Part shown: positions 1-64,000 of the stretch, in pieces
Numbering within the stretch: the first letter of the stretch is position 1
Layout of the letters: each line of letters begins with the position of its first letter
Notes under the pieces: generated by a model
Database searches by the model: none
Told to the model about the DNA's origin: nothing
The model's input: only the letters and a program-made list of their open reading frames with translations
Origin: an uncultured Paracoccaceae bacterium
GTDB lineage: Bacteria > Bacteroidota > Bacteroidia > Flavobacteriales > Flavobacteriaceae
Direction: 5' to 3'
NCBI GenBank assembly: GCA_943788135.1
Contig: CALSPC010000003.1
Location: forward strand, 62,001-126,000
Length of the DNA stretch: 64,000 nt
Position numbers and translations under genes: made by a program

Positions 1-1
1 A

Positions 2-493
2 AAAGACGCAATCAAAGACCCTTATATTCTTGAATTTATCGGACTCCCTGAGCATACGAAATATTCGGAGAGCCAATTGGAACAAGAAATAATTGATAAA
101 CTTGAACACTTTTTATTAGAGCTTGGCAATGGATTTACATTTGTTGCAAGACAAAAACGAATCACATTTGACGACAAGCATTTTAGAATTGATTTGGTCT
201 TTTACATCCGAATACTGAAATGCTTTGTGTTGATTGACTTAAAAATTGGGGAAATTAAACATCAAGACCTAGGACAAATGCAGATGTATGTGAATTATTA
301 TGACCGAGAAGTCCGATTAGATGATGAAAACAAAACAATTGGAATAGTGCTGTGCAAAGACAAAAGTGAATCGGTTGTGGAATATACTTTACCTGAAAAT
401 AATAAACAGATTTTTGCGAGTAAATATCAAACCCTTTTACCGTCAAAAGAAGAACTGAAACTATTAATAAACGAACCGAATAGCCAACACTGA
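2..493 (+). CDS. C-terminal part of a DUF1016/YhcG-type PD-(D/E)xK nuclease (5' truncated by window)
   Basis: The reading frame is open from the first bases of the window, so the gene starts outside it; the TTG at 77 is not a real start. The visible 163 residues match the C-terminal nuclease domain of the YhcG (DUF1016) family. An aspartate in FRIDLVFY is followed by a beta strand ending in LIDLK, which fits the D...(D/E)xK catalytic core, and then by GQMQMYVNYYD. Family members are often found next to restriction-modification or other accessory genes, but the biochemical role is poorly defined. The neighbour downstream is trpS, a housekeeping gene. Family assignment is fairly sure; function is inferred only from the fold. 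Confidence 0.82.
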   Translation, partial: KDAIKDPYILEFIGLPEHTKYSESQLEQEIIDKLEHFLLELGNGFTFVARQKRITFDDKHFRIDLVFYIRILKCFVLIDLKIGEIKHQDLGQMQMYVNYYDREVRLDDENKTIGIVLCKDKSESVVEYTLPENNKQIFASKYQTLLPSKEELKLLINEPNSQH

Positions 494-597
494 CTAACAA
501 ACGAAATGAAAAAGCCAATGCATAACAAAACCTAAACTGTATCAAAACCCTGTTTAGCAAAATGGTTGTGCAACATTTAGCAAAACTCCTAAAAAAA

Positions 598-628
598 TTG
601 AGCGATTGCCTCAAAAAAAGTACCTTTG
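598..628 (+). promoter_or_regulatory. Bacteroidetes-type promoter for trpS
   Basis: TTG at 598-600 is followed after exactly 20 bp by TACCTTTG at 621-628, matching the Bacteroidetes -33 TTG / -7 TAnnTTTG consensus. The trpS ATG lies about 27 bp downstream, giving a short leader. Confidence 0.65.
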
Positions 629-655
629 CTATTCATTCGATAAAATAAATTAGAA

Positions 656-1624
656 ATGGCAAGAATTTTAACAGGCGTTCAGAGTACAGGCACCCCGCAC
701 CTCGGTAACATTTTAGGCGCGATTATCCCTGCAATTGAAATGAGTAACGACCCAAAAAACGATTCTTACCTATTTATTGCCGATATGCATTCACTGACTC
801 AAATAAAAGACGCCAAAACACTACGTCAAAACACCTATGCCACGGCGGCTACTTGGTTGGCGTTTGGTTTAGACATCCAAAAAACCGTCTTTTACCGCCA
901 AAGTGATGTGCCACAAGTCACAGAACTCTCTTGGTATCTAAGCTGTTTTTTTCCGTTTACGCGCTTAGAATTAGCGCATAGCTTCAAAGATAAAGCAAAC
1001 CGATTGGAAGACGTTAATGGCGGCTTGTTTACCTATCCAATGCTGATGGCTGCCGATATTTTACTTTACGATGCCACTATTATCCCTGTTGGAAAAGACC
1101 AACTCCAACATATCGAGATGACCCGAGATGTTGCCTCAAGAGTTCATGCCAAGGTTGGTGAGGTCTTTGTCATTCCAGAAGCGAAAATTCAAAAAGAAAA
1201 CATGCTTATTCCAGGAATAGATGGTCAAAAAATGAGCAAAAGTAAAGGCAATGTGATCGATATTTTTCAAACTGATAAAGCCTTGAGAAAACAAATCATG
1301 TCCATTCAAACCGACAGTACACCCCTAGAAGATCCGAAAGATTGGGCGCATTGTAACTGTTTTGCACTATACAAACTGTTGGCTTCAGAGGCTCAAATAA
1401 CAGAGATGAAACACAATTATGAAGCTGGTGGCTATGGTTATGGCCATGCGAAACAAGCGTTATTTGAATTGGTTTGTGAATTGTTTTCCGAACAACGCGA
1501 GCGTTATTCTTACTATATGTCAAACCTTGAAGAAATTGATCAGGCTTTGGCAGTAGGCGCCAAAAAAGCAGCTACAATTGCAGAGGGCGTATTGGCACGT
1601 GTTCGAGAAAAAATAGGCTACTAA
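656..1624 (+). CDS. trpS: Tryptophan--tRNA ligase
   Basis: Class I aminoacyl-tRNA synthetase that charges tRNA-Trp with tryptophan using ATP in the cytoplasm. The 322-residue length is normal for bacterial TrpRS. The HIGH-type signature is PHLGN at residues 14-18, after TGVQSTGT, and the KMSKS loop is an exact KMSKS at 192-196 within GQKMSKSKGN. The start ATG follows a good promoter at 598-628. The stop codon overlaps the stop codon of the convergent dprA gene by 3 bp, so the two genes share their 3' boundary. Confidence 0.97.
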   Translation: MARILTGVQSTGTPHLGNILGAIIPAIEMSNDPKNDSYLFIADMHSLTQIKDAKTLRQNTYATAATWLAFGLDIQKTVFYRQSDVPQVTELSWYLSCFFPFTRLELAHSFKDKANRLEDVNGGLFTYPMLMAADILLYDATIIPVGKDQLQHIEMTRDVASRVHAKVGEVFVIPEAKIQKENMLIPGIDGQKMSKSKGNVIDIFQTDKALRKQIMSIQTDSTPLEDPKDWAHCNCFALYKLLASEAQITEMKHNYEAGGYGYGHAKQALFELVCELFSEQRERYSYYMSNLEEIDQALAVGAKKAATIAEGVLARVREKIGY

Positions 1625-2721
1625 ACCAGCTCAAATTCTTTTCCGGGAAGTGGGCGACAAACACCTTTCAATTCCAAATTCAATAATAGATATGCGGCTT
1701 TAGAGGTGGGCATTTCACAGGCAATTGCAATACCATCTAAGGGTGATTTACTTTCTTTTTTTAAATAGTTGAAAATTATTTTTTCATCGGCATCAAGCTC
1801 AACAAACAACTTTTTTTGCACTACTTTTTTTGGGGTTTCTAATGACCAGTTTAAAATATACGGAATATCAACTGGGTTAGAGATTAGATGTGCGTTTTTG
1901 GTTTTAATCAAATTGTGACAACCTTGACTTTGATGGTCTGTGATGCGACCGGGTAGCGCAAAGACTTCTCTATTGTATCCAAACGCCATGGCTGCTGTTG
2001 CCAAGCTCCCCCCTTTTTCGGCAGATTCAATAACAATGGTTGCTTCACTTAACCCTGCAATAAGGCGATTCCGTCTTAAAAAATTAGAAGGATCCATTAC
2101 TGAAGTACTCCAAAAATCGGTGACAAATCCGCCTTGATTTTCTATCAGACTTCGATACTTAAGGTGTGCCTTTGGATAGGTGTTTTGAAGACCTTGCGCC
2201 ATACAGCCTACTGTTTGCAGCTGGTGTTTGAGCGCGGCTTTATGGGCGGCTATATCAGTCCCATAGGCGAAACCAGACACAATAATGGGGTTGAAAACCG
2301 CAAGGGTTTCAATTATTTTTTCACATTGTGCAAGACCATAGGTGGTGATTTTGCGGGTGCCAACAATACTAATAATGGGCGCATGATCCCAATTGATATC
2401 ACCTTTTTGAAACAATACAAGAGGCCCATCTATACAGTGTTTTAGCTTAAAAGGATAGTTTGAATCTTCAAAATACAAACCCTCAATGCCCTTTTTTTCC
2501 ATAAAACTAAGCTCTTTTTCGGCTGCTTTAAGGTGCTTTGCTTCCTCGAGGTGTTTGATGGTAAAAGTGCCTATTCCATCAATTTTTGAAAGGTTGGCTT
2601 TGGTTTCTTTAAAAACAGCTTCAGGGCTGCCACAATGTTGAATCAATTTTTTCGCGCTGATGTCGCCAATGTTTGGCACGGCTTGCAATGCAAGCGCATA
2701 AAGGAGTTGAGGTGGGTTCAT
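1621..2721 (-). CDS. dprA: DNA-processing protein DprA
   Basis: DprA binds incoming single-stranded DNA during natural transformation and loads RecA. The 366-residue protein has an N-terminal helix-hairpin-helix/SAM-like part (about residues 10-65, with VPNIG and DGIGTF). The Rossmann-like DprA core (about 75-290) contains SIVGTRK, SGFAYGTDIAAH, NRLIAGLSEA and EKGGSLATA. A C-terminal winged-helix-like segment (about 310-366) follows. Presence of dprA alone does not prove competence, since it is widespread. It converges with trpS and its stop overlaps the trpS stop. It may share a transcript with nothing else here, because the upstream neighbour lies 52 bp away beyond its start and runs the same way but ends there. 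Confidence 0.95.
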   Translation of the reverse strand: MNPPQLLYALALQAVPNIGDISAKKLIQHCGSPEAVFKETKANLSKIDGIGTFTIKHLEEAKHLKAAEKELSFMEKKGIEGLYFEDSNYPFKLKHCIDGPLVLFQKGDINWDHAPIISIVGTRKITTYGLAQCEKIIETLAVFNPIIVSGFAYGTDIAAHKAALKHQLQTVGCMAQGLQNTYPKAHLKYRSLIENQGGFVTDFWSTSVMDPSNFLRRNRLIAGLSEATIVIESAEKGGSLATAAMAFGYNREVFALPGRITDHQSQGCHNLIKTKNAHLISNPVDIPYILNWSLETPKKVVQKKLFVELDADEKIIFNYLKKESKSPLDGIAIACEMPTSKAAYLLLNLELKGVCRPLPGKEFELV

Positions 2722-2773
2722 AGGGGGCTATGTTTGCTGTAAATATAAACAACCCTACAAACAATCCCTAAAT

Positions 2774-5700
2774 TTATGGCAACGTTGTAAACTCTAGCTC
2801 ATTACCATAGAATACTCCTTTGCAATCCTCCCCATAAGCTCTAAAATAATAGGTAGTATTGGGTTGAAGATTATACATGTAGGAATCGTATGGTCCGTTT
2901 AGACTTCCATTTTCAGAGAAAAAATCATTCTCAATTGTTGGGTTTGGGGAAGTACTCCAAACAACACCTCTAGATTTCATTTTAGTAAATGAGGTAATTG
3001 TACCGCCTGATTGTGCTTGTTCAGAACTAATATTAAATGCAGCAACTGTTTGGATGTCAATGGGCGGTATTAAACTTTGATCTTGGAAACAATAGGTGTC
3101 ATCTAAATTATTTGACACATTAATATCTCCAAAAGTACAATCAAGACCATCATTCACTAGTACAAACAGATTACAAGGGAAGTCATTTAAATCTAATTGT
3201 TGGTTGTTTTCAAGAGTTAGACTTGTATATACCTTATTAAGTGAATCAAAATTAATATCATTTAGAGTTTGATTTGAAGATAAATTAAAGGAATTTGAAT
3301 TGTAAACTTTATCTCCTGTTGTCTCTAATTTTGGCATGTGAACCTTTGAAAGGTTGGCATTATTTTGAATAGTTAAATTCTTATGAACAGTTGTAAGTTC
3401 AGGGAATATTATTTCAGAAAGAGATTCATTGTTTTGTGTGGATATTTTATAAAAATTTTCTAGATTTGGTGCATTAATTTCCTCCAACAATTTATTGCTA
3501 CTAATTGTAATGTAAGGTTCATGCCAATAACTCTTATCTTTTACAAAATCAGATGAAACTAAACTATTAAAACTAACGCTTTTTAATGTCTCATTATTGG
3601 TTATACTAATTTCGCCTGACACTACATTTATTAGTTTTGTAAAAACTATTTCTTCAAGTAATTGATTTCCGGAAATTACTATACGTGCTTCTAAATCTAA
3701 TTCCGTTCCAAAACTAATTGTTTTCAAGTTTGAGTTTTTTATGATTTTTAAATCTCCAGACAAATACCCATCATTTCTTCTGCTTTTGTAAAAATTATTT
3801 AGATTAATTACTGAGAGTAGATTATTTTCCTCTATCTGAAAATCACCACAACAATCCCTAGTGGTAATTTCTAATTTCTCTAAATTTAGTTCATTCAAAT
3901 TTTCATTAAATCTAATTGAGCCTCCATATCTAATTGACTGAAGTTCTGGCAATAAAAATTTCTCGATATTATTGTAGTCAACAATTAGCCTACTTGAAAT
4001 TTCCCTTAGTTTTGGTGCATTAAATTCTCTTAATGAATATTCATATTTTAAAGTGAAATTTCCTTCAATTCTATCTAAACTAGGAAAATTAACTATTACT
4101 ATATTACTGTAGTTTGGAGACCCATATTCCCAATTTAAATTTCTTAAAGAGATTATATTTTGAAATGTGATTTCAGAAGTAGTTGTGATTGTATAGTTTT
4201 CAGGACTAAAGTCTCCAGACTCCGTAGAAAAATTATAAATATGGTTTCTATTTGGGTCTTCATTAGCAATTGCAATTTGATTGCCATAAACCGTATCTCC
4301 TCCAATTGTGGTAACAAATGGTCTAACAAATAATGAGTCCACAGGAACACTAACCAAATCCAGCTCAAAAACTGGTGGTACATCTTTCCAAAACCCTCCG
4401 TCATAATAGGCTTGCTCTACTTTTGGATCAGCTGTAGTTGCACCCCCAGTAGTGTTATAACATAGCCCCGCCGATGCAATATTCTGTATGTTAGCAGTTT
4501 GGATCTCTGCCCCAAAAGTCACATCATTGGCAAATACAATAGCTTCCATATTGTTGATTAAGGTTACATCAATTGAGGAACAATCAGAAATGCTTAATAC
4601 CATAGAGTCCTCTAACTCTTCAAGACTCCCACATGAGTCATTTTGCACTTTCACAGTAAGGGTTACTGATCCAGAGTCAAAATCCTCAGTTGTCGGGACA
4701 TATTTAGGGTTGGGGGAATTGGAATTATCAAAAGTTCCATTTCCACTTGTTGTCCAAAAAATATTGGTTGCATTCCCAACATTTCCTGCTATTTGAAAGA
4801 TCTCACCAGAACAAATTGTTGCATCAGCACCTGCTTCAGCAGTTGGATAACATGTACTACAATCCGTAAAACTTATAATTCCGGTAATTGATACAGCGTC
4901 ACATGTTCCTGGTGGTATTTCAATGGTGTAAGTTGCAGATGACCCATCAATTAATGAGCTATCAGGTGTCCCAGAAATTATGATTCTATTTCCAATAATT
5001 GAAGAACTTATTCCAGGAGGGAGTCCAGTTACTGTAGCGCTGTTTTGAGCGTTTTCAATCAGATATTCTATGGGATCAATAGGTTCCAATAAACAAGCAC
5101 TCATATTTTGTTCCCCAACATCAAGAATAATTTGAGGTGCAGGATCAAAAGTGATTCTTCCATATGCAACTCTGTTAGGGCCATTTGATTGAGGAACTTG
5201 AACTTGATACTCAAACGTACTTGATTGCAATAGTTGTTGTGTTATTTGCCCAGAGATGATTAATTCATTGTTTGTTAGCTCAAAATTTAGACCAGCTGGC
5301 AATCCAATGACTGTTACTCCTGAAACAATTTCAGAAAATGAATAAGCAACTGGTTCAATTGGAACATTTGCGCAAACCGATTGAGTATTGGTTCCCGTTG
5401 ACGAAATTAGAATGATGCTAGTATCATCAGGTGTAATAACAGTGATGTCCCAACTAGTTCCATTCCATATCCATTTTAGGTAGTCTCCATTTTCAACTCC
5501 ATCAGGAAGCTCAAAAGCAAAATCATCACCATCTTCTCCATCAGCTCCTTTAAGTGAGTCAATAAACGCTTGCTCATCGCCCGTATTTCCAAGTGCTAAC
5601 CAAACTTCATAGGCAGAGATCCCTTCTTCTCCTGGGTCACCTTGTGGGCCTGGGATTTCAGACCCGGGCGCATACAATGCAAACGGGACTGCAGTGAGTT

Positions 5701-6106
5701 GTTGTAAACTCAATTCTTGAAATGAGTTGCATTGTCCTGTCACATCAAAATCGACCTTAAGAGATTTCATTGCAGCCGACCATTCAATAGCACTCCAAGG
5801 ACTCCCTCCAACGGCATTTCCAGTACCTATAACAACATTAACCATCCCATTAGAATCGGTTGTGGTTGTGGTATGTTCTATGTATTCATAATTCCCCATC
5901 TCATCAATAAGCGAAAACTGAAGGCATATATTTTGATTTCTTAAAGGGGTGTTTTTTTGATTGGCTCCAGGTAGTTCTACTTCGCTTATATTTAGGATTA
6001 AAGCCTGATAACTTATTCCACTACGTTGGTCTTGGGCTACCAAAAATGCAGAACTAAAAAGACATAAAAATAAAACGAATTTTAGAGGATAAAATATATT
6101 CTGCAT
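2774..6106 (-). CDS. Large secreted surface protein with Ig-like, PKD-like and LRR-like regions
   Basis: This 1110-residue protein has a signal peptide (residues 1-24, hydrophobic run ending AFLVAQ). It then has a head domain of the flavobacterial SGISYQA...VPFALYA type (about 28-150). Short collagen-like stretches follow (GPQGDPGEEG, GADGEDGDD, about 153-195). Next come two Ig/cadherin-like repeats with GLPAGLNF and GLPPGISS (about 235-415) and a PKD-like domain with EAGADATICSG (about 420-510). A long run of leucine-rich, BspA/receptor-L-like repeats occupies about 640-1000, and a fibronectin-III-like end with LQPNTTYYFRAYGED completes it. It ends without an obvious type IX sorting domain. 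It lies 2 bp downstream of the OmpA-family gene and is probably translated with it. A role in adhesion or surface binding is inference. Confidence 0.75.
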   Translation of the reverse strand: MQNIFYPLKFVLFLCLFSSAFLVAQDQRSGISYQALILNISEVELPGANQKNTPLRNQNICLQFSLIDEMGNYEYIEHTTTTTDSNGMVNVVIGTGNAVGGSPWSAIEWSAAMKSLKVDFDVTGQCNSFQELSLQQLTAVPFALYAPGSEIPGPQGDPGEEGISAYEVWLALGNTGDEQAFIDSLKGADGEDGDDFAFELPDGVENGDYLKWIWNGTSWDITVITPDDTSIILISSTGTNTQSVCANVPIEPVAYSFSEIVSGVTVIGLPAGLNFELTNNELIISGQITQQLLQSSTFEYQVQVPQSNGPNRVAYGRITFDPAPQIILDVGEQNMSACLLEPIDPIEYLIENAQNSATVTGLPPGISSSIIGNRIIISGTPDSSLIDGSSATYTIEIPPGTCDAVSITGIISFTDCSTCYPTAEAGADATICSGEIFQIAGNVGNATNIFWTTSGNGTFDNSNSPNPKYVPTTEDFDSGSVTLTVKVQNDSCGSLEELEDSMVLSISDCSSIDVTLINNMEAIVFANDVTFGAEIQTANIQNIASAGLCYNTTGGATTADPKVEQAYYDGGFWKDVPPVFELDLVSVPVDSLFVRPFVTTIGGDTVYGNQIAIANEDPNRNHIYNFSTESGDFSPENYTITTTSEITFQNIISLRNLNWEYGSPNYSNIVIVNFPSLDRIEGNFTLKYEYSLREFNAPKLREISSRLIVDYNNIEKFLLPELQSIRYGGSIRFNENLNELNLEKLEITTRDCCGDFQIEENNLLSVINLNNFYKSRRNDGYLSGDLKIIKNSNLKTISFGTELDLEARIVISGNQLLEEIVFTKLINVVSGEISITNNETLKSVSFNSLVSSDFVKDKSYWHEPYITISSNKLLEEINAPNLENFYKISTQNNESLSEIIFPELTTVHKNLTIQNNANLSKVHMPKLETTGDKVYNSNSFNLSSNQTLNDINFDSLNKVYTSLTLENNQQLDLNDFPCNLFVLVNDGLDCTFGDINVSNNLDDTYCFQDQSLIPPIDIQTVAAFNISSEQAQSGGTITSFTKMKSRGVVWSTSPNPTIENDFFSENGSLNGPYDSYMYNLQPNTTYYFRAYGEDCKGVFYGNELEFTTLP

Positions 6107-6108
6107 GC

Positions 6109-7179
6109 TTACTGTTTTTGTGTTAAAATGATTAGAACTCTACGATTAGAATCGTAAATTTTTTGATTAAACTGACTGGTTTCGCCTGCTCCTTTAACAG
6201 AACATTGTGCTGGATTTACTTGCTTAGAAATTAGAAACTCACGCACACTTATGGCTCTGTTATCAGAGAGTATTTGATTGGACTCCGTATTCCCTGTAGT
6301 GTCATCAGCATAGCCAACAAGAGTCGCTGTTGTTGTTGTATTACTTCGTAAATAATCAGCAAGATCTTCCAGCTTTTGATATTGGTCTTTATCAATTTTG
6401 TAGGAATCAAGATTAAAAAACACTGTAACTTCTGGCGCTAATTTTGAAGGTTGTTGTAATAAATTTATCGCTAGTTTTAAATTTTGAATTTCTTGATTCA
6501 CATCTGCTTGATCTGTTGACATAATACTTGAAGCCGTATTTTTGTGATCCTCGTGTTCATGTTCTAGAAGTTCTTGTTTATTTGATTTCAAATGAATTCT
6601 AAAATAAAGTTGATTGGAAACATAAGACAACGATTCTGATCCTTGATCGGTCGGTTTAATTGCCACCGAAAAATTATATCCAAGGTCCAGCCCAAAAGTA
6701 CTTGAATCAATGATTGTTGTAAAAACTCCTATACTAGGGTTAAGCCACAAGCCATTGATTTCTTTTTCATCATTTAGATTAAATGTTTCGCCTCCAATTT
6801 TTTGTTCTCCCGACACTAAATAAAGAAAATCCGCGCTTGCTTGAATCGCTATAAGGTTTTTATAAATTGATTTTCTGTACTGTAGAAACCCTCCAAGGTA
6901 ATTCGTTTTCCAATCATAGTTTTCATAGCCGTCTCCTCCAGTTGCATTAAACTGCTGAAAACTTAGTCCATAGCTTAATTTTTGTTCAAACACTTGGAAA
7001 GACCCAAGCCCTAAACGAGAATACAGTCCTGAAGAAAGGGTAACGTTTTCGTTTGAAATTCCCATTGAATTTTCATAATCATAAGATGTGAAGTTAAGCC
7101 CCGTTTCAAGAGAAATTTCTTGTGCTGGCGCTGTAGTCCAAATAAGTAAAACACTAATAATTCTGATTAAATTTTTCAA
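6109..7179 (-). CDS. OmpA-family outer-membrane protein
   Basis: The 356-residue protein has a signal peptide (1-19, ending TTAPAQ). An N-terminal beta-rich region (about 20-200) resembles an outer-membrane barrel, with a short coiled stretch at about 225-245. A C-terminal OmpA-like peptidoglycan-binding domain (about 250-356) shows FFNLDSYKID, LVGYADDTTGN, DNRAISVREFLI and SVKGAGE, ending in NRRV. Such domains bind diaminopimelate peptidoglycan and anchor outer-membrane complexes. Its start overlaps the stop of the upstream T9SS-sorted gene by 4 bp (ATGA), and the large surface protein follows 2 bp later, so the three genes form one operon. Confidence 0.85.
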   Translation of the reverse strand: MKNLIRIISVLLIWTTAPAQEISLETGLNFTSYDYENSMGISNENVTLSSGLYSRLGLGSFQVFEQKLSYGLSFQQFNATGGDGYENYDWKTNYLGGFLQYRKSIYKNLIAIQASADFLYLVSGEQKIGGETFNLNDEKEINGLWLNPSIGVFTTIIDSSTFGLDLGYNFSVAIKPTDQGSESLSYVSNQLYFRIHLKSNKQELLEHEHEDHKNTASSIMSTDQADVNQEIQNLKLAINLLQQPSKLAPEVTVFFNLDSYKIDKDQYQKLEDLADYLRSNTTTTATLVGYADDTTGNTESNQILSDNRAISVREFLISKQVNPAQCSVKGAGETSQFNQKIYDSNRRVLIILTQKQ

Positions 7180-7703
7180 AGTTTCTTTATAATTTTAGTT
7201 TGGAAATTAAGGTTTTGTCCAAGCAGTGAAATGATATATTCACTGTCAGAAAGAAAAGGGAGGGGTAATAAAATAGCTTTATTTGAGGTTTGCATTGTGG
7301 TTGTCATTACGATTCGACCTCGAACATCAATAATTGTAATTTGAATGTGATCATACTCAGATTCAAACTCAAAATTAAGTTGAGTTGAAAAGGGGTTTGG
7401 ATAAAATTTAATTCCCTCCGCATTTGAAAACGATTCCACTGAATAATCATGAAATATGAGGTGTTGATACCCTTGTATAGCTGACATTGAGGTCAATTTG
7501 GAGTTCCCAATGACAGACGACGATTGCCCAACTGAGTGAGATATTAAATAATCCCCTTGAACTTGGCTGCTTCCTAAAGCCCCAACAGATTGGTGGTGCA
7601 ACTGAGCATTGACGGAATTACTAAACAAAGAAAGCACTAAAATGAATAGTGAGTTTTTAATTCTTGGAATGAGCCTCTCGTTAGTATAGATTCTTAAATT
7701 CAT
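7176..7703 (-). CDS. Small secreted protein with type IX secretion (type A) sorting domain
   Basis: The protein is 175 residues. A signal peptide (about 1-34, ending SNSVNAQ) precedes a short conserved segment, QSVGALGSSQVQGDYLISH and SAIQGYQHLI, seen in many small Bacteroidetes secreted proteins. The C-terminal domain begins at IKFYPNPFSTQLNFEF and ends in FQTKIIKKL, the usual form of a type A T9SS sorting signal. Almost nothing lies between these parts, so the protein is little more than a sorting domain plus a small head. It is first in the three-gene operon with the OmpA-family and large surface proteins. The function is unknown; coupling to its operon partners is inference. Confidence 0.8.
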   Translation of the reverse strand: MNLRIYTNERLIPRIKNSLFILVLSLFSNSVNAQLHHQSVGALGSSQVQGDYLISHSVGQSSSVIGNSKLTSMSAIQGYQHLIFHDYSVESFSNAEGIKFYPNPFSTQLNFEFESEYDHIQITIIDVRGRIVMTTTMQTSNKAILLPLPFLSDSEYIISLLGQNLNFQTKIIKKL

Positions 7704-7748
7704 TTAATTATTTAATATTAAAAACACCTGTATAAGGTGATCATCACA

Positions 7749-7825
7749 TTTACATAAATGAATTATAAGAAGTATATTTAGGGTGGGATTGAATTTAAAC
7801 ACAATGAAAAATTCATTCATGTAAA
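7749..7825. repeat. 16-bp imperfect inverted repeat in a divergent intergenic region
   Basis: The arm at 7749-7764 (tttacataaatgaatt) is the reverse complement of 7810-7825 with one mismatch out of 16, separated by 45 bp. It lies between the divergent T9SS-sorted and HU-CCDC81 genes. A shorter dyad, gtgatcatcac, is at about 7737-7747. No T-run follows the arms in either orientation, so an operator or cruciform is as likely as a terminator. Confidence 0.6.
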
Positions 7826-7839
7826 ATAATAAATTATAA

Positions 7840-7870
7840 TTGTTATTACAAAAAAAAAAAACTAAATTTG
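7840..7870 (+). promoter_or_regulatory. Bacteroidetes-type promoter giving a nearly leaderless mRNA
   Basis: TTG at 7840-7842, a 20-bp spacer including a 12-A run (7850-7861), and TAAATTTG at 7863-7870 match the -33/-7 consensus. The expected transcription start is at or next to the ATG at 7876. The TTG could be misread as a start codon but is better explained as the -33 element. Confidence 0.65.
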
Positions 7871-7875
7871 AAAAT

Positions 7876-8796
7876 ATGCAAATAAGTCAGTACATCAGCG
7901 ATTTACTTTACCGTTACGAATGCGTAACCCTGCCGAATTTTGGCGCTTTTTTGTCGCACCCTATATCCGCTAGAATTAATGAGGCCACTAATGATTTTTA
8001 TCCACCCCAAAAACAGTTGTCCTTTAATGTTCAACTTCAATCCAACGATGGTCTTTTAGCGTCCTATATTTCTGACGTAGAAAATATTAATTTTGAGCAA
8101 GCGACAAGCAAAATAGAAACTCAAGTTACACAACTTAACTCTCGTTTAGACAAAGGAGAAACAGTTGAGTTCAAAAACATTGGAGAGCTCACAACTTCAA
8201 AAGAAGGAAAACTAGTATTCACTCCTTCTGATAGCATAAACTATATGACTGGAGCATTTGGTTTAGGTGCCTTTGTGTCGCCATCTATTGAAAGACAAGC
8301 ACATCAAAAGGCGGTTGGTGGGGCTATAGCGCTGTCTCCAAAACGATCTAAATCTAATGTGTTTAAATACGCGGCTATTGCTGTACTCGCACTAGGACTA
8401 AGTGGGTCTATTGGGTCTAACTTATATTTGAGCCAAATTGAACACCAAAATACTATTGCACTTGAAGCTGCTAACGCCACTTTAGATACAAAAATACAAG
8501 AAGCAACTTTTGTAATTAATAACCCACTCCCTACGGTGATGGTAAATTTGAAAAAACAAAGTGGTGATTTTCATATCGTTGCTGGTGCATTCAGAATAAA
8601 AGCCAACAGTCATCGAAAGCTGAAACAACTGAAAACTTTAGGTTATGACGCTCGTCTAATTGGCACCAATAGATATGGCTTACACCAAGTGGTTTATGAA
8701 AGTTTCGAAACTCGAGAAGAGGCTCAAAAGGCATTATTTAGAATCAAAAAGACGCACAACCGTGCAGCTTGGCTGTTGATTAAAAACCTGCCGTAA
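7876..8796 (+). CDS. HU-CCDC81 and SPOR domain protein
   Basis: The 306-residue protein is counted from the ATG at 7876 (MQISQYISDLLYRYE). This start was chosen because the upstream TTG at 7840 coincides with the promoter -33 box. Two tandem HU/CCDC81-type domains occupy about residues 1-130, with VTLPNFGAFL and VEFKNIGELT. One transmembrane helix spans about 163-185, and a C-terminal SPOR domain (about 230-306, GDFHIVAGAF) follows. SPOR domains bind denuded septal glycan, so the protein probably acts at the inner membrane or septum with its C-terminus in the periplasm. HU-like domains on a membrane protein suggest contact with DNA or another cytoplasmic partner, which is inference. Confidence 0.85.
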   Translation: MQISQYISDLLYRYECVTLPNFGAFLSHPISARINEATNDFYPPQKQLSFNVQLQSNDGLLASYISDVENINFEQATSKIETQVTQLNSRLDKGETVEFKNIGELTTSKEGKLVFTPSDSINYMTGAFGLGAFVSPSIERQAHQKAVGGAIALSPKRSKSNVFKYAAIAVLALGLSGSIGSNLYLSQIEHQNTIALEAANATLDTKIQEATFVINNPLPTVMVNLKKQSGDFHIVAGAFRIKANSHRKLKQLKTLGYDARLIGTNRYGLHQVVYESFETREEAQKALFRIKKTHNRAAWLLIKNLP

Positions 8797-8867
8797 AACG
8801 CTTTAATTTTTTCAATTCTCAATTTGGCACAACACTCTATAGCTTTAAAATTATAGGCTCTAAACGT

Positions 8868-9380
8868 ATGGAAACTAAACACCCAAAAGACTCAAAAACC
8901 ACAATGACCGACTTGGTCCTTCCAAGTGAAACCAATGCGATTCACACCCTGTTTGGAGGCGAATTATTGGCGCGAATGGATCGTGCTGCAAGTATCGCTG
9001 CACAACGGCATTCTGGACAAATAGTAGTGACCGCCTCTGTTAATCATGTGGCATTTAAACACGCTGTACCGTTAGGAAGTATTGTTACTGTAGAGGCCAA
9101 AGTGACACGAGCATTTAAAAGTTCAATGGAAGTGTATATTGATGTTTGGGTGGACAATAAAACCAAAAAAAACCCTGTAAAAGTCAATGAGGCCATTTTT
9201 ACCTTTGTAGCTGTAGACGATAACGGCGTGCCTGTAGCGATTCCGCAGTTGGTCCCTGAAACCGAAGAAGAAATTCAACGTTTCGATGGCGCTTTGAGAC
9301 GTAAACAATTAAGTTTGGTGTTGGCTGGAAAAATGAAGGCCCAAGATGCTTCAGAACTGAAAGCACTTTTTAATCAGTAA
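8868..9380 (+). CDS. Acyl-CoA thioesterase, hotdog fold
   Basis: The 170-residue single hotdog-domain protein is of the YciA/acyl-CoA thioesterase type, hydrolysing acyl-CoA to free acid and CoA in the cytoplasm. Typical features are NAIHTLFGGELLARMDRAASIAA in two overlapping halves (substrate-binding helix), VTASVNHVAFKHAVPLG and VNEAIFTFVAVDD. The C-terminal tail of about 30 residues is charged. The substrate cannot be told from sequence. Its stop codon is separated by only 1 bp from the stop of the convergent EnvC-like gene. Confidence 0.9.
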   Translation: METKHPKDSKTTMTDLVLPSETNAIHTLFGGELLARMDRAASIAAQRHSGQIVVTASVNHVAFKHAVPLGSIVTVEAKVTRAFKSSMEVYIDVWVDNKTKKNPVKVNEAIFTFVAVDDNGVPVAIPQLVPETEEEIQRFDGALRRKQLSLVLAGKMKAQDASELKALFNQ

Positions 9381-9381
9381 C

Positions 9382-10611
9382 TTATAAACGGTAAATCCAC
9401 TGAGAAGGGTTTTGAGTAGAACTGTCTTTGTAAATTCCAAAACTAAGAATGGATTCCCCCGAGGCTTTATTGGTAATCACTTCGCCAATCTCTTGTTTTG
9501 TGGTGACCTTATCCCCTTTGTTGACATAAAATTTTGAGAGGTTTTTGTAGACCGTAATATAATTCCCATGCCTAATCATAATCGTGTTGTTGCCGTTTTT
9601 TGGCGTCATAATCCCCTGAACAACCCCATCGAACACCGCGCGTACCTGACCCCCTTTGCTCGTTGCTATTCGGACCCCATTACTTTTGATCGTTAATGAC
9701 GGATCAATTGGCGAGGGGTTATTTCCATACCTCAACTTTACAACGCCATTGACCACAGGCCAAGGCAACTTTCCTTTATTCGCTGTAAAATTCGCTGCTA
9801 AAATTTTCTGCTCAGGCGTCAACGAAAACACTTTGAGTTTGGAGGATTTTCCTGCTTTTTTGTTAGATGCCGCAATCGCAGCCTGAATAATTTTTCGGAT
9901 TTCTTTATCAATTCTATTGGATTCCAGTTGCTTGGTTTTCAACTGCGTCGTAAACTGCGATAAATTTGTTTTGATCGCTTTTATTAAGGTTTGTTGTTGC
10001 TCACGATCTTTATCAAGAATAGATTTTGCTCTTTTATTATCTTCAATTAGAGTTTGCTTATTCTTTTTTTGAGCAAGCAGCTCAACATTTAAGGCTTGCA
10101 TTTTAGCCGTTTCAGTCTTTATGAGTTCCGCTTGTAGTTTTTGGTAATCGGCATATTGTTTTATGTACTGTAACCTTTTGTAGGCTTGTTGGAAAGTGGT
10201 GGATGATAACAAAAACATCAGTTTGTTTTGGTTAGATCGACTCTTATAGGACTTGACAATCATCTCAGCATAGTCGGCTTTTAACTCTTTGAGTTTATCT
10301 CTTAGTTTAGAAATTTTTGTTTGATTGCTACTAATTTCTCGTGTTAACAGATTCGCTTGTTGGTTCGTTATACTGATAAGGTTTTTTCTAACCTTAATTT
10401 TAAAATCCAAATCTTCTACAAGTGATAGAGCCGATTTTTGTTCCTTCTTTCCTTCAAACAATAACACGCCAATTTGCTGGATTTCTCGGCGAAGTTCACG
10501 GCGACGCTCTTCTAACTCTTGCTGTTTCTTACTTTGTGAAAACCCGCTAAAATGCAGCAGCAAGAAAAGTAGAAGGACGGTGAAAGTAAAACGTGTATTG
10601 GTTAATTTCAT
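9382..10611 (-). CDS. EnvC-like murein hydrolase activator with degenerate LytM domain
   Basis: The 409-residue protein has a signal peptide (about 1-26, ending SGFSQ). A long coiled coil covers about residues 27-245 (KKQQELEERRRELRREI onward). A C-terminal M23/LytM-type domain covers about 280-409. The zinc ligands of active M23 enzymes are missing: the HxxxD region reads SNGVRIATSKGG and the HxH region reads LSFGIYKD. In E. coli, EnvC and NlpD with the same defects activate amidases at the septum, so this is probably an activator and not a peptidase. It is the last gene of the flippase-dut-TPR-DUF4292 operon, overlapping the DUF4292 stop by 1 bp. Confidence 0.88.
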   Translation of the reverse strand: MKLTNTRFTFTVLLLFLLLHFSGFSQSKKQQELEERRRELRREIQQIGVLLFEGKKEQKSALSLVEDLDFKIKVRKNLISITNQQANLLTREISSNQTKISKLRDKLKELKADYAEMIVKSYKSRSNQNKLMFLLSSTTFQQAYKRLQYIKQYADYQKLQAELIKTETAKMQALNVELLAQKKNKQTLIEDNKRAKSILDKDREQQQTLIKAIKTNLSQFTTQLKTKQLESNRIDKEIRKIIQAAIAASNKKAGKSSKLKVFSLTPEQKILAANFTANKGKLPWPVVNGVVKLRYGNNPSPIDPSLTIKSNGVRIATSKGGQVRAVFDGVVQGIMTPKNGNNTIMIRHGNYITVYKNLSKFYVNKGDKVTTKQEIGEVITNKASGESILSFGIYKDSSTQNPSQWIYRL

Positions 10612-11375
10612 TATAATTTAATAGCTTTAAATCCTTTTGGAATTTTAAACGGAAATCGTAAAGGTTGATCCAAAATTACGGATTTTAAATTCAAATTTAA
10701 GGTCGTTTGGTCATTGGAATTTGTGGCCTTAATAGATAGGCTTTCGGGAATCACAAGTCCCTTTATTTTTTGATAGGATTGATACTTGATGTTTAAGCTG
10801 TTTTGCTCCAGTGATTGACTAAGTTGCTGCTGGTCCAATTTAAAATATGTCGGATTAATTATATATAATAAATCGAAAAGAGGATTTGATTTTTTAGGAG
10901 TTAATTTATAGGCACTCTGGTGTTTGAGTTTCTTAAATGCTTTGGGGTTGATGTCAAAAATAGCTTCACCAAGTAGTGCGTTTTGAAGGTTTTCAAACCG
11001 AAGATCCGTTCCTAGTAATTCGCTGATGAGCGCATAGTCGCCATCAAAATAAGTTCTGTCTAATTTGTTATAAAAAAGGACACGATCAGGCGTAATTTTA
11101 AGGCGTACCATATTCAAAAAGGCATTAACCCAAATCGTGTGGTCATAACCCATGCGAAGCGTCAAAGTGTGCGTTTCAGAACGCTCGCCTTGCACATATT
11201 CTACTTTTAATCGGCCTTGTAAACTGGTAAAATTTGACTGAAATTTATCGTGGTTTTTGGCGATTTGCTTTACCGACATTCTTGAGTCTAATGTTCCTGA
11301 CGACTGCAGCGTTTTTGTAGATTTACAGCCCCCCAAAAGGAGGCCTAAGACTATACTGTATATAAAGTGTTTCAT
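10611..11375 (-). CDS. DUF4292 lipoprotein
   Basis: The 254-residue protein has a lipoprotein signal (LLLGGC, cysteine at about residue 17). The body fits the DUF4292 family of Bacteroidetes, with RLKVEYVQGERSETHTLTLR and a LolA/LolB-like beta-rich pattern. A role in lipoprotein or lipid handling is suggested by the LolB-like shape but is not established. It overlaps the upstream TPR gene by 4 bp and the downstream EnvC-like gene by 1 bp, so all three are translationally coupled. This placement beside an EnvC-like gene is common in Flavobacteriaceae. Confidence 0.8.
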   Translation of the reverse strand: MKHFIYSIVLGLLLGGCKSTKTLQSSGTLDSRMSVKQIAKNHDKFQSNFTSLQGRLKVEYVQGERSETHTLTLRMGYDHTIWVNAFLNMVRLKITPDRVLFYNKLDRTYFDGDYALISELLGTDLRFENLQNALLGEAIFDINPKAFKKLKHQSAYKLTPKKSNPLFDLLYIINPTYFKLDQQQLSQSLEQNSLNIKYQSYQKIKGLVIPESLSIKATNSNDQTTLNLNLKSVILDQPLRFPFKIPKGFKAIKL

Positions 11376-12730
11376 TCTGGTTGTTCTAATGCAATTGCTT
11401 TTCTGTTAAACGCTTCTGACGCCTCAATATTATCTTGCTGTTTATAAGCACGACTAAGTTGCTTATAAAAATCGATCTCAAGGGCTTTGTTATCCAATAT
11501 ATAATCTAATCCCATCAGCAGGAATTCAATAGAATCCTCTAACTTATTAAGCTGTCTGTTTGCGGAACCATTCACTAAATATAAAATGGGCTGTGAGGGA
11601 AACAACTCAATTTGATTTGCCGTAAACAGTGCTGCAGTTTCAAACTGGTCGGTTTCCAAATATAAAAGGGCTAAGCTTTTAATAACTGAAAAATTATTGG
11701 GTTCAAATTCCAACGCTTTTTCGTAATATGAAATCGCTTTTGGGTAAGCTTTTTTGGTGTAGTAGTAGTCTGCCCATTCCAAATCGGAACGGCTAGGCTG
11801 GTCTTGACTTACAGCGTTTGTTACCGCTAATAATTCGGATTCAAACTCAGGAAACTTTGCTGTAAAACGCATAAAATCGTTTAATACTTTGACTTTTATA
11901 CTTGGAGTAACTACGGTGCTTGTTGTCACGATTTTCATGGAGGTAATCGCCTTTTCATAGTCCTTTTGATCTAAATAAAACTTATACAAGGCCACATGAA
12001 CCAAATGGGATTTTGGGTGCTGTTGCAAAAAAGCTTGCGCAACTTCAAAAGCTTCAGTGTATAGATTTAAGGAGCTGTAAGCATAAATGAGATTAAGAAA
12101 ATTCGTAGGTTCCTCTGGAGTTTCCGATAGCCGTTTTTTTAAGTGTACAATACGTTTATCATCAGCTCCACTTTGAGTGTAAATGTCATTTCGAATTTTA
12201 TCTCTATCTGAATTCACCCCATATTTGGTGTCCAAATCGTCAAGAACAGCAAGTGCGTCGTCGTAACGCCCAGCATTGAGGTAAAGGTTGGCTAAGTCTT
12301 GTTTATAATCTGGATGACGAGACAGTAAGGGTTTTACGGCTATAATAGCATCTTCAAAACGATTTTGATCAACATACAAGTGATACAAGCTTTCTTTATA
12401 CCAAAAGTTAGTGCTATCCATGGCGATGGCCTTTTGAAAATTATATTCCGCATTATTGTACTGTTTTAAACTAAAATAGTTAATGCCGAGCTCGTGAAAG
12501 ACAACTGATTCTAAGGAGTCTATAGCTTTACAAGCTACTAATTCTTTTAGTGCTTTTGAATAATTTTCGAGAGCCTTTTGTTTCAAGGCTTCATAAAAAT
12601 GATTTTGAAATTTGACATGTGAGGGGACTGTTGGGGCTGACAATAGACTGTCGAGCTCAACTTGTGCTTGGGTCCCCAACGCACTTATCAGGACACAAAA
12701 AACCATAATACACTGTCGTGTGTGTTTCAT
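11372..12730 (-). CDS. Exported tetratricopeptide-repeat protein
   Basis: The 452-residue protein has a signal peptide (about 1-22, ending LGTQAQ) followed by TPR units across most of its length. Clear ones are YFSLKQYNNAEYNFQKAIAM, YLNAGRYDDALAVLDDL and YYTKKAYPKAISYYEKALEF. TPRs form a superhelical scaffold for protein contacts, probably in the periplasm here. It overlaps dut by 1 bp and DUF4292 by 4 bp. Its partner may be the EnvC-like or DUF4292 protein, which is inference from the operon. No enzymatic motif was seen. Confidence 0.85.
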   Translation of the reverse strand: MKHTRQCIMVFCVLISALGTQAQVELDSLLSAPTVPSHVKFQNHFYEALKQKALENYSKALKELVACKAIDSLESVVFHELGINYFSLKQYNNAEYNFQKAIAMDSTNFWYKESLYHLYVDQNRFEDAIIAVKPLLSRHPDYKQDLANLYLNAGRYDDALAVLDDLDTKYGVNSDRDKIRNDIYTQSGADDKRIVHLKKRLSETPEEPTNFLNLIYAYSSLNLYTEAFEVAQAFLQQHPKSHLVHVALYKFYLDQKDYEKAITSMKIVTTSTVVTPSIKVKVLNDFMRFTAKFPEFESELLAVTNAVSQDQPSRSDLEWADYYYTKKAYPKAISYYEKALEFEPNNFSVIKSLALLYLETDQFETAALFTANQIELFPSQPILYLVNGSANRQLNKLEDSIEFLLMGLDYILDNKALEIDFYKQLSRAYKQQDNIEASEAFNRKAIALEQPE

Positions 12731-13161
12731 TATTTTCCAGTACTTCCAAACCCACCTTCTCCTCTAGCGGTATCGTTGAGCTGATCAACTTCGAGCCAGT
12801 CGGCGCGTTCATGTTTGGCAATGACTAATTGTGCAATACGTTCGCCATTTTCTATTTTAAAATCGGTATTAGAAAGGTTAACTAAAATGACCCCTATTTC
12901 TCCACGGTAATCGGCATCCACTGTGCCAGGGCTGTTCAAAACGGTGATTCCATGTTTTGCTGCCAAACCACTTCGTGGACGTACTTGTGCTTCATAGCCC
13001 ACAGGAAGTTCAATAAACAAGCCCGTTTTAATAATTGTTCGTGCCAAAGGCTCCAAAACAACGGCTTCAGAAATATTGGCGCGAAGGTCCATTCCTGCTG
13101 AAGCGCCTGTTTCATATTCTGGAAGTTGATGTGCGGATTTGTTTATGATTTTAATGGTCAT
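12730..13161 (-). CDS. dut: dUTP diphosphatase
   Basis: Hydrolyses dUTP to dUMP and pyrophosphate, keeping uracil out of DNA and supplying dUMP for thymidylate synthesis. The 143-residue length is that of a trimeric dUTPase. All five motifs are visible: [42 protein letters not shown] and the C-terminal [10 protein letters not shown] that closes over the active site. It overlaps the flippase gene upstream by 11 bp and the TPR gene downstream by 1 bp. Confidence 0.97.
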
Positions 13162-14623
13162 GAGAGGGTTTTATAAATTGTTTAATTGTCGCTTTTTCAT
13201 TAAACCAAATGAGGACTAACAATAATCCTATCAGAGCAGAACCAATGCTATACTGCGCTCTAAATTGATAAAATGACAACGCCGATAGCGCTATTGCAAG
13301 AACCAAATAGGTGGCGATTTTTTTAATGTTATAAGGAACTGGATAATGTTTACGTCCATAATAATATGATAATACGGTCATTGAAAAATACGCCACTAAG
13401 GTAGCTACAGCGGAAGCCATATAGTTAAATGACTGGATAAACAGAATGTTGATTAGAAGTGTTACTACAGCTCCAAAAACCGAAATGTAGGCTCCGAAAC
13501 TGGTACGGTCTGTGATTTTATACCAGACTGATAAATTGTGATATATACCGAGAAAAAGATAGGCTAACAATAGAATTGGAACGACTTTCATGGCTTCCCA
13601 ATAGGCTTCATTTGGAATGAGAATGAGTTTTAAAACATCTACAAAAACCACAACAACCAATAGAATAAGGGCGCCACAAATCACAAAAAATTCTAAGATT
13701 TTTGCATAGTTTTTAGTGGCATCTTTGGCGTTGGTTTGACTGAAAAAGAAGGGCTCGATTCCCAAGCGATAGGCTGTTGCAAATAACATCATAAAAAGGG
13801 CGAGCTTATAACAGGCGGAGTACATGCCTATCGATGTTTTAGCTATGGACTCAGGGAGGAGACGTTCAAGCAGAACGCGATCAAAGGTTTCGTTGATGGA
13901 GAAAGCTATCCCAGCCACTAGGACTGGCAAGGCATACCGCATCATTTTTTTCCAAAGTTCTGAATCAATTTTATAGTTGATTTTAAAATAAAATGGCAAA
14001 AGAATCAGCAAAGTGACACCACTTGCAACGAGGTTGGCAATGAAAATATAACTGACTTCAAAATTGGGTACATAGATTAAATCCCAGAAACTATTGTCAT
14101 CAGACAACGCTTTTAAGTACACTAATAAAAACACATTTAAACCTAAATTGACCACTACATTGGTCAATTTAACTGCTGTATATTTCACTGGTTTCCCTTG
14201 CGCTCTAAGATAGGCAAACGGAATAATAACCAAGGCATCAAAAAATAAAATCCACACCACAAGGGTGGTGTAGTTGACATGAATGTGTGTGAGGTCGGCA
14301 ATTTGCTGTTGAAACAGCAAACCAAGGCTTAAAAACCCTAGTGAGGATATAATAATAGAAATAGTGGCAGTACTCAGCACCTTAGCTTTAGAAGGCTCTT
14401 TATTGAAAAAACGAAAAAAAGCAGTTTCCATCCCATATGCAAGCACCACATTAAACAGTACAAAATAGCTAAAGATCAAAGACACATCGCCATAGTCTGA
14501 CACGTTTTGAAGCACCGATTTATCAGTATGCAAACGCACCAAAAGAAAACTCAACATGCGAGGCACCACTGTTGCCAAGCCGTAAATGAAAGTTTGTTTA
14601 TATGCTGTTTTTAGGACGCCCAC
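13151..14623 (-). CDS. Polysaccharide/lipid flippase of the MOP (Wzx/MurJ-like) superfamily
   Basis: An integral membrane protein of about 490 residues with some 12-14 predicted helices and the usual N-terminus [20 protein letters not shown] of flavobacterial polysaccharide biosynthesis proteins. It should flip a lipid-linked sugar or peptidoglycan precursor across the inner membrane. The frame is open to a GTG at 14653, but homologues of this type begin close to GVLK, so the GTG at 14623 is chosen with moderate confidence. The gene leads the flippase-dut-TPR-DUF4292-EnvC-like operon, a context that leans toward a cell-envelope role. It is separate from the Wzx-like gene in the polysaccharide locus. 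Confidence 0.85.
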
Positions 14624-14681
14624 AAGTGTCAATTTTATCCTATAAAAATACACATTTTAAGCAACAAACTATAATCGATGT

Positions 14682-15185
14682 TTAAGGTGTTTTTGGCGTG
14701 GCGGCGGGATAGGCAAGACTTTCTCCTTTTTTAAGGTTTGAAACTTTATAATACAGCCGTTTATTATTGACTTGATAACTGATAACACACTCATTTTGAG
14801 ACAGAATAAAAGGCGACGCATCAAATTGTGGGGGTAATGTATTGCCATACTCTGCGCGGCGGTCAGCGCTAAATATAATATCTTTTTTTCGCGTGGTAGT
14901 GTGCTTAAATCGCCCGATAATGAGCTGGTCTCTAATTTCTACAGCCGATTTCTCACCTCTAAAATGAAGGCTGTCTATGGTAATTCTAGAAATACCTGTT
15001 GTGGGTAAAAAGACATTAATTCCAGAGCCTGCATCTTCAATTCCTGCAATCCAGGCGTTGTAATAAGGGTCTATAATTTGTATAGGCGCAGTTGTCTGAA
15101 ACTGTTGCAACGGGTCTTGGGCACTCTTACAATTAAATGTACTTAAAAAAATAATTCCTAAAATCAGTGGGGTTTTGAGTTTCAT
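14682..15185 (-). CDS. Hypothetical lipoprotein
   Basis: The protein is 167 residues from the ATG at 15185. An upstream in-frame start at 15212 is less likely because it would put nine residues in front of a normal signal sequence. The lipoprotein signal is MKLKTPLILGIIFLSTFNC. The rest is beta-rich with no recognised motif. It sits between the atp operon terminator and the flippase operon, and ends with the proline/alanine-rich tail YPAATPKTP. Function is unknown. The family seems to be found only in Flavobacteriaceae, but that is an impression, not a search result. Confidence 0.7.
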   Translation of the reverse strand: MKLKTPLILGIIFLSTFNCKSAQDPLQQFQTTAPIQIIDPYYNAWIAGIEDAGSGINVFLPTTGISRITIDSLHFRGEKSAVEIRDQLIIGRFKHTTTRKKDIIFSADRRAEYGNTLPPQFDASPFILSQNECVISYQVNNKRLYYKVSNLKKGESLAYPAATPKTP

Positions 15186-15256
15186 CGGGTTTAAATTTAG
15201 AGGTATAAACATACGTGATTTTTAATTGAGTTAAAAATAAAACAACTTTTATGCCA

Positions 15257-15287
15257 TAAAAAAAGCCTTACATATGTAAGGCTCTGT
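15257..15287 (-). terminator. Intrinsic terminator of the atp operon
   Basis: A perfect 20-bp palindrome, agccttacatatgtaaggct (15264-15283), is followed on the minus strand by a run of T (complement of the A run 15258-15264). It lies 28 bp after the atpG stop, as expected for the end of the atp transcript. Confidence 0.8.
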
Positions 15288-15311
15288 TTCGTATAAATTG
15301 AGATCAAACTG

Positions 15312-16166
15312 TTAGCCATTAAGTGCTTCTGCTCCACCAACAATTTCTAGGATTTCATTGGTAATGGATGCTTGACGTGCTTTATTATACGTCAATTTAA
15401 GCTGATCTCTAAGCTCTGTAGCATTGTCAGTTGCTTTGTGCATTGCAGTCATTCGAGCGCCATGCTCGCTTGCGAAACTATCTCTAATGGCCTTATACAA
15501 CTGCGTCTTTAAAGATTTTGGAATCAGTGTTTCTACAATTTCTTCTTTTGACGGCTCAAAAATATAATCCAAGCTTACAGCGCTATCACTTTCAATAGGT
15601 TCAATTGGCAAAAACTGTTCCGTCATGATTACTTGAGTCGCTGCATTTTTGAATTTATTATACACTAGTTCAATCTTGTCAAACGCTTTCGTTTCAAATT
15701 GCGCCATAAGCATCTCCGCTATTTCAGCAACATTATCAAATGTTAAGTCGTCATATATAGGGCTTTGATTAGAAATAATCTCAAAGTTTTTAGACAAGGC
15801 ATCATTCGCTTTTTTACCAATAGCCACAACAGATACCTTGGCATCATAACGTTCTGCAACTAAATTAGCTTGCTTAATAATGTTAGAATTAAACGCTCCA
15901 CACAACCCTCTGTTTGAAGTAATAGCAACGATTAGCACATTCTTTAGTTCGCGTTGTTCTGAATATTTGCTTCCAGAATCGGCATCTAAAGTGGCGCTTA
16001 AGTTTTGTAAAAGCTCCGTCAGTTTATCCGCATATGGACGCATCGCTGTGATAGCATCTTGTGCTTTTTTTAACTTAGCAGCCGATACCATTTTCATGGC
16101 ACTTGTAATTTGCATCGTTGACGATACGGACGCTATTCTATTTCGGATTTCTTTTAAATTTGCCAT
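15312..16166 (-). CDS. atpG: ATP synthase subunit gamma
   Basis: Central rotor stalk of F1; it links c-ring rotation to catalysis in the alpha/beta hexamer. The 284-residue length is typical. The N-terminal helix ANLKEIRNRIASVSSTMQIT, the middle SNRGLCGAFN and the C-terminal helix RQASITNEILEIVGGAEAL are the conserved family blocks. It is last in the atpBEFHA-G operon and is followed by an intrinsic terminator. It is unusual only in its distance from atpA (433 bp), which is taken up by an inserted four-helix-bundle gene. Confidence 0.97.
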   Translation of the reverse strand: MANLKEIRNRIASVSSTMQITSAMKMVSAAKLKKAQDAITAMRPYADKLTELLQNLSATLDADSGSKYSEQRELKNVLIVAITSNRGLCGAFNSNIIKQANLVAERYDAKVSVVAIGKKANDALSKNFEIISNQSPIYDDLTFDNVAEIAEMLMAQFETKAFDKIELVYNKFKNAATQVIMTEQFLPIEPIESDSAVSLDYIFEPSKEEIVETLIPKSLKTQLYKAIRDSFASEHGARMTAMHKATDNATELRDQLKLTYNKARQASITNEILEIVGGAEALNG

Positions 16167-16172
16167 TTTTCA

Positions 16173-16195
16173 AGTTATGAGTGCAGAGTTATGAG
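16173..16195 (+). repeat. Terminal inverted repeat of the atp-operon insert, left arm
   Basis: Matches the reverse complement of 16561-16583 at 20 of 23 positions. It contains agttatgagt twice in direct orientation, in part. The TAA stop of the enclosed gene (complement of 16189-16191) lies within it. Confidence 0.8.
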
Positions 16196-16524
16196 TTTTT
16201 AATGATTGCTACTAAAATTCTTATTAACTCTTCACACTTATTCATCATTTCTGTTGGAACTTCTCTTCCTGTAGCTTCAAGTATTTCTAACCAATATTTG
16301 GTTTCATCAGCTTCCTTTAAAGCAATTCCAAATTTATTTCTAAAGTCCTTTTTACTAACTCCTCTTTGAGCTTCTCTTGTATTGGCTCCAATACTCGTTC
16401 CGCTTTTTAGCAATTGAGAAGCTAACTCAAAATCCTTATTTTCTTTTAATTTATCCGTAAAACAAACAATCTCACAAGCAAATTGAAAACTTTTTACTCG
16501 AATTGGACTATTCTCTAAGGACAT
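16189..16524 (-). CDS. Four-helix-bundle protein of the 23S rRNA intervening-sequence (IVP) family
   Basis: The 111-residue protein is all-helical, with the family hallmarks LKSGTSIGANTREAQRG, FRNKFGIALKEADETKYWLE and a C-terminal helix NKCEELIRILVAI. The family is the protein encoded in 23S rRNA intervening sequences and is structurally related to the Avd accessory protein of diversity-generating retroelements; basic surfaces suggest nucleic-acid binding. Here it sits alone between atpA and atpG, in operon orientation, flanked by inverted repeats. Its last codon and stop come from the repeat arm, so the coding region and repeat evolved as a unit. It has no known role in ATP synthase. No reverse transcriptase is nearby. 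Confidence 0.9.
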   Translation of the reverse strand: MSLENSPIRVKSFQFACEIVCFTDKLKENKDFELASQLLKSGTSIGANTREAQRGVSKKDFRNKFGIALKEADETKYWLEILEATGREVPTEMMNKCEELIRILVAIIKNS

Positions 16525-16560
16525 TTTTTTAAGTTGTTAGTATTTAGTTAAAGTTATGAG

Positions 16561-16583
16561 CTTATAACTCTGAACTCATCACT
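16561..16583 (-). repeat. Terminal inverted repeat of the atp-operon insert, right arm
   Basis: Reverse complement of 16173-16195 with three mismatches in 23. It is followed on one side by the tandem ctctaaactctaaact and on the other by agttatgag in opposite orientation, which could form a competing local hairpin (about 16552-16569). Confidence 0.8.
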
Positions 16584-16599
16584 CTAAACTCTAAACTTT

Positions 16600-18180
16600 T
16601 TAATCTTTATACTTTCCTGACAACTCTTTTGCAACTGCGGTTAAGGTGTCTGTAACTTCATCCGTTAACTTACCTGCTTTTAGAGTGGCTAACACATCAC
16701 TGTGCTTGGCTCTTAAAAACTCGATATATTCCGTTTCAAATTCTTTGACTTTATTTACAGGAACTGCTCTTAAAAGATTTTTAGATCCTGCATAAATGAT
16801 GGCAACTTGATCTTCTACTTTAAAAGGGTCATTTTGTGCTTGCTTCAAAATTTCAACGTTACGACGTCCTTTTTCAATTACATTTAAAGTCACGGCATCT
16901 AAGTCCGATCCAAACTTAGCAAAGGCTTCTAATTCACGGAATTGTGCCTGGTCTAATTTTAGTGTTCCAGAGACTTTCTTCATCGCTTTAATCTGTGCGT
17001 TTCCACCCACACGAGAAACCGAAATACCTACGTTAATTGCTGGACGAACACCAGAGTTAAACAAATCACCGTCTAAGAATATTTGACCATCCGTAATCGA
17101 AATTACGTTGGTTGGAATATAGGCAGAGACATCCCCTGCTTGAGTTTCAATAATTGGAAGTGCTGTCAAAGACCCGCCACCTTTTACAATCGGCTTTAAT
17201 GCTTCTGGTAAATCGTTCATGTCTTTTGCAATTTCATCATTATTGATGACTTTTGCTGCACGCTCTAATAAACGGGAGTGTAAGTAAAATACATCTCCTG
17301 GATACGCCTCACGTCCTGGAGGACGACGTAATAAAAGGGATACCTCACGGTAAGCTACGGCTTGTTTTGATAAATCATCATAGACAATCAATGCTGGACG
17401 ACCCGTGTCTCTGAAATACTCGCCAATAGCTGCACCTGCAAAAGGAGCATAAACTTGCATTGGAGCAGGATCAGATGCATTTGCTGCAACAATCGTGGTG
17501 TAGGCTAAAGCACCTTTTTCTTCTAATGTTTTAGCAATCAATGCAACTGTAGAGGCTTTTTGTCCTACGGCTACATAGATACAATATACAGGTTCACCTG
17601 CATCGTAAAATTCTTTTTGATTTAGAATGGTATCAATACACACCGCTGTTTTTCCAGTTTGTCTGTCTCCAATTACCAACTCTCGTTGTCCACGACCTAC
17701 AGGGATCATGGCGTCAATAGATTTGATACCGGTTTGTAAAGGCTCTGTTACAGGCTCACGGAAAATTACTCCTGGCGCTTTACGTTCAAGTGGCATTTGA
17801 TAAACCTTGCCATCAATGGGCCCTTTGCCGTCAATTGGCGCACCTAAAGTGTCGACCACACGACCAACAATACCTTCTCCAACATTGATGGACGCAATAC
17901 GACCAGTTCGTTTTACAATTGAACCCTCTTTTACAACTTTAGAAGCACCTAAAAGTACGATACCAACATTGTCTTCTTCAAGGTTTAGTACAATCCCTTC
18001 AAGATCGCCTTCAAATTGTACAAGTTCACCATACTGTGCGTTTGAAAGTCCGTATGCACGAACAATACCATCACCTACAGTTAATACGGTTCCAACCTCA
18101 TCTAATGAAGCTGTTGCTTCGAAACCTGAAAGTTGTTGTTTTAGAATTGCTGATATTTCAGCTGCTTTTACTTCTGCCAT
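16600..18180 (-). CDS. atpA: ATP synthase subunit alpha
   Basis: Regulatory, non-catalytic nucleotide-binding subunit of F1. The 526-residue protein contains the Walker A sequence GDRQTGKTA (about residue 170), [12 protein letters not shown] with the Walker B aspartate, [21 protein letters not shown] in two parts and the C-terminal helical domain. It is followed by the inserted four-helix-bundle gene and then atpG. The catalytic beta subunit gene (atpD) and atpC are not in this window, consistent with the split atp loci known in Bacteroidetes. Confidence 0.98.
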
Positions 18181-18220
18181 CTTAATTTATTTTATACCTC
18201 TGATAAATCTCAGTATAGTT

Positions 18221-18757
18221 TTAGTTAATTGTAAATTTACGTTTTAGTGTGTTTAATTGGTTCGAGACGCTGGCATCATATTGCTGATCCCCTACACGCA
18301 GAATAAAACCTCCAAGGAGGTCTTCATCTACAGATTTATGTAACGTCACTTCCTTTGTGGTTAGGGTTTTAAGCTTTGCCATTACCTTTGTTTCCAGTTC
18401 AGGATTCATAGGAATAGCCGTGGTTACAAAGGCATTTTCTTTATTGTTTTCAATGTCATATAGAATCCCGTATTGGGCGGCTACTTGACCTAGTATATCG
18501 ACTCTTTTATTGGTCACAAGAATATCGAAAAGCGATTTACTTTCTGAATTCAGAGAAGGAAATAAGGCGTTCAATACGTCGGCTTTTTCGGACAACTTAA
18601 CCACAGGGCTTTTTAGGACATCGGCTAAAGAGGCGTTGTTTTCAATGGCCTGACTAATTAGAACCATATCTGCTTGCACTGCTGCTGCTGATTTGTTGTC
18701 TGTTGCTAGGCTTAAAATAGCTTTTGCATATCTGATTGCTGCTCGTGTTCCTGCCAT
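18221..18757 (-). CDS. atpH: ATP synthase subunit delta
   Basis: Peripheral stalk subunit that joins F1 to subunit b. The 178 residues include the N-terminal helical domain (AAIRYAKAILSLATD) and the conserved C-terminal block LHKSVDEDLLGGFILRVGD. It lies 6 bp after atpF and 40 bp before atpA in the operon. Confidence 0.94.
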   Translation of the reverse strand: MAGTRAAIRYAKAILSLATDNKSAAAVQADMVLISQAIENNASLADVLKSPVVKLSEKADVLNALFPSLNSESKSLFDILVTNKRVDILGQVAAQYGILYDIENNKENAFVTTAIPMNPELETKVMAKLKTLTTKEVTLHKSVDEDLLGGFILRVGDQQYDASVSNQLNTLKRKFTIN

Positions 18758-18763
18758 GAGTAA

Positions 18764-19264
18764 TTAGTTTAGGGTAGCGTCTTTCAACATTGATTCCACT
18801 AATTTTTCTTGTTTTGATTTGTCTGAAAGCTCTTCGCGAACCACTGTTTCTGCAATAGAAATTGAAAGTTCGGCTACCACAGATTTTAAATCGGCGATCG
18901 CAGCTTTCTTTTCAGATTCAATAGCGGCTTGTGCATTTGCAACGAGCTTATTTGCTTCGTCTTTTGCTTCTGTTTTTGCAGATTCAATCATTGTGTTTTT
19001 TAATTCACGTGCTTCTTTCAGCATCGCTTCGCGTTCTGCACGCGCTTCTTTTAAAAGTTTTTGGTTATCTGCTTGCAGATTTTCCATATCTTTTTTGGCG
19101 TCTTCAGCTGCAGAAATTGCATCCTTAATGTCTGACTCACGCGTCTCAACAGCATCAAGAATAGGTTTCCATGCAAACTTTTTTAGTAGTAATACTAAAC
19201 CTACAAAAAGGAGCAGTTGCCAGAAGAATAGGCCAAATGAAAATTGTTCAATTAATTTTTCCAT
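18764..19264 (-). CDS. atpF: ATP synthase subunit b
   Basis: The membrane anchor of the peripheral stalk: 166 residues with one N-terminal transmembrane helix (FGLFFWQLLLFVGLVLLLKKF, about 10-28) and then a long charged, alanine-rich coiled coil. The tail, LSDKSKQEKLVESMLKD, is typical of the delta-contact end. It lies between atpE and atpH. Confidence 0.95.
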   Translation of the reverse strand: MEKLIEQFSFGLFFWQLLLFVGLVLLLKKFAWKPILDAVETRESDIKDAISAAEDAKKDMENLQADNQKLLKEARAEREAMLKEARELKNTMIESAKTEAKDEANKLVANAQAAIESEKKAAIADLKSVVAELSISIAETVVREELSDKSKQEKLVESMLKDATLN

Positions 19265-19351
19265 AATAACATTTAGTGTTAATTACTTTTGCTTAATTTT
19301 TTTAATAAAAACAACTACAACCAACCGTTGTAGTTGTTTTTTAGGTGTTTA

Positions 19352-19543
19352 TTATCCTGCAAATAATGCAGCAAAACCAATACCTTCAATAAGTGCAGCT
19401 GCGATTAACATCGCTGTTTGGATTTTACCAGATGCTTCTGGCTGACGTGCAATTGCTTCCATGGCAGATCCGCCAATTCTACCAATTCCTACTCCTGCTC
19501 CAATAACGATTAAACCTGCTCCAACAATACTTGGAATTTCCAT
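19352..19543 (-). CDS. atpE: ATP synthase subunit c
   Basis: A 63-residue hairpin of two membrane helices joined by the conserved loop ARQPE. Helix 1 is glycine-rich (GAGVGIGRIGG) and helix 2 carries the ion-binding glutamate in AALIEGIGFAALF. The residue after the glutamate is glycine, not the serine or threonine of sodium-type rings, so proton coupling is likely. It is shorter than most c subunits but complete. Confidence 0.96.
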   Translation of the reverse strand: MEIPSIVGAGLIVIGAGVGIGRIGGSAMEAIARQPEASGKIQTAMLIAAALIEGIGFAALFAG

Positions 19544-19576
19544 AATATATAAATTAAAAATTAAACATTCAGTTTG

Positions 19577-20656
19577 TTAATGTGCATGATCGTGATCATG
19601 CTCTTCTACTGCCGACCCAAAATAAAGTGCCGATAGCATGGTAAATATATAAGCCTGTAAGGCCGCTACTAATAATTCTAATATCCCTAATGCAAAAGCA
19701 AGCATGAATGATAACGAGCTCCCTAACCAGCTTTTGAAAATAAACATCAACCCTATTAAACTCATTAATACAATATGTCCTGCAGTAATATTTGCATAGA
19801 GACGTATCATTAATGAAAAGGGCTTGATAAAGGTTCCTAATAACTCGATCGGTGCCAACACTAAACGCATTAATTTAGGAACGCCTGGCATCCAAAAAAT
19901 ATGCATCCAGTAGTCTTTCTTGGCCGTAAAGGTCGTGATCAAATATGTTAAAATTGCTAAACAAAAGGTAACCGCAATATTGTTTGTTACATTGATTCCT
20001 AGCGGCGTCAACCCTAGTAAGTTGATGGTCCATACAAAGAAAAATACGGTAAGCAAATAGCTCATGTAACGCTTGTAGTGTTTTTTTCCAATGTTTGGAA
20101 TGGCAATGTCATCTCTAACATACAATACGATGGGTTCAAGAATTCTTCCAATTCCAGATGGAATTGAATTTGACTTATAGGTTTTGGCCATTCTAGAAAA
20201 CACCACAAACAACAACACTGCAACCATCATAATCGTAAAAACGTTTTTGGTAATCGAAAAATCTAATGGTTTTACGTTTGTTGCGTGGTGAGATTCATCA
20301 TAAGTAATGGTCCCATCGGCGTCTGTTTTATATATTTTTCCGTGATCTAGTTTGTAAAAGGCGTCGCCTGCTTGTGCTACCGACTCTCCGTGATGAAGTT
20401 TTGAAGATGAAAAAACGCGTAGTCCGTTATCCCACAAAATTACAGGAAGCGGGAATCCAATGTACTTATGTACTCCTTCATCAGTTGTATATGAATATAA
20501 GCTGAAATCATAGGTGTCTTCTAAGTGGTGTTGAATGTAGGCTTTGATTTCGGACTTGAGATCCGTTCCAGCTGCTTTCTCACCTCCTGCCATAGATAGA
20601 AATGGCATTAGAAAAAATAATAATGTAATTAATCTGATTGTTAATTTACTTCGCAT
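19577..20656 (-). CDS. atpB: ATP synthase subunit a
   Basis: Stator channel subunit of Fo. The 359-residue protein is longer than the E. coli subunit because of a Bacteroidetes-type N-terminal extension. A signal-like helix (about 1-22) is followed by about 110 exported-looking residues before the first core helix. The key arginine lies in the helix with KPFSLMIRLYANITAGHIV, followed by LELLVAALQAYIFTMLSALYF in two parts. The C-terminus is histidine-rich (EEHDHDHAH). It heads atpBEFHA-(insert)-G, with a promoter-like -7 box at 20689-20696. Confidence 0.96.
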   Translation of the reverse strand: MRSKLTIRLITLLFFLMPFLSMAGGEKAAGTDLKSEIKAYIQHHLEDTYDFSLYSYTTDEGVHKYIGFPLPVILWDNGLRVFSSSKLHHGESVAQAGDAFYKLDHGKIYKTDADGTITYDESHHATNVKPLDFSITKNVFTIMMVAVLLFVVFSRMAKTYKSNSIPSGIGRILEPIVLYVRDDIAIPNIGKKHYKRYMSYLLTVFFFVWTINLLGLTPLGINVTNNIAVTFCLAILTYLITTFTAKKDYWMHIFWMPGVPKLMRLVLAPIELLGTFIKPFSLMIRLYANITAGHIVLMSLIGLMFIFKSWLGSSLSFMLAFALGILELLVAALQAYIFTMLSALYFGSAVEEHDHDHAH

Positions 20657-20688
20657 AACACTATTTAATGATCACTAAAAAATCGATG

Positions 20689-20722
20689 CAAAGTTATGTA
20701 TTAAATCAAAAACAAAAAACAA
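20689..20722 (-). promoter_or_regulatory. Candidate promoter of the atpB operon
   Basis: On the minus strand TAACTTTG (complement of 20689-20696) fits the TAnnTTTG -7 element, 33-40 bp upstream of the atpB ATG. T-rich TTG candidates lie 16 and 23 bp further upstream, neither at the ideal 20 bp. Confidence 0.45.
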
Positions 20723-20769
20723 TTTTTAGTCTTTATTTTAATCTTAAAAATGTAGTAAGAAATTGGACT

Positions 20770-21162
20770 TTAAAACTGCATTTCATTTAGCCATTTACTT
20801 AGGTGAATGGTCTCTAAAATTAAACACAGACTGTAGGGGATGAAAAACGCTAAAAACTCCAGTGTTTCAATGTTTCCATCTGCCTTGTATGCGCCATAAA
20901 AGACCATAAAAAAGACTAGAAATTTAACAAAACTACTGCCAAGAAACATAAATCCTACCTGGTTGGTGTATTTCTTTTTTAATTTAAATATTAAAAAAAC
21001 AATTCCAATTGTCAAAAGTGTGTTTATAACATAGGAGGCAATAATTTTGTTTTCAAACACTGGGAGGTTTGCATTTTGCAGCAAAACTAAGTGTAATGCA
21101 AACGCCAAAGAAACCACAAAAATTAAGCGGGTCGAGAATAAAACCATGGGGTGCTTTAACAT
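20770..21162 (-). CDS. DUF6168 membrane protein of the atp cluster
   Basis: The 130-residue protein has four hydrophobic helices (about 10-28, 42-60, 70-90 and 100-120). It lies between atpZ and atpB, the place where many bacteria carry atpI, and resembles the flavobacterial DUF6168 family. A helper role in c-ring assembly or ion supply is suggested by position only. No catalytic residues are seen. Confidence 0.75.
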   Translation of the reverse strand: MLKHPMVLFSTRLIFVVSLAFALHLVLLQNANLPVFENKIIASYVINTLLTIGIVFLIFKLKKKYTNQVGFMFLGSSFVKFLVFFMVFYGAYKADGNIETLEFLAFFIPYSLCLILETIHLSKWLNEMQF

Positions 21163-21180
21163 AACGAATCGAAAAGGGAA

Positions 21181-21388
21181 TTAATATTTAATTCTGTTGA
21201 GTTGCTTCAAAACAGCATAAAGTGAAATGGCAACGCCAAAAAGTGTGCAAAGGATTAAGAATATTTTTTGATCTGGGGTTATAGTTTTGATCTAGCCACT
21301 TCCCTAAACTCACAAAAAGGTATATGGTGACTCCCATTTGGATGCCAATAGCAGACAAAATAGCGGCTTGCTTAAGCGGATTCTTCAG
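21181..21388 (-). pseudogene. atpZ: atpZ-like gene, frameshifted
   Basis: Minus-strand translation shows KNPLKQAAILSAIGIQMGV and YLFVSLGKWLDQNYN in one frame. In the next frame it continues PDQKIFLILCTLFGVA and SLYAVLKQLNRIKY up to a TAA at 21181-21183. Together these are a complete two-helix AtpZ/AtpI-family protein of about 68 residues. A single extra base in the G4 run at 21274-21277 accounts for the break. No ATG precedes it in frame; the codon at the expected start is CTG (21386-21388), overlapping the bactofilin end. AtpZ helps ATP synthase assembly and ion supply in other bacteria. Sequence error is as likely as real loss. Confidence 0.75.
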
Positions 21389-21800
21389 AGCTAGAATTGT
21401 TTTGAGATGATGCTACTGTACTAACTTCGTTTTTCAACTCTTTCACGGAGCCTTTCATCACGCAGCTAGCATTAAAGGTAGCGCCTGGTTCTACAGAAAG
21501 TTGCTCAATTTGCACATCTCCTTCTATATATGCAGAAGCCCGTAAACTAAGGGTTCCCGAAACGATCAGATTGCCTTTAAATTTTCCTTCAACATCTGCG
21601 TTTTTACAACTCAAAACGCCTTCAACAGATCCAGTTTTGCCAATAACAACTTTTCCAGAAGTGTGTAATGACCCATTAATAAGGCCTTCAACTCTAAAGT
21701 CTCCTTCGCTAACCAAATCGCCATTAAAGGTTGTGCCTTGAGCAATCGTGTTTTGCTGAGAAAATGAACTCGTGTTTGATTTTTTTTGATCTGCAAACAT
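21372..21800 (-). CDS. Bactofilin
   Basis: A polymerising cytoskeletal protein of 142 residues with a central beta-helix (about residues 15-120), seen as repeated short strands such as GTTFNGDLVSEGDFRVEG, NGSLHTSGKVVIG and YIEGDVQIEQLSVEPGA. The tails are disordered and serine-rich (SSQNNSSSEESA). Bactofilins scaffold envelope and shape proteins at the inner membrane. It lies between sprE and the atp cluster, 13 bp after sprE, a placement common in Flavobacteriaceae. Confidence 0.92.
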   Translation of the reverse strand: MFADQKKSNTSSFSQQNTIAQGTTFNGDLVSEGDFRVEGLINGSLHTSGKVVIGKTGSVEGVLSCKNADVEGKFKGNLIVSGTLSLRASAYIEGDVQIEQLSVEPGATFNASCVMKGSVKELKNEVSTVASSQNNSSSEESA

Positions 21801-21813
21801 ATGTAATACTGTT

Positions 21814-24330
21814 TTAATTAATTGTTTCTAAGTAAGCTTCTACATTTTTATGTATCTGAACTGTTTGATAGTTTTTGGAAGAAATTCCAAAAAAAGGTTT
21901 TGAAATTTCAAGGGCGCCTTTGTTTTCTAAAATCTCTACAAAACCCGATCCACCTTGAACACTTTTAAGTCCATGCACAACTACAAATATAGTGTTTGTA
22001 TCGTAATGATCTCTAGAAACGTTGTAATTAAAATAGTCAACGTCTTCAATAGCAGCTTTTAACGCCTCTTCCAAGGCTATGGATTCCTCTGTTTCTACCG
22101 CCTTAAATTTAAAAATGAGTTTGAAATTGGTTTGTGTGGAATCCTGTACAAATTCTTGACTTTCTAATGCTGGAATAACGGTTTCATACATCTGAGCCGC
22201 TTTTTTACCTTCAATACTGCTTGGATAGTTTAACGCCACAAAATTAAGGCCTTCTTTATAGGCTTCGAACCCAAACAAACGCGCCTTAGAACTAACTTTC
22301 AAAAGCTCTAGCTTTGGTACAATTTCATCGCCATCAAGCCGAATGATTTCTAGATCACAACCGTTGATTACGTCTTGGTAATGTCCTGACTCAAACTGTG
22401 CATATAAACTATTATATCGTGCTTCGGGACTGTTTTCAGTATTTTGTAAAGCAGATTCTGGGTTTACTAAAATGGTAGCATAATGCGAGTCTGGGTAGTT
22501 GTCAATAATATCCTTTTTGACTTGTGCTTGCAAACGCTTATAGTCTAATAGCGCATATAATTTGAAGAGGTTATACTTTGCTGGTAACACCAGACGTTTT
22601 TCAGGACTTAGTGTTAATAATTTTTCGAGCTTGTTTTGTGCGCGTTTATAATCTTTAAACTTATTTTTATAGATAAGTCCCAATTGGTAATACGCAAAAT
22701 TACGTTCTTTAGTAATGCTGTCGAGTACGGTTTGATCTGTAGGAATTTGCGCTAAGTAATACTCCACAGAAAAGCGGTCTTGAGTCGTCGCAGCAACACT
22801 GTTTTCTGTGTCCACAACGGATTCGGGTTTAGATGGTGTGGTTTTACTCGATAAACGCCAATTGGCTTCTAAAGCACGTTCGCCCCATATTCTTGTGAAT
22901 TCATTTTTGCCAAATGCAACTGTTGTTGGATTATAAAAATAAAATGTTTTTCCATTTTGGGCAAAGGAATTTTGAGATCCCTCAAAACCATTCCCGGAAG
23001 CAGAAGCTTTTTCTGAGGCTTCGTCAGCTAATTTTAAGGCCTCTATATAGGTTTGAAAATAAATTTCTTTTTCTGTATCTGAAAGGGCTACAACAGTAAG
23101 AATACTGTCATTCTCTCTAGAAACGGACTCATAATAGATAACATCCTCTAAGTTGTCTCGTTTGCGCTTTATTGTGCGATACGATTTACTGTTGTCTTTT
23201 AGGTGCAATAAAGTACTGTCATAATACGATCCTGCTTTGGTGTATTCGGAGTAATCATAATTTAAATCGCCCAAGGTTTGATAGTTCAAAGCTGTCAAAT
23301 AGACGTCTTCGGAATTTGTACGCAACGATTTATTAAAATATGAAATCGCTAAAGAATCTGATTTGTTCTGAAGACGATACATCGCTATGCGGTGGTATAT
23401 TTTATCTAAAAAAGGCCTGTTTTCTCTGTCTGTTTCTAGCGCTTCTAACAGCTCATGCAGGGCTAGTTTATTGCCGTTTTCTATGTCAAAATTTTTGATT
23501 TTTTCTAGATGAGCACTAATCATATAGTCCCTTGGTGTTCTTCGATTTAGATTGATTACTTTATCAAATGCAAGATTAGCACTGTCTTTTATCCCTAGAG
23601 CCGAGTACAATTGTCCTTCGATAAAGTGTAAACGTCCACGTTGCTCATTGTTTTTTGTGAGCTGAGAAGCCACTTGTAATTGCGTAATTGCGCTGTCCAA
23701 AGATTTTGTGGTAATATACGCTTGAGCTAAGGTTGATGCCGCTTCTACTCTGTCATTTCTAGACAAAGGTTCTTGTGCAATCAGACGCTTCAGGTTTTCT
23801 ATTGCTGTTTCTTCATTTTGAAGGCGTAGATTAGTTTTTGCTCGCCAAATTTTTGCGAGGTTAATGTTGCTGCTTGCAGGATACTTGAATAAAATATAAT
23901 TAAATGCTTCTAAAGCTGGAATAAAGCGGTTGTCAAAATAGCGTGCCTGTCCTAGTAAAATATAAGCCTCATCAATTTGAGGATTTTTTTCTTTCCCCTT
24001 AATGTTCATGCCACGCTTTTGAATCGCTTTCACTGCTTTTACCTCAGCGAGCTCAATGCTTGGGTCATTGGAGTTCGTGTTTGAATCACTATCTTCTGGG
24101 ATTTGTAAGCGTTCAACAGGCAAAATTTCCCAATAGTTTTCTTTGTAAGTAGAATTAACCGCAGTTTTTCCTGACTCTAAAGCCACTGTTCCATTATAAA
24201 GCACATTATATTTTGTGTTTAATGAATGCCAGGTTCGGTTCAAGAATTTATCTTTTTTGCGAGAACAACTTGAAACGGAGAAGATAATTAGGGCTCCTAC
24301 AACTATATAATTAAAAATGGTTTTCAACAA
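21814..24330 (-). CDS. sprE: SprE/PorW-like type IX secretion and gliding lipoprotein
   Basis: The 838-residue TPR lipoprotein has signal helix NYIVVGALIIFSVSSC with the lipid cysteine at about residue 22. This is followed by the family-specific block RTWHSLNTKYNVLYNGTVAL and many TPR-like repeats. In Flavobacterium johnsoniae SprE, and in Porphyromonas PorW, this protein is needed for type IX secretion and, in the former, gliding. It is thought to link the PorLM motor to the outer-membrane complex. Start codons are two consecutive TTG codons (24330 and 24327); no ATG lies nearby. It is first in a cluster with bactofilin and atpZ. Confidence 0.88.
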   Translation of the reverse strand: MLKTIFNYIVVGALIIFSVSSCSRKKDKFLNRTWHSLNTKYNVLYNGTVALESGKTAVNSTYKENYWEILPVERLQIPEDSDSNTNSNDPSIELAEVKAVKAIQKRGMNIKGKEKNPQIDEAYILLGQARYFDNRFIPALEAFNYILFKYPASSNINLAKIWRAKTNLRLQNEETAIENLKRLIAQEPLSRNDRVEAASTLAQAYITTKSLDSAITQLQVASQLTKNNEQRGRLHFIEGQLYSALGIKDSANLAFDKVINLNRRTPRDYMISAHLEKIKNFDIENGNKLALHELLEALETDRENRPFLDKIYHRIAMYRLQNKSDSLAISYFNKSLRTNSEDVYLTALNYQTLGDLNYDYSEYTKAGSYYDSTLLHLKDNSKSYRTIKRKRDNLEDVIYYESVSRENDSILTVVALSDTEKEIYFQTYIEALKLADEASEKASASGNGFEGSQNSFAQNGKTFYFYNPTTVAFGKNEFTRIWGERALEANWRLSSKTTPSKPESVVDTENSVAATTQDRFSVEYYLAQIPTDQTVLDSITKERNFAYYQLGLIYKNKFKDYKRAQNKLEKLLTLSPEKRLVLPAKYNLFKLYALLDYKRLQAQVKKDIIDNYPDSHYATILVNPESALQNTENSPEARYNSLYAQFESGHYQDVINGCDLEIIRLDGDEIVPKLELLKVSSKARLFGFEAYKEGLNFVALNYPSSIEGKKAAQMYETVIPALESQEFVQDSTQTNFKLIFKFKAVETEESIALEEALKAAIEDVDYFNYNVSRDHYDTNTIFVVVHGLKSVQGGSGFVEILENKGALEISKPFFGISSKNYQTVQIHKNVEAYLETIN

Positions 24331-24500
24331 GGGTATGTTTGTTATTGATAACTACAGAAACAGCATATTCGTATGCAACTTTGTAAAAATAATCATCTTT
24401 TTGTATAAAACTAATAAAATATACTGTTTTGCCTAAAATTATAGCGATAAGGTCTCTAATTTTGGGGAAGTCTTAACAACTGATTAACTTAAATCTTTCT

Positions 24501-24508
24501 TATTTTTG
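24501..24508 (+). promoter_or_regulatory. Candidate -7 promoter element of the FNR-like gene
   Basis: TATTTTTG matches TAnnTTTG and ends 14 bp before the ATG at 24523. No TTG stands at the ideal 20-bp distance. Confidence 0.45.
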
Positions 24509-24522
24509 CAAAAACTATTTTC

Positions 24523-25581
24523 ATGGCTCAATTTCATTCTTTAAAAATCCAATCCATTACAAGGCAAACCGAAAAAGCGGTTAGCATCACTTTTGAGGTT
24601 CCAGAGCTACTGAAAACAGCTTTCGACTTTAAGGCTGGCCAATACATTAGCTTAAAGACACTGATTGATGCTCAGGAAATTCGAAGAGACTACTCCTTAA
24701 GTTCAAGTCCAGCAAGTGGAGACTTAACAATAACGGTCAAGGAAATTGAAGACGGCGTCTTTTCTTCCTATGCCAATAAAGATTTAAAAGCGGGTGATGT
24801 TCTTGATGTAGCTGCTCCGAATGGGCGTTTTTTTTATGACGCACAACCAGAGTCAACAACGACTGTCGCAGCCTTTGCTGCAGGCAGTGGTATTACGCCG
24901 ATAATGAGTATTGCTCGAACCTTACTGGAAACCGAACCACAGAGCCAGTTTATATTAATTTACGGCAACAAAAGTCCAAAGGAGACTATTTTTCATGAAG
25001 AGATTTTAACGCTTAAAACGTTATATGCAGAGCGTTTTAAGGTGCAGTTTGTCTACAGTGAAGTCGATGAGGATGGTGCCTTATTTGGACGTATTGACAG
25101 TGGAATAATTAACTATGTCCTTAAAAACACAATTGCTGTTCAAGACACCCACAAGTTTTATTTATGTGGACCGGAGGGAATGATCAATACCGTAAATGGG
25201 ATTTTAATAGACAAAGGGGTTGAAGCTTCTCAGATTTCGTTTGAGTTATTTACGGCATCGACTACAGCTGAACCAACTTTAAGTCCATCGTCCAAAAAAG
25301 GAGAATCCAAGATTACGATTTTGGTTGATGAAGAAGAAACAACTTTATCAATGCTCCAAAAACACACCATTCTAGAAGTAGCATTAGCAAACGACGTTGA
25401 TGTGCCCTATTCGTGCCAAGGTGGAGTTTGTAGTAGCTGTATATGTCGTGTTACCGAGGGCTCGGCCAGCATGCGACAAAACAATGTACTAACCGACAAT
25501 GAAGTTGCCGAAGGGCTCGTGTTAAGCTGTCAGGCGGAACCAACTTCAGCAACGCTAAAAGTTGATTTTGATGATATTTAA
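24523..25581 (+). CDS. Ferredoxin--NADP reductase-like protein with C-terminal 2Fe-2S domain (PaaE-type)
   Basis: The 352-residue protein has an FAD-binding beta-barrel (about 1-100, RRDYSLSSSP binding flavin). An NAD(P)-binding domain covers about 105-235, with AAGSGITPIMS and FYLCGPEGM. A plant-type ferredoxin domain covers about 260-352, with CQGGVCSSC as the first three cluster cysteines and LSCQAE the fourth. It moves electrons from NAD(P)H through FAD to the iron-sulfur cluster. PaaE of phenylacetyl-CoA epoxidase has this layout, but no paa genes are nearby, so the acceptor is unknown. It converges on the GT9 gene with a 4-bp overlap. Confidence 0.9.
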   Translation: MAQFHSLKIQSITRQTEKAVSITFEVPELLKTAFDFKAGQYISLKTLIDAQEIRRDYSLSSSPASGDLTITVKEIEDGVFSSYANKDLKAGDVLDVAAPNGRFFYDAQPESTTTVAAFAAGSGITPIMSIARTLLETEPQSQFILIYGNKSPKETIFHEEILTLKTLYAERFKVQFVYSEVDEDGALFGRIDSGIINYVLKNTIAVQDTHKFYLCGPEGMINTVNGILIDKGVEASQISFELFTASTTAEPTLSPSSKKGESKITILVDEEETTLSMLQKHTILEVALANDVDVPYSCQGGVCSSCICRVTEGSASMRQNNVLTDNEVAEGLVLSCQAEPTSATLKVDFDDI

Positions 25582-26594
25582 AGGTTAGCTTTAACCGTTT
25601 TGACAATCGTTTTAACATTAATCGTTTCGATTGCTAACGCATATCCTTCTGGATATTTATTCCCATAAATTGAGGTTGGGATTTGGGGATACTTATTTAA
25701 ATCTGACAAAAGATTATTTCTGTCTAATTGACCAAAAGGTGCGAACCCCGCAAACGGATGTGTAACTCCCCAGAGTGTCACCACACTTACACCAAGCATT
25801 GCTGCCATATGGCCATTACTTGAATCCATTGACAGCATCACTTTCAAATTGGAAATAATATCTAATTCTTGATCTAAATCAAATGTTCCTGCAACACAAT
25901 ACACATTGGGAGATTTCGAGGCGATTTTTTTTAATAGATTAGTTTCGTTTAGCCCTCCCCCAAACAATAAAACCTTATATTCTTTTTGAAGTTCAAAAAT
26001 CACTTTTTCCATTTTAGAGAGTGGGTATGTTTTTGAAGCATAAGCGGCAAAAGGAGCAATTCCAATAACCGGTTTCGAAAACTGACCAAGCTCTCTTAGT
26101 ACAGTAGCGTCTAATTGTTTCGCTTCAGGAAACGAAGGGTTATCAAGATCGAAATCAAACCCTAAGCGTCTAAAAACATCTGCATAGCGTTGGGGCGTTG
26201 TACGCAATGGTACGCGTAAATTCCCTGAAATTAATGCCTTTTTTTCGGATCGTCCTTTATCAATTTGGACAAAATTAAGTCCTAATAAAAAGACGCTTAA
26301 AATTTTCGTTCGTAATACATTGTGAAGATCTGCAACAGCATCAACAGAAGTGTTTCGGATTTGTTTTGAAAGCTTATATAGCCCATAAACCCCTTTGTGG
26401 GTTGTGGTAAAATCTACTAAAAGAACCGTCACCGTTTGAAGGTCTCTAAACAGTGGTGCAAACTGTTTTTTGGTCAGAACCGTAATTCTAATTGTAGGGT
26501 GTGCTTTCGAAAAGGCGGCTAACACAGGAACGGTCATGGCAACATCTCCCATGGAAGAGAGCCTTATGACTAATATGTGTTTGATGTCTGACAC
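25578..26594 (-). CDS. Glycosyltransferase family 9 (heptosyltransferase-like)
   Basis: The 338-residue GT-B protein begins ILVIRLSSMGDVAMTVPVL, the usual GT9 start. Its C-terminal nucleotide-sugar site includes MDSSNGHMAAMLGVSVVTLWG followed by THPFAGFAPFG. GT9 enzymes add heptose or related sugars to the lipopolysaccharide core at the cytoplasmic face of the inner membrane. The exact sugar is not predictable. It follows the DUF4254 gene by 13 bp, a pairing seen in many Flavobacteriaceae. Confidence 0.9.
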   Translation of the reverse strand: MSDIKHILVIRLSSMGDVAMTVPVLAAFSKAHPTIRITVLTKKQFAPLFRDLQTVTVLLVDFTTTHKGVYGLYKLSKQIRNTSVDAVADLHNVLRTKILSVFLLGLNFVQIDKGRSEKKALISGNLRVPLRTTPQRYADVFRRLGFDFDLDNPSFPEAKQLDATVLRELGQFSKPVIGIAPFAAYASKTYPLSKMEKVIFELQKEYKVLLFGGGLNETNLLKKIASKSPNVYCVAGTFDLDQELDIISNLKVMLSMDSSNGHMAAMLGVSVVTLWGVTHPFAGFAPFGQLDRNNLLSDLNKYPQIPTSIYGNKYPEGYALAIETINVKTIVKTVKANL

Positions 26595-26607
26595 AATTTT
26601 AAAGGTA

Positions 26608-27216
26608 TTATTTTATCCCTCTTAAAACCGGGTTTAATTCGTCATCATTATACATCTTCATTTGCTTGTAAACTTTCATGTATTTGTCGCCGTTTGCAAT
26701 ATCTTCTAGTAAGTCGTCAATAGCAATTGATAAATCTGTACGCTGTTCTAAAAGAATATTCAGTTTGGTTTGGCAATTATGTTTGTGTGTTTCTGAAGCG
26801 TCTTCTCGGACTGTTTCTAATTCCATGTGATAAATTTTCAATGCAAGAATTGACAAGCGATCGATTACCCATGCAGGGCTTTCAGAATTAATTTTAGCGG
26901 TAGGTTTTGGTTGAACGTTTTTGTAAGTCTCTAAAAAATAACTGTCCACAAACTCGACAGTATCTGTTCGGTCTTGATTAGAGGCGTCAATTTTTCGTTT
27001 TAATTTCAAAGCGGCTACCGGGTCGATATTTGGGTCTCTAATAATATCTTCATAGGCCCATTGAACGGTGTCTATCCAACACTTTCTGTAAAGTAAATGC
27101 CCAATAAGGTCTTCGTTTTTGTCATATTTGTTTTGAAACGGCTGGTCAACAGTGTTTAAAACTTTATACGTTGCGATAACGTCTTGAAAAATGGAATTGG
27201 CTTTGTCTGAAAACAT
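26608..27216 (-). CDS. DUF4254 protein
   Basis: The 202-residue protein is helical, with DLIGHLLYRKCWIDTVQWAYED and RDPNIDPVAALKLKRKIDASNQDR as typical family blocks. No signal peptide or membrane helix is present. It lies immediately upstream of the GT9 gene, and a link to lipopolysaccharide core synthesis is inferred from this pairing only. A TATATTTG box on the minus strand at 27235-27242 may be its -7 promoter element, 19-26 bp before the start. Confidence 0.82.
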   Translation of the reverse strand: MFSDKANSIFQDVIATYKVLNTVDQPFQNKYDKNEDLIGHLLYRKCWIDTVQWAYEDIIRDPNIDPVAALKLKRKIDASNQDRTDTVEFVDSYFLETYKNVQPKPTAKINSESPAWVIDRLSILALKIYHMELETVREDASETHKHNCQTKLNILLEQRTDLSIAIDDLLEDIANGDKYMKVYKQMKMYNDDELNPVLRGIK

Positions 27217-27234
27217 GTTTTATTATTTATGTGG

Positions 27235-27242
27235 CAAATATA
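27235..27242 (-). promoter_or_regulatory. Candidate -7 promoter element for DUF4254-GT9
   Basis: The minus strand reads TATATTTG, an exact TAnnTTTG match, just upstream of the DUF4254 ATG. No clear TTG lies at the usual distance. Confidence 0.4.
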
Positions 27243-27258
27243 AGCGTAATTCTTTAGT

Positions 27259-28203
27259 TTAGTTTAGGAGTGAAGAAATATTACACCCGAACTGAAAGAC
27301 TCCCGCTAATAACAGTGCTCCTATTACGAGTTCTGACAACCAACTAGGCTTGGTTGTTTCGGAAAAATTTGCCACTAACACAGCCGAAGGAACTACTGCA
27401 AATAAATAGCCTCCTGTAGGCATTTGCGCACTTAGAAATGAAACGGCAATTCCTATAAATACGGTTGAAATAAGTACTAAAAAGCTGGGGTTGTTTTTTC
27501 GATTTTTAAGAACTCCCTTTACAACGAATATGAGAATTACAACTAAAATTATTGCTAAAAATAAAAGAGATGCACCTTGAGAAAGTAGGGCCTCTTCTGT
27601 AATGAGGTCCACACTAAAAACAGGAAGGTATTTGGCATAATTTGGAAAATAACCAACCGTTAATAACTGAAAGCATGTGATAAGTATTCCTACAGTTAAA
27701 ACTCCAAAAAAAGGAATCAAGATGTTTTTTATTTGAGTTAAGGAGTAAAAAAGTATCCCCATAGATAAGAGTCCAAAAAATAAAATAGCCCAAGGCTCAA
27801 AAATCGTTGCTAAACAGATCCACATAGAGGCATCAAATAGCTTTTTTTTAATGTTTGTTCTGGTTTTTAGACTTATAATTCGTCTTAGGGATAGTAAAAT
27901 AAAAAGATTGGAAACTAGTATTGAATTTACCTCCAGACTAATGGGCATAAGGCTTACAAATAAACAAAAATACAGCGCAGCGTAACTATTATTATGGGTT
28001 AATTTATTTTTGGTAACGATAAAAATTAATATGACAAAAGACACTAAAACGACCAATAAGTAAGCCGTTTCTATTAGAATATTAGTGACGTTTATGGCGT
28101 CGTTACTCCAAATAATTCGTTGAAAAGCAAACACAGCGGTTAATATAATTATGAAAATTATATAATGAATTGGTTTAGATGTTTTAAAAAAGCTTGTAAT
28201 CAT
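27259..28203 (-). CDS. DUF6427 integral membrane protein
   Basis: The 314-residue protein has about ten hydrophobic helices and short loops, starting ITSFFKTSKPIHYIIFIIIL. It resembles the flavobacterial DUF6427 family. No catalytic motif is visible and its function is unknown. It lies 42 bp upstream of DUF4254 on the same strand. A promoter for the opposite-strand DUF6341 gene starts inside its first codons. Confidence 0.78.
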   Translation of the reverse strand: MITSFFKTSKPIHYIIFIIILTAVFAFQRIIWSNDAINVTNILIETAYLLVVLVSFVILIFIVTKNKLTHNNSYAALYFCLFVSLMPISLEVNSILVSNLFILLSLRRIISLKTRTNIKKKLFDASMWICLATIFEPWAILFFGLLSMGILFYSLTQIKNILIPFFGVLTVGILITCFQLLTVGYFPNYAKYLPVFSVDLITEEALLSQGASLLFLAIILVVILIFVVKGVLKNRKNNPSFLVLISTVFIGIAVSFLSAQMPTGGYLFAVVPSAVLVANFSETTKPSWLSELVIGALLLAGVFQFGCNISSLLN

Positions 28204-28224
28204 ATAAAGTGTTGACTATATTTG
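28194..28224 (+). promoter_or_regulatory. Bacteroidetes-type promoter for the DUF6341 gene
   Basis: TTG (28194-28196), 20 bp, then TATATTTG (28217-28224) is an exact consensus match. The -33 element lies within the 5' end of the divergent DUF6427 gene. The leader to the ATG at 28327 would be about 95 nt. Confidence 0.6.
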
Positions 28225-28326
28225 CCACGTAAATATAAGGTTATTATAAAAATGTCTTGTGAGGTTTTATTCATCAAGAGTAAAAATAGACACTTTATTA
28301 ACCTGTAAACTTTAAACCACATTATA

Positions 28327-28554
28327 ATGAAAGATATTTTTAATGCTATTCAAGAGCTTTTTGAAACTGTATTGTTAGCGCCCTATGATGCTTTGAGAGC
28401 ACTTGAGTTGGAAAACTGGTTTGGCGCCAACATTGTAACGTGGATTTTTATGGCTATTGGAATCGTTGCTTTTGTATATTGGATGTTACAATTAAAGTCT
28501 TTCAATGACAATAATGAAGAAGACAAAAGTATATCTTCTCATTCTTATCTATAG
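28327..28554 (+). CDS. DUF6341 small membrane protein
   Basis: The 75-residue protein has one amphipathic start (KDIFNAIQELFETVLLAPYDALRALELENWF) and one transmembrane helix (about 35-55, IVTWIFMAIGIVAFVYWML), ending in a charged serine-rich tail. It matches the flavobacterial DUF6341 family usually found beside purD. Function is unknown. Its TAG stop abuts the TAG stop of the convergent purD (28549-28551). Confidence 0.82.
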   Translation: MKDIFNAIQELFETVLLAPYDALRALELENWFGANIVTWIFMAIGIVAFVYWMLQLKSFNDNNEEDKSISSHSYL

Positions 28555-29833
28555 ATCGAATCCAATATCTTTTCGATAGTTCATGCCGTTCAAATTTGAT
28601 GCTGCTCTATTGATTTATAAGACGTCTTTAAGGCAGATTTAATAGTCTGCTACCAAAAGACGTTACTGCCATAACACGACCGCCAGAGGTTACAATCTTT
28701 TCCGTCTTTTTCAGTGTTCGCTCCTGCATGAAATACAATCGAATTTTCAATTGTATCTAGTCCTGTAATTTCTTTTCCTTTTTCATAAGCTTCTGGATAT
28801 CCTCCTGAAACGAGCATAACGGTTACTGCGGTTTGTGGATCTATTTCAATATCAACTTCATTCAAACGATTGTTTGTCAATCGCTTGAAATATTTCAACT
28901 AAATCTGTTTTTAATCTTGGTAAAACCGCTTCCGTTTCTGGGTCGCCCATTCGAACGTTATACTCTATTACAATAGGTTCGTTATCTACCACTATAAGGC
29001 CTATGAATATAAATCCTTTGTAAGGCAAGTTGGTCCTTAGCTAGGCCATCAACTGTGGGTTTTACGATCCGGTCTTCTATCTTCTTTAACAACACCTCAT
29101 CAGCAAAAGGGACAGGTGAAATGGCACCCATTCCGCCTGTATTTAGCCCTGTATCTCCTTCTCCAATTCGTTTATAATCTTTGGCTGTGGGTAATAGTTT
29201 ATAGTGTTTTCCGTCTGTTAAGAACAAAACAACTTAATTCGATCCCGTCTAAAAATTCTTCAATGACAACCTTAGAGCTTGCTGCTCCAAACTTTGAATC
29301 CACCAGCATGTTTTTCAAGCTCCTTGCTTGGCTTCATTTATATCTGTCAAAATCAATACGCCTTTTCCAGCGGCAAGACCATCTGCTTTAAGTACGTAAG
29401 GCGGTTTTAGAGTGTCTAGAAATGCAAAACCTGCTTCGATATTGTGTTTAGTAAAACTCTCATATGCCGCTGTTGGGATGTTATGACGGTATAGAAATTC
29501 TTTAGCAAATTCTTTACTGCCTTCAAGTTGAGCTGCTGCTTTTTGAGGACCAATTACCGCAACGTGTTGCAGTTGTTTATCGTTTAGAAAGAAATCGTAA
29601 ATTCCATTTACAAGTGGGTCTTCTGGCCCTACAACGACCATTGAGATGTCGCGATAAATAACCTGATTTTTAAGGCCTTCGAAATCAGTAACTGAGACGT
29701 CAAGATTTGTGGCTATTGCTGCTGTTCCGGAGTTGCCTGGCGCAACAAATAACGCATCGCATAATGGGCTTTGGGAAATTTTCCAAGCAAACGTATGTTC
29801 TCTACCTCCAGAACCTAATATTAATATATTCAT
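28549..29833 (-). pseudogene. purD: Phosphoribosylamine--glycine ligase, broken by about seven indels
   Basis: Purine pathway enzyme joining phosphoribosylamine and glycine with ATP. All parts of the ATP-grasp protein are present in order: [82 protein letters not shown] and NLNGMNYRKDIGFDL. They alternate among frames. Approximate break points are 29320 (one base missing), 29219, 29027, 28880 and 28690 (one extra base each), and 28655 and 28605 (one missing each). The corrected length, about 427 residues, is normal. No nonsense substitution was seen, which suggests a stretch of poor sequence, not a decayed gene. Confidence 0.85.
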
Positions 29834-29846
29834 GAAATTATTTTGA

Positions 29847-31205
29847 TTAATATGCTTTTTCTTCGCCTTTGATGGTGTTAAAAAGGGTTTGAAAAATAAT
29901 TTTTAAATCTAAGAAAAAGGACCAGTTTTCGATATAAAAAATATCGTGCTGCACACGTCCTATAATATCTTTGTCGGATTCAACCTCTCCTCTATAGCCA
30001 CTCACTTGAGCTAAACCAGTAATTCCAGGTTTTACAAAATGACGCACCATAAATTTATCGATTTTTTTGGCATACATATCTGTATGGCTCAGCATATGAG
30101 GACGTGGACCTACTACTGACATCTCTCCTAAAAGTACATTAAAAAATTGAGGCATTTCATCTAAGCTTGTTTTGCGAAGTAGCTGACCGAATGAAGTGAT
30201 ACGAGCGTCGTTACGAGACACTTGGACTAAATCTGCAATGGGGTTTTCAACCATAGATCTAAACTTAAAACATCTAAACGATTTATAGTTGTATCCATTT
30301 CTTAGTTGAGTGAAAAAGACAGGGCCATTGGATTCAATTTTGATGAGTAAGGCAATCAAGGGGGTAAGCCATGACAAAATGAATATAATTACGGCCAAAG
30401 AGAATACGATATCAAACAACCGCTTTAGTAACAAACTCAAAGGGTCGTCTAGAGGAATGGTTCTAAATGTTAGAATTGGAATAATTCCATAATAATCATG
30501 TTTTAATTTTTTTGACAAGACTTTACTTCTATCGGGTATAAATTTAACCACTTTAAGATTGTTGTCGGCGAAGCTAACAACCGCAGAAAGGTCTTCGTCA
30601 TTAAGTTCTGAAATTGAACAGAAAATTTCATCAATTCCTTCGTTTGTGATGTAATCAAAAATAGCTTGTAAATCTAGTGTGGAGCGGTCTTTAAAGCATA
30701 CAATTTTTTTGTTTAAAAACCCATATGCAGGCGTGTTTGAGAAGAATTTTTCTAACGATTCAGATTGAGGTGTTTTACCTAAAATTATAGTTTTCCGAAT
30801 GTTCCCTTTAAAAATTGATCGGTACCTTTTTAATAAATAAAACATTAAATATTTAAAAATCGAAATACAGAAAAACGTTACTAAAATATACTTAATGATC
30901 TCTTTTGGATTGAGATTTAGATCGAGGTTGATTCCTGAATATGCAAACATCAATAAGCTAAATAGCAGAATTTGTCTGAACACTAGTTTTAGAACTCTTA
31001 TTACAGTGGAAAATCTATGGACATTATAAAACCTAGACACTAAGGCTGTTACAACCCATCCAAAAGAGATGAATATCACAAAGCTTATAGCGTTGATATC
31101 TTTAAAAAAATAAAGAATACCAAACGCATTTATAAGCGCCAAGTCTACAACATAAGAGATGGGTTTTATAAATCCTGAATATCGACCTTGTTTAAATAAA
31201 CTCAC
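29847..31205 (-). CDS. Undecaprenyl-phosphate sugar phosphotransferase (WcaJ-like), initiates polysaccharide synthesis
   Basis: The 452-residue polyisoprenyl-phosphate hexose-1-phosphate transferase has four to five N-terminal transmembrane helices, a CoA-binding-like middle domain (about 140-250) and a C-terminal catalytic bacterial sugar transferase domain (about 260-452). The catalytic domain shows KRLFDIVFSL, CFKFRSM, LRKTSLDEMPQFFNVLLGEM, VGPRPH and KPGITGLAQVSGYRGE. It transfers sugar phosphate to undecaprenyl phosphate, the first membrane step of repeat-unit assembly. It is the last gene of the polysaccharide locus, followed 13 bp later by purD. The sugar (glucose or another hexose) is not certain. 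Confidence 0.92.
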   Translation of the reverse strand: MSLFKQGRYSGFIKPISYVVDLALINAFGILYFFKDINAISFVIFISFGWVVTALVSRFYNVHRFSTVIRVLKLVFRQILLFSLLMFAYSGINLDLNLNPKEIIKYILVTFFCISIFKYLMFYLLKRYRSIFKGNIRKTIILGKTPQSESLEKFFSNTPAYGFLNKKIVCFKDRSTLDLQAIFDYITNEGIDEIFCSISELNDEDLSAVVSFADNNLKVVKFIPDRSKVLSKKLKHDYYGIIPILTFRTIPLDDPLSLLLKRLFDIVFSLAVIIFILSWLTPLIALLIKIESNGPVFFTQLRNGYNYKSFRCFKFRSMVENPIADLVQVSRNDARITSFGQLLRKTSLDEMPQFFNVLLGEMSVVGPRPHMLSHTDMYAKKIDKFMVRHFVKPGITGLAQVSGYRGEVESDKDIIGRVQHDIFYIENWSFFLDLKIIFQTLFNTIKGEEKAY

Positions 31206-32195
31206 TTATTGTTTTATATGTTTAGAAAAATCTTTGTGATCAATCTTGGTTAGTTTTTCTTGTGATAGGTTCTGAAAATAATTAAACGTTAGTTTCATTC
31301 CTTCAGCCCTAGATAGTTGTGGCGACCAATTTAACACTTTTTTAGCTAAGTTTATATCTGGTTGTCGTTTTAGGGGGTCGTCTTCTGGGAGGGGCTTAAA
31401 AATTATTTTTTGATTCGAGTTTGTTAGTTTTAGAATTTCATCTGCAAATTCAATGATTGTGATTTCGTCAGGGTTTCCTAAATTAACAGGGTTTGAATAG
31501 TCGCTAAATAACAAGCGGTAAATTCCTTCGACTAAATCATCTACATAACAGAAGGAACGTGTTTGCGTTCCTTTACCAAATACAGATAAATCCTCCCCCC
31601 TAAGAGCTTGCCCCATAAATGCTGGTATTACACGTCCATCGTTCAGACGCATACGCGGCCCATAGGTGTTAAATATGCGTGCAATACGCGTTTCTAGTCC
31701 ATGAAATCGATGGTAGGCCATTGTGATGGCTTCTTGAAATCGTTTGGCTTCGTCATAAACCCCTCTAGGGCCAATAGAGTTTACATTTCCAAAATAATCC
31801 TCAGACTGCGGGTGTACCTGAGGGTCTCCATATACTTCAGATGTAGAAGCAATGAGAATACGTGCGTTTTTGGCTTTGGCAAGTCCCAACAGATTATGCG
31901 TTCCTAAAGAGCCTACCTTGAGAGTTTGGATGGGTATTTTTAGATAATCAATAGGACTGGCAGGGGATGCAAAATGTAAAATATAGTCTATGGGTTCTTT
32001 GATTGCTATATGAACCGTAACATCGTGTTCGATGAAATGAAAGTTTTGATGGTCAAATAAATGCTGAATGTTGTCTTTATCACCTGTGATAAAATTATCC
32101 ATACCTAACACTCTAAAACCTTCATGGATAAAGCGGTCACACAAATGGGATCCTAAAAATCCTGCGGCACCCGTAATAAGTATGGTTTTGGACAT
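31206..32195 (-). CDS. UDP-glucuronate decarboxylase-like NAD-dependent epimerase
   Basis: The 329-residue short-chain dehydrogenase-type protein has N-terminal [15 protein letters not shown] (NAD binding), the catalytic Tyr-Lys in GVYDEAKRF, and UXS-type blocks [12 protein letters not shown] and [20 protein letters not shown]. The family converts UDP-glucuronic acid to UDP-xylose. It is followed directly by the initiating transferase gene. The C-terminal 25 residues extend past the usual end. UDP-glucose dehydrogenase, which would make the substrate, is not in this window. Confidence 0.88.
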
Positions 32196-32387
32196 AAACT
32201 TGGTTAGATGTTTTACAAAGGTAATAAAATATTAGACCAAGATTGGTTGAAGCGCTTTTTAAGTTTAAAAGTGTTTTAAAAATAGTGATATTGGTCTGTA
32301 ATATTACCCCTAGTAATAAACAAGCAAATCGGAGAAAACCCTACTTTGGTTCTAGATTATTTAATGAGTGGCCAAAACATTTTCTAT

Positions 32388-33593
32388 TTAAAGGGTATTA
32401 ACTTTTTTTATCATCCTGTCTAAAATCATCTTTTTAGAGAAGTTTCTAATAACATACGCTCTTGAATTAACTCCCATGTCTTTCATTCTAGTTGGTTTAG
32501 AAGACAATTGGTCTAACTGTTTAATGACTTCTTTGGAATAATGGTCGAAAAAAAGACCTGCTTCGGTTAATTTAAAAGTTTTTTTTATTTCAGAATCTTT
32601 GTGCCCAATGATAATGGATGGTTTTGCACTTGCCATCATCCCTAATACTTTTGACGGCATTACAGTGTCTAGTAGGTCTGGTTTCTGAAATAACAAGTGA
32701 ATATCTGCACTACAGAGCAAATCAGACAATTCTTTATATGGAACGGGAGGATAATTAATTACGTTCGATAGATTTATGGTGTTCTCTAAAACCCAATCTT
32801 TTTTGGCACCATCTCCAACAATTATGACATCATACCTGTTTTTATCTAAATCATTACAAAATTTAATAAAATTGTTCCAATCTTGCTTGTCTCCAATATT
32901 TCCTGAATATAACAGTGTTATCTTATTTGATTTAGTATATTCATGAGGGGCTGCTGTTAAGGGGTCGATTGTGGTTTGATCTATCCAATTGGGTAGATAA
33001 AAGATTAAACTTTTCGTTTTTTGGGAGAGATTATCGAGCATGCTATGACTTATGGTGCTTCCAACAGTAGCCTTGTTCAGAATCCAAGATTCAATCTTGA
33101 AAAGTAATGAAAAAAGAGCATTCGTTTTTTTACTAACACCTGTTTGTAGTGCTGCATCAAATTCAAAATCCTGGACATGAATCCATAATTTTGCGTTAAA
33201 ACGTTTTTTTTGGATCCAGCCTAAAAATGCTGATGAGGTAAATGGGACAACCGCAATCACTAAATCACAGTTTTTAATTTTAAATAGATTGATGAATGAC
33301 CCAAGAGTGAAGTCTATTAAATGAACTATTCTTTTGAAAAATGTTGGCACTCTAGGCACATATTGCTTATATCTCAATATAGTAGACTTACCGTTGGATT
33401 CTTTATAAAATAAAGGCTTATACTTGTAGTCCTTATAAATCTTCCATTGAGGATAATAAGGAAATGCCGTCACAACAGTAACATTATGGCCATTGGATTC
33501 AAGAAACTCCACCCATTGAGAAGAATATAAACCTATGGCTGAATCTTCTGGAGCGTAGTTTAAACTAATGAAGGTGATGTTCTTTTTTCTCAA
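32388..33593 (-). CDS. Glycosyltransferase family 4 (WbuB-like)
   Basis: A GT-B transferase of about 401 residues beginning KNITFISLNYAPEDSAIGLYS, with HNVTVVTAFPYYPQW and the GT4 donor-site region TLLYSGNIGDKQDWN. The conserved end is PSKVLGMMASAKPSIIIG. The frame extends to 33641, but the TTG at 33593 overlaps the upstream TGA as TTGA and gives the normal family start, so it is preferred. It probably adds one sugar of the repeat unit on the cytoplasmic side. A 192-bp gap without a gene separates it from the decarboxylase gene. Confidence 0.88.
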   Translation of the reverse strand: MRKKNITFISLNYAPEDSAIGLYSSQWVEFLESNGHNVTVVTAFPYYPQWKIYKDYKYKPLFYKESNGKSTILRYKQYVPRVPTFFKRIVHLIDFTLGSFINLFKIKNCDLVIAVVPFTSSAFLGWIQKKRFNAKLWIHVQDFEFDAALQTGVSKKTNALFSLLFKIESWILNKATVGSTISHSMLDNLSQKTKSLIFYLPNWIDQTTIDPLTAAPHEYTKSNKITLLYSGNIGDKQDWNNFIKFCNDLDKNRYDVIIVGDGAKKDWVLENTINLSNVINYPPVPYKELSDLLCSADIHLLFQKPDLLDTVMPSKVLGMMASAKPSIIIGHKDSEIKKTFKLTEAGLFFDHYSKEVIKQLDQLSSKPTRMKDMGVNSRAYVIRNFSKKMILDRMIKKVNTL

Positions 33594-34138
33594 TCTTTTA
33601 CTGTTCTTTCTTTTGTTGGTTTTGCGGGACTCCCAACACATACTTTGTTTGAGGGTAAATCTTTAAAAACTGAACTTCTTGCTCCGACTATAGTTCTGTC
33701 TCCGATATTAACTGACGGCGCTACATATACATCAGTCGCGAGCCAACACCCTGAACCAATAATGATTTTTTGAGCATAAACATCAAAATTTTCAGAAAGG
33801 TAGTCATGACTCCCTGTGCAAATATAACACCTCTGAGAAATAACAGTATGAGATCCTATCGAAATCTCTCCTAAGGAATAAAGAACTGCATCGTCACCAA
33901 TCCAACTGTAATCGCCAATAGAAATTTTCCAAGGATAGGTAATTTGAGTGGTTGGCCTCAGAATTACTTTTTTACCAACTTTTGCCCCAAAGCATCTGAG
34001 TAGAAAACGACGCCACCCGTACATTAGCTGAGGAGATGGCCGAAATAGGATTGTATAAACTAACCACCATAGTTGGACGGTGATTTTAGATTTTCCTCTA
34101 AAATTTTTTGGGGTCTTATATTTCGAAAGGTTTTGCAT
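33590..34138 (-). CDS. WcaF-like acetyltransferase (left-handed beta helix)
   Basis: The 182-residue hexapeptide-repeat acyltransferase has the N-terminus seen in WcaF proteins (LWWLVYTILFRPSPQLMYGW). Hexapeptide turns follow, including IGDYSWIGDDAVLYS, YICTGSHDY with a likely catalytic histidine, and SVNIGDRTIVGARSSV. It transfers acetyl from acetyl-CoA to a sugar of the repeat unit. Its stop overlaps the TTG start of the GT4 gene. Confidence 0.88.
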   Translation of the reverse strand: MQNLSKYKTPKNFRGKSKITVQLWWLVYTILFRPSPQLMYGWRRFLLRCFGAKVGKKVILRPTTQITYPWKISIGDYSWIGDDAVLYSLGEISIGSHTVISQRCYICTGSHDYLSENFDVYAQKIIIGSGCWLATDVYVAPSVNIGDRTIVGARSSVFKDLPSNKVCVGSPAKPTKERTVKD

Positions 34139-34147
34139 TCTATAATA

Positions 34148-35353
34148 TTATTCTTTAATTAAGTGATTGTTTTGATTGTTAAAAAAACAGATTAAAAAGA
34201 AAAATAATATAACACCCGATTGTCTAGACAAAACATTTTCCACCAAAAATAATAGACAATATAAAACAAGTATCATTATTAGTGGCTTGTTTTTCTTTTT
34301 AATTGCGTTTCTAAAGTTTATTGCTAAAAACCCTAAAAAAACAAACAGTCCAATCAACCCTGTTTTAATAGCAACGTCCAAATATTGATTATGGCTATTA
34401 AACCTATGCATTAATAGAATATCACTTTTATTAGCATAGCACAAATTTAGTTCTTTTTGTGCGTCACCTACTCCATACCCCATAAATAATTGTTGTTTAA
34501 TAATTGTGAAGCTACAATCATAAATGCCCAACCTTATACTTGTGGACAGGGTGGGGTTAAACTCCTCATAAGTTTGAGCGCTAATTAACTCATTCATCCT
34601 TCGGTTATAAATGGATAGAGTTATTAAAGAAAAAATAAATGTGAATACTATTAAATATTTATGAGTTTTCTTTGTTATTTCAAGGATACAGTAAAAGAAA
34701 ATTATAATGAAAAGCGCCAAAATGGCACCTTTACTGGAAAGGAAAAGTAGAAACACTAAATTTATAGCTGTTAGTATTAAAAAAAATAACTTTTCTTCAT
34801 AATTTTTAAACAATTTCTGTTTGAGCATAAAAACAAAAAATATAATTGAAAGTGCCAAGAAGATAGAAGCATAAATAGGGTGTTGACCTACTAGAGGCAT
34901 GTCTATAATGATATTCCTGTACTTATCTGTGCTCCATAAATAATTTAAAGAAGATTTCTTGAGAAGAATTAAAACAAATGAGTACAAAGAAAACACTGAT
35001 GTTGAGCCAATGAAAGTTTTTATAAACAAGAGTCTGGTCGTGTTTGATATCTTAAAACGTGGAAGTAACACAAAAAAGGTTATGGGTATAACTAAAATTG
35101 ATAGGCCTGTTTCAAGCTTTTTAAGTGACAGCGAAAGATCATCACTATAGATTACTGAAATTAAATACATTAAAAATACTGAGGAATTAATAAATAGCCA
35201 TTTCCAATTGATTTCACGCTTATTAAAGAAAAAAAGTGAGGCAATAAATAATAAAACAACAGGTAAACCCTTTATTTTGTTTGGAATAATTGGGAATACT
35301 GCAAAAATTAAAATCAACCCATTTAAAATTTTTGTTTGATTACTTAATCTCAT
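34148..35353 (-). CDS. O-antigen ligase/polymerase-like membrane protein
   Basis: The 401-residue protein has about ten to twelve transmembrane helices and a large periplasmic loop holding YEEFNPTLSTSIRLGIYDCS and MGYGVGDAQKEL followed by HNQYLDVAIKTGLIGL, the pattern of the Wzy_C/WaaL family. The histidine in FNSHNQYLD fits the conserved ligase position. It could ligate polymer to a lipid or protein acceptor, or polymerise repeat units. Another polymerase-like gene lies just upstream, so a ligase role is preferred here by inference. It overlaps that gene by 4 bp. Confidence 0.82.
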   Translation of the reverse strand: MRLSNQTKILNGLILIFAVFPIIPNKIKGLPVVLLFIASLFFFNKREINWKWLFINSSVFLMYLISVIYSDDLSLSLKKLETGLSILVIPITFFVLLPRFKISNTTRLLFIKTFIGSTSVFSLYSFVLILLKKSSLNYLWSTDKYRNIIIDMPLVGQHPIYASIFLALSIIFFVFMLKQKLFKNYEEKLFFLILTAINLVFLLFLSSKGAILALFIIIFFYCILEITKKTHKYLIVFTFIFSLITLSIYNRRMNELISAQTYEEFNPTLSTSIRLGIYDCSFTIIKQQLFMGYGVGDAQKELNLCYANKSDILLMHRFNSHNQYLDVAIKTGLIGLFVFLGFLAINFRNAIKKKNKPLIMILVLYCLLFLVENVLSRQSGVILFFFLICFFNNQNNHLIKE

Positions 35354-36654
35354 GAATTTTTGGTTAATTTAAATTTATAGTTTTTAAACACGTTAAAGAA
35401 AGTTAAAATAAGTACTAAGAATACAAAGACTAAAAACTCGTCCGAAAAAGGCATTCTAAAAAATAATATTCCAAAAAAGAACCCTACAATATTAGAAATT
35501 GAGCCATAAGGTCTTAGGTGTTTAGTAATAAAACCCTCTATAAACCATAACACAATTGGTAAAATAATTATACCTAATAACGAGAAGTTCATAAACATTT
35601 CTCCAATGATTGTAGTAACCAAAGAAGAGCCTCCAAAAGAATTGGCGGTTATTACCGTTATGCTTTCTGGTTTTCCTTCCCAAATAGATCTTGGAACATA
35701 AAAAAACAAGGGCTTGAAATAAGTGGCTCCTAATAAAAAATCATCATATCTGTTGAATAAATCATAAATCACATTTACATTAATTGATTCAGATATTCCA
35801 ATAAAGAACGATTTGGGGTTTGGAGGCTCTAAAACCATCGCTCTATTAAACGCTGCAATAAAGACCTCAAAAGTTGGCAGTCCGTTCGCAAACAGCGGGC
35901 CTCTCATATGTCTAAAAATAGACGCAAAATAGCCTAAGAAAAATGTTGCTGGAAAAAGCAAAGGAAACGCAATTAAGGTTTTTTTAGGATATCTCTTTAC
36001 AAAAACAAAACCTATCAGTATAGCTGTACAAAATAAATATATCCTGTTTCCAGAAAAAACCATGTCAATAACAACAAAGAGAAGAATAAAAAACATAAAC
36101 CTATAAACGTTTAAGTCGTTTTTTAACCATTTAAAAAATAATGAAGATATGAATAATATCTTCGCTGAATTTACAAGAAAAACAATTAATACAGCAAGCG
36201 CGCCATTTGACTGCATAAAATGCTCTCTGTTTTGGTACCAATCCCCTCCTTCTAACAATCCAGAACCAATAAATACTATTAACATTCCAATAACATAAAT
36301 TATCAAATAACCTTTTAAGCTTGGTTTAAATTTATTATTGGCTTCTACATTATAATATCTGGAGGGGAAGTACAAGTAAAGTACTATTGAAAATAAAAAA
36401 CCTAACAATAATAATGAGTTATGAATGTTATTGTCGAAAACAACATTTGAAAGAGTTGTATAATGAAAATCCGCTTGAGAAAGCTCTAAAGTACCCGTTA
36501 ATATCATGATCCAGACAGGGATGAAGATAAAAAATAGCACCCCAAATGAAATTCCAACTTTAAAGGTTACTCCTTTTTTTAAAAGCGTATATAGCATTAT
36601 TAATACGATCAAAAAAAACTCAATTATAAAAAGTGCAGAAGTTAGATATACCAT
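35350..36654 (-). CDS. wzy: Repeat-unit polymerase (Wzy-like)
   Basis: The 434-residue membrane protein has about eleven helices and a long loop (about 220-340) containing NRIYLFCTAI and FFYVPRSIWEGKPES. The late block GEMFMNFSLLGIIILP is typical of oligosaccharide repeat-unit polymerases. Such proteins join undecaprenyl-linked repeat units in the periplasm. Sequence is very variable in this group, so assignment rests on topology, the PRSIW/GE...N..LLG pattern and position beside the flippase. Composition is clearly more AT-rich than the flanking housekeeping genes. Confidence 0.75.
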   Translation of the reverse strand: MVYLTSALFIIEFFLIVLIMLYTLLKKGVTFKVGISFGVLFFIFIPVWIMILTGTLELSQADFHYTTLSNVVFDNNIHNSLLLLGFLFSIVLYLYFPSRYYNVEANNKFKPSLKGYLIIYVIGMLIVFIGSGLLEGGDWYQNREHFMQSNGALAVLIVFLVNSAKILFISSLFFKWLKNDLNVYRFMFFILLFVVIDMVFSGNRIYLFCTAILIGFVFVKRYPKKTLIAFPLLFPATFFLGYFASIFRHMRGPLFANGLPTFEVFIAAFNRAMVLEPPNPKSFFIGISESINVNVIYDLFNRYDDFLLGATYFKPLFFYVPRSIWEGKPESITVITANSFGGSSLVTTIIGEMFMNFSLLGIIILPIVLWFIEGFITKHLRPYGSISNIVGFFFGILFFRMPFSDEFLVFVFLVLILTFFNVFKNYKFKLTKNS

Positions 36655-36657
36655 TTT

Positions 36658-37938
36658 TTAGATTGCAGGATTTGATATTTGGTTGCTTAACTTTTTAAAA
36701 TAGTAATGTCCTGTAAAAACTAACAATAACTCCGTTAAGGTTACTATTGTAGCAATTCCATATATATCGTAAAAATGAACAAAAATTAAATTCACAATCA
36801 TATTAAATAATCCTCCGAATATTAAAATGTTCATTCTAACTTTATAGCGTTTTATGGCAGGAAAGTATAACATATTGTAAAGCATATTTAAACCAGAAAA
36901 CATTGATATAAAGCTTAATATTCTAAACACATTTGCATAACTGGTTATTAAAATATCATCATAGACAATATCTAATATACTTTTTGCAAAAAGTAAAATT
37001 ACTAAAGTTATTATTGTGCTTATAACAAATATAGGAGGCATGATTTTATTTATAATTTGCTTTTTCTGATAGTCATTTTGTCTAGCTACCCAAGGGTATA
37101 AAGCTTGGTATAATGGAACATAGACGTTTTTAACCGCTAAAATAAGTTTTTCCATACTTGCATATACACCCGCAATAATATTTCCAGAAAACAAACCTAA
37201 AATAAAAACATTACTTGCGGTATAAAGGCTTGTGGCAAAATTAGAAACAAACAAGCTAAAGCTTTCTACTAATAACCTTTTTACCAGGTTAAATGTGGGA
37301 AGTTTATATTTAAAATACTTAAAACTTAAACCAAACCCAAGAAGACCAGAAATAACAAAACCAAGTGAATTATAAATAGGCACTTTAAAATAGTCAGCTT
37401 CAGACTTTACCATAAAAAACACAAGAACTGTAAAGATACCCTTCGCTAGAATATTTATAAAAGTTACAAATTTCATCTTTTCAATCCCTTGAAAAAACCA
37501 TACAGGAAAAAATGCTTGCCCAACAACAACGCCAAAACTAAATAAATAAACTTGTGCGTCTATACTAAATCTGGTAACTGTATTTACGATTATGTAAAGT
37601 ATAGCAAATGCTAGAAGTAATAAGCCTAACTTAATGAACATTATTGCAAAAAAAATCTGGCTAGTTTTTTCTTTGTTTTTTCTTGCTAATGATATTTCTC
37701 TTGTGCCACTGATATTAAATCCAAAATCTACAAAAACGGTTAAAAATAAAGCTAAGGATTGAGCAAACATTACCAATCCGAATTTTTCTGTTCCTAAAAC
37801 TCTAACCAGATACGGAAGTATTAGAAGCGGTAAAATATAATTCGCTCCTTGAAGTATAACCAAGGAAAAGAAGTTTTGAACAACTACTTTTTTTTCTCTG
37901 TTTCCTAAAACTGTATATACCTTGTTTAATAGTTTCAT
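36658..37938 (-). CDS. wzx: Repeat-unit flippase (Wzx-like)
   Basis: The 426-residue MOP-superfamily transporter has twelve or so helices. The N-terminal block NFFSLVILQGANYILPLLILPYLVRVLG is split over helix 1, followed by KFGLVMFAQSLALFLTVFVDFGFN and GTREISLAR, all typical of Wzx. It moves lipid-linked repeat units across the inner membrane. It lies 3 bp upstream of the wzy-like gene. Its 5' side opens onto a 145-bp gap without a gene. Confidence 0.9.
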   Translation of the reverse strand: MKLLNKVYTVLGNREKKVVVQNFFSLVILQGANYILPLLILPYLVRVLGTEKFGLVMFAQSLALFLTVFVDFGFNISGTREISLARKNKEKTSQIFFAIMFIKLGLLLLAFAILYIIVNTVTRFSIDAQVYLFSFGVVVGQAFFPVWFFQGIEKMKFVTFINILAKGIFTVLVFFMVKSEADYFKVPIYNSLGFVISGLLGFGLSFKYFKYKLPTFNLVKRLLVESFSLFVSNFATSLYTASNVFILGLFSGNIIAGVYASMEKLILAVKNVYVPLYQALYPWVARQNDYQKKQIINKIMPPIFVISTIITLVILLFAKSILDIVYDDILITSYANVFRILSFISMFSGLNMLYNMLYFPAIKRYKVRMNILIFGGLFNMIVNLIFVHFYDIYGIATIVTLTELLLVFTGHYYFKKLSNQISNPAI

Positions 37939-38083
37939 TAAGAAGTGTCATTTAGTATACAGAGCACAATTGCCAGCAAAAAAAAAGAGCTTGAGGAATA
38001 TATAGATTTTTAACTATGTCCATATTAAAAAAAGATTTAATCATTTTCGTTTTATTTAAAATTCCCCGACGGCTTTGTTTAAA

Positions 38084-38665
38084 TTAATCTTTAATTTGAT
38101 TAATTACATCCAATGTGATGTCATTTCTAAAAAAGAATTCATTTTTCTTTATTTTTTCTTCACTCCAGTTCCACCACTCAAGGGCTTTTAATTTTTTAAT
38201 TATTTCTTCTGAAAACCTATATTTTATAATTTTTGCAGGAACCCCTCCTACAACGGCATAGCTTGGGACATCCTTAGATACTACTGCTTTAGCAGCAATA
38301 ATTGCGCCGTCTCCAATCTTAATTCCATCCATAATTATAACATCTGCTCCAATCCAAACATCACTTCCAATTGTAATCTTATCATATTCTTTAAATTCTG
38401 CTAAGCGCTTAAAGCCTAGGGAGTGTTTTATAGCATATTTTTTAGCATAAAAAATTGGCGATGTTGAAGCTAAGGATGTCGGGTGCATACCTAAGCCCGA
38501 CTTAAAATTCATAGAAATTGAGCAGTATTTTCCAATATTTGTATTATTCACAAAAGCAAATAATCCAATGTAAGAAAAATGTCCTAGTTTAGAGTTAGTA
38601 AACCTAGAAAAAGGAAATACTCTACTTTTTGAACTTATAACTGAGTTTTTTTTGTAAACAATCAT
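38084..38665 (-). CDS. CatB-like (xenobiotic acetyltransferase type) O-acetyltransferase
   Basis: The 193-residue left-handed beta-helix protein contains SYIGLFAFVNNTNIGKYCSI, a loop with GMHPTSLAS holding a likely catalytic histidine, DVWIGADVIIMDGIKIGDGA and VVGGVPAKIIKYRF. The family acetylates sugars or small acceptors from acetyl-CoA. It overlaps the next upstream gene, a glycosyltransferase, by 4 bp. With the WcaF-like gene it suggests a polysaccharide acetylated at two positions. Confidence 0.87.
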   Translation of the reverse strand: MIVYKKNSVISSKSRVFPFSRFTNSKLGHFSYIGLFAFVNNTNIGKYCSISMNFKSGLGMHPTSLASTSPIFYAKKYAIKHSLGFKRLAEFKEYDKITIGSDVWIGADVIIMDGIKIGDGAIIAAKAVVSKDVPSYAVVGGVPAKIIKYRFSEEIIKKLKALEWWNWSEEKIKKNEFFFRNDITLDVINQIKD

Positions 38666-39627
38666 TCTTTATTATTATAATATTTTGAAACTTCCCCTAT
38701 TTTTTCAAATAGTAACCCCGTCTTAAGATATAAAACGGTTTTAACTTTATCAATTAAATTTGGGCCCATAAAAAACTGGCGAAACTGTTTTATAACATCT
38801 TTGTTAAAATTAGTAGTGTTTTCTTGAAAATCATATAATTCGATATTGTTCAATTCCTTTTGATTATAAATGTCATACTTTACTTTGTGCTGTCCTGACC
38901 CGTCAAAACCTATATTCTTAAGTTTACTGTCTCTAGCCCATACACAAACACCTTTGCTTTTAAAAATATGAGCATACCACCTAATTAGCCAACTATTTAC
39001 TTCTTTTTTAGTTTGGAGTTCTAAAAAATACGAAAATGATTTCCCGGACCAATTAAATATCTTTACTAAATTGATGTCTGATAATATTTTATTGTAATAG
39101 GCTTTGTCCTCAAAATCACACGCCAACCATTTACTTTTCCATGTTCCCCACCCCCATGAGCATGGATATGGAGTAATATAAGTGTCCTTCAAAGGCTTGT
39201 GTCTAAGCGGCATTCCAAATCCAGAAACATGCATAACATTTTCAAAATTCTTATAGAAATTCAAGGTGCTTTCCATATAATTGAAATAATTGCTGTACGG
39301 AATGCAATCATCTTCCAAAACTGTAACAGCATCGTAGCCTAAATTAAAAACTTCATTAACTCCCGAAATAACATTGTTTGCTAACCCAAAATTATTTTCC
39401 CTAAAAATTATTTTACAGCTGCCTTTGTCCTTTATACTCTGTTTTACATAGTCTCTGACTTTGGACGTTTTTATTTTATTATGCGTTTTTGGACCATCAC
39501 AAAAAACAAACAAAGGAAGTTCCTTCTTAAATTTAAGTATTTTAGGTAAAGAGTTTTTTAAATGATCAACACGATTATAACAAAAATAAATGACCGCTAT
39601 TTTAATTTTTTTATCAGAGCTTTTCAT
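38662..39627 (-). CDS. GT-A glycosyltransferase resembling the GNT-I type
   Basis: About 321 residues from the ATG at 39627; the TTG at 39651 further upstream is rejected. The start is IKIAVIYFCYNRVDHL. The metal-binding acidic motif is VTVLEDDCIPYSNYFNYM, and the acceptor region has PYPCSWGWGTWKSKW. The EDD motif and the SWGWGTW block are found in bacterial transferases distantly related to N-acetylglucosaminyltransferase I. The donor and acceptor are unknown. It overlaps the acetyltransferase gene by 4 bp and follows the small lipoprotein gene by 13 bp. Confidence 0.8.
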   Translation of the reverse strand: MKSSDKKIKIAVIYFCYNRVDHLKNSLPKILKFKKELPLFVFCDGPKTHNKIKTSKVRDYVKQSIKDKGSCKIIFRENNFGLANNVISGVNEVFNLGYDAVTVLEDDCIPYSNYFNYMESTLNFYKNFENVMHVSGFGMPLRHKPLKDTYITPYPCSWGWGTWKSKWLACDFEDKAYYNKILSDINLVKIFNWSGKSFSYFLELQTKKEVNSWLIRWYAHIFKSKGVCVWARDSKLKNIGFDGSGQHKVKYDIYNQKELNNIELYDFQENTTNFNKDVIKQFRQFFMGPNLIDKVKTVLYLKTGLLFEKIGEVSKYYNNKE

Positions 39628-39640
39628 GGTTAATTTTTTT

Positions 39641-40267
39641 TTATTTTGCAAGTTCCTCTAAAACTAAACTAGATGGTATTATATTAACATGACTCTTCTC
39701 ATTAGTCGCTCCTTCCCAAGTAATTGCTTTTCCTAGTTCAGATGTTGGTCCTAAAATTATTTTCATTTTATTTGAATTAACTTCTGCAGTCAAACTACAT
39801 TTGTACCATCCTTTATCAACCTCTTCAATTTTAGCTTCTCCGTTAAAAAACTCTCCAACATCAACAACTTCTTTTAGTAACCCCTTTTCTAAATCGAATA
39901 TTGCATCTGCTCTATTAGGGTACTCACCAATAATTCTTAATCCAAAAAAACTACCTAAGTGATCTTTTTTAACCAAAATACTAGCTCTGTAGTAATTACC
40001 AAATACGACAGGAATATTATTTACTGAAGCGTATGCTGTTTCTGTTATACTGGTTCTTGAAAGTCTAAATACTTGTTTGTTGGTTTGATTTAAGTTGTCA
40101 TTTGTCGTATTTAGTGTTAATCTATTTAATTGCCATAGAGGATGATTTGGAAGAATAATTTCATTTACGGCTTCTGTATTGTTAGTAATTCCTTTTTTTT
40201 CTTTAGGTGTGTTTTTGCAGCTAAGCACAAACACTAACGTTATTAGGGTGAGATATATTTTATTCAT
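39641..40267 (-). CDS. Lipoprotein with carbohydrate-binding-like jelly-roll domain
   Basis: The protein is 208 residues from the ATG at 40267. Lipoprotein signal: LITLVFVLSC, cysteine at about residue 17. The body is beta-rich, with SITETAYASVNNIPVVFGNY, FFGLRIIGEYPNRADAIFD and GWYKCSLTAEV, which resembles CBM-like domains that pack around an aromatic core. Such a domain is unusual inside a Wzx/Wzy gene cluster. A role in holding the polymer at the cell surface is a guess. Overlap with neighbouring reading frames and the same strand indicate co-transcription. Confidence 0.7.
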   Translation of the reverse strand: MNKIYLTLITLVFVLSCKNTPKEKKGITNNTEAVNEIILPNHPLWQLNRLTLNTTNDNLNQTNKQVFRLSRTSITETAYASVNNIPVVFGNYYRASILVKKDHLGSFFGLRIIGEYPNRADAIFDLEKGLLKEVVDVGEFFNGEAKIEEVDKGWYKCSLTAEVNSNKMKIILGPTSELGKAITWEGATNEKSHVNIIPSSLVLEELAK

Positions 40268-40296
40268 TTTAGTTTCTTTTATTATAGCTGGTGTTT

Positions 40297-41361
40297 TCAT
40301 CTCTTAATACGATTTGAAGGATTTAAATACCAATCTATAATTTCAATAATTCCCTGTTGGAGTCCTACTTGATGTTTCCACCCTAAACTATGTAATTTAG
40401 AAACATCTGTGAGCTTCCTTAAAGTACCATCTGGTTTATCAGAATTAAAGACTAACTCTCCTTTAAAACCAATTGTTTGTTTTATTGTTTCCGCTAATTC
40501 TTTTATAGAAACGTCAATACCAGTACCAATATTTATATGCGTGTTTCTAATTTCTTTAGCGCTACCAGGGTAGGTGTCTGAAAAATCCCTGTTTTCCATG
40601 ATAAACACACAGGCGTCAGCCATGTCTTCACTCCACAAAAATTCACGCCTTGGTGCTCCTGTACCCCAGACTTCCACACTTTCGGTTGAAACACCGAACC
40701 GGTTTAAAGCAGTTGTTGCTTCTTCAATGTTTGCTACATTTAAATCTTGAACAACGGCATCAAATTTTGATTCTGAAAGAAGTTTTGCTAAATGTATTTT
40801 ACGAATAAGCGCAGGTAACACATGAGATGTCTCAAGATCAAAATTATCATTAGGGCCATACAGATTTGTTGGCATTACAGAGATAAAGTTAGTGCCGTAT
40901 TGTAAATTATAGCTTTCGCACATTTTAATACCCGCAATTTTTGCTATTGCATAGGGTTCGTTGGTGTATTCTAAGGGGTCGGATAATAGATAATCTTCCC
41001 TCATGGGTTGAGGGCAATTTTTTGGATAGATACAGGTGCTGCCTAAAAACATCAATTTTTTTACGCCATTAAGATAACTTTGATGAATGACATTATTCTG
41101 AATCATAAGGTTTTGATGTATAAAGTCTGCTCTATACACATTGTTAGCCACAATACCACCAACTTTTGCAGCAGCTAAAAAAACATAGTCTGGTTTTTGT
41201 GTTTTAAAAAATTCTTGTGTTGCTAGTTGGTTTGTTAAATCGAGTTCTTTAAATGTGCGCGTTATGGTGTTTTTGTAGCCTTTTTGGTGGAGGTTGTCTA
41301 AAATAGCACTCCCTACCAAACCTCTATGCCCTGCAACGTATATTTTAGAATTTATATCCAT
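40297..41361 (-). CDS. fcl: GDP-L-fucose synthase
   Basis: Converts GDP-4-keto-6-deoxymannose to GDP-L-fucose with NADPH by epimerisation and reduction. The 354-residue protein has the NADP site [24 protein letters not shown], the catalytic YAIAK and the family block [13 protein letters not shown]. It carries an insertion of about 30 residues around 195-225 ([19 protein letters not shown]) compared with E. coli WcaG. It lies 3 bp after gmd, and the two enzymes act in sequence. Confidence 0.95.
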
Positions 41362-41364
41362 AAA

Positions 41365-42486
41365 TTATTCGTAATAATTTTTGATTGTATAACCTCCGTC
41401 TTTCAAATATTGTTGCTTTTGCATAAGTTTCAAATCGCTAATCATCATGTCCTCTACTAAATAGTTCAAATCATATTTGGGAACCCACCCAAGCTTTTCT
41501 TTGGCTTTAGTAGCATCACCTATTAACAAATCTACTTCTGTTGGTCTAAAGTACTTTGGATCAATAGAAACAACTTCTTTTCCTATCTCTAATGAATAGG
41601 TTTGATTATTAGAAGATTTTATATATCCTTTCTCTTCGACTCCAGTTCCCTTAAATTCTAATTCTACACCAACATGTTTAAAACACATTTTAATAAAATC
41701 TCTTACACTTGTTGTTTTTCCTGTAGCAATCACCCAGTCTTCTGCTTGGTTAGCTTGTAATATCATCCACATCATTCGGACATAATCCTTGGCATGACCC
41801 CAATCTCTTTGAGCATCCAAGTTTCCTAAATACATCTTATCCTGAAGTCCCAACGCTATTTTAGAGGTAGCTCTGGTAATTTTTCTAGTGACAAAGGTTT
41901 CCCCTCTTACAGGTGATTCATGATTAAATAAAATTCCGTTACAAGCATAAATACCGTAGGCCTCTCTGTAATTGACAGAAATCCAATACGCATACATTTT
42001 AGCAACCGCGTAAGGACTTCTTGGATAAAAAGGTGTCGTTTCTGTTTGAGGGACCTCCTGAACTTTTCCATAAAGCTCCGAAGTAGAGGCTTGATAAATC
42101 CTAGTCTTTTTTTCAAGACCCAAAAATCTAATGGCTTCCAATAAACGTAAGGTTCCAATACCATCTGCATTTGCGGTATATTCTGGCATTTCAAAAGAAA
42201 CTTGAACATGACTCATCGCTGCAAGATTATAAATCTCGTCAGGTTGGACCTCTTTAATGATTCTTGTAAGGTTTGTGCTATCTGTTAAATCTCCATAATG
42301 AAGAAAGAAATTTTGATTTTCTACATGAGGATCTTGGTATAAGTGATCAATTCGAGCGGTATTAAACAAGGATGCTCTCCGTTTTAACCCATGAACTAAA
42401 TATCCCTTTTTAAGAAGAAATTCACTCAAGTAGGCGCCATCCTGCCCCGTTACTCCAGTTATAAGTGCTACTTTTTGTTGTTCCAT
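41365..42486 (-). CDS. gmd: GDP-mannose 4,6-dehydratase
   Basis: First committed step to GDP-fucose: GDP-D-mannose to GDP-4-keto-6-deoxymannose. The 373 residues include [16 protein letters not shown] (NADP), [33 protein letters not shown] (catalytic Tyr-Lys) and GDLTDSTNL. The GDP-mannose-producing genes manB and manC are not in this window. Confidence 0.97.
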
Positions 42487-42490
42487 TGTA

Positions 42491-43346
42491 TTATCTGTTT
42501 TCTATTGCTTTTTTTAAACTTATTTCCCACTTGTAGGGAATACTGTTAAACACTTTTTTAGCGCGCGCTGTGTCCAAAACACTGTATTTAGGGCGTGTGG
42601 CAGCGGTTGTATACTGAGTAGATGAGATTGGAGTTACTCGTACCGAATTTTTACAAGATTCAAAAATCGCTTTTGCAAATCCATACCAGCTAGTTTCTCC
42701 TTCATTGCTGTAATGATACAGACCAAAATTAGTGTTTTTAGAATTGATGATTTTTAATATAACGTCTGCTAAATCTCCTGCGTAGGTTGGTGTGCCTATT
42801 TGATCTGATACCACGCTAATTTCATCACGTATCTCGGCTAGTCGAAGCATCGTTTTCATAAAATTAGCACCATGCTCAGAATATAGCCAAGATGTTCGTA
42901 TAATAAAATGTTTTTTTAATGTTTTCTGTATCTCAACTTCCCCTTGTAGTTTAGAAGCGCCATACACACTGATTGGCTTGGGAATATCTGTTTCAGTGTA
43001 CGGTTCTGTTTTATTACCATCAAACACAAAATCGGTCGAAATATGAATTAAAATAGCGTCTTGAGCGTTACAAACAAGTGCTAAATTTTTTGCACCTTTC
43101 GCGTTGATTTCAAACGCTTTTTCGACCTCTGTTTCTGCCTTATCAACTGCTGTATAGGCTGCACAATTGATGCAATAATCAATTTTTTGATTCGTTGTAA
43201 AAAACTCCTCTACGTCCTTCAAGTTACAAATATCTAGCTCTTGATAGTCTGTATAAATAAAATGTAATTCCTTTATACTGCTTAGCGCGGTCTTTAATAC
43301 AACTTGCCAATTGCCCGTTACTTCCTGTTACCAATACATTGATCAT
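42491..43346 (-). pseudogene. rfbD: dTDP-4-dehydrorhamnose reductase, one frameshift
   Basis: Last step of dTDP-L-rhamnose synthesis. The N-terminus MINVLVTGSNGQLASC is in one frame. After one extra T in the T4 run (complement of 43259-43262) the protein continues FIYTDYQELDICNLKD in the next frame. It then runs through STDFVFDG, the catalytic YGASKLQGE and TSWLYSEHG to RAKKVFNSIPYKWE. Corrected length is 284 residues, normal for RfbD. The ATG overlaps the corrected rfbC stop as ATGA. No other damage was found, so sequencing error is likely. Confidence 0.88.
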
Positions 43347-43892
43347 AGGTCTATGTTTGAAAGTGTTGGCAATACTAAGTCTTTTTCTGAAACAATAAAC
43401 TCTCTTGTAGGTAAGCGCCAGTCGATTGCCTAGAGAGGGATCGTCATAGTCGAAGTCCTTGTTCTGAAGCCTTGTTATAAAAATTATCACATTTGTAAGA
43501 AAATATAGCGGTTTCACTAAGTACTATAAACCCATGTGCAAACCCTCGCGGGACAAAAAGCTGGTCTTTGTTGTCTTCTGATAACTCAATTGAAAAATGC
43601 TTAGCATAATGTAGGAGACTCTTTTCGCATATCTACGACCACATCTAAAACCGTTCCTTTTATCACCCGCACCAAGTTTGGCCTGTGCATAGTCTCCAGT
43701 CTGAAAATGTAAGCCTCTTAAGACCCCTTTGGAAGAAAACGATTCATTGTCTTGAACAAAGTTAATCTCCTGACCTATTAATGCGTTGAACTTATTTTGA
43801 TTGAAGCTTTCAAAAAAATAGCCTCTAGAGTCTTTAAACACAGTCGGCTCTATAACAAAGCACCCTTTAAGTTTCGTTTCTGTTGCTTTCAT
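43343..43892 (-). pseudogene. rfbC: dTDP-4-dehydrorhamnose 3,5-epimerase, four frameshifts
   Basis: Third step of dTDP-rhamnose synthesis. Conserved parts appear in order in shifting frames: FKDSRGYFFESFNQNKF, GVLRGLHFQ with the catalytic histidine, RVIKGTVLDVVVDMRKESPT, DQLFVPRGFAHGF, YDDPSLG, and DWRLPTRE ending LSNIDL. One extra base at each of about 43672, 43610, 43450 and 43426 explains every break. Corrected length is about 181 residues, normal. The 5' end overlaps rfbA by 26 bp. Confidence 0.87.
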
Positions 43893-44757
43893 TCTTTTTA
43901 TTCAAAAGTTGCATTAAATTTTTACTGTAACCGCTTTTTAATAAGGGCTCTACCAATCTTTTGAATTGTGCCTCGTCTATATATCCCATCTCGTATGCGA
44001 CACCTTCAATAGCGCCTACTTTTAGGCCTTGGCGCTGCTCAATGACCTCCACAAATTGAGAGGCTTGCATTAACGATTGAAACGTTCCGGTATCTAACCA
44101 AGCGGTTCCTCGATCTAAAATACTGACGCTGAGCTTACCTTGTTTGAGGTATTCCTTATTAACGTCTGTTATTTCTAATTCGCCTCGGTGACTGGGTTTA
44201 ATGTTTTTTGCAATTTCGACAACCGTATTATCATAAAAATAAATCCCAGGAACGGCATAATTCGATTTAGGATGTTCTGGTTTTTCTTCTATAGAAATCG
44301 CTTTGCTATCCTGATCAAATTCAACAACACCATAACGTTCTGGATCATTAACTCGATACGCATAAATAATACCGCCATCGGGGTTATTATTAGCTTGTAA
44401 AAGTTTCTCTAAACCTGTGCCATAAAAAATATTATCTCCTAAAATAAGAGCCACTTTATCATCGCCTATAAAATCTTCACCAATTAAAAACGCTTCTGCT
44501 AACCCATTCGGATGTTCTTGTTCTGCATATTCAAATGTGCAACCGTACTTTTTACCGTCTCCTAATAAATCTTTAAACAGCGGTAAATCTTTTGGCGTTG
44601 AGATGATTAAAACTTCATTAATTCCGGCATACATCAATGTCGACAACGGATAATAAATCATCGGCTTGTCATAGATAGGCATCAATTGCTTACTTACAGA
44701 CAGCGTTAAGGGGTGTAGTCGTGTTCCAGAGCCTCCAGCGAGAATAATTCCTTTCAT
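43867..44757 (-). CDS. rfbA: Glucose-1-phosphate thymidylyltransferase
   Basis: Makes dTDP-glucose from dTTP and glucose 1-phosphate, the entry to the rhamnose pathway. The 296-residue protein has [16 protein letters not shown], the nucleotide-binding signature, and [33 protein letters not shown] and ITDVNKEYL. It is intact, unlike rfbC and rfbD downstream. It lies 6 bp after rfbB. Confidence 0.97.
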
Positions 44758-44763
44758 CTGTTG

Positions 44764-45807
44764 TTAGTTATATTGTTTGTTATAATAGGACTGATAAGCC
44801 CCTGAAGTTACGTTCTTTAGCCAAGCATCGTTCTTAAGGTACCAGTCAATAGAAATCGCCAAGCCTTCTTCAAAAGTTACTGAGGGCTTCCACCCTAACT
44901 CCGTATTAATTTTTGAAGCGTCAATAGCGTAACGTAAATCATGACCAGGGCGGTCTTTAACAAACGTTATGAGCTGCGCTGATTCGCCTTCTGGACGACC
45001 AAGTTTCACGTCCATTTGATGGCATAACTCTTTTACCAAGTCGATGTTTTTCCACTCATTAAAGCCACCAATGTTATAAGTCTCTTTGTTTTTTCCTTTG
45101 TGAAATACCAAATCAATCGCTTCTGCATGATCTTTTACATACAGCCAATCCCTTGTGTATTCTCCATCTCCATAAACTGGAAGAGGTTCTCTATTTATAA
45201 TATTATTAATAAATAACGGAATAAGTTTTTCTGGAAATTGATTCTGTCCATAGTTATTCGAACAATTTGTGATTACATAGGGCATGTCATAGGTTTCTCC
45301 ATAGGATCTTACAATATGGTCTGAACTTGCCTTAGAAGCCGAATAGGGCGAATTTGGATCGTAGGGAGTTGTCTCTGTAAACAGTCCTGTTTGACCTAAT
45401 GTTCCGTAAACCTCATCAGTGCTGATGTGATAAAATAATTTGTTGTCAAAATTGTCTTTCCAAGTGTTTTTAAAAGCATTTAACAGGATTGTCGTGCCTA
45501 TAACATTGGTTTTAATGAACGCTAGGGGGTCTTTTATAGATCTGTCCACATGAGACTCCGCAGCTAAATGAATAACGCTATCAAACTTGTGGGCTTTAAA
45601 CAATTCGTTTATAAAGTGCTCGTCTGTTATATCGCCTTTTATAAAGGTATAGTTCGGCTTAGCTTCAATGGCTTTTAAGTTCTCTAAATTGCCGGCATAG
45701 GTTAGGGCGTCTAAATTGAAAATATGATATTGCGGATGTCTTTCTACGAATAAATTAATGACATGTGACCCTATAAAGCCAGCGCCTCCTGTTATCAATA
45801 TTTTCAT
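44764..45807 (-). CDS. rfbB: dTDP-glucose 4,6-dehydratase
   Basis: Second step of dTDP-rhamnose synthesis, with bound NAD. The 347 residues include ITGGAGFIGSHVI, HLAAESHVDRSI, STDEVYGTLG and the catalytic YSASKASSDHIV. The conserved NNYGQNQFPEKLIP and DWLYVKDHAEAI are also present. Its ATG overlaps the corrected stop of the Wzz-like gene (ATGA). Confidence 0.97.
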   Translation of the reverse strand: MKILITGGAGFIGSHVINLFVERHPQYHIFNLDALTYAGNLENLKAIEAKPNYTFIKGDITDEHFINELFKAHKFDSVIHLAAESHVDRSIKDPLAFIKTNVIGTTILLNAFKNTWKDNFDNKLFYHISTDEVYGTLGQTGLFTETTPYDPNSPYSASKASSDHIVRSYGETYDMPYVITNCSNNYGQNQFPEKLIPLFINNIINREPLPVYGDGEYTRDWLYVKDHAEAIDLVFHKGKNKETYNIGGFNEWKNIDLVKELCHQMDVKLGRPEGESAQLITFVKDRPGHDLRYAIDASKINTELGWKPSVTFEEGLAISIDWYLKNDAWLKNVTSGAYQSYYNKQYN

Positions 45808-46878
45808 ATACTCTTCTTATAGGTTTCTAAAAATTTTAAAAACTCTAATCCTAACAAAATTATAAACGCACCTAAAAAGAATAAAACCGCATAATATAAC
45901 TTAACACTAAGTTCCTTTCCAAAGAGCACTTTGTCAGTACTTGCAAACCCTGAATCCTGTTTATTGGATATCATTTCGACAATATACTGCCTTGTCTTGA
46001 AGACTTCTTTCGATCTCCACTAATTCTGCTCTTAATTCTAAATCGCTTTGGTATAAGTCAAATTCTTTGGTTTTTTCAATAGCGGTAGACCCTTCAAAAG
46101 TAATGCCTATTTCTGAAGATTTATCAGACTTTGAGTTCATTTCCAATACGCGCTTATATGTGTTTTGAAGAGAATCCGACTTAACTAAGGCGAGTTCCAA
46201 AGCGTCTTTTCTTCGATTAAGTTCTGCTATATCTTTTCGCTGTTCGTTAACAAAAAACGGGTTAGAGTTGATGGTCTTTACAATGTTCTCAAAAACAGAC
46301 TTGAAATTACTCCTCTGCGTAGATTCAATGCTTATTTGTTGATAGGTATGCGTGTAGTCTTCATTGTTTTTTAAAAAATCTTCATATTCGATCTTTGTTG
46401 CCGCTAATGAATCTAGCTCTTTCATGTAGTCGTTAAACGCCAGAAGTTTTTGGTTCTCACTGACAACAGGTTTTACATTAAATGATAAAATAGAATTTGC
46501 TTTTTCCTCATCTAAGTTTAACGCTTCTGCTAATATTTTATAGTCGCTTTGCTTCAATAAATCATTGTAGTACCCTACCGAGCTGTACAAATTTTCTCCG
46601 ATCGGATAATTTTGTACAAGAGTTACAGAAGACTGGTATTTAGCTTCAGACGTTGAAGTGCTTAAGTATCCAATTACAACTCCTGTAATTCCTGCTAATA
46701 CAAGAATAATAATGTGTTTCTTGGTAAAAAAAACAAACCACACAAATGCTGAAAAAAGCCCCATAAAGATGCTTTTAATAAAATTAAAGAACCGATCAAA
46801 TGCGTTTCCGATAAGCTTAAAAAGCTGTCCTAAATCGACTTCCTCTGAGTTGTTGGGTGTATTCGGGTTTGTGCTCAT
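45804..46878 (-). pseudogene. Wzz-like chain-length determinant, one frameshift
   Basis: The main frame (305 residues) has an N-terminal membrane helix (IIILVLAGITGVVIGYL, about 53-70) and a long periplasmic helical region. It then ends at DKAVYCRNDIQ. One extra base at about 45979-45986 separates it from a second frame that continues IVEMISNKQDSGFASTDKVL, a second membrane helix (YYAVLFFLGAFIILLGLEFL) and a stop at 45804. The corrected protein of about 357 residues has the two-helix layout of Wzz proteins, which set polymer length together with Wzy. No C-terminal tyrosine kinase domain is present. Confidence 0.78.
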
Positions 46879-46884
46879 AATGTA

Positions 46885-48570
46885 TTAATTAAATATCTGT
46901 TGTAAAATTTGTTTCGTTATTAAATAGGTTGGCTTCACGCCGCTAGACCCAAGACCTCCTGATGCCAGTGTACTCCCTGTTTCTAAAGGATTATCACTCG
47001 CATAATATGCGTAGCGCACTTTGACGTTTGGGTTGATGCTGTGACGAACTTTTGAAGCTGCTTGTATTGCTTTTTGATAATGAGCACCTTCCATCTCCAA
47101 TCCAATAACATTCCATGTAGAGTCATAGAAAAACTTTAATAAATCTTTGTTTTGCAGTGATGTCCCCAATACGGTTACCATAGTGCCTTCAAAAACTTTC
47201 AGTTCTTTAGTATTAAAATCGGCAAGTGTTAATTCGTTTCTAAACGGGTAATTATCCGCAGTACCTTCAAAAATATGAGCAGATGGAATCATAATATCTC
47301 CTTTTGATCCCTCTAGAATTCCTGCCTTGCCCATTATAGAAATAGAATCAACATTTAGATGTATATTATTTTCTGAAGTTTTGAATGGCTTTAGTAACTC
47401 GTCAATCGTTTCATAAGCTTGTTCTCCAAAAGCATAATCCATAACGATAATTACGGGCGCCTCTTTTGTGGCGTCAAGATCGTATGCTGTTTGTGAGAAA
47501 TCAATTTTCGCAGCATCAAAAATTTGAACATCTATATTTGTTCCTGAAGTATCTTCTAAGGCTATCATACCTTCTTGCAACGCCACTTGTTTTGTTTTAT
47601 TGCGCAACTCTTTGTTTTCTTCTTTACTTAGCAGCTCATAAACCGTAAAAACATCGTGTTTGGCACACAACGCTTTGAGCGCTTTGGGCGCATGAAGCGT
47701 GTTCATTACACTGTGTAAATTTGCTGAAATAATATGAATTGGACGGTTAATTAACTGGTGTTTTTGAAGGGTGTCCTTTATGGTATTTGCCCAAGCTTCT
47801 CCATGAATATGATGGCCAAGGCGTTCTCTTAGAACTGGGCTAAAACTTATTGTCCGTTTAGAATTATCTACTATTTCTTCAATGGCTCGCTTTCCTAACC
47901 AATAAATCAAATGCAAGAAATGATCAGGCTGTTTTGATGTTGAAAATTGGTCATAAACTTCTAAAATTTCTTCAAAAGTCCTCCCCAAAATATTTCCAGT
48001 ATGAGTAATCGCTAACTCGCGTTCCTTTTGGTTTAATTTTTTCTTAGACAGCACTGCAGCTTCTAGCTTAACCCAATCTCTAGTCGTTGACCCTTTGTCG
48101 TCAATAATGACACGTTTAGCAATCTTATGAGACTCGATAAATATAAACGTCAAATGTGTCAGAATATCATAAATCTCCGAGCGTCCTCTGGTAATCTCAA
48201 TATTCATTTGCTCGACGTCAATACGATAACAATTGCGGCGTCTTTTTGAGGGTACGATTGCTTCAAAATGAGAATTTCCAAACCCTTCGGCGCTGGTTAA
48301 ATTTATCAATATACACTCTTCAATCCCTACTGGAAGACGATCAACCACATAAAGCAAGCCTTCTAGCTCCGTCTTATCTCCTGCAACTGAACCATATATT
48401 TCTGGGCGTAATTGTAATAACGCTTGTCGTAACGTTTCTCCAGAAACACCCATTGGTTTGTAAAAGCCTCGGTTAAATAAATGACGCATCGTCAGATACA
48501 TCCGTTCGATAGCATGCGAACTTTCTTGAGCTCGTGTGCGAATTAAGTTTTTAGTTTGAGATTGCTTCAT
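46885..48570 (-). CDS. DUF6909 protein with nucleoside-phosphorylase-like C-terminus
   Basis: The 561-residue soluble protein resembles the DUF6909 family. The N-terminal half (about 1-250) is helical with no known motif. The C-terminal half (about 300-561) has features of purine nucleoside phosphorylases and AMP nucleosidases: GTMVTVLGTS, NVIGLEMEGAHYQKAI and YYASDNP. The MEG glutamate and the following SDN aspartate match positions that bind ribose and base in that superfamily. Enzyme activity on a nucleotide is inference. It begins the downstream side of the polysaccharide locus but shows no clear functional tie to it. A -7-like TATCTTTG lies at 48579-48586 on its strand. Confidence 0.75.
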   Translation of the reverse strand: MKQSQTKNLIRTRAQESSHAIERMYLTMRHLFNRGFYKPMGVSGETLRQALLQLRPEIYGSVAGDKTELEGLLYVVDRLPVGIEECILINLTSAEGFGNSHFEAIVPSKRRRNCYRIDVEQMNIEITRGRSEIYDILTHLTFIFIESHKIAKRVIIDDKGSTTRDWVKLEAAVLSKKKLNQKERELAITHTGNILGRTFEEILEVYDQFSTSKQPDHFLHLIYWLGKRAIEEIVDNSKRTISFSPVLRERLGHHIHGEAWANTIKDTLQKHQLINRPIHIISANLHSVMNTLHAPKALKALCAKHDVFTVYELLSKEENKELRNKTKQVALQEGMIALEDTSGTNIDVQIFDAAKIDFSQTAYDLDATKEAPVIIVMDYAFGEQAYETIDELLKPFKTSENNIHLNVDSISIMGKAGILEGSKGDIMIPSAHIFEGTADNYPFRNELTLADFNTKELKVFEGTMVTVLGTSLQNKDLLKFFYDSTWNVIGLEMEGAHYQKAIQAASKVRHSINPNVKVRYAYYASDNPLETGSTLASGGLGSSGVKPTYLITKQILQQIFN

Positions 48571-48588
48571 ATATCTGGCAAAGATACA

Positions 48589-50091
48589 TTAATTACTCGA
48601 ATTATTTTTAGTTAAGGCATCTGCTATCTTACGATCATTAGATAAGCGTGGCGTTTTATTTTGCCCCCCTAACTTGCCAATAGTTTTCATGTAGTCTTGA
48701 AAACCGCCTTTTGGAACTTGAGTGATTTTTAAAGGCTGTAAGACTTTTCCTTGAATTAAATCCAAATAATAGCTGTTTTGGTCTTGAAGTGCAGTGTCAA
48801 TCTGAGCTGCAAAGGTATCAAAATCTAATGGTGGATTTTCAAACTCAATGAACCACTCATGAAATGGCAACCCTTCTGCAGGAGCGGTTTGAGGGGCTAC
48901 TGTAAACTCACTCACCCTTATATCTGTTGTTTTTAAAGCTACCAACAACGCTTGTTCAACTTCCTTCGCTATGACGTGTTCGCCAAAAGCAGAAATAAAG
49001 TGTTTGATGCGTCCACTCACAATAACCCTAAATGGCGCTAAAGACGTAAACTGAATGGTATCTCCAATATTGTACCCCCAAAGACCTGCATTGGTCGAAA
49101 TAATGATTACATAATTAACCCCTATTTTAACGTCTTTTAGCGTTAATCGACGTGGCGAGGGGTCAAAAAAAGTATCGGCAACTATGAATTCATAAAATAT
49201 TCCAGAGTCTAACTGAAGTAACATCCCTGGTTCATTTTGCCGGTCCTGAAATGCAAAAAACCCTTCACTGGCGGGATACAATTCTACACTATCGACTTTT
49301 CTTCCTATAAGGTTCTCAAACTTTGAACGGTAGGGTTCGTAATTAACGCCTCCAAAAATAAAGAGGTTAAAGTTTTTGAACAGCTCCCCCACTTTTTGTC
49401 CTTTTTCTTCAATTAGCTTTTCAAAATACATTTGCACCCATGACGGAATTCCTGCAATAACTGACATGTCTTCATCTGATGTCTCTTTAACAATTGTATT
49501 TACCTTGGTTTCCCAATCTTCAATACAGTTTGTTTCGAGAGAAGGAAGCCTGTTTTTTTGAAGATATTTAGGCACGTAATGGGCTACAATTCCCGACAAA
49601 CGACCAAGCTGAATACCATTTTTGGTTTCTAGTACTGGACTTCCTTGTAGGAAAATCATTTTTCCTGAAACAATTTTAGCATTTCCTGTTTGATGGATGT
49701 AAAGCAAAATCGCATTTTTGGCCGCTTCGATATGTCCAGGCATGCTGTCTTTGGTAATGGGAATATATTTCGCTCCCGAAGTTGTTCCTGAAGTCTTAGC
49801 AAAATATAACGGCTTTCCTTTCCACAAAATATTTTCTTCTCCAGCTACAACTTTTTCAACGTAAGGTCTCAAGGCCTCATAATCTCGTACGGGGACACGC
49901 TCTACAAAGTCTTGGTGTGTATGTATATTTTTAAAATCATGATCTGTTCCAAATTGAGTGGCAGCAGCCTGCGAAATTAAAGCCTGAAACACGCGTTTCT
50001 GCGTATCGATAGGGTTGGAGGCCCATCTCATAATTTTATTATAAACTCTAGCGGCATACAGTTTGGCCGCAAAGGCTTTAATTGATGGCAT
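48589..50091 (-). CDS. GH3-family acyl-adenylate/acyl-amido synthetase-like protein
   Basis: About 500 residues from the ATG at 50091; the TTG at 50112 is rejected because it lies within the M23 stop region. ANL-type ATP motif: AKTSGTTSGAKYIPIT. A second motif is ELYPASEGFFAFQ and a third GYNIGDTIQFTS; then HVIAKEVEQAL follows. Plant GH3 enzymes join acids such as auxin or jasmonate to amino acids. Bacterial members are common in Bacteroidetes, with unknown substrates. It follows the M23 gene by 10 bp and is probably co-transcribed with it. Confidence 0.9.
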   Translation of the reverse strand: MPSIKAFAAKLYAARVYNKIMRWASNPIDTQKRVFQALISQAAATQFGTDHDFKNIHTHQDFVERVPVRDYEALRPYVEKVVAGEENILWKGKPLYFAKTSGTTSGAKYIPITKDSMPGHIEAAKNAILLYIHQTGNAKIVSGKMIFLQGSPVLETKNGIQLGRLSGIVAHYVPKYLQKNRLPSLETNCIEDWETKVNTIVKETSDEDMSVIAGIPSWVQMYFEKLIEEKGQKVGELFKNFNLFIFGGVNYEPYRSKFENLIGRKVDSVELYPASEGFFAFQDRQNEPGMLLQLDSGIFYEFIVADTFFDPSPRRLTLKDVKIGVNYVIIISTNAGLWGYNIGDTIQFTSLAPFRVIVSGRIKHFISAFGEHVIAKEVEQALLVALKTTDIRVSEFTVAPQTAPAEGLPFHEWFIEFENPPLDFDTFAAQIDTALQDQNSYYLDLIQGKVLQPLKITQVPKGGFQDYMKTIGKLGGQNKTPRLSNDRKIADALTKNNSSN

Positions 50092-50101
50092 GGTGGTCGT
50101 T

Positions 50102-50956
50102 TTAAAAGTCAATAAAAGTGGTTGGATTCAAAGGAATGCCGTTGTTCCACAATTCAAAATGTAAATGTGGTCCCGTACTCAACTCTCCTGAGGAGCCAGA
50201 AATAGCAATAACTTCTCGTGATTTTACAAAATCGCCTTGTGTTTTGGTGAGAGACGAATTGTGCTTGTAAACAGAAATCAGTTCGTCTCCATGATCGATG
50301 ATGATGACATAGCTCGCATCTGAAGTCCAAGAGGCAAACAAAACACGACCATCTGCAGTCGCCTTAACAGGTGTGTTTTTGGGAATAACAATATCTACTG
50401 CAAAATGTTTTTCATTAGCGTTAAACTCGGAACTTATCGGCCCGTTAACTGGTGGGAAAAACACGAAATCTGAAACAGTTGTAGCGCTGTCGAATAAATT
50501 ATATTTGTCCTCGTTATTCACTTTGGCCCGCAATATAGAATCCGCTTTTGAGGTGTTTAAATTTAGGATTTCCGTGTCGGCTTGAGCCGCTTTAAAAATA
50601 GAATCTTTATTGATAACGACCGCACTTACCTCTCCTCGCAATACACTCTTAACAGAGCTAATATAGGTGTCATTAATATTGATTACTTTTAGTAAAGAAT
50701 CCGTTCTAAAGTCCAGTTCTAGTGCTTGCTGTTGAAGCGCTGATGAAGAGTAGCCAGGAATATATTCACGAATAGGAGTGAAGGCAATAAATACTGTCGT
50801 GATGGCGACAAGAAAAATAGCACTTAACGAGCCTAAAACAAAAACATTAAGACGCGTTAACTTGAAAGCTAATCGCTCTTCAAAAGTATCTTCATTTAAA
50901 ACCACTAAACGGTATTTATGAAGAAGTTTTTTTTTAAGTTTCTTTTTTTTGGCCAT
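50102..50956 (-). CDS. M23-family zinc metallopeptidase, membrane anchored
   Basis: The 284-residue protein has a basic N-terminus, one membrane helix (about 37-60), a linker of about 100 residues and a C-terminal LytM domain. Zinc ligands are complete: H184 and D188 in HFAVD, and H264/H266 in GPHLHFELW. It should cut peptidoglycan cross-bridges in the periplasm. In contrast, the EnvC-like protein at 9.4 kb lacks these residues. A TAATTTTG box at 50966-50973 (minus strand) may be its -7 element. Confidence 0.93.
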   Translation of the reverse strand: MAKKKKLKKKLLHKYRLVVLNEDTFEERLAFKLTRLNVFVLGSLSAIFLVAITTVFIAFTPIREYIPGYSSSALQQQALELDFRTDSLLKVININDTYISSVKSVLRGEVSAVVINKDSIFKAAQADTEILNLNTSKADSILRAKVNNEDKYNLFDSATTVSDFVFFPPVNGPISSEFNANEKHFAVDIVIPKNTPVKATADGRVLFASWTSDASYVIIIDHGDELISVYKHNSSLTKTQGDFVKSREVIAISGSSGELSTGPHLHFELWNNGIPLNPTTFIDF

Positions 50957-51045
50957 TACAAGGCAAAATTAATTAAAAATTAAGCGATTCCTCTATTTAT
51001 AACGGACTAAAGTTTGAAATAACTCTTTATTTAGTGGATAATTAT

Positions 51046-51053
51046 TAACTTTG
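51046..51053 (+). promoter_or_regulatory. Candidate -7 promoter element of tatA
   Basis: TAACTTTG matches TAnnTTTG and ends 20 bp before the tatA ATG. The nearest TTG upstream is at a longer distance than usual (about 29 bp). Confidence 0.45.
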
Positions 51054-51073
51054 TACTATAAAATTATAACATC

Positions 51074-51268
51074 ATGAACACGTATATGTTACCCTTAGCT
51101 ATTGGAGCACCACAAATTATTTTAATTGTTGTCGTTGTGCTTTTGTTGTTTGGCGGCAAAAAAATCCCTGAGCTCATGAAAGGTTTAGGCGGTGGAATTA
51201 AAGAGTTCAAAAAAGCCAGTCAAGAGGACACAAAAGAGAACGAAAAAATTGACGATACTAAACAGTAA
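51074..51268 (+). CDS. tatA: Twin-arginine translocase TatA/TatE-type subunit
   Basis: A 64-residue single-span protein: hydrophobic helix [20 protein letters not shown], followed by the amphipathic helix [18 protein letters not shown] and an acidic/basic tail. FGGKKIPEL in place of FGxxKLPEL is usual for Bacteroidetes. It forms the pore-like part of the Tat system for folded proteins. tatC is not in the window. Its stop lies in the stem of a terminator shared with DUF4837. Confidence 0.93.
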
Positions 51269-51292
51269 GCCCTTAAACTATTAGGGTTTACT
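51264..51292. terminator. Bidirectional hairpin terminator between tatA and DUF4837
   Basis: Arms agtaagccct (51264-51273) and agggtttact (51283-51292) pair over 10 bp with one G-T, with T- or A-rich flanks. The tatA stop is in the left arm and the DUF4837 stop in the right arm, so one hairpin can serve both convergent genes. Confidence 0.65.
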
Positions 51293-52265
51293 CTTTAATT
51301 GATATCGATTGAATAATTGCTTCTAGTTCGAAGATGTAGTCGCGTTTTCCAACGGAGGGTGCAAACACAAAACCTTCCGCAACCAAATACCTGTTATTTA
51401 CGGGGTCTTCTATCCAATAATTTATAAACGGTCCAGACATAAACGCGTCTTTTACCTGCCAAATACTCCGCGTTTCAAAACTATTTAAACTCCCCACTTT
51501 TGCATTCCCATAAAACGGAGTGTATGCCGCTTCTGTGGTCATATAAGTTCCTTCAACGGGACCTGGAATATATAACTTACCAATAGAGTCTCGGACTTTA
51601 ATAACGCGCTTTGCAAGTGCCTCTTTAGTTATGTTATCGTCATAAGGCAATGTGTAAATCATTAAATTTACTGTGCCCGTTTTTATATCTCTTCGTATCC
51701 AAAGAAAATCATCGACCTGTTTAGCAATACGATAAATAGACGGAAACTGAATGTTGATCCCAAATTGTTTGGTAATAGAGGTCGTATTAAATACTGATTT
51801 TTTGGTGCGCCGTTGTTTTTCTTCTAGTTCTTGTGTTTGGAAGGCCTTGCTAATCTTATCTTGATTTTGAATAATCTGGTCGCTGATTTCCTGATTTGTC
51901 ATTCCACTTACCAAAACCATGCGCTGAGGAGAAGCGTAGGGGTCTTTATAAAATTTTGTAGCAGCAGCAGTTCCTTTGACAACTTTCAAAATAAGACGTG
52001 AGTTTTTTACAAATCCCGAAAACACAGAAGGCGGGATCTGCCGCAACGAAAATTGTGGTTCATCTTGTGGCAACCCATATAACGGCGCTCCAATCGTAGA
52101 TCGAATCGTTTCGCCAACCGAAGAATCCCATAAAATATTGTCAATTACTACTGACAAATCATTGATGTTTCCTGAAGATTGTGGTTTATAAACCTTCTTG
52201 TTGTCAGAAGTGTTACAAGCAGATAAAAGTAAAAATAAACAAAAGGTTTTTAAACAAGATTTCAT
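51288..52265 (-). CDS. DUF4837 lipoprotein
   Basis: The 325-residue protein has a lipoprotein signal (FCLFLLLSAC, cysteine at about 17). The remainder matches the Bacteroidetes DUF4837 family: VVIDNILWDSSVGETIRSTI, PQDEPQFSLRQIPPSVFSGF and LWIRRDIKTGTVNLMIYTLPY. It is a predicted envelope protein of unknown function. It is followed by no gene on the same strand and lies 11 bp after the MltD-like gene, so the two are probably one transcript. Confidence 0.83.
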   Translation of the reverse strand: MKSCLKTFCLFLLLSACNTSDNKKVYKPQSSGNINDLSVVIDNILWDSSVGETIRSTIGAPLYGLPQDEPQFSLRQIPPSVFSGFVKNSRLILKVVKGTAAATKFYKDPYASPQRMVLVSGMTNQEISDQIIQNQDKISKAFQTQELEEKQRRTKKSVFNTTSITKQFGINIQFPSIYRIAKQVDDFLWIRRDIKTGTVNLMIYTLPYDDNITKEALAKRVIKVRDSIGKLYIPGPVEGTYMTTEAAYTPFYGNAKVGSLNSFETRSIWQVKDAFMSGPFINYWIEDPVNNRYLVAEGFVFAPSVGKRDYIFELEAIIQSISIKE

Positions 52266-52276
52266 CGTTTGGTGTT

Positions 52277-53755
52277 TTAATTAGAAATAATCAACCTCAT
52301 TCCGGGTTTCAACTGATTGTCCCAAATATCGTTCCAATCTTTTAGGTTTTGAAGAGAAACACCTGATAATTTATTTGAGATACTCCAAAGAGAGTCTCCC
52401 GGTTTTACTACATAGGTGGTTTTATCAGCGCTATTTTGTGAGCGTTTTGCAGGCGTCTTTGGCGTGTCAACAGTGAAAGCTGTCGGGTTTCGAGAATAGA
52501 TAATGAGCCGTTGCCCAACTTTTAAATCATTTGTTCTGAGTCCATTCCATTGTTTTATTTGGCTGACTCTAACTCGAAATCTTCGTGCTATTTTTCCTAA
52601 ATAGTCCCCTGATTTAACGCTATACCTAATTTTAGAATCAATTTTGAAAAACTGAGGTAATGGTTTTTCACGCGCCTCAAGCTCCGCTTTGGCGGTTGCA
52701 TAAATTTGAGCTTCGTTTTGGACAAAATCAGCAACTTTAGAAAGTGGAAGTCTAAGAGAGTAGGATTTGTTTTTTAAAACAGGAATAATATCTAACTTAT
52801 AAGATGGATTAAGATATTGAAGGATTTCTATTTTGGTGTCTGTGAGCTCTGCAACCTGATCTAGAGTGATCATTTGCTTCACATGAATCGTATCGGTAGC
52901 CATTATTGGCAGTTGATTTTTTTCCACTTGAAACCCATGTGCTTCTGCATACTCAAAAAGATAAAGTGTGGCTAAAAAGGCTGGAAGATACCCTGCTGTT
53001 TCACGAGGAAGAAACGGGCGGATGTTCCAATAGTTCTGATAACCTCCAGATCTTCTGATTGCTTTTGTTACATTCCCAGGTCCTGAGTTGTAGGCTGCAA
53101 GTGCAAGATCCCAATCGCCAAATGTTTTGTATAGCGATGCTAAATATTTAGCGGCAGCATTAGTAGAACGTAAGGGGTCACAGCGTTCATCGACATAACT
53201 ACTCACTTCAAGTCCATATTGCTTGCCTGTGGCAAACATAAACTGCCACAGACCTGTAGCGCCAACCCGTGATTTTGCACGTGGCTTTAAAGCGGATTCA
53301 ACAACGGCTAAATATTTAAGTTCTAACGGTAAATTGTGTGTGTCTAAAACCGCCTCAAACATTGGAAAATAATATTGACTCCTGTTTATAAGCGTTTCTG
53401 TAGACTGCTGTCGATTTTTCAAATAGCCTTTGATCACGCTTTCTAAAGAGGGATTGTAGCTAATATTAAAAGGCGTTTTGGCATCGAGTATGGCGAGTCG
53501 TTTTTTGAGCGTGTCAGTTGGAAGTTCTGGATAATAAATCGCTTCATAAGACTGGGTGGAAACAGCATTGGTTAGGGAGTCGTACGTGCCATTATTGAGG
53601 ACTTCTTTTCGCCAACGTTCTTCCTGCTTCTCAACTTTGAGAATGCGCTGCTGAACAGAATCGATTACTGCTAGTGTTTCAACAGCCAAACTGTCGGCGT
53701 TTTGAGCTTGTAAAAGCCCAAAATTTAACACCAATAAAAACAGTCTACACTTCAT
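52277..53755 (-). CDS. Membrane-bound lytic murein transglycosylase D-like, with two LysM domains
   Basis: Cleaves peptidoglycan glycan strands, leaving anhydro ends. The 492-residue protein has a signal peptide (about 1-18, ending GLLQAQ). The SLT domain covers about 130-290, with catalytic E153 in AVVESALKPRAKS and GATGLWQFMFATG and AYNSGPGNV. Two C-terminal LysM domains (about 372-417 and 446-491) bind glycan, each with the YxVKxGD start. E. coli MltD has the same order. It ends 11 bp before DUF4837. Confidence 0.92.
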   Translation of the reverse strand: MKCRLFLLVLNFGLLQAQNADSLAVETLAVIDSVQQRILKVEKQEERWRKEVLNNGTYDSLTNAVSTQSYEAIYYPELPTDTLKKRLAILDAKTPFNISYNPSLESVIKGYLKNRQQSTETLINRSQYYFPMFEAVLDTHNLPLELKYLAVVESALKPRAKSRVGATGLWQFMFATGKQYGLEVSSYVDERCDPLRSTNAAAKYLASLYKTFGDWDLALAAYNSGPGNVTKAIRRSGGYQNYWNIRPFLPRETAGYLPAFLATLYLFEYAEAHGFQVEKNQLPIMATDTIHVKQMITLDQVAELTDTKIEILQYLNPSYKLDIIPVLKNKSYSLRLPLSKVADFVQNEAQIYATAKAELEAREKPLPQFFKIDSKIRYSVKSGDYLGKIARRFRVRVSQIKQWNGLRTNDLKVGQRLIIYSRNPTAFTVDTPKTPAKRSQNSADKTTYVVKPGDSLWSISNKLSGVSLQNLKDWNDIWDNQLKPGMRLIISN

Positions 53756-53810
53756 CTTATAAAATAGCTATCAATACGTTGTGAACGTTTCTTTTAATCA
53801 AACGGACAAC

Positions 53811-54998
53811 TTACTCAGAAATTGCAGCAATTCCAGGAAGGGTTTTACCTTCTAAGCTTTCAAGCATTGCGCCACCGCCAGTACTGACATAGCTTACTTT
53901 ATCTTCAAAGCCAAACTGCTTCACTGCAGCAACTGAATCGCCACCGCCAACAAGTGAAAACGCCCCATTTTTCGTCGCTTCTGCAATAGAATCGCCTAAT
54001 GCAATTGTTCCTGTAGAAAAGGTTTCGAGCTCAAAAACACCTAAAGGTCCGTTCCATAAAATCGTTTTACACTGTTGTACAACATCATGAAAAAGCGCTT
54101 TTGATTTTGGACCACAGTCCAAACCTTGCCAGTTTTCAGGAATTGTTCGCACGTCTACAACTTGTGTGTTTGCGTCGTTACTAAAATCATCCGCAGCCAA
54201 TACATCAACAGGGATGTGGACTTGAACATTCTTTGCCTTTGCACGCTCAAGAATTTGAAGGGCTAATTCCATTTTGTCGTCTTCACAAATAGAATCTCCA
54301 ACATGACCTCCTTGAGCTTTTATAAACGTAAAGGTCATCCCACCGCCAATAATTAAATGATCTACTTTGTCTAAAATATTATCTATAATCGTAATTTTAG
54401 AGGATACTTTTGCACCGCCTAAAATTGCCAAAACAGGTTTTTCTCCGGTTTTCATAACCTTGTCTATACTTTCAATTTCTTGGGCAAGTAAACTTCCAAA
54501 AGATTTGTTTTCTGGAAAAAATTGGGCGATGATAGTGGTAGAGGCATGTGCTCTATGCGCAGTTCCAAAAGCATCGTTAATATAGAAATCGCCTAGCTTA
54601 GAAAGGGACTCTGCAAAATTAAGATCGCCTTGTGTTTCTTCTGGGTGGTAGCGTAAGTTTTCTAATAAGAGTACTTCCCCTGGTTTTAAATTTGCAGATG
54701 CCTTTTGTGCTTCTTCTCCAATACAATTACTTGAAAATATAACATTAACGCCCAAAATGGTTTCAAGAGTGCTTACAATATGACGTAATGAAAATGCAGG
54801 CTCTTGCGCTTTTGGTCGGCCTAAATGCGACATCAATATACAGCTTCCACCATCCTCTAAAACTTTTAGAATCGTTGGTTTTGCAGATACGATTCTCGTG
54901 GTATCCGTTACTTCAAATTGTTCATTTAAGGGCACATTAAAATCGACACGTATTAATGCTTTTGTATTTTTAAAATTTACGTTTTGTATTGTTTTCAT
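53811..54998 (-). CDS. pgk: Phosphoglycerate kinase
   Basis: Glycolytic enzyme transferring phosphate from 1,3-bisphosphoglycerate to ADP. From the ATG at 54998 it is 395 residues, the normal length; an 11-residue extension to 55031 would be out of family. Conserved blocks: ALIRVDFNVPLN, ILMSHLGRPK, INDAFGTAHRAHAS, AILGGAKVSSKI, LWNGPLGVFE and the C-terminal VGGGDSVAAVKQFG. A minus-strand TACCTTTG at 55029-55036 is a likely -7 element. Confidence 0.97.
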   Translation of the reverse strand: MKTIQNVNFKNTKALIRVDFNVPLNEQFEVTDTTRIVSAKPTILKVLEDGGSCILMSHLGRPKAQEPAFSLRHIVSTLETILGVNVIFSSNCIGEEAQKASANLKPGEVLLLENLRYHPEETQGDLNFAESLSKLGDFYINDAFGTAHRAHASTTIIAQFFPENKSFGSLLAQEIESIDKVMKTGEKPVLAILGGAKVSSKITIIDNILDKVDHLIIGGGMTFTFIKAQGGHVGDSICEDDKMELALQILERAKAKNVQVHIPVDVLAADDFSNDANTQVVDVRTIPENWQGLDCGPKSKALFHDVVQQCKTILWNGPLGVFELETFSTGTIALGDSIAEATKNGAFSLVGGGDSVAAVKQFGFEDKVSYVSTGGGAMLESLEGKTLPGIAAISE

Positions 54999-55028
54999 TT
55001 CTAAAAAAGAGTTTAACTTATAAGAGGG

Positions 55029-55036
55029 CAAAGGTA
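55029..55036 (-). promoter_or_regulatory. Candidate -7 promoter element of pgk
   Basis: The minus strand reads TACCTTTG, an exact TAnnTTTG match, 31 bp upstream of the preferred pgk ATG. This supports the ATG at 54998 over the upstream start at 55031, which would leave the element inside the coding region's edge. Confidence 0.5.
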
Positions 55037-55171
55037 AGTATTTCTTTTAGCCTATGAAATGTCCGTTGAATAAAGTTATATAAAACATTTGGCGTGAAAT
55101 TTGGCGCTTGATTTGCAATATTAAGGTGAGGAGTATGCACAGTTTTCATGATGAGATTCAATTAAATCAGC

Positions 55172-55179
55172 TATCTTTG
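55172..55179 (+). promoter_or_regulatory. Candidate -7 promoter element of holB
   Basis: TATCTTTG matches TAnnTTTG and ends only 4 bp before the ATG at 55184, so the mRNA would be leaderless or nearly so. The -33 TTG is not clear. Confidence 0.45.
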
Positions 55180-55183
55180 TTTT

Positions 55184-56311
55184 ATGACTTTTGAGGCCAT
55201 TATCGGACAATCTTTTTTAACAACACACTTGAAGCAGGGGATAGACTCTGGTCGAATTCCACATGCACAGCTTTTTGTTGGAAAACAAGGAGTTGGTGCG
55301 CTTCCAATGGCTATTGCCTATGCCGATTATTTAATGACACATCAAGATGGAGGGTTGAACAACATGAATCCACTGACGCACCCCAATATTCATTATGTAT
55401 ATCCCGTGACCACGAGTGATAAGGTGAAATCTAAACCAATCTCAACAAATTATCTTACGGAATGGCGTTCTTTTATTGAAACAAACCCTTACGGATCAAT
55501 TCATGATTGGTATGATGTTGTGGGCGTGGGGAATAAACAGGGAGCTATCGGAGTCGAAGAAGCAAATGATATGGTTTCTAAAATGTCTTTAAAAGCATTT
55601 AATGGCGGCTATAAGGTAATGATTGTTTGGATGGCTGAAAAGATGTCCACAGGGTGCGCAAACAAACTCCTTAAATTAATTGAAGAACCGGCAGACAAAA
55701 CTGTAATTATTCTTGTCACAGAGGACGAAGAACAACTTATTAATACCATTCGATCGCGCTGTCAAACTGTACACTTGAACTTACTTTCTGAAGATGCTAT
55801 AAAAAACACCCTAATTTCTACTCATAATGTTGAGGCTGGATTAGCGCAAAATATTGCTCACCAATCGGAGGGAAGCTATCGACGAGCTCTTGATTTATTG
55901 GGCCAAGAACCTGTAGATCTTCAATTTGAAACGTGGTTTATAGCATGGGTTCGAACCGCTTTTCAAGCAAAAACCAACAAGCAGTCTATAAATCATTTAA
56001 TGGCTTGGAGTGATGAAATATCTAAAGCTGGACGTGAAATTCAAAAGCAATTTTTGGATTATAGTTTACGTTTTTTTAGACAGGCCTTACTTTATAATTA
56101 TGGAGCTAAAGATTTGGTTTTCATGGTTTTAAATGACAAATCTTTTAAGTTCGAGAACTTTGCGCCATTTATAGATGCTTCAAATATTACTGAAATTTCT
56201 AAAGAAATTGAGTTGGCAAATTACCACATCGAGCGCAATGCCAATGCAAAAATTGTTTTGACTGATTTATCAATCAAACTGACGCGCCTTTTACACTTGA
56301 AAAAAGCTTAG
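55184..56311 (+). CDS. holB: DNA polymerase III delta' subunit
   Basis: Clamp-loader subunit. The 375-residue protein has an N-terminal AAA-like domain: GQSFLTTHLKQGIDSGRIPHAQLF, GKQGVGAL in the P-loop position, KVMIVWMAEKMSTGCANKLLKLIEEP and the sensor region TIRSRCQTV. The P-loop GKQGVGAL lacks the usual GK(S/T), as expected of a delta' that does not bind ATP. The C-terminal domain (about 220-375) is helical. It overlaps the convergent OmpH-like gene by 4 bp. Confidence 0.93.
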   Translation: MTFEAIIGQSFLTTHLKQGIDSGRIPHAQLFVGKQGVGALPMAIAYADYLMTHQDGGLNNMNPLTHPNIHYVYPVTTSDKVKSKPISTNYLTEWRSFIETNPYGSIHDWYDVVGVGNKQGAIGVEEANDMVSKMSLKAFNGGYKVMIVWMAEKMSTGCANKLLKLIEEPADKTVIILVTEDEEQLINTIRSRCQTVHLNLLSEDAIKNTLISTHNVEAGLAQNIAHQSEGSYRRALDLLGQEPVDLQFETWFIAWVRTAFQAKTNKQSINHLMAWSDEISKAGREIQKQFLDYSLRFFRQALLYNYGAKDLVFMVLNDKSFKFENFAPFIDASNITEISKEIELANYHIERNANAKIVLTDLSIKLTRLLHLKKA

Positions 56312-56820
56312 TCTTTAGTGTAGCTCTCGTTTAGCGCTTTTAAAATTTCTTGAGTTAAATCTGAAGATTCTTCACCATACATTACACTTCCTGCCTCATT
56401 ACTTCCTAAGATATAGGTATAGTTGTTTGATTCTCCATAAGCCTTAACAAAGTTTTTAACCTTAGTTATCAGAGAGTCATTGAGTGTTTGGCTTTCTTGT
56501 GCAATTTGTTGCTGTTCAAATTGAACACGTTGAGACAATACTTGTTCTTTTTGTTGAAGTTCTTGTGATAATTTCTGGATATTCGATTGCGACATTTTTC
56601 GCGCACGTAATTCTGCTTCTTTAATTTCTAATTCAAATGCAGATCGCAAACTATCCGTTCGGGATTTGAAAGCGTCAATTTTTACTTTAAGCTTTGCTTC
56701 GATGTCAAGACGTTCTTGATAGTCGTTAACAAGAACACCGTTGTCTACAAAGCCTATTTTTTGTTGTTGGCAGGCCGTAAGGCTTAAAACCGCTAAAATT
56801 GCTATCCCTAATTTTTTCAT
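56308..56820 (-). CDS. OmpH/Skp-like lipoprotein
   Basis: The 170-residue protein has lipobox LSLTAC at about residues 12-17. This is followed by KIGFVDNGVLVNDYQERLDIEAKL, then a long charged coiled coil (about 45-115) and a beta-rich end TYILGSNEAGSVMYGEES. Skp family chaperones hold unfolded outer-membrane proteins in the periplasm between the tentacle-like helices. A lipid anchor on this protein is unusual for Skp but common in flavobacterial relatives. Confidence 0.83.
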   Translation of the reverse strand: MKKLGIAILAVLSLTACQQQKIGFVDNGVLVNDYQERLDIEAKLKVKIDAFKSRTDSLRSAFELEIKEAELRARKMSQSNIQKLSQELQQKEQVLSQRVQFEQQQIAQESQTLNDSLITKVKNFVKAYGESNNYTYILGSNEAGSVMYGEESSDLTQEILKALNESYTKD

Positions 56821-57044
56821 GACTTTTTTTTGTTTGTGTCCACAAAAGTAAATAAAGTAATCATAATATTATAAAAATAGTTGTTTGAGTTCTGTTATAA
56901 GAAAAACCTATTAACACGCTTGTCTTTAATTGTAAAAAACTATTTTATTTAACCTTCAAAAACCAACCTTAAATCAAACAAAATAAAACCCTAAGGTCTA
57001 TTTAAGGGGCAAGTCGTAAAAAGTGCCTAAAACGGCTTAAAACA

Positions 57045-57899
57045 CTAATTGGCGTTTTTTAAGACATATATTAGCGAAGAATACTCTCCTGAGGCTACGG
57101 CTTTTAAATTTGACCGCAAACCAATCCATAAACTGTTTAAAACACGATAAGATCCTGTTTTAAGTTTATTTGAAAGTAAACTCACATAAAAAGCATCCAT
57201 AGGCAGCGGGCGCGTTGATTCCAATCGCATTTGAACTGCAGCAAACACTTTGGGGATAGACTCTTGTGAAAAATGCCAAAGATGTCTTGGCACATCATAG
57301 GCCGCCCAATGGGCTTTAAAATAAATGGCATCAAAACTTTTAAAATTTGGAACAGCCACAACAATGCGGCCATTTGGTTTTAATAGCTTATGGAACAATT
57401 TAATATCCTCTTCTAAATTGGGAAGGTGTTCCAGAACATGCCAAAGCGTGATGACGTCAAAAGATTTTTTTGGAAGTTCATGAAGCTTAGACGTATCAAA
57501 AACAGAATGAATTGCTTTTGAATTTGCTAAACGCCGTGCTGATGAATTTGGCTCTATTCCAGTAACGGTCCAGCCCTTTTTTTGAGCGGCTCTTGAAAAA
57601 TATCCCGTCCCTGCACCAACATCCAAAAGTGTTGCTTGCTTTGGTTGAAATGGTTTAATGAGACGCAGCTTTCGTCGGGTAGAGACATAGCGAACGGCAT
57701 GGTATAAAAAATCAAACAGAGACCGTCGTTGGTTGGTGTGAGAAATATAGTTGGTGGTCGGGTAGTAGTCTTTAAGCGCCGAATCTGAGGGTTTAGGATG
57801 GGTGTACAACAACGCTCTAGAAGCATCATAAAGGAGTTCAAAAGATTCTCCGGTAACGGAGTGGTCTTTAACTTTTATAGTGGGGTTGTATGTTTTCAT
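57045..57899 (-). CDS. Class I SAM-dependent methyltransferase
   Basis: About 284 residues from the ATG at 57899. An upstream ATG at 57920 would add MFHVEQD, but these codons are simply the parS-like palindrome read as protein. SAM-binding motif: TLLDVGAGTGYFSRAAQKKG; motif II/III: DVITLWHVLEHLPNLEEDI, then LKPNGRIVVAVPN. The substrate cannot be named. It follows mnmG by 30 bp and is probably co-transcribed with it. Confidence 0.87.
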   Translation of the reverse strand: MKTYNPTIKVKDHSVTGESFELLYDASRALLYTHPKPSDSALKDYYPTTNYISHTNQRRSLFDFLYHAVRYVSTRRKLRLIKPFQPKQATLLDVGAGTGYFSRAAQKKGWTVTGIEPNSSARRLANSKAIHSVFDTSKLHELPKKSFDVITLWHVLEHLPNLEEDIKLFHKLLKPNGRIVVAVPNFKSFDAIYFKAHWAAYDVPRHLWHFSQESIPKVFAAVQMRLESTRPLPMDAFYVSLLSNKLKTGSYRVLNSLWIGLRSNLKAVASGEYSSLIYVLKNAN

Positions 57900-57903
57900 A
57901 TCC

Positions 57904-57919
57904 TGTTCCACGTGGAACA
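57904..57919. promoter_or_regulatory. parS-like palindrome, copy 1
   Basis: TGTTCCACGTGGAACA is a perfect 16-bp palindrome. It differs from the B. subtilis-type parS TGTTTCACGTGAAACA only by symmetric changes at positions 5 and 12. It lies just after mnmG, before the methyltransferase gene. ParB binding is inference. Confidence 0.65.
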
Positions 57920-57929
57920 TTTACAGTTA

Positions 57930-59801
57930 TTATCGGCCCATATACACTAACAATACAGAAATATCGTTCGGCGATACGCCGCTAATCCGTGACGCTTGCG
58001 CAACGGTTGTCGGCTGCACCTTTTTTAGTTTTTCTCGCGCCTCATAACTCATAGATTTAATTTGAGAATAATCAAACCCTGGCGCAATTTTTACATATTC
58101 TAATCGCGTTAACTTATCTGCGTTGTTTTTTTCTTTTGCAATATATCCAGAATATTTAATCTGAATTTCTGCTTGTTCAATTACTTCACTGTCTAGGTTA
58201 TGCGATTGAATATAGGACTCTACAGCATCAAACTTCCGAAGATCTTCAATACCAATATTTGGTCTTGAAAAGATTTTAAACATTTTGTCGGACTGGCGAA
58301 TTGGTGTAGAATTCTTAGTTTCTAATACCGGATTTGCTTCTTCCGGCTTTACACTTTGTGTTCTAAAAAACCCGACAAAAGCTTCAGCTTTGGACAACTT
58401 TTCTTCCATGCGTCTAAGCCGTTTTTCACTAGCAATTCCTAATTCATACCCTTTTGGCGTTAGTCGAATATCCGCATTATCTTGACGCAATAAGGTGCGG
58501 TATTCAGCTCGTGAGGTAAACATCCGATAAGGCTCTTCAGTGCCTTTGGTTATAAGGTCATCTATTAAAACTCCAATATAGGCTTCATTTCGTTTTAGTA
58601 TAAACGACTCTTTTTCTTGAACTAACAAACTGGCATTGATTCCTGCCATCAAACCTTGTGAAGCAGCTTCTTCGTAGCCTGTGGTGCCGTTTATTTGTCC
58701 CGCAAAAAACAAGCCTTTTACTAGCTTGGTTTCTAAAGAGTGTGTCAGTTGCGTAGGAGGGAAGTAGTCATACTCAATGGCATAGCCTGGTCTAAAAAAC
58801 TTCACGTTTTCAAACCCTTTCACAGCGCTAAGCGCCTTGAACTGGATATCTTCTGGCAGAGACGTTGAAAACCCGTTAATGTAATATTCTACAGTGTTCC
58901 ACCCTTCTGGTTCAACAAATATTTGGTGACGCTCCTTGTCCGCAAACCGGTTAATTTTATCTTCAATCGAAGGACAATAACGCGGTCCTAAACTTTGGAT
59001 TCGCCCATTAAACATCGGCGACCGATCAAATCCTTCTTTTAATAAATCATGAACTTCTGGGCTAGTGTAAGACATGTGACAAGACCGCTGGTTTGTAAGT
59101 GGCTTGGTGATGTCTAAATACGAGAATTTTTCAGGATCTGCATCTCCCGGCTGCTCGATCATTTTTGAAAAATCAAGTGAACGACCATCAACTCTTGGAG
59201 GTGTTCCTGTTTTCATACGACCTGATTCGAACCCTAAATCGACGAGCTGCTCTGTAATTCCTGTGGCTGCTTTTTCGCCGGCGCGACCACCTCCAAAATT
59301 CTTATCTCCAATATGAATTAACCCATTTAGGAAAGTCCCATTAGTTAACACCACTGTCTTCGCTTTGATTTCTAAGCCTAATGAGGTTTTGACTCCTTTG
59401 ACTTCGTCGCCTTCAATCACAAGGCCTGTGACCATTTCCTGGTAAAAGTCTAGGTTCTTGGTTTGTTCAAGTAAGGTCCTCCAGTCTTCGGCAAAGCGCA
59501 TACGATCACTTTGAACGCGCGGACTCCACATCGCTGGACCTTTAGATTTGTTTAGCATTTTAAACTGGATCGCAGAGGTGTCACTGACAATTCCGCTATA
59601 CCCTCCAAGGGCATCAATTTCGCGCACAATTTGCCCTTTAGCAATTCCTCCCATAGCAGGATTACAAGACATTTGTGCTATATTTTGAAGGTTCATTGTA
59701 ACAAGAAGTGTATGGCTACCCATATTGGCGGCAGCGGCAGCGGCTTCACTTCCAGCGTGACCCCCTCCAACTACAATGACGTCGTAAATTTTATTAAACA
59801 T
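57930..59801 (-). CDS. mnmG: tRNA uridine 5-carboxymethylaminomethyl modification enzyme MnmG
   Basis: Works with MnmE to modify the wobble uridine of certain tRNAs using FAD, NADH and a folate derivative. The 623-residue protein has the FAD-binding start DVIVVGGGHAGSEAAAAAANMG and the family signatures SCNPAMGGIAKGQIVREIDALGG in two halves, GTPPRVDGRSLDF and FFAGQINGTTGYEEAASQG. The catalytic cysteine region is in place. A -7-like TATATTTG (minus strand, 59848-59855) lies upstream, with a parS-like palindrome between it and the start. It heads mnmG-methyltransferase. Confidence 0.97.
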   Translation of the reverse strand: MFNKIYDVIVVGGGHAGSEAAAAAANMGSHTLLVTMNLQNIAQMSCNPAMGGIAKGQIVREIDALGGYSGIVSDTSAIQFKMLNKSKGPAMWSPRVQSDRMRFAEDWRTLLEQTKNLDFYQEMVTGLVIEGDEVKGVKTSLGLEIKAKTVVLTNGTFLNGLIHIGDKNFGGGRAGEKAATGITEQLVDLGFESGRMKTGTPPRVDGRSLDFSKMIEQPGDADPEKFSYLDITKPLTNQRSCHMSYTSPEVHDLLKEGFDRSPMFNGRIQSLGPRYCPSIEDKINRFADKERHQIFVEPEGWNTVEYYINGFSTSLPEDIQFKALSAVKGFENVKFFRPGYAIEYDYFPPTQLTHSLETKLVKGLFFAGQINGTTGYEEAASQGLMAGINASLLVQEKESFILKRNEAYIGVLIDDLITKGTEEPYRMFTSRAEYRTLLRQDNADIRLTPKGYELGIASEKRLRRMEEKLSKAEAFVGFFRTQSVKPEEANPVLETKNSTPIRQSDKMFKIFSRPNIGIEDLRKFDAVESYIQSHNLDSEVIEQAEIQIKYSGYIAKEKNNADKLTRLEYVKIAPGFDYSQIKSMSYEAREKLKKVQPTTVAQASRISGVSPNDISVLLVYMGR

Positions 59802-59816
59802 TAATTACAGTTTTAA

Positions 59817-59832
59817 TGTTCCACGTGGAACA
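59817..59832. promoter_or_regulatory. parS-like palindrome, copy 2
   Basis: Identical 16-bp palindrome TGTTCCACGTGGAACA, 1,913 bp from copy 1, on the other side of mnmG between its start and ybeY. It lies between the likely mnmG -7 box (59848-59855) and the start codon, so a bound protein could also affect mnmG transcription. Confidence 0.65.
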
Positions 59833-59847
59833 TATCATTTGCAAATG

Positions 59848-59855
59848 CAAATATA
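59848..59855 (-). promoter_or_regulatory. Candidate -7 promoter element of mnmG
   Basis: The minus strand reads TATATTTG, fitting TAnnTTTG, about 47 bp upstream of the mnmG ATG. It lies just outside the corrected end of ybeY (59869). No TTG lies at the ideal distance. Confidence 0.4.
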
Positions 59856-59868
59856 AGGCTTTAGAATA

Positions 59869-60283
59869 TTAATCCATGTGTTGTTGAAGGTAGAACTCTT
59901 CCTTAGCGCGCATCACACGCGCATCTGATGGTAATTTATCCTTGTAACCGCAGTAATGCAAAATGCCATGAACCATAACCCGTGAAAGTTCTTGCTTCGA
60001 AACTCTGGTTAAATTCCTTAGCGTTTTCTTTTACGCGTTCAATAGAAATAAAAATCTCCCCGTGGATTTCTTTACCGATAGAATAATCAAAACTAATAAC
60101 GTCCGTAAGCGTGTCGTGGTCTAAAAACTCAACATTAAGCTTGTGTAAAAAGTGGTCATCACAAAACACAATAGAAACTTCACCTTCGTTATAATTTTCT
60201 GATGAGATCACGGCGCTTAACCAAGTTGCTTTAGCGTCGGCATCAACAATTTCAAAAGGCACTTCTGAATGGAAACTAATCAT
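59869..60283 (-). pseudogene. ybeY: Endoribonuclease YbeY, one frameshift
   Basis: Single-strand RNA endonuclease needed for 16S rRNA maturation and ribosome quality control. The N-terminal part (EGEVSIVFCDDHFLHKLN, DHDTLTDVISFDY, HGEIFISIERV) is in one frame. After one extra base at about 59995-60001 the zinc motif VMVHGILHYCGYKDK and the tail VMRAKEEFYLQQHMD follow in another, ending at 59869. Corrected length is 137 residues. It overlaps DUF4175 by 8 bp. Sequencing error is more likely than loss of this conserved gene. Confidence 0.88.
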
Positions 60284-63200
60284 CTTTTATCTTAAAATAG
60301 TCTTGAACTTTTATCTTAAATCCTTGGCGCAAAGGTAAGCTTTGCCTGTTTAATATTTCAATGGTATTAAAATATTGTTTAATGGTCTCTTCGCTTGGCG
60401 CGGGCGCCACAAAACGTTGAGCTGTATTTGTGTTAGAAACACGCTTCGTGTCCTCGCCTTGCTGTTGAACCGCCTTTTCTAATTTTAAAAGCTGATGTTT
60501 TAGCGCGGTCATTTGCTCTGAAGTTTCTGTAACTCCTTGATTTATAAGGTTTTGTTCTATTTTCTCCATGGCGTCAAGAAGGTTATTTCCGTTGCCGCTA
60601 AGCCCTTTTTTATCTAGCAGGTCTTGTAGTGCATTTCGCAGGCGCTGCTGTTTTTTGAAAATTTCGAATAACTCTCCTGTATCTACTTCTGTATCACCTT
60701 CTTGAACGCTTTGCCCATTTTTAGCGCCAGACTGGCCGTCCTTACCTTGCTTAGCATTTGTGCCATTCTTTCTTCTGCTCGGCACCAGAACCCTCATTTT
60801 CACCCTTTTGAGACCCTTGTTCATCCTTGGGTTGGTCTGCTTTCTTACCAAGCTGTTCTTCCATTTGTTTGCTCAATTCCTCCTGACTCATAATAATATC
60901 TGGCAATTGCATTTCGCCCTCGCCTTGACTAGGTGACATCTGCATCTGCATTTCCATAGAGTCCAGTGTATTGCTTAACATATCTGCTAAGGAGTTCGTG
61001 GCTGAAACAACAAATTGTTGTGCCCCAACCGCTTCGCGAAAACTGCTCTCGGAAAGTAATTCAAGACTTTTATCGATATTAAAGAAAACTTCCGTGATTG
61101 CTTTGTTTACAGGCTCTGCAATCTTTGGTTGTCTTAGCGATAAGGCGAATAAACTGTCGTCAATGTGCTCAAAATGGTCTCGTAAATTATTCTGCTTCAC
61201 AAGGCGCTTTGCAAAATCACTACTGCTGTTTGTTGCGGTTTGAAATCGTTTCATAAGCGCTTCCTGATCAAATGAAAACAATAACAAATTATCTAAAATT
61301 TTCCGCAACATATCAATGTCCTCGCTCATTTGTTCGCCACTTCCGCCACTCATTTGTTGGGCCATCTGCTGACTCATTTGCTGTATTTTTTGCGCAGCTT
61401 TTTGTTGGCTTTTCTGCGCCTTTTTTGCGCGCTTGCTTTGTTCTTGAGCGTCTGTAGATTCTTCTTTTTTTCCTAGGTCGTCACTGGCCTTGTTGTTGAT
61501 CAGTTTTAATCGACTCCTCAAGAGTGGGGTCATCCGGTAGCGCTAAGGGTTTTGAAAGTGCATCGTTATCTTTTCTTAACTTGTCAAGGGCGTTTTGCAG
61601 CGCTTCAAAATCGGTGTTTAGTTTATCTTGAGCCTCTTTTGTGTTATTGTCTTCTGAAGCCTTAGAACGCTCGTTTTGCTTCTCTGAAAGCGTCTCTAAA
61701 GCGGTCTTAATTTGATCTGCTTTTTTGGTGACATAAAAACGCTTCGTAAGCTCCAACAGTTGTTCTAAACTGCGCTGTTTATTTTTGTTTTGCTTCGCCA
61801 TCTTTTCAAGTTTTTCGGCCAGCGCTTCTTTATTGATTTTATCAGTAACTTTTTTAAGTTCTTCTAACAATTTTTCGTCTTTTTCAAGCGCGTCTTGCTG
61901 TGCTTTCAAGCGTTCTTCTAGCGCGTCTTTGAACGGATCTGCATCCTTTGATTTTTCAAACTGATTAAGGTTGTCTTGCATTTTTTTGTTGAAATTCTTC
62001 AACACCTTATCCTGTGCTTGTTGCCGTTCTAAAAATGATTTTAATTTTTGTTGATCACTGAAATTTAGTTGCGCTTTTTCTTTTTGAGTTTTAGAAAGAT
62101 TTTCCAAGTTTTTGTCTTGCTCAGAAAGAGCGTTGAGCGCGTTTTGAAATGCTTTTGACAATTCACTTTGCGCTTTGAGTTGAAGGTCTTGAATGGTGTT
62201 TTCGCTTTTAGAGTTATAATTAAAAACACGACTCCTCGTTGTTTTGAAATTATGAAATGGATCATTGTCTGACACCTCAAAATAGAGCGCGTAGGCCGTG
62301 TCCTCCATGAGCTTTAGGTTGGAAGGAAAAGCGTGCGTAAATTCTTGAAAAGCTGTAGTGTTGGAAGGCAATAGAAGTTCGGAACGCTTAGCGGAGTCGC
62401 CAACAGGGTAATAATGTAATTTTAAAGCGCTAATGCCATAATCATCTGAAATTTGCCCATAGAAGTATAGCGATTTATGAAGCGTGGAGTCTTGTTTCAT
62501 TTCGACCTTGATCGTTGGGGGTTGGTCTCGAACTGAGGTTATTGCAAAAGAAAGCTGTTCGTAGTTTTTTAGGTGGACATTACTCGTTTGAATCGTGTAG
62601 TTTAAAGACTCAAAAATGCGTTTACTATACTGAAAGTTGTGCTGGTTTTTCTCGAAAAATGCGAGAGTGTCTTTATAAACAAACGCCACTGAATCTGTTG
62701 ATTTGGTAAGTAAATCCCATTTTAGAATAGTGCCTTCAGGAAGTGTGGCGTTTCCATTGTTTGTAATGCTTTCATCGCTTTTGCCTGTGTAGGCTGGATA
62801 GTCGAGGTACATGTCAAAACTCAACAAGACTGGGGTGGGCGACACCTCTAAACGATAGGGTTTGGAGACCACTTCATTGGCGACTAGCTTGAAATCAAGC
62901 GCTGATTTTGGCCGTGTAAAAGTATATTCAAAAACCCCTAATTGGGTTTGACTGAGAACATAAGTTTCATCATTGTAAACAATCTGAACATCTTCGGGAA
63001 CCACGGCGCCCACAGTTTTTGCAACCACCGTAAAAGGGGTGTTTTCAATAGCGTCAAGGCTAGTGTTCATGACAAAAAACGCAAACGGCGCAGGAGGCGC
63101 ATAGGCTGTTTTATAATTGACAACACGTTTTAGACTATCCGTAAAAACCGCTTGTTTTCCGAATACGATAGCCGCAAAGACAATACAAATTGGCACTACC

Positions 63201-63667
63201 GCATACCGTAAATATTTAAGGTTCTCCGAAAAATCGACCGCGCTTTTAAAAGAAATGAGGCTTAAATTTTTTGATTTTTGTTCGATACTGGCTATGAGAA
63301 ATTCGGTGTGTTCGGAATGTTGGTTGAGCTGAAGTACATTTAAAAGTTTGTCTTTTACTTCTGGAAAATGATCCCCAACAATTTTTGATGCAGTTTCGTG
63401 GTTTATCCCTTTTTGAATCTTGAAATACTTGGCTAATGGGATACAAATAAATCTATAAAACAAAATGACTTCAAACCCTACAACCCCCACAAACAAAAGC
63501 CCACGCCCAAAAGAATTCAGCCAGAAAAAATGTTCGATACTCAAGACTACTAAGGCATAAAACAATCCAATACCAAAAAACAACAATACGCCTTTCAATA
63601 GCGCACTAATATAGTAGCGCCTTATAAAGTGTTCCAGTTTTTGCTCTATGTGATGAAAGCTGTCCAA
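60276..63667 (-). pseudogene. DUF4175-type membrane coiled-coil protein, two frameshifts
   Basis: Three frames join into one protein of about 1,129 residues. Frame 1 spans 61481-63667 (TTG start chosen at HLDSFHHIEQKLEHFIRRYY; an in-frame TTG at 63739 is less likely) and has two N-terminal membrane helices and a third near residue 150. A beta-rich region follows, then lysine/glutamine-rich coiled coil. Frame 2 runs to about 60770 and frame 3 to 60276. One extra base at about 61490 and one at about 60770 explain both breaks. The low-complexity parts include KKAQKSQQKAAQKIQQMSQQ. It resembles the flavobacterial DUF4175 family; function is unknown. Confidence 0.75.
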
Positions 63668-63739
63668 GTGAGATTTGTTTTGAGGTATTAAAATTACAAT
63701 AATAATTGGTATGGAGTGGCTCTTTTTTGGATAGCTCAA

Positions 63740-64000
63740 AAAAAATTTATAAGTTTAACACTGATTTTGATCCCAAGTCTAAATCTTCATAAGCAGCTTA
63801 ACCGAAGTTTTTAGATTTTATTTTTTTGAATTTTGAGAAACTAGAGTGATTCAATATATGCTGTATTTGGATGTGTTGAACCACTCCAAACAAAATATAA
63901 GCGATATATAAACCGCTAGTGGTTTATATACACTAGTTAGCGCTAATACCGAAAAAGAACACGGTATACAGAAATAAATCCATTCATAGGCTATGACTAA
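63740..64000. other. Gene-free end region with nested palindromes
   Basis: No gene is seen in the last 261 bp. Three dyads cluster at the end. A perfect 10-bp inverted repeat with a 6-base loop lies at 63905-63930 (tatataaacc...ggtttatata). A second dyad, ctagtg at 63916-63921 with cactag at 63931-63936, overlaps the first arm and loop so that the two cannot form together. A third is the palindrome ttagcgctaa at 63937-63946. No T-run follows, so a terminator is not supported. Whether they regulate the gene to the right is unknown because that gene is outside the window. Confidence 0.55.

Follow-up and report, generated by a model that had tools for sequence, protein, structure and literature searches.

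The insert that separates atpA from atpG in the window (the whole 64,000-nucleotide stretch of DNA analysed, from a genome that its relatives place in the Flavobacteriaceae) carries a single gene, which encodes a 23S rRNA intervening-sequence protein (IVP; S23-type, four-helix-bundle, PF05635), and is bordered by two inverted arrays of degenerate heptads that are predicted to pair in the operon transcript. The same repeat-gene-repeat layout is found in other operons and other phyla, which points to an old and so far unrecognised class of operon insert. The interpretation that we favour, and in which we have moderate confidence, is that of an ancient "IVP element" residing in operons, which would be to protein operons what the intervening sequence (IVS) is to 23S rRNA. 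The features of the junction are collected in Table 1.

Table 1. Features of the atpA-atpG junction, in positions of the window.
Feature	Position	Strand	Evidence
atpG, downstream neighbour	15312..16166	(-)	Pfam
Whole atpA-atpG insert, 433 nt	16167..16599	(-)	junction sequence
3' arm, inverted heptads, contains IVP stop codon 16189-16191	16172..16197	(-)	sequence, repeat search
IVP gene, four-helix-bundle, PF05635/TIGR02436, 111 aa	16189..16524	(-)	profiles, AlphaFold, fold match
Local hairpin within 5' region	16550..16571	(-)	MFE fold
5' arm, degenerate heptads (GAGTTNN)n, directly after atpA stop	16561..16598	(-)	sequence, repeat search, periodicity scan
atpA, upstream neighbour	16600..18180	(-)	Pfam

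The protein belongs to the PF05635/TIGR02436 IVP (S23) family and has its four-helix-bundle fold. It matches the Pfam profile PF05635 with an E-value of 6.1e-22 (78.3 bits, curated cut-off 33.8) and TIGR02436 with an E-value of 2.9e-28 (98.3 bits, cut-off 24). The AlphaFold model shows four helices with a mean pLDDT of 94.9, and its best fold match in Foldseek is 2rld, a member of the S23 family (TMq 0.89); 2gsc is also matched. The structure of Avd (4dwl_C) is matched more weakly (TM 0.70, Foldseek E 1.0). The original prediction of an IVP-family gene between atpA and atpG is thus borne out by the profiles and by the Pfam identification of the neighbours. The gene is the sole one of the insert and is codirectional with the operon. 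The insert lies between two protein genes and not in a 23S rRNA gene, and Rfam gives no match in 14600-18300 at an E-value of 0.1. It has no transposase of its own, its only listed open reading frame on the operon strand being that of the IVP.

The arms had been described from the letters as 23 bp long (16173-16195 and 16561-16583) with 20 of 23 positions matching as inverted repeats, one of them supplying the stop codon of the gene. A count by eye and an inverted-repeat search confirm these arms, and the stop codon does lie in the 3' arm. Two further alignments of the arms come out of the search: 16168-16202 with 16554-16588, which is longer (35 nt, 77%), and 16172-16197 with 16573-16598, in a second register (26 nt, 81%). 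The span proposed for the element, 16173-16583, therefore contains real arms but stops short of the outer portion of the 5' arm; Table 1 gives the full extent of the insert. Both arms are made of degenerate 7-nt tandem repeats, (GAGTTNN)n on the atpA side and the complement on the atpG side. The idea that heptads are a genome-wide trait was rejected: the 64-kb window has only one stretch of strong 7-nt periodicity (16581-16615, identity of at least 0.68), which is this arm, and lags of 6, 8 and 9 give no periodic stretch at the same threshold. In the 1.9 Mb of the own genome, a search with the heptad pattern returned five matches, three of which are these arms, compared to three for a control pattern.

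In the 471-nt operon RNA, the insert is closed by a stem in the second register, in the MFE fold as well as in the centroid fold (MFE of -93.5 kcal/mol, z -2.4, a level reached by 2 of 100 shuffles). The repeat search, the duplex z and the folds indicate that the terminal inverted repeats around the insert are able to form a stem, as those of an IVS do. Taken by itself, the arm duplex of this locus exceeds chance only moderately (z -2.8), and alternative folds exist because part of the 5' arm can pair locally, in the hairpin listed in Table 1. The signal is stronger when relatives are considered: in 77 atp junctions (what remains of 81 after removal of 4 near-duplicates), the duplex between the 5' and 3' arms has a median z of -4.0 versus shuffled partners, with z < -2 in 71. 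The stop codon falls within the 3' arm in 51 of the 60 atp loci that have arms (69 examined). The 3' arm starts at most 10 nt from the stop codon in 57 of these 60 loci and in 60 of 95 armed loci across the class, and the median arm length is 31 in both the atp and the class-wide sets. The IVS-like layout proposed for a protein-coding operon holds up, since the predicted stem encloses the IVP gene and the layout proves to be general for IVP genes.

PF05635 is found in 120 of 149 Bacteroidia genomes, with 1 to 23 matches each. The class-wide set consists of 110 loci from the high-scoring end of this list (30 taken automatically and 80 chosen by hand), and is not a random sample. Inverted similarity of the flanks beats all 100 shuffles for 84 of these 110 loci, compared to 8 of 150 neighbour genes and none of 22 other genes. 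Direct similarity of the flanks goes beyond all 100 shuffles in 20 of the 110, and the arms are absent or weak in 26. The arm duplex has z < -2 in 67 of the 110 IVP loci and in 12 of 172 controls, which include neighbour genes that share one flank with the IVP gene. Heptad periodicity is seen in 83 of 148 gaps adjacent to IVP genes and in 9 of 44 other gaps, a small control. The arms are specific to their locus, the own 3' arm being the best partner for 38 of the 67 loci with z < -2. IVP genes are codirectional with both neighbours slightly more often than control genes (92/108 vs 69/95, a modest excess). Several sites recur: 15 beta-oxidation enzyme/thiolase pairs, 9 thiolase/acyl-CoA dehydrogenase, 8 SufB/SufC and 4 semialdehyde dehydrogenase/class-III aminotransferase, where one example of each kind of pair was named by Pfam.

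In each of two genomes, a pair of distinct IVP genes is separated by about 1.65 kb and seems to belong to a single beta-oxidation operon (L009 and L018 in G001, L015 and L029 in G014). In F. columnare, the gene order guanylate kinase, four helix bundle protein, nicotinate nucleotide adenylyltransferase looks like that of an operon-borne IVP gene, and Table 5 of PMC5524665 counts this locus among phage elements. According to Table 1 of PMC5787105, the IVP gene FP0094 of F. psychrophilum is expressed, at a lower level in biofilm (log2 FC -2.38), so that at least one operon-type IVP gene is transcribed.

The layout extends to other phyla. Relatives of the IVP occur in 25 plasmid records, 11 of which were analysed (eight from Cyanobacteria and one each from Spirochaetota, Chloroflexota and Bacteroidota). 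The inverted match of the flanks beats all 200 shuffles in 11 of 11 loci, the arm duplex has z < -3 in nine, and in five an even stronger direct match is present. Heptads are present in 19 of 20 IVP-adjacent gaps, compared to 5 of 27 others. Three cyanobacterial copies are antisense to both neighbours, two of these between cas2 and cas1; a shared sense transcript is therefore not always present. At the cyanobacterial plasmid loci L256, L257 (2.4-3.1 kb) and L264, heptad-armed IVP genes have cas2 and cas1 on their two sides or cas genes next to them, two of the IVP genes being antisense, and the "23S rRNA IVP" of a figure legend on CRISPR-linked domains in PMC10910872 may be an inserted passenger. 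At L259, L263, L264 and L266, where the direct flank match exceeds the inverted one, each flank can form its own hairpin as judged by eye, and two hairpins may border the gene.

These counts bear on whether the arms could be a by-product of replication, in which slippage makes the heptads, template switching makes the inverted copies and neither has a function. In most genomes, no long simple repeats are more abundant than those of 7 nt, according to Mrazek 2007 (cited in PMC4679880), and the strand symmetry of the arm mismatches reported below agrees with such a process. However, the arms are tied to one gene family (84/110 vs 8/150) in four phyla, and heptads are rarer in the other gaps of both surveys (9/44 and 5/27). 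We find this explanation quite improbable.

The two arms of an element change in concert. In 26 atp loci, hand-chosen from the 77 and mostly one per genus, each arm pairs with its own partner at -28.8 kcal/mol, compared to -24.5 kcal/mol for swapped partners; in 11 sufB-sufC loci the values are -33.4 and -19.6 kcal/mol (0 of 20,000 permutations in both cases). The own arm ranks first in 6 of the 11 sufB-sufC loci when the 5' arm is fixed and in 7 when the 3' arm is fixed, with no preference for the own partner at L268 and L283. In the full set of 77 atp loci, own arms pair no better than swapped ones (with foreign species, about 46-47% of the swaps do equally well), since one heptad is common to most species. 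In the lineages with a GAATT unit (seven loci), the own partner ranks in the best 0-20% when the 5' arm is fixed, and the preference is less clear when the 3' arm is fixed (0.01 to 0.91). Core words correlate between the arms of the 77 loci (rho of 0.53 for GAATT, 0.43 for GGGTT and 0.57 for TTATGGG), in statistics that ignore relatedness and for which 16 words were tried. The order of the units counts as well, beyond a shared core. Indeed, successive units are 22% identical at their most variable phase, yet the two arms agree there at 63-66%, and when the units of one arm are permuted, the real order scores above the permuted mean at 67 of the 73 loci compared across the class (Fisher p 4e-7). 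At atp alone the same test is weak (Fisher p 0.08), with 48 of 55 loci exceeding the mean.

The mismatches between arms give no class-wide support to selection on sense-RNA pairing through an excess of G-U: there are 120 G-U and 123 A-C (p 0.90). At atp the excess of G-U is weak (56 vs 37, p 0.06). Since A-C mismatches are as frequent as G-U across the class, a DNA-level cause of the similarity between arms is possible. The arms might then be the ends, or protein-binding arrays, of a DNA or retro-element that spreads slowly with the help of the IVP, RNA pairing being incidental. Besides the strand symmetry of the mismatches, the presence of the unit at many unrelated sites and in several phyla, sometimes antisense to both neighbours, agrees with such an element, as does the resemblance of the IVP fold to Avd of diversity-generating retroelements (TM 0.70, E 1.0).

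The history of the gene shows long residence. A scan of genome contigs found 100 relatives, of which 80 were kept, and 73 of these 80 are housed in the atpA-atpG junction with arms of the same type. According to the record titles, the atp-junction relatives belong to Flavobacteriaceae and Crocinitomicaceae. In the gene tree (80 rows, one of which is labelled non-atp and is the own atp copy), the atp copies stand on one starred branch with L025/L026 and with L133-L139, a group found beside the Crocinitomicaceae copy L127; they are therefore not strictly one clade. For the 62 of 77 loci with an intact reading frame, the IVP distances track those of atpA (r 0.69) and atpG (r 0.74), the correlation between atpA and atpG being 0.79, and 0 of 2000 permutations was as high for each. 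The median dN/dS of the IVP gene is 0.081 over 463 pairs: it is under purifying selection, and fixed operon sites are occupied over family and class distances. Its presence is patchy. A match of at least 60% identity was found in 27 of 299 genomes of the family, some of them partial or with stops, and the position at the junction was confirmed via atpG coordinates for six of the 27.

The original prediction also held that the insert might be mobile or self-excising, and this part does not survive the comparison, given the common junction of 73 of the 80 relatives, the tracking of atpA and atpG and the lack of recent copies. Among 111 IVP proteins compared across the class, eight pairs exceed 76.5% identity and all eight share a site in different genomes, while within genomes (70 pairs) the identity reaches 70.5% at most. 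The comparison thus shows neither recent transposition nor recent copies at several sites, in a class-wide sample that contains few close strains. The same identities, and the lack of a transposase or recombinase in the unit, weigh against the slowly spreading DNA or retro-element, which we judge unlikely. Empty atpA-atpG junctions and further copies with the same arms had been named as the things to look for in relatives; empty junctions with a 17-nt spacer do exist, but the heptad pattern search saw no other copies of these arms in the own genome. The opposite pattern, the same gene and arms in all relatives and no other copy, which had been named as an argument against mobility, is not observed either, as the element is patchy and another IVP gene, with different arms, exists in the own genome.

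In the genus of the window, atpG was obtained from 13 of 18 genomes, and the end of atpA from 12 of these 13. The whole IVP gene is matched at four junctions (with a stop in one of them, G014); of the others, one has a broken gene, one lacks the first half, one (L298) has arms only and five consist of the 17-nt spacer. At least three changes of state are needed on the atpG tree of the genus, and decay and loss of the element recur. The 17-nt empty allele also carries different last codons of atpA. This indicates that the difference within the genus results from allele exchange or replacement, and the clean excision that empty junctions might have implied is rejected. There are two alleles, one in L297, L301 and L306-L308 and the other in L031, L299, L303 and L304, which differ in the last atpA codons; the flanks of the sister species L306 and L299 are 90-98% identical despite their differing alleles, which suggests exchange of short tracts. 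At L298 the gene is gone and both arms are left (69 nt), a possible source of heptad hairpins without IVP gene.

Hairpins at junctions without IVP gene are common elsewhere in the family. In IVP-less atpA-atpG junctions of other genera, a hairpin with z < -2 is found in 23 of 26 cases (median -3.7), compared to 6 of 34 control gaps. The alpha and gamma subunits have a ratio of 3:1, and the stem might be an intercistronic regulatory hairpin that sets the expression of atpA above that of atpG, with the IVP gene as a passenger in its loop. The frequency of hairpins in these junctions agrees with this proposal, but in the genus of the window five of five clean empty junctions are the 17-nt spacer without hairpin, and folding is weak at L298, where only the arms remain (z -1.2). 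Similarly, hairpins are lacking at the empty sufB-sufC junctions (median z 0.0, z < -2 in 4 of 19; 30 loci surveyed, of which 8 are occupied and 3 unreadable). The family hairpins may moreover be collapsed arms in part, 8 of the 26 being heptad-like by eye. A regulatory hairpin with the IVP gene as its passenger appears unlikely to us. The absence of hairpins at the empty suf junctions and at the atp junctions of the genus also led to the rejection of the hairpin as a general target site, despite the 23 of 26 found elsewhere. The atp hairpins may serve regulation independently of the element, or derive from arms that have collapsed as at L298. At suf, where empty junctions have no hairpin, arms and gene seem to be gained and lost jointly, an observation that is in line with an element acting at the DNA level.

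We propose that the ancient IVP element consists of an IVP gene and two inverted arms of degenerate heptads near the ends of the gene, lodged between operon genes. In the operon transcript the arms would pair and set off the IVP reading frame as a loop. By analogy with the rRNA case, where the enzyme is RNase III, a double-strand nuclease may cut the stem; the cut would separate the atpA mRNA from the atpG mRNA and free or discard the loop. Such a cut could allow the insert to be tolerated and the flanking genes to be uncoupled. IVP relatives with solved structures are pentameric, and one may speculate that the IVP protein binds its own arms.

The RNA stem is favoured because the layout of the Coxiella IVS is close to that of the atp insert. 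According to the account of this IVS in PMC4990558, it is 428 nt long, with a 28-bp stem and an S23 ORF, and its stem is cut by RNase III in vitro. The likeness includes the protein family, the position of the ORF within an inverted-repeat stem of about 30 bp, the length (433 vs 428 nt) and a patchy presence with decay of the ORF. The atp insert differs in lying between protein genes and not in a 23S rRNA helix, and its arms, perhaps unlike those of IVSs, are heptad arrays of locus-specific sequence. IVSs are excised by RNase III without ligation; for the atp insert such excision is putative.

Cyanobacterial STRRs are intergenic heptanucleotide repeats. The TAACTGA repeats (PMC4679880) and the heptad elements of Geobacter (PMC2700814) are of the same kind, which shares with the atp arms the 7-nt direct repeats and the intergenic position, in Cyanobacteria and Bacteroidetes. 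The atp arms differ in being inverted around an IVP gene, the relevant sections of both papers treating direct repeats and naming no IVP gene; in PMC4679880, the terms "intervening sequence" and "four helix bundle" do not occur. Avd shares the four-helix-bundle fold (4dwl is matched), and a homology between PF05635 and Avd is noted in PMC10053308. However, the sequence of the atp-insert protein places it in PF05635, and no reverse transcriptase or template/variable repeat was noticed by eye among the ORFs at 10-22 kb. REP/RAYT units also have a single gene flanked by palindromic repeats, but the IVP is not a Y1 transposase and its residence is vertical. A search of the open-access literature, with subscription papers and preprints outside its scope, gave no report that connects the IVP genes with either the atp operon or inverted heptad arms.

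The 23S intervening sequences have been treated as rRNA curiosities, and to our knowledge no function is known for IVP/S23 proteins, for which structures have been solved. It is possible, and we suggest it tentatively, that, in four phyla or more, IVP genes form the core of a single arm-IVP-arm class that has been overlooked, and of which the rRNA IVS is a special case; that many enigmatic intergenic heptad repeats of Cyanobacteria and Bacteroidota are its arms or their remains; and that these units act as cleavable operon insulators which split the mRNA. Many natural loci would allow this to be tested, including paired occupied and empty junctions in one genus. If the arm-IVP-arm layout is general, the IVP family would gain a cis-acting partner, part of the intergenic heptad repeats would be given an origin, and the presence of IVP genes inside operons as unrelated as atp, suf, beta-oxidation and cas would be explained.
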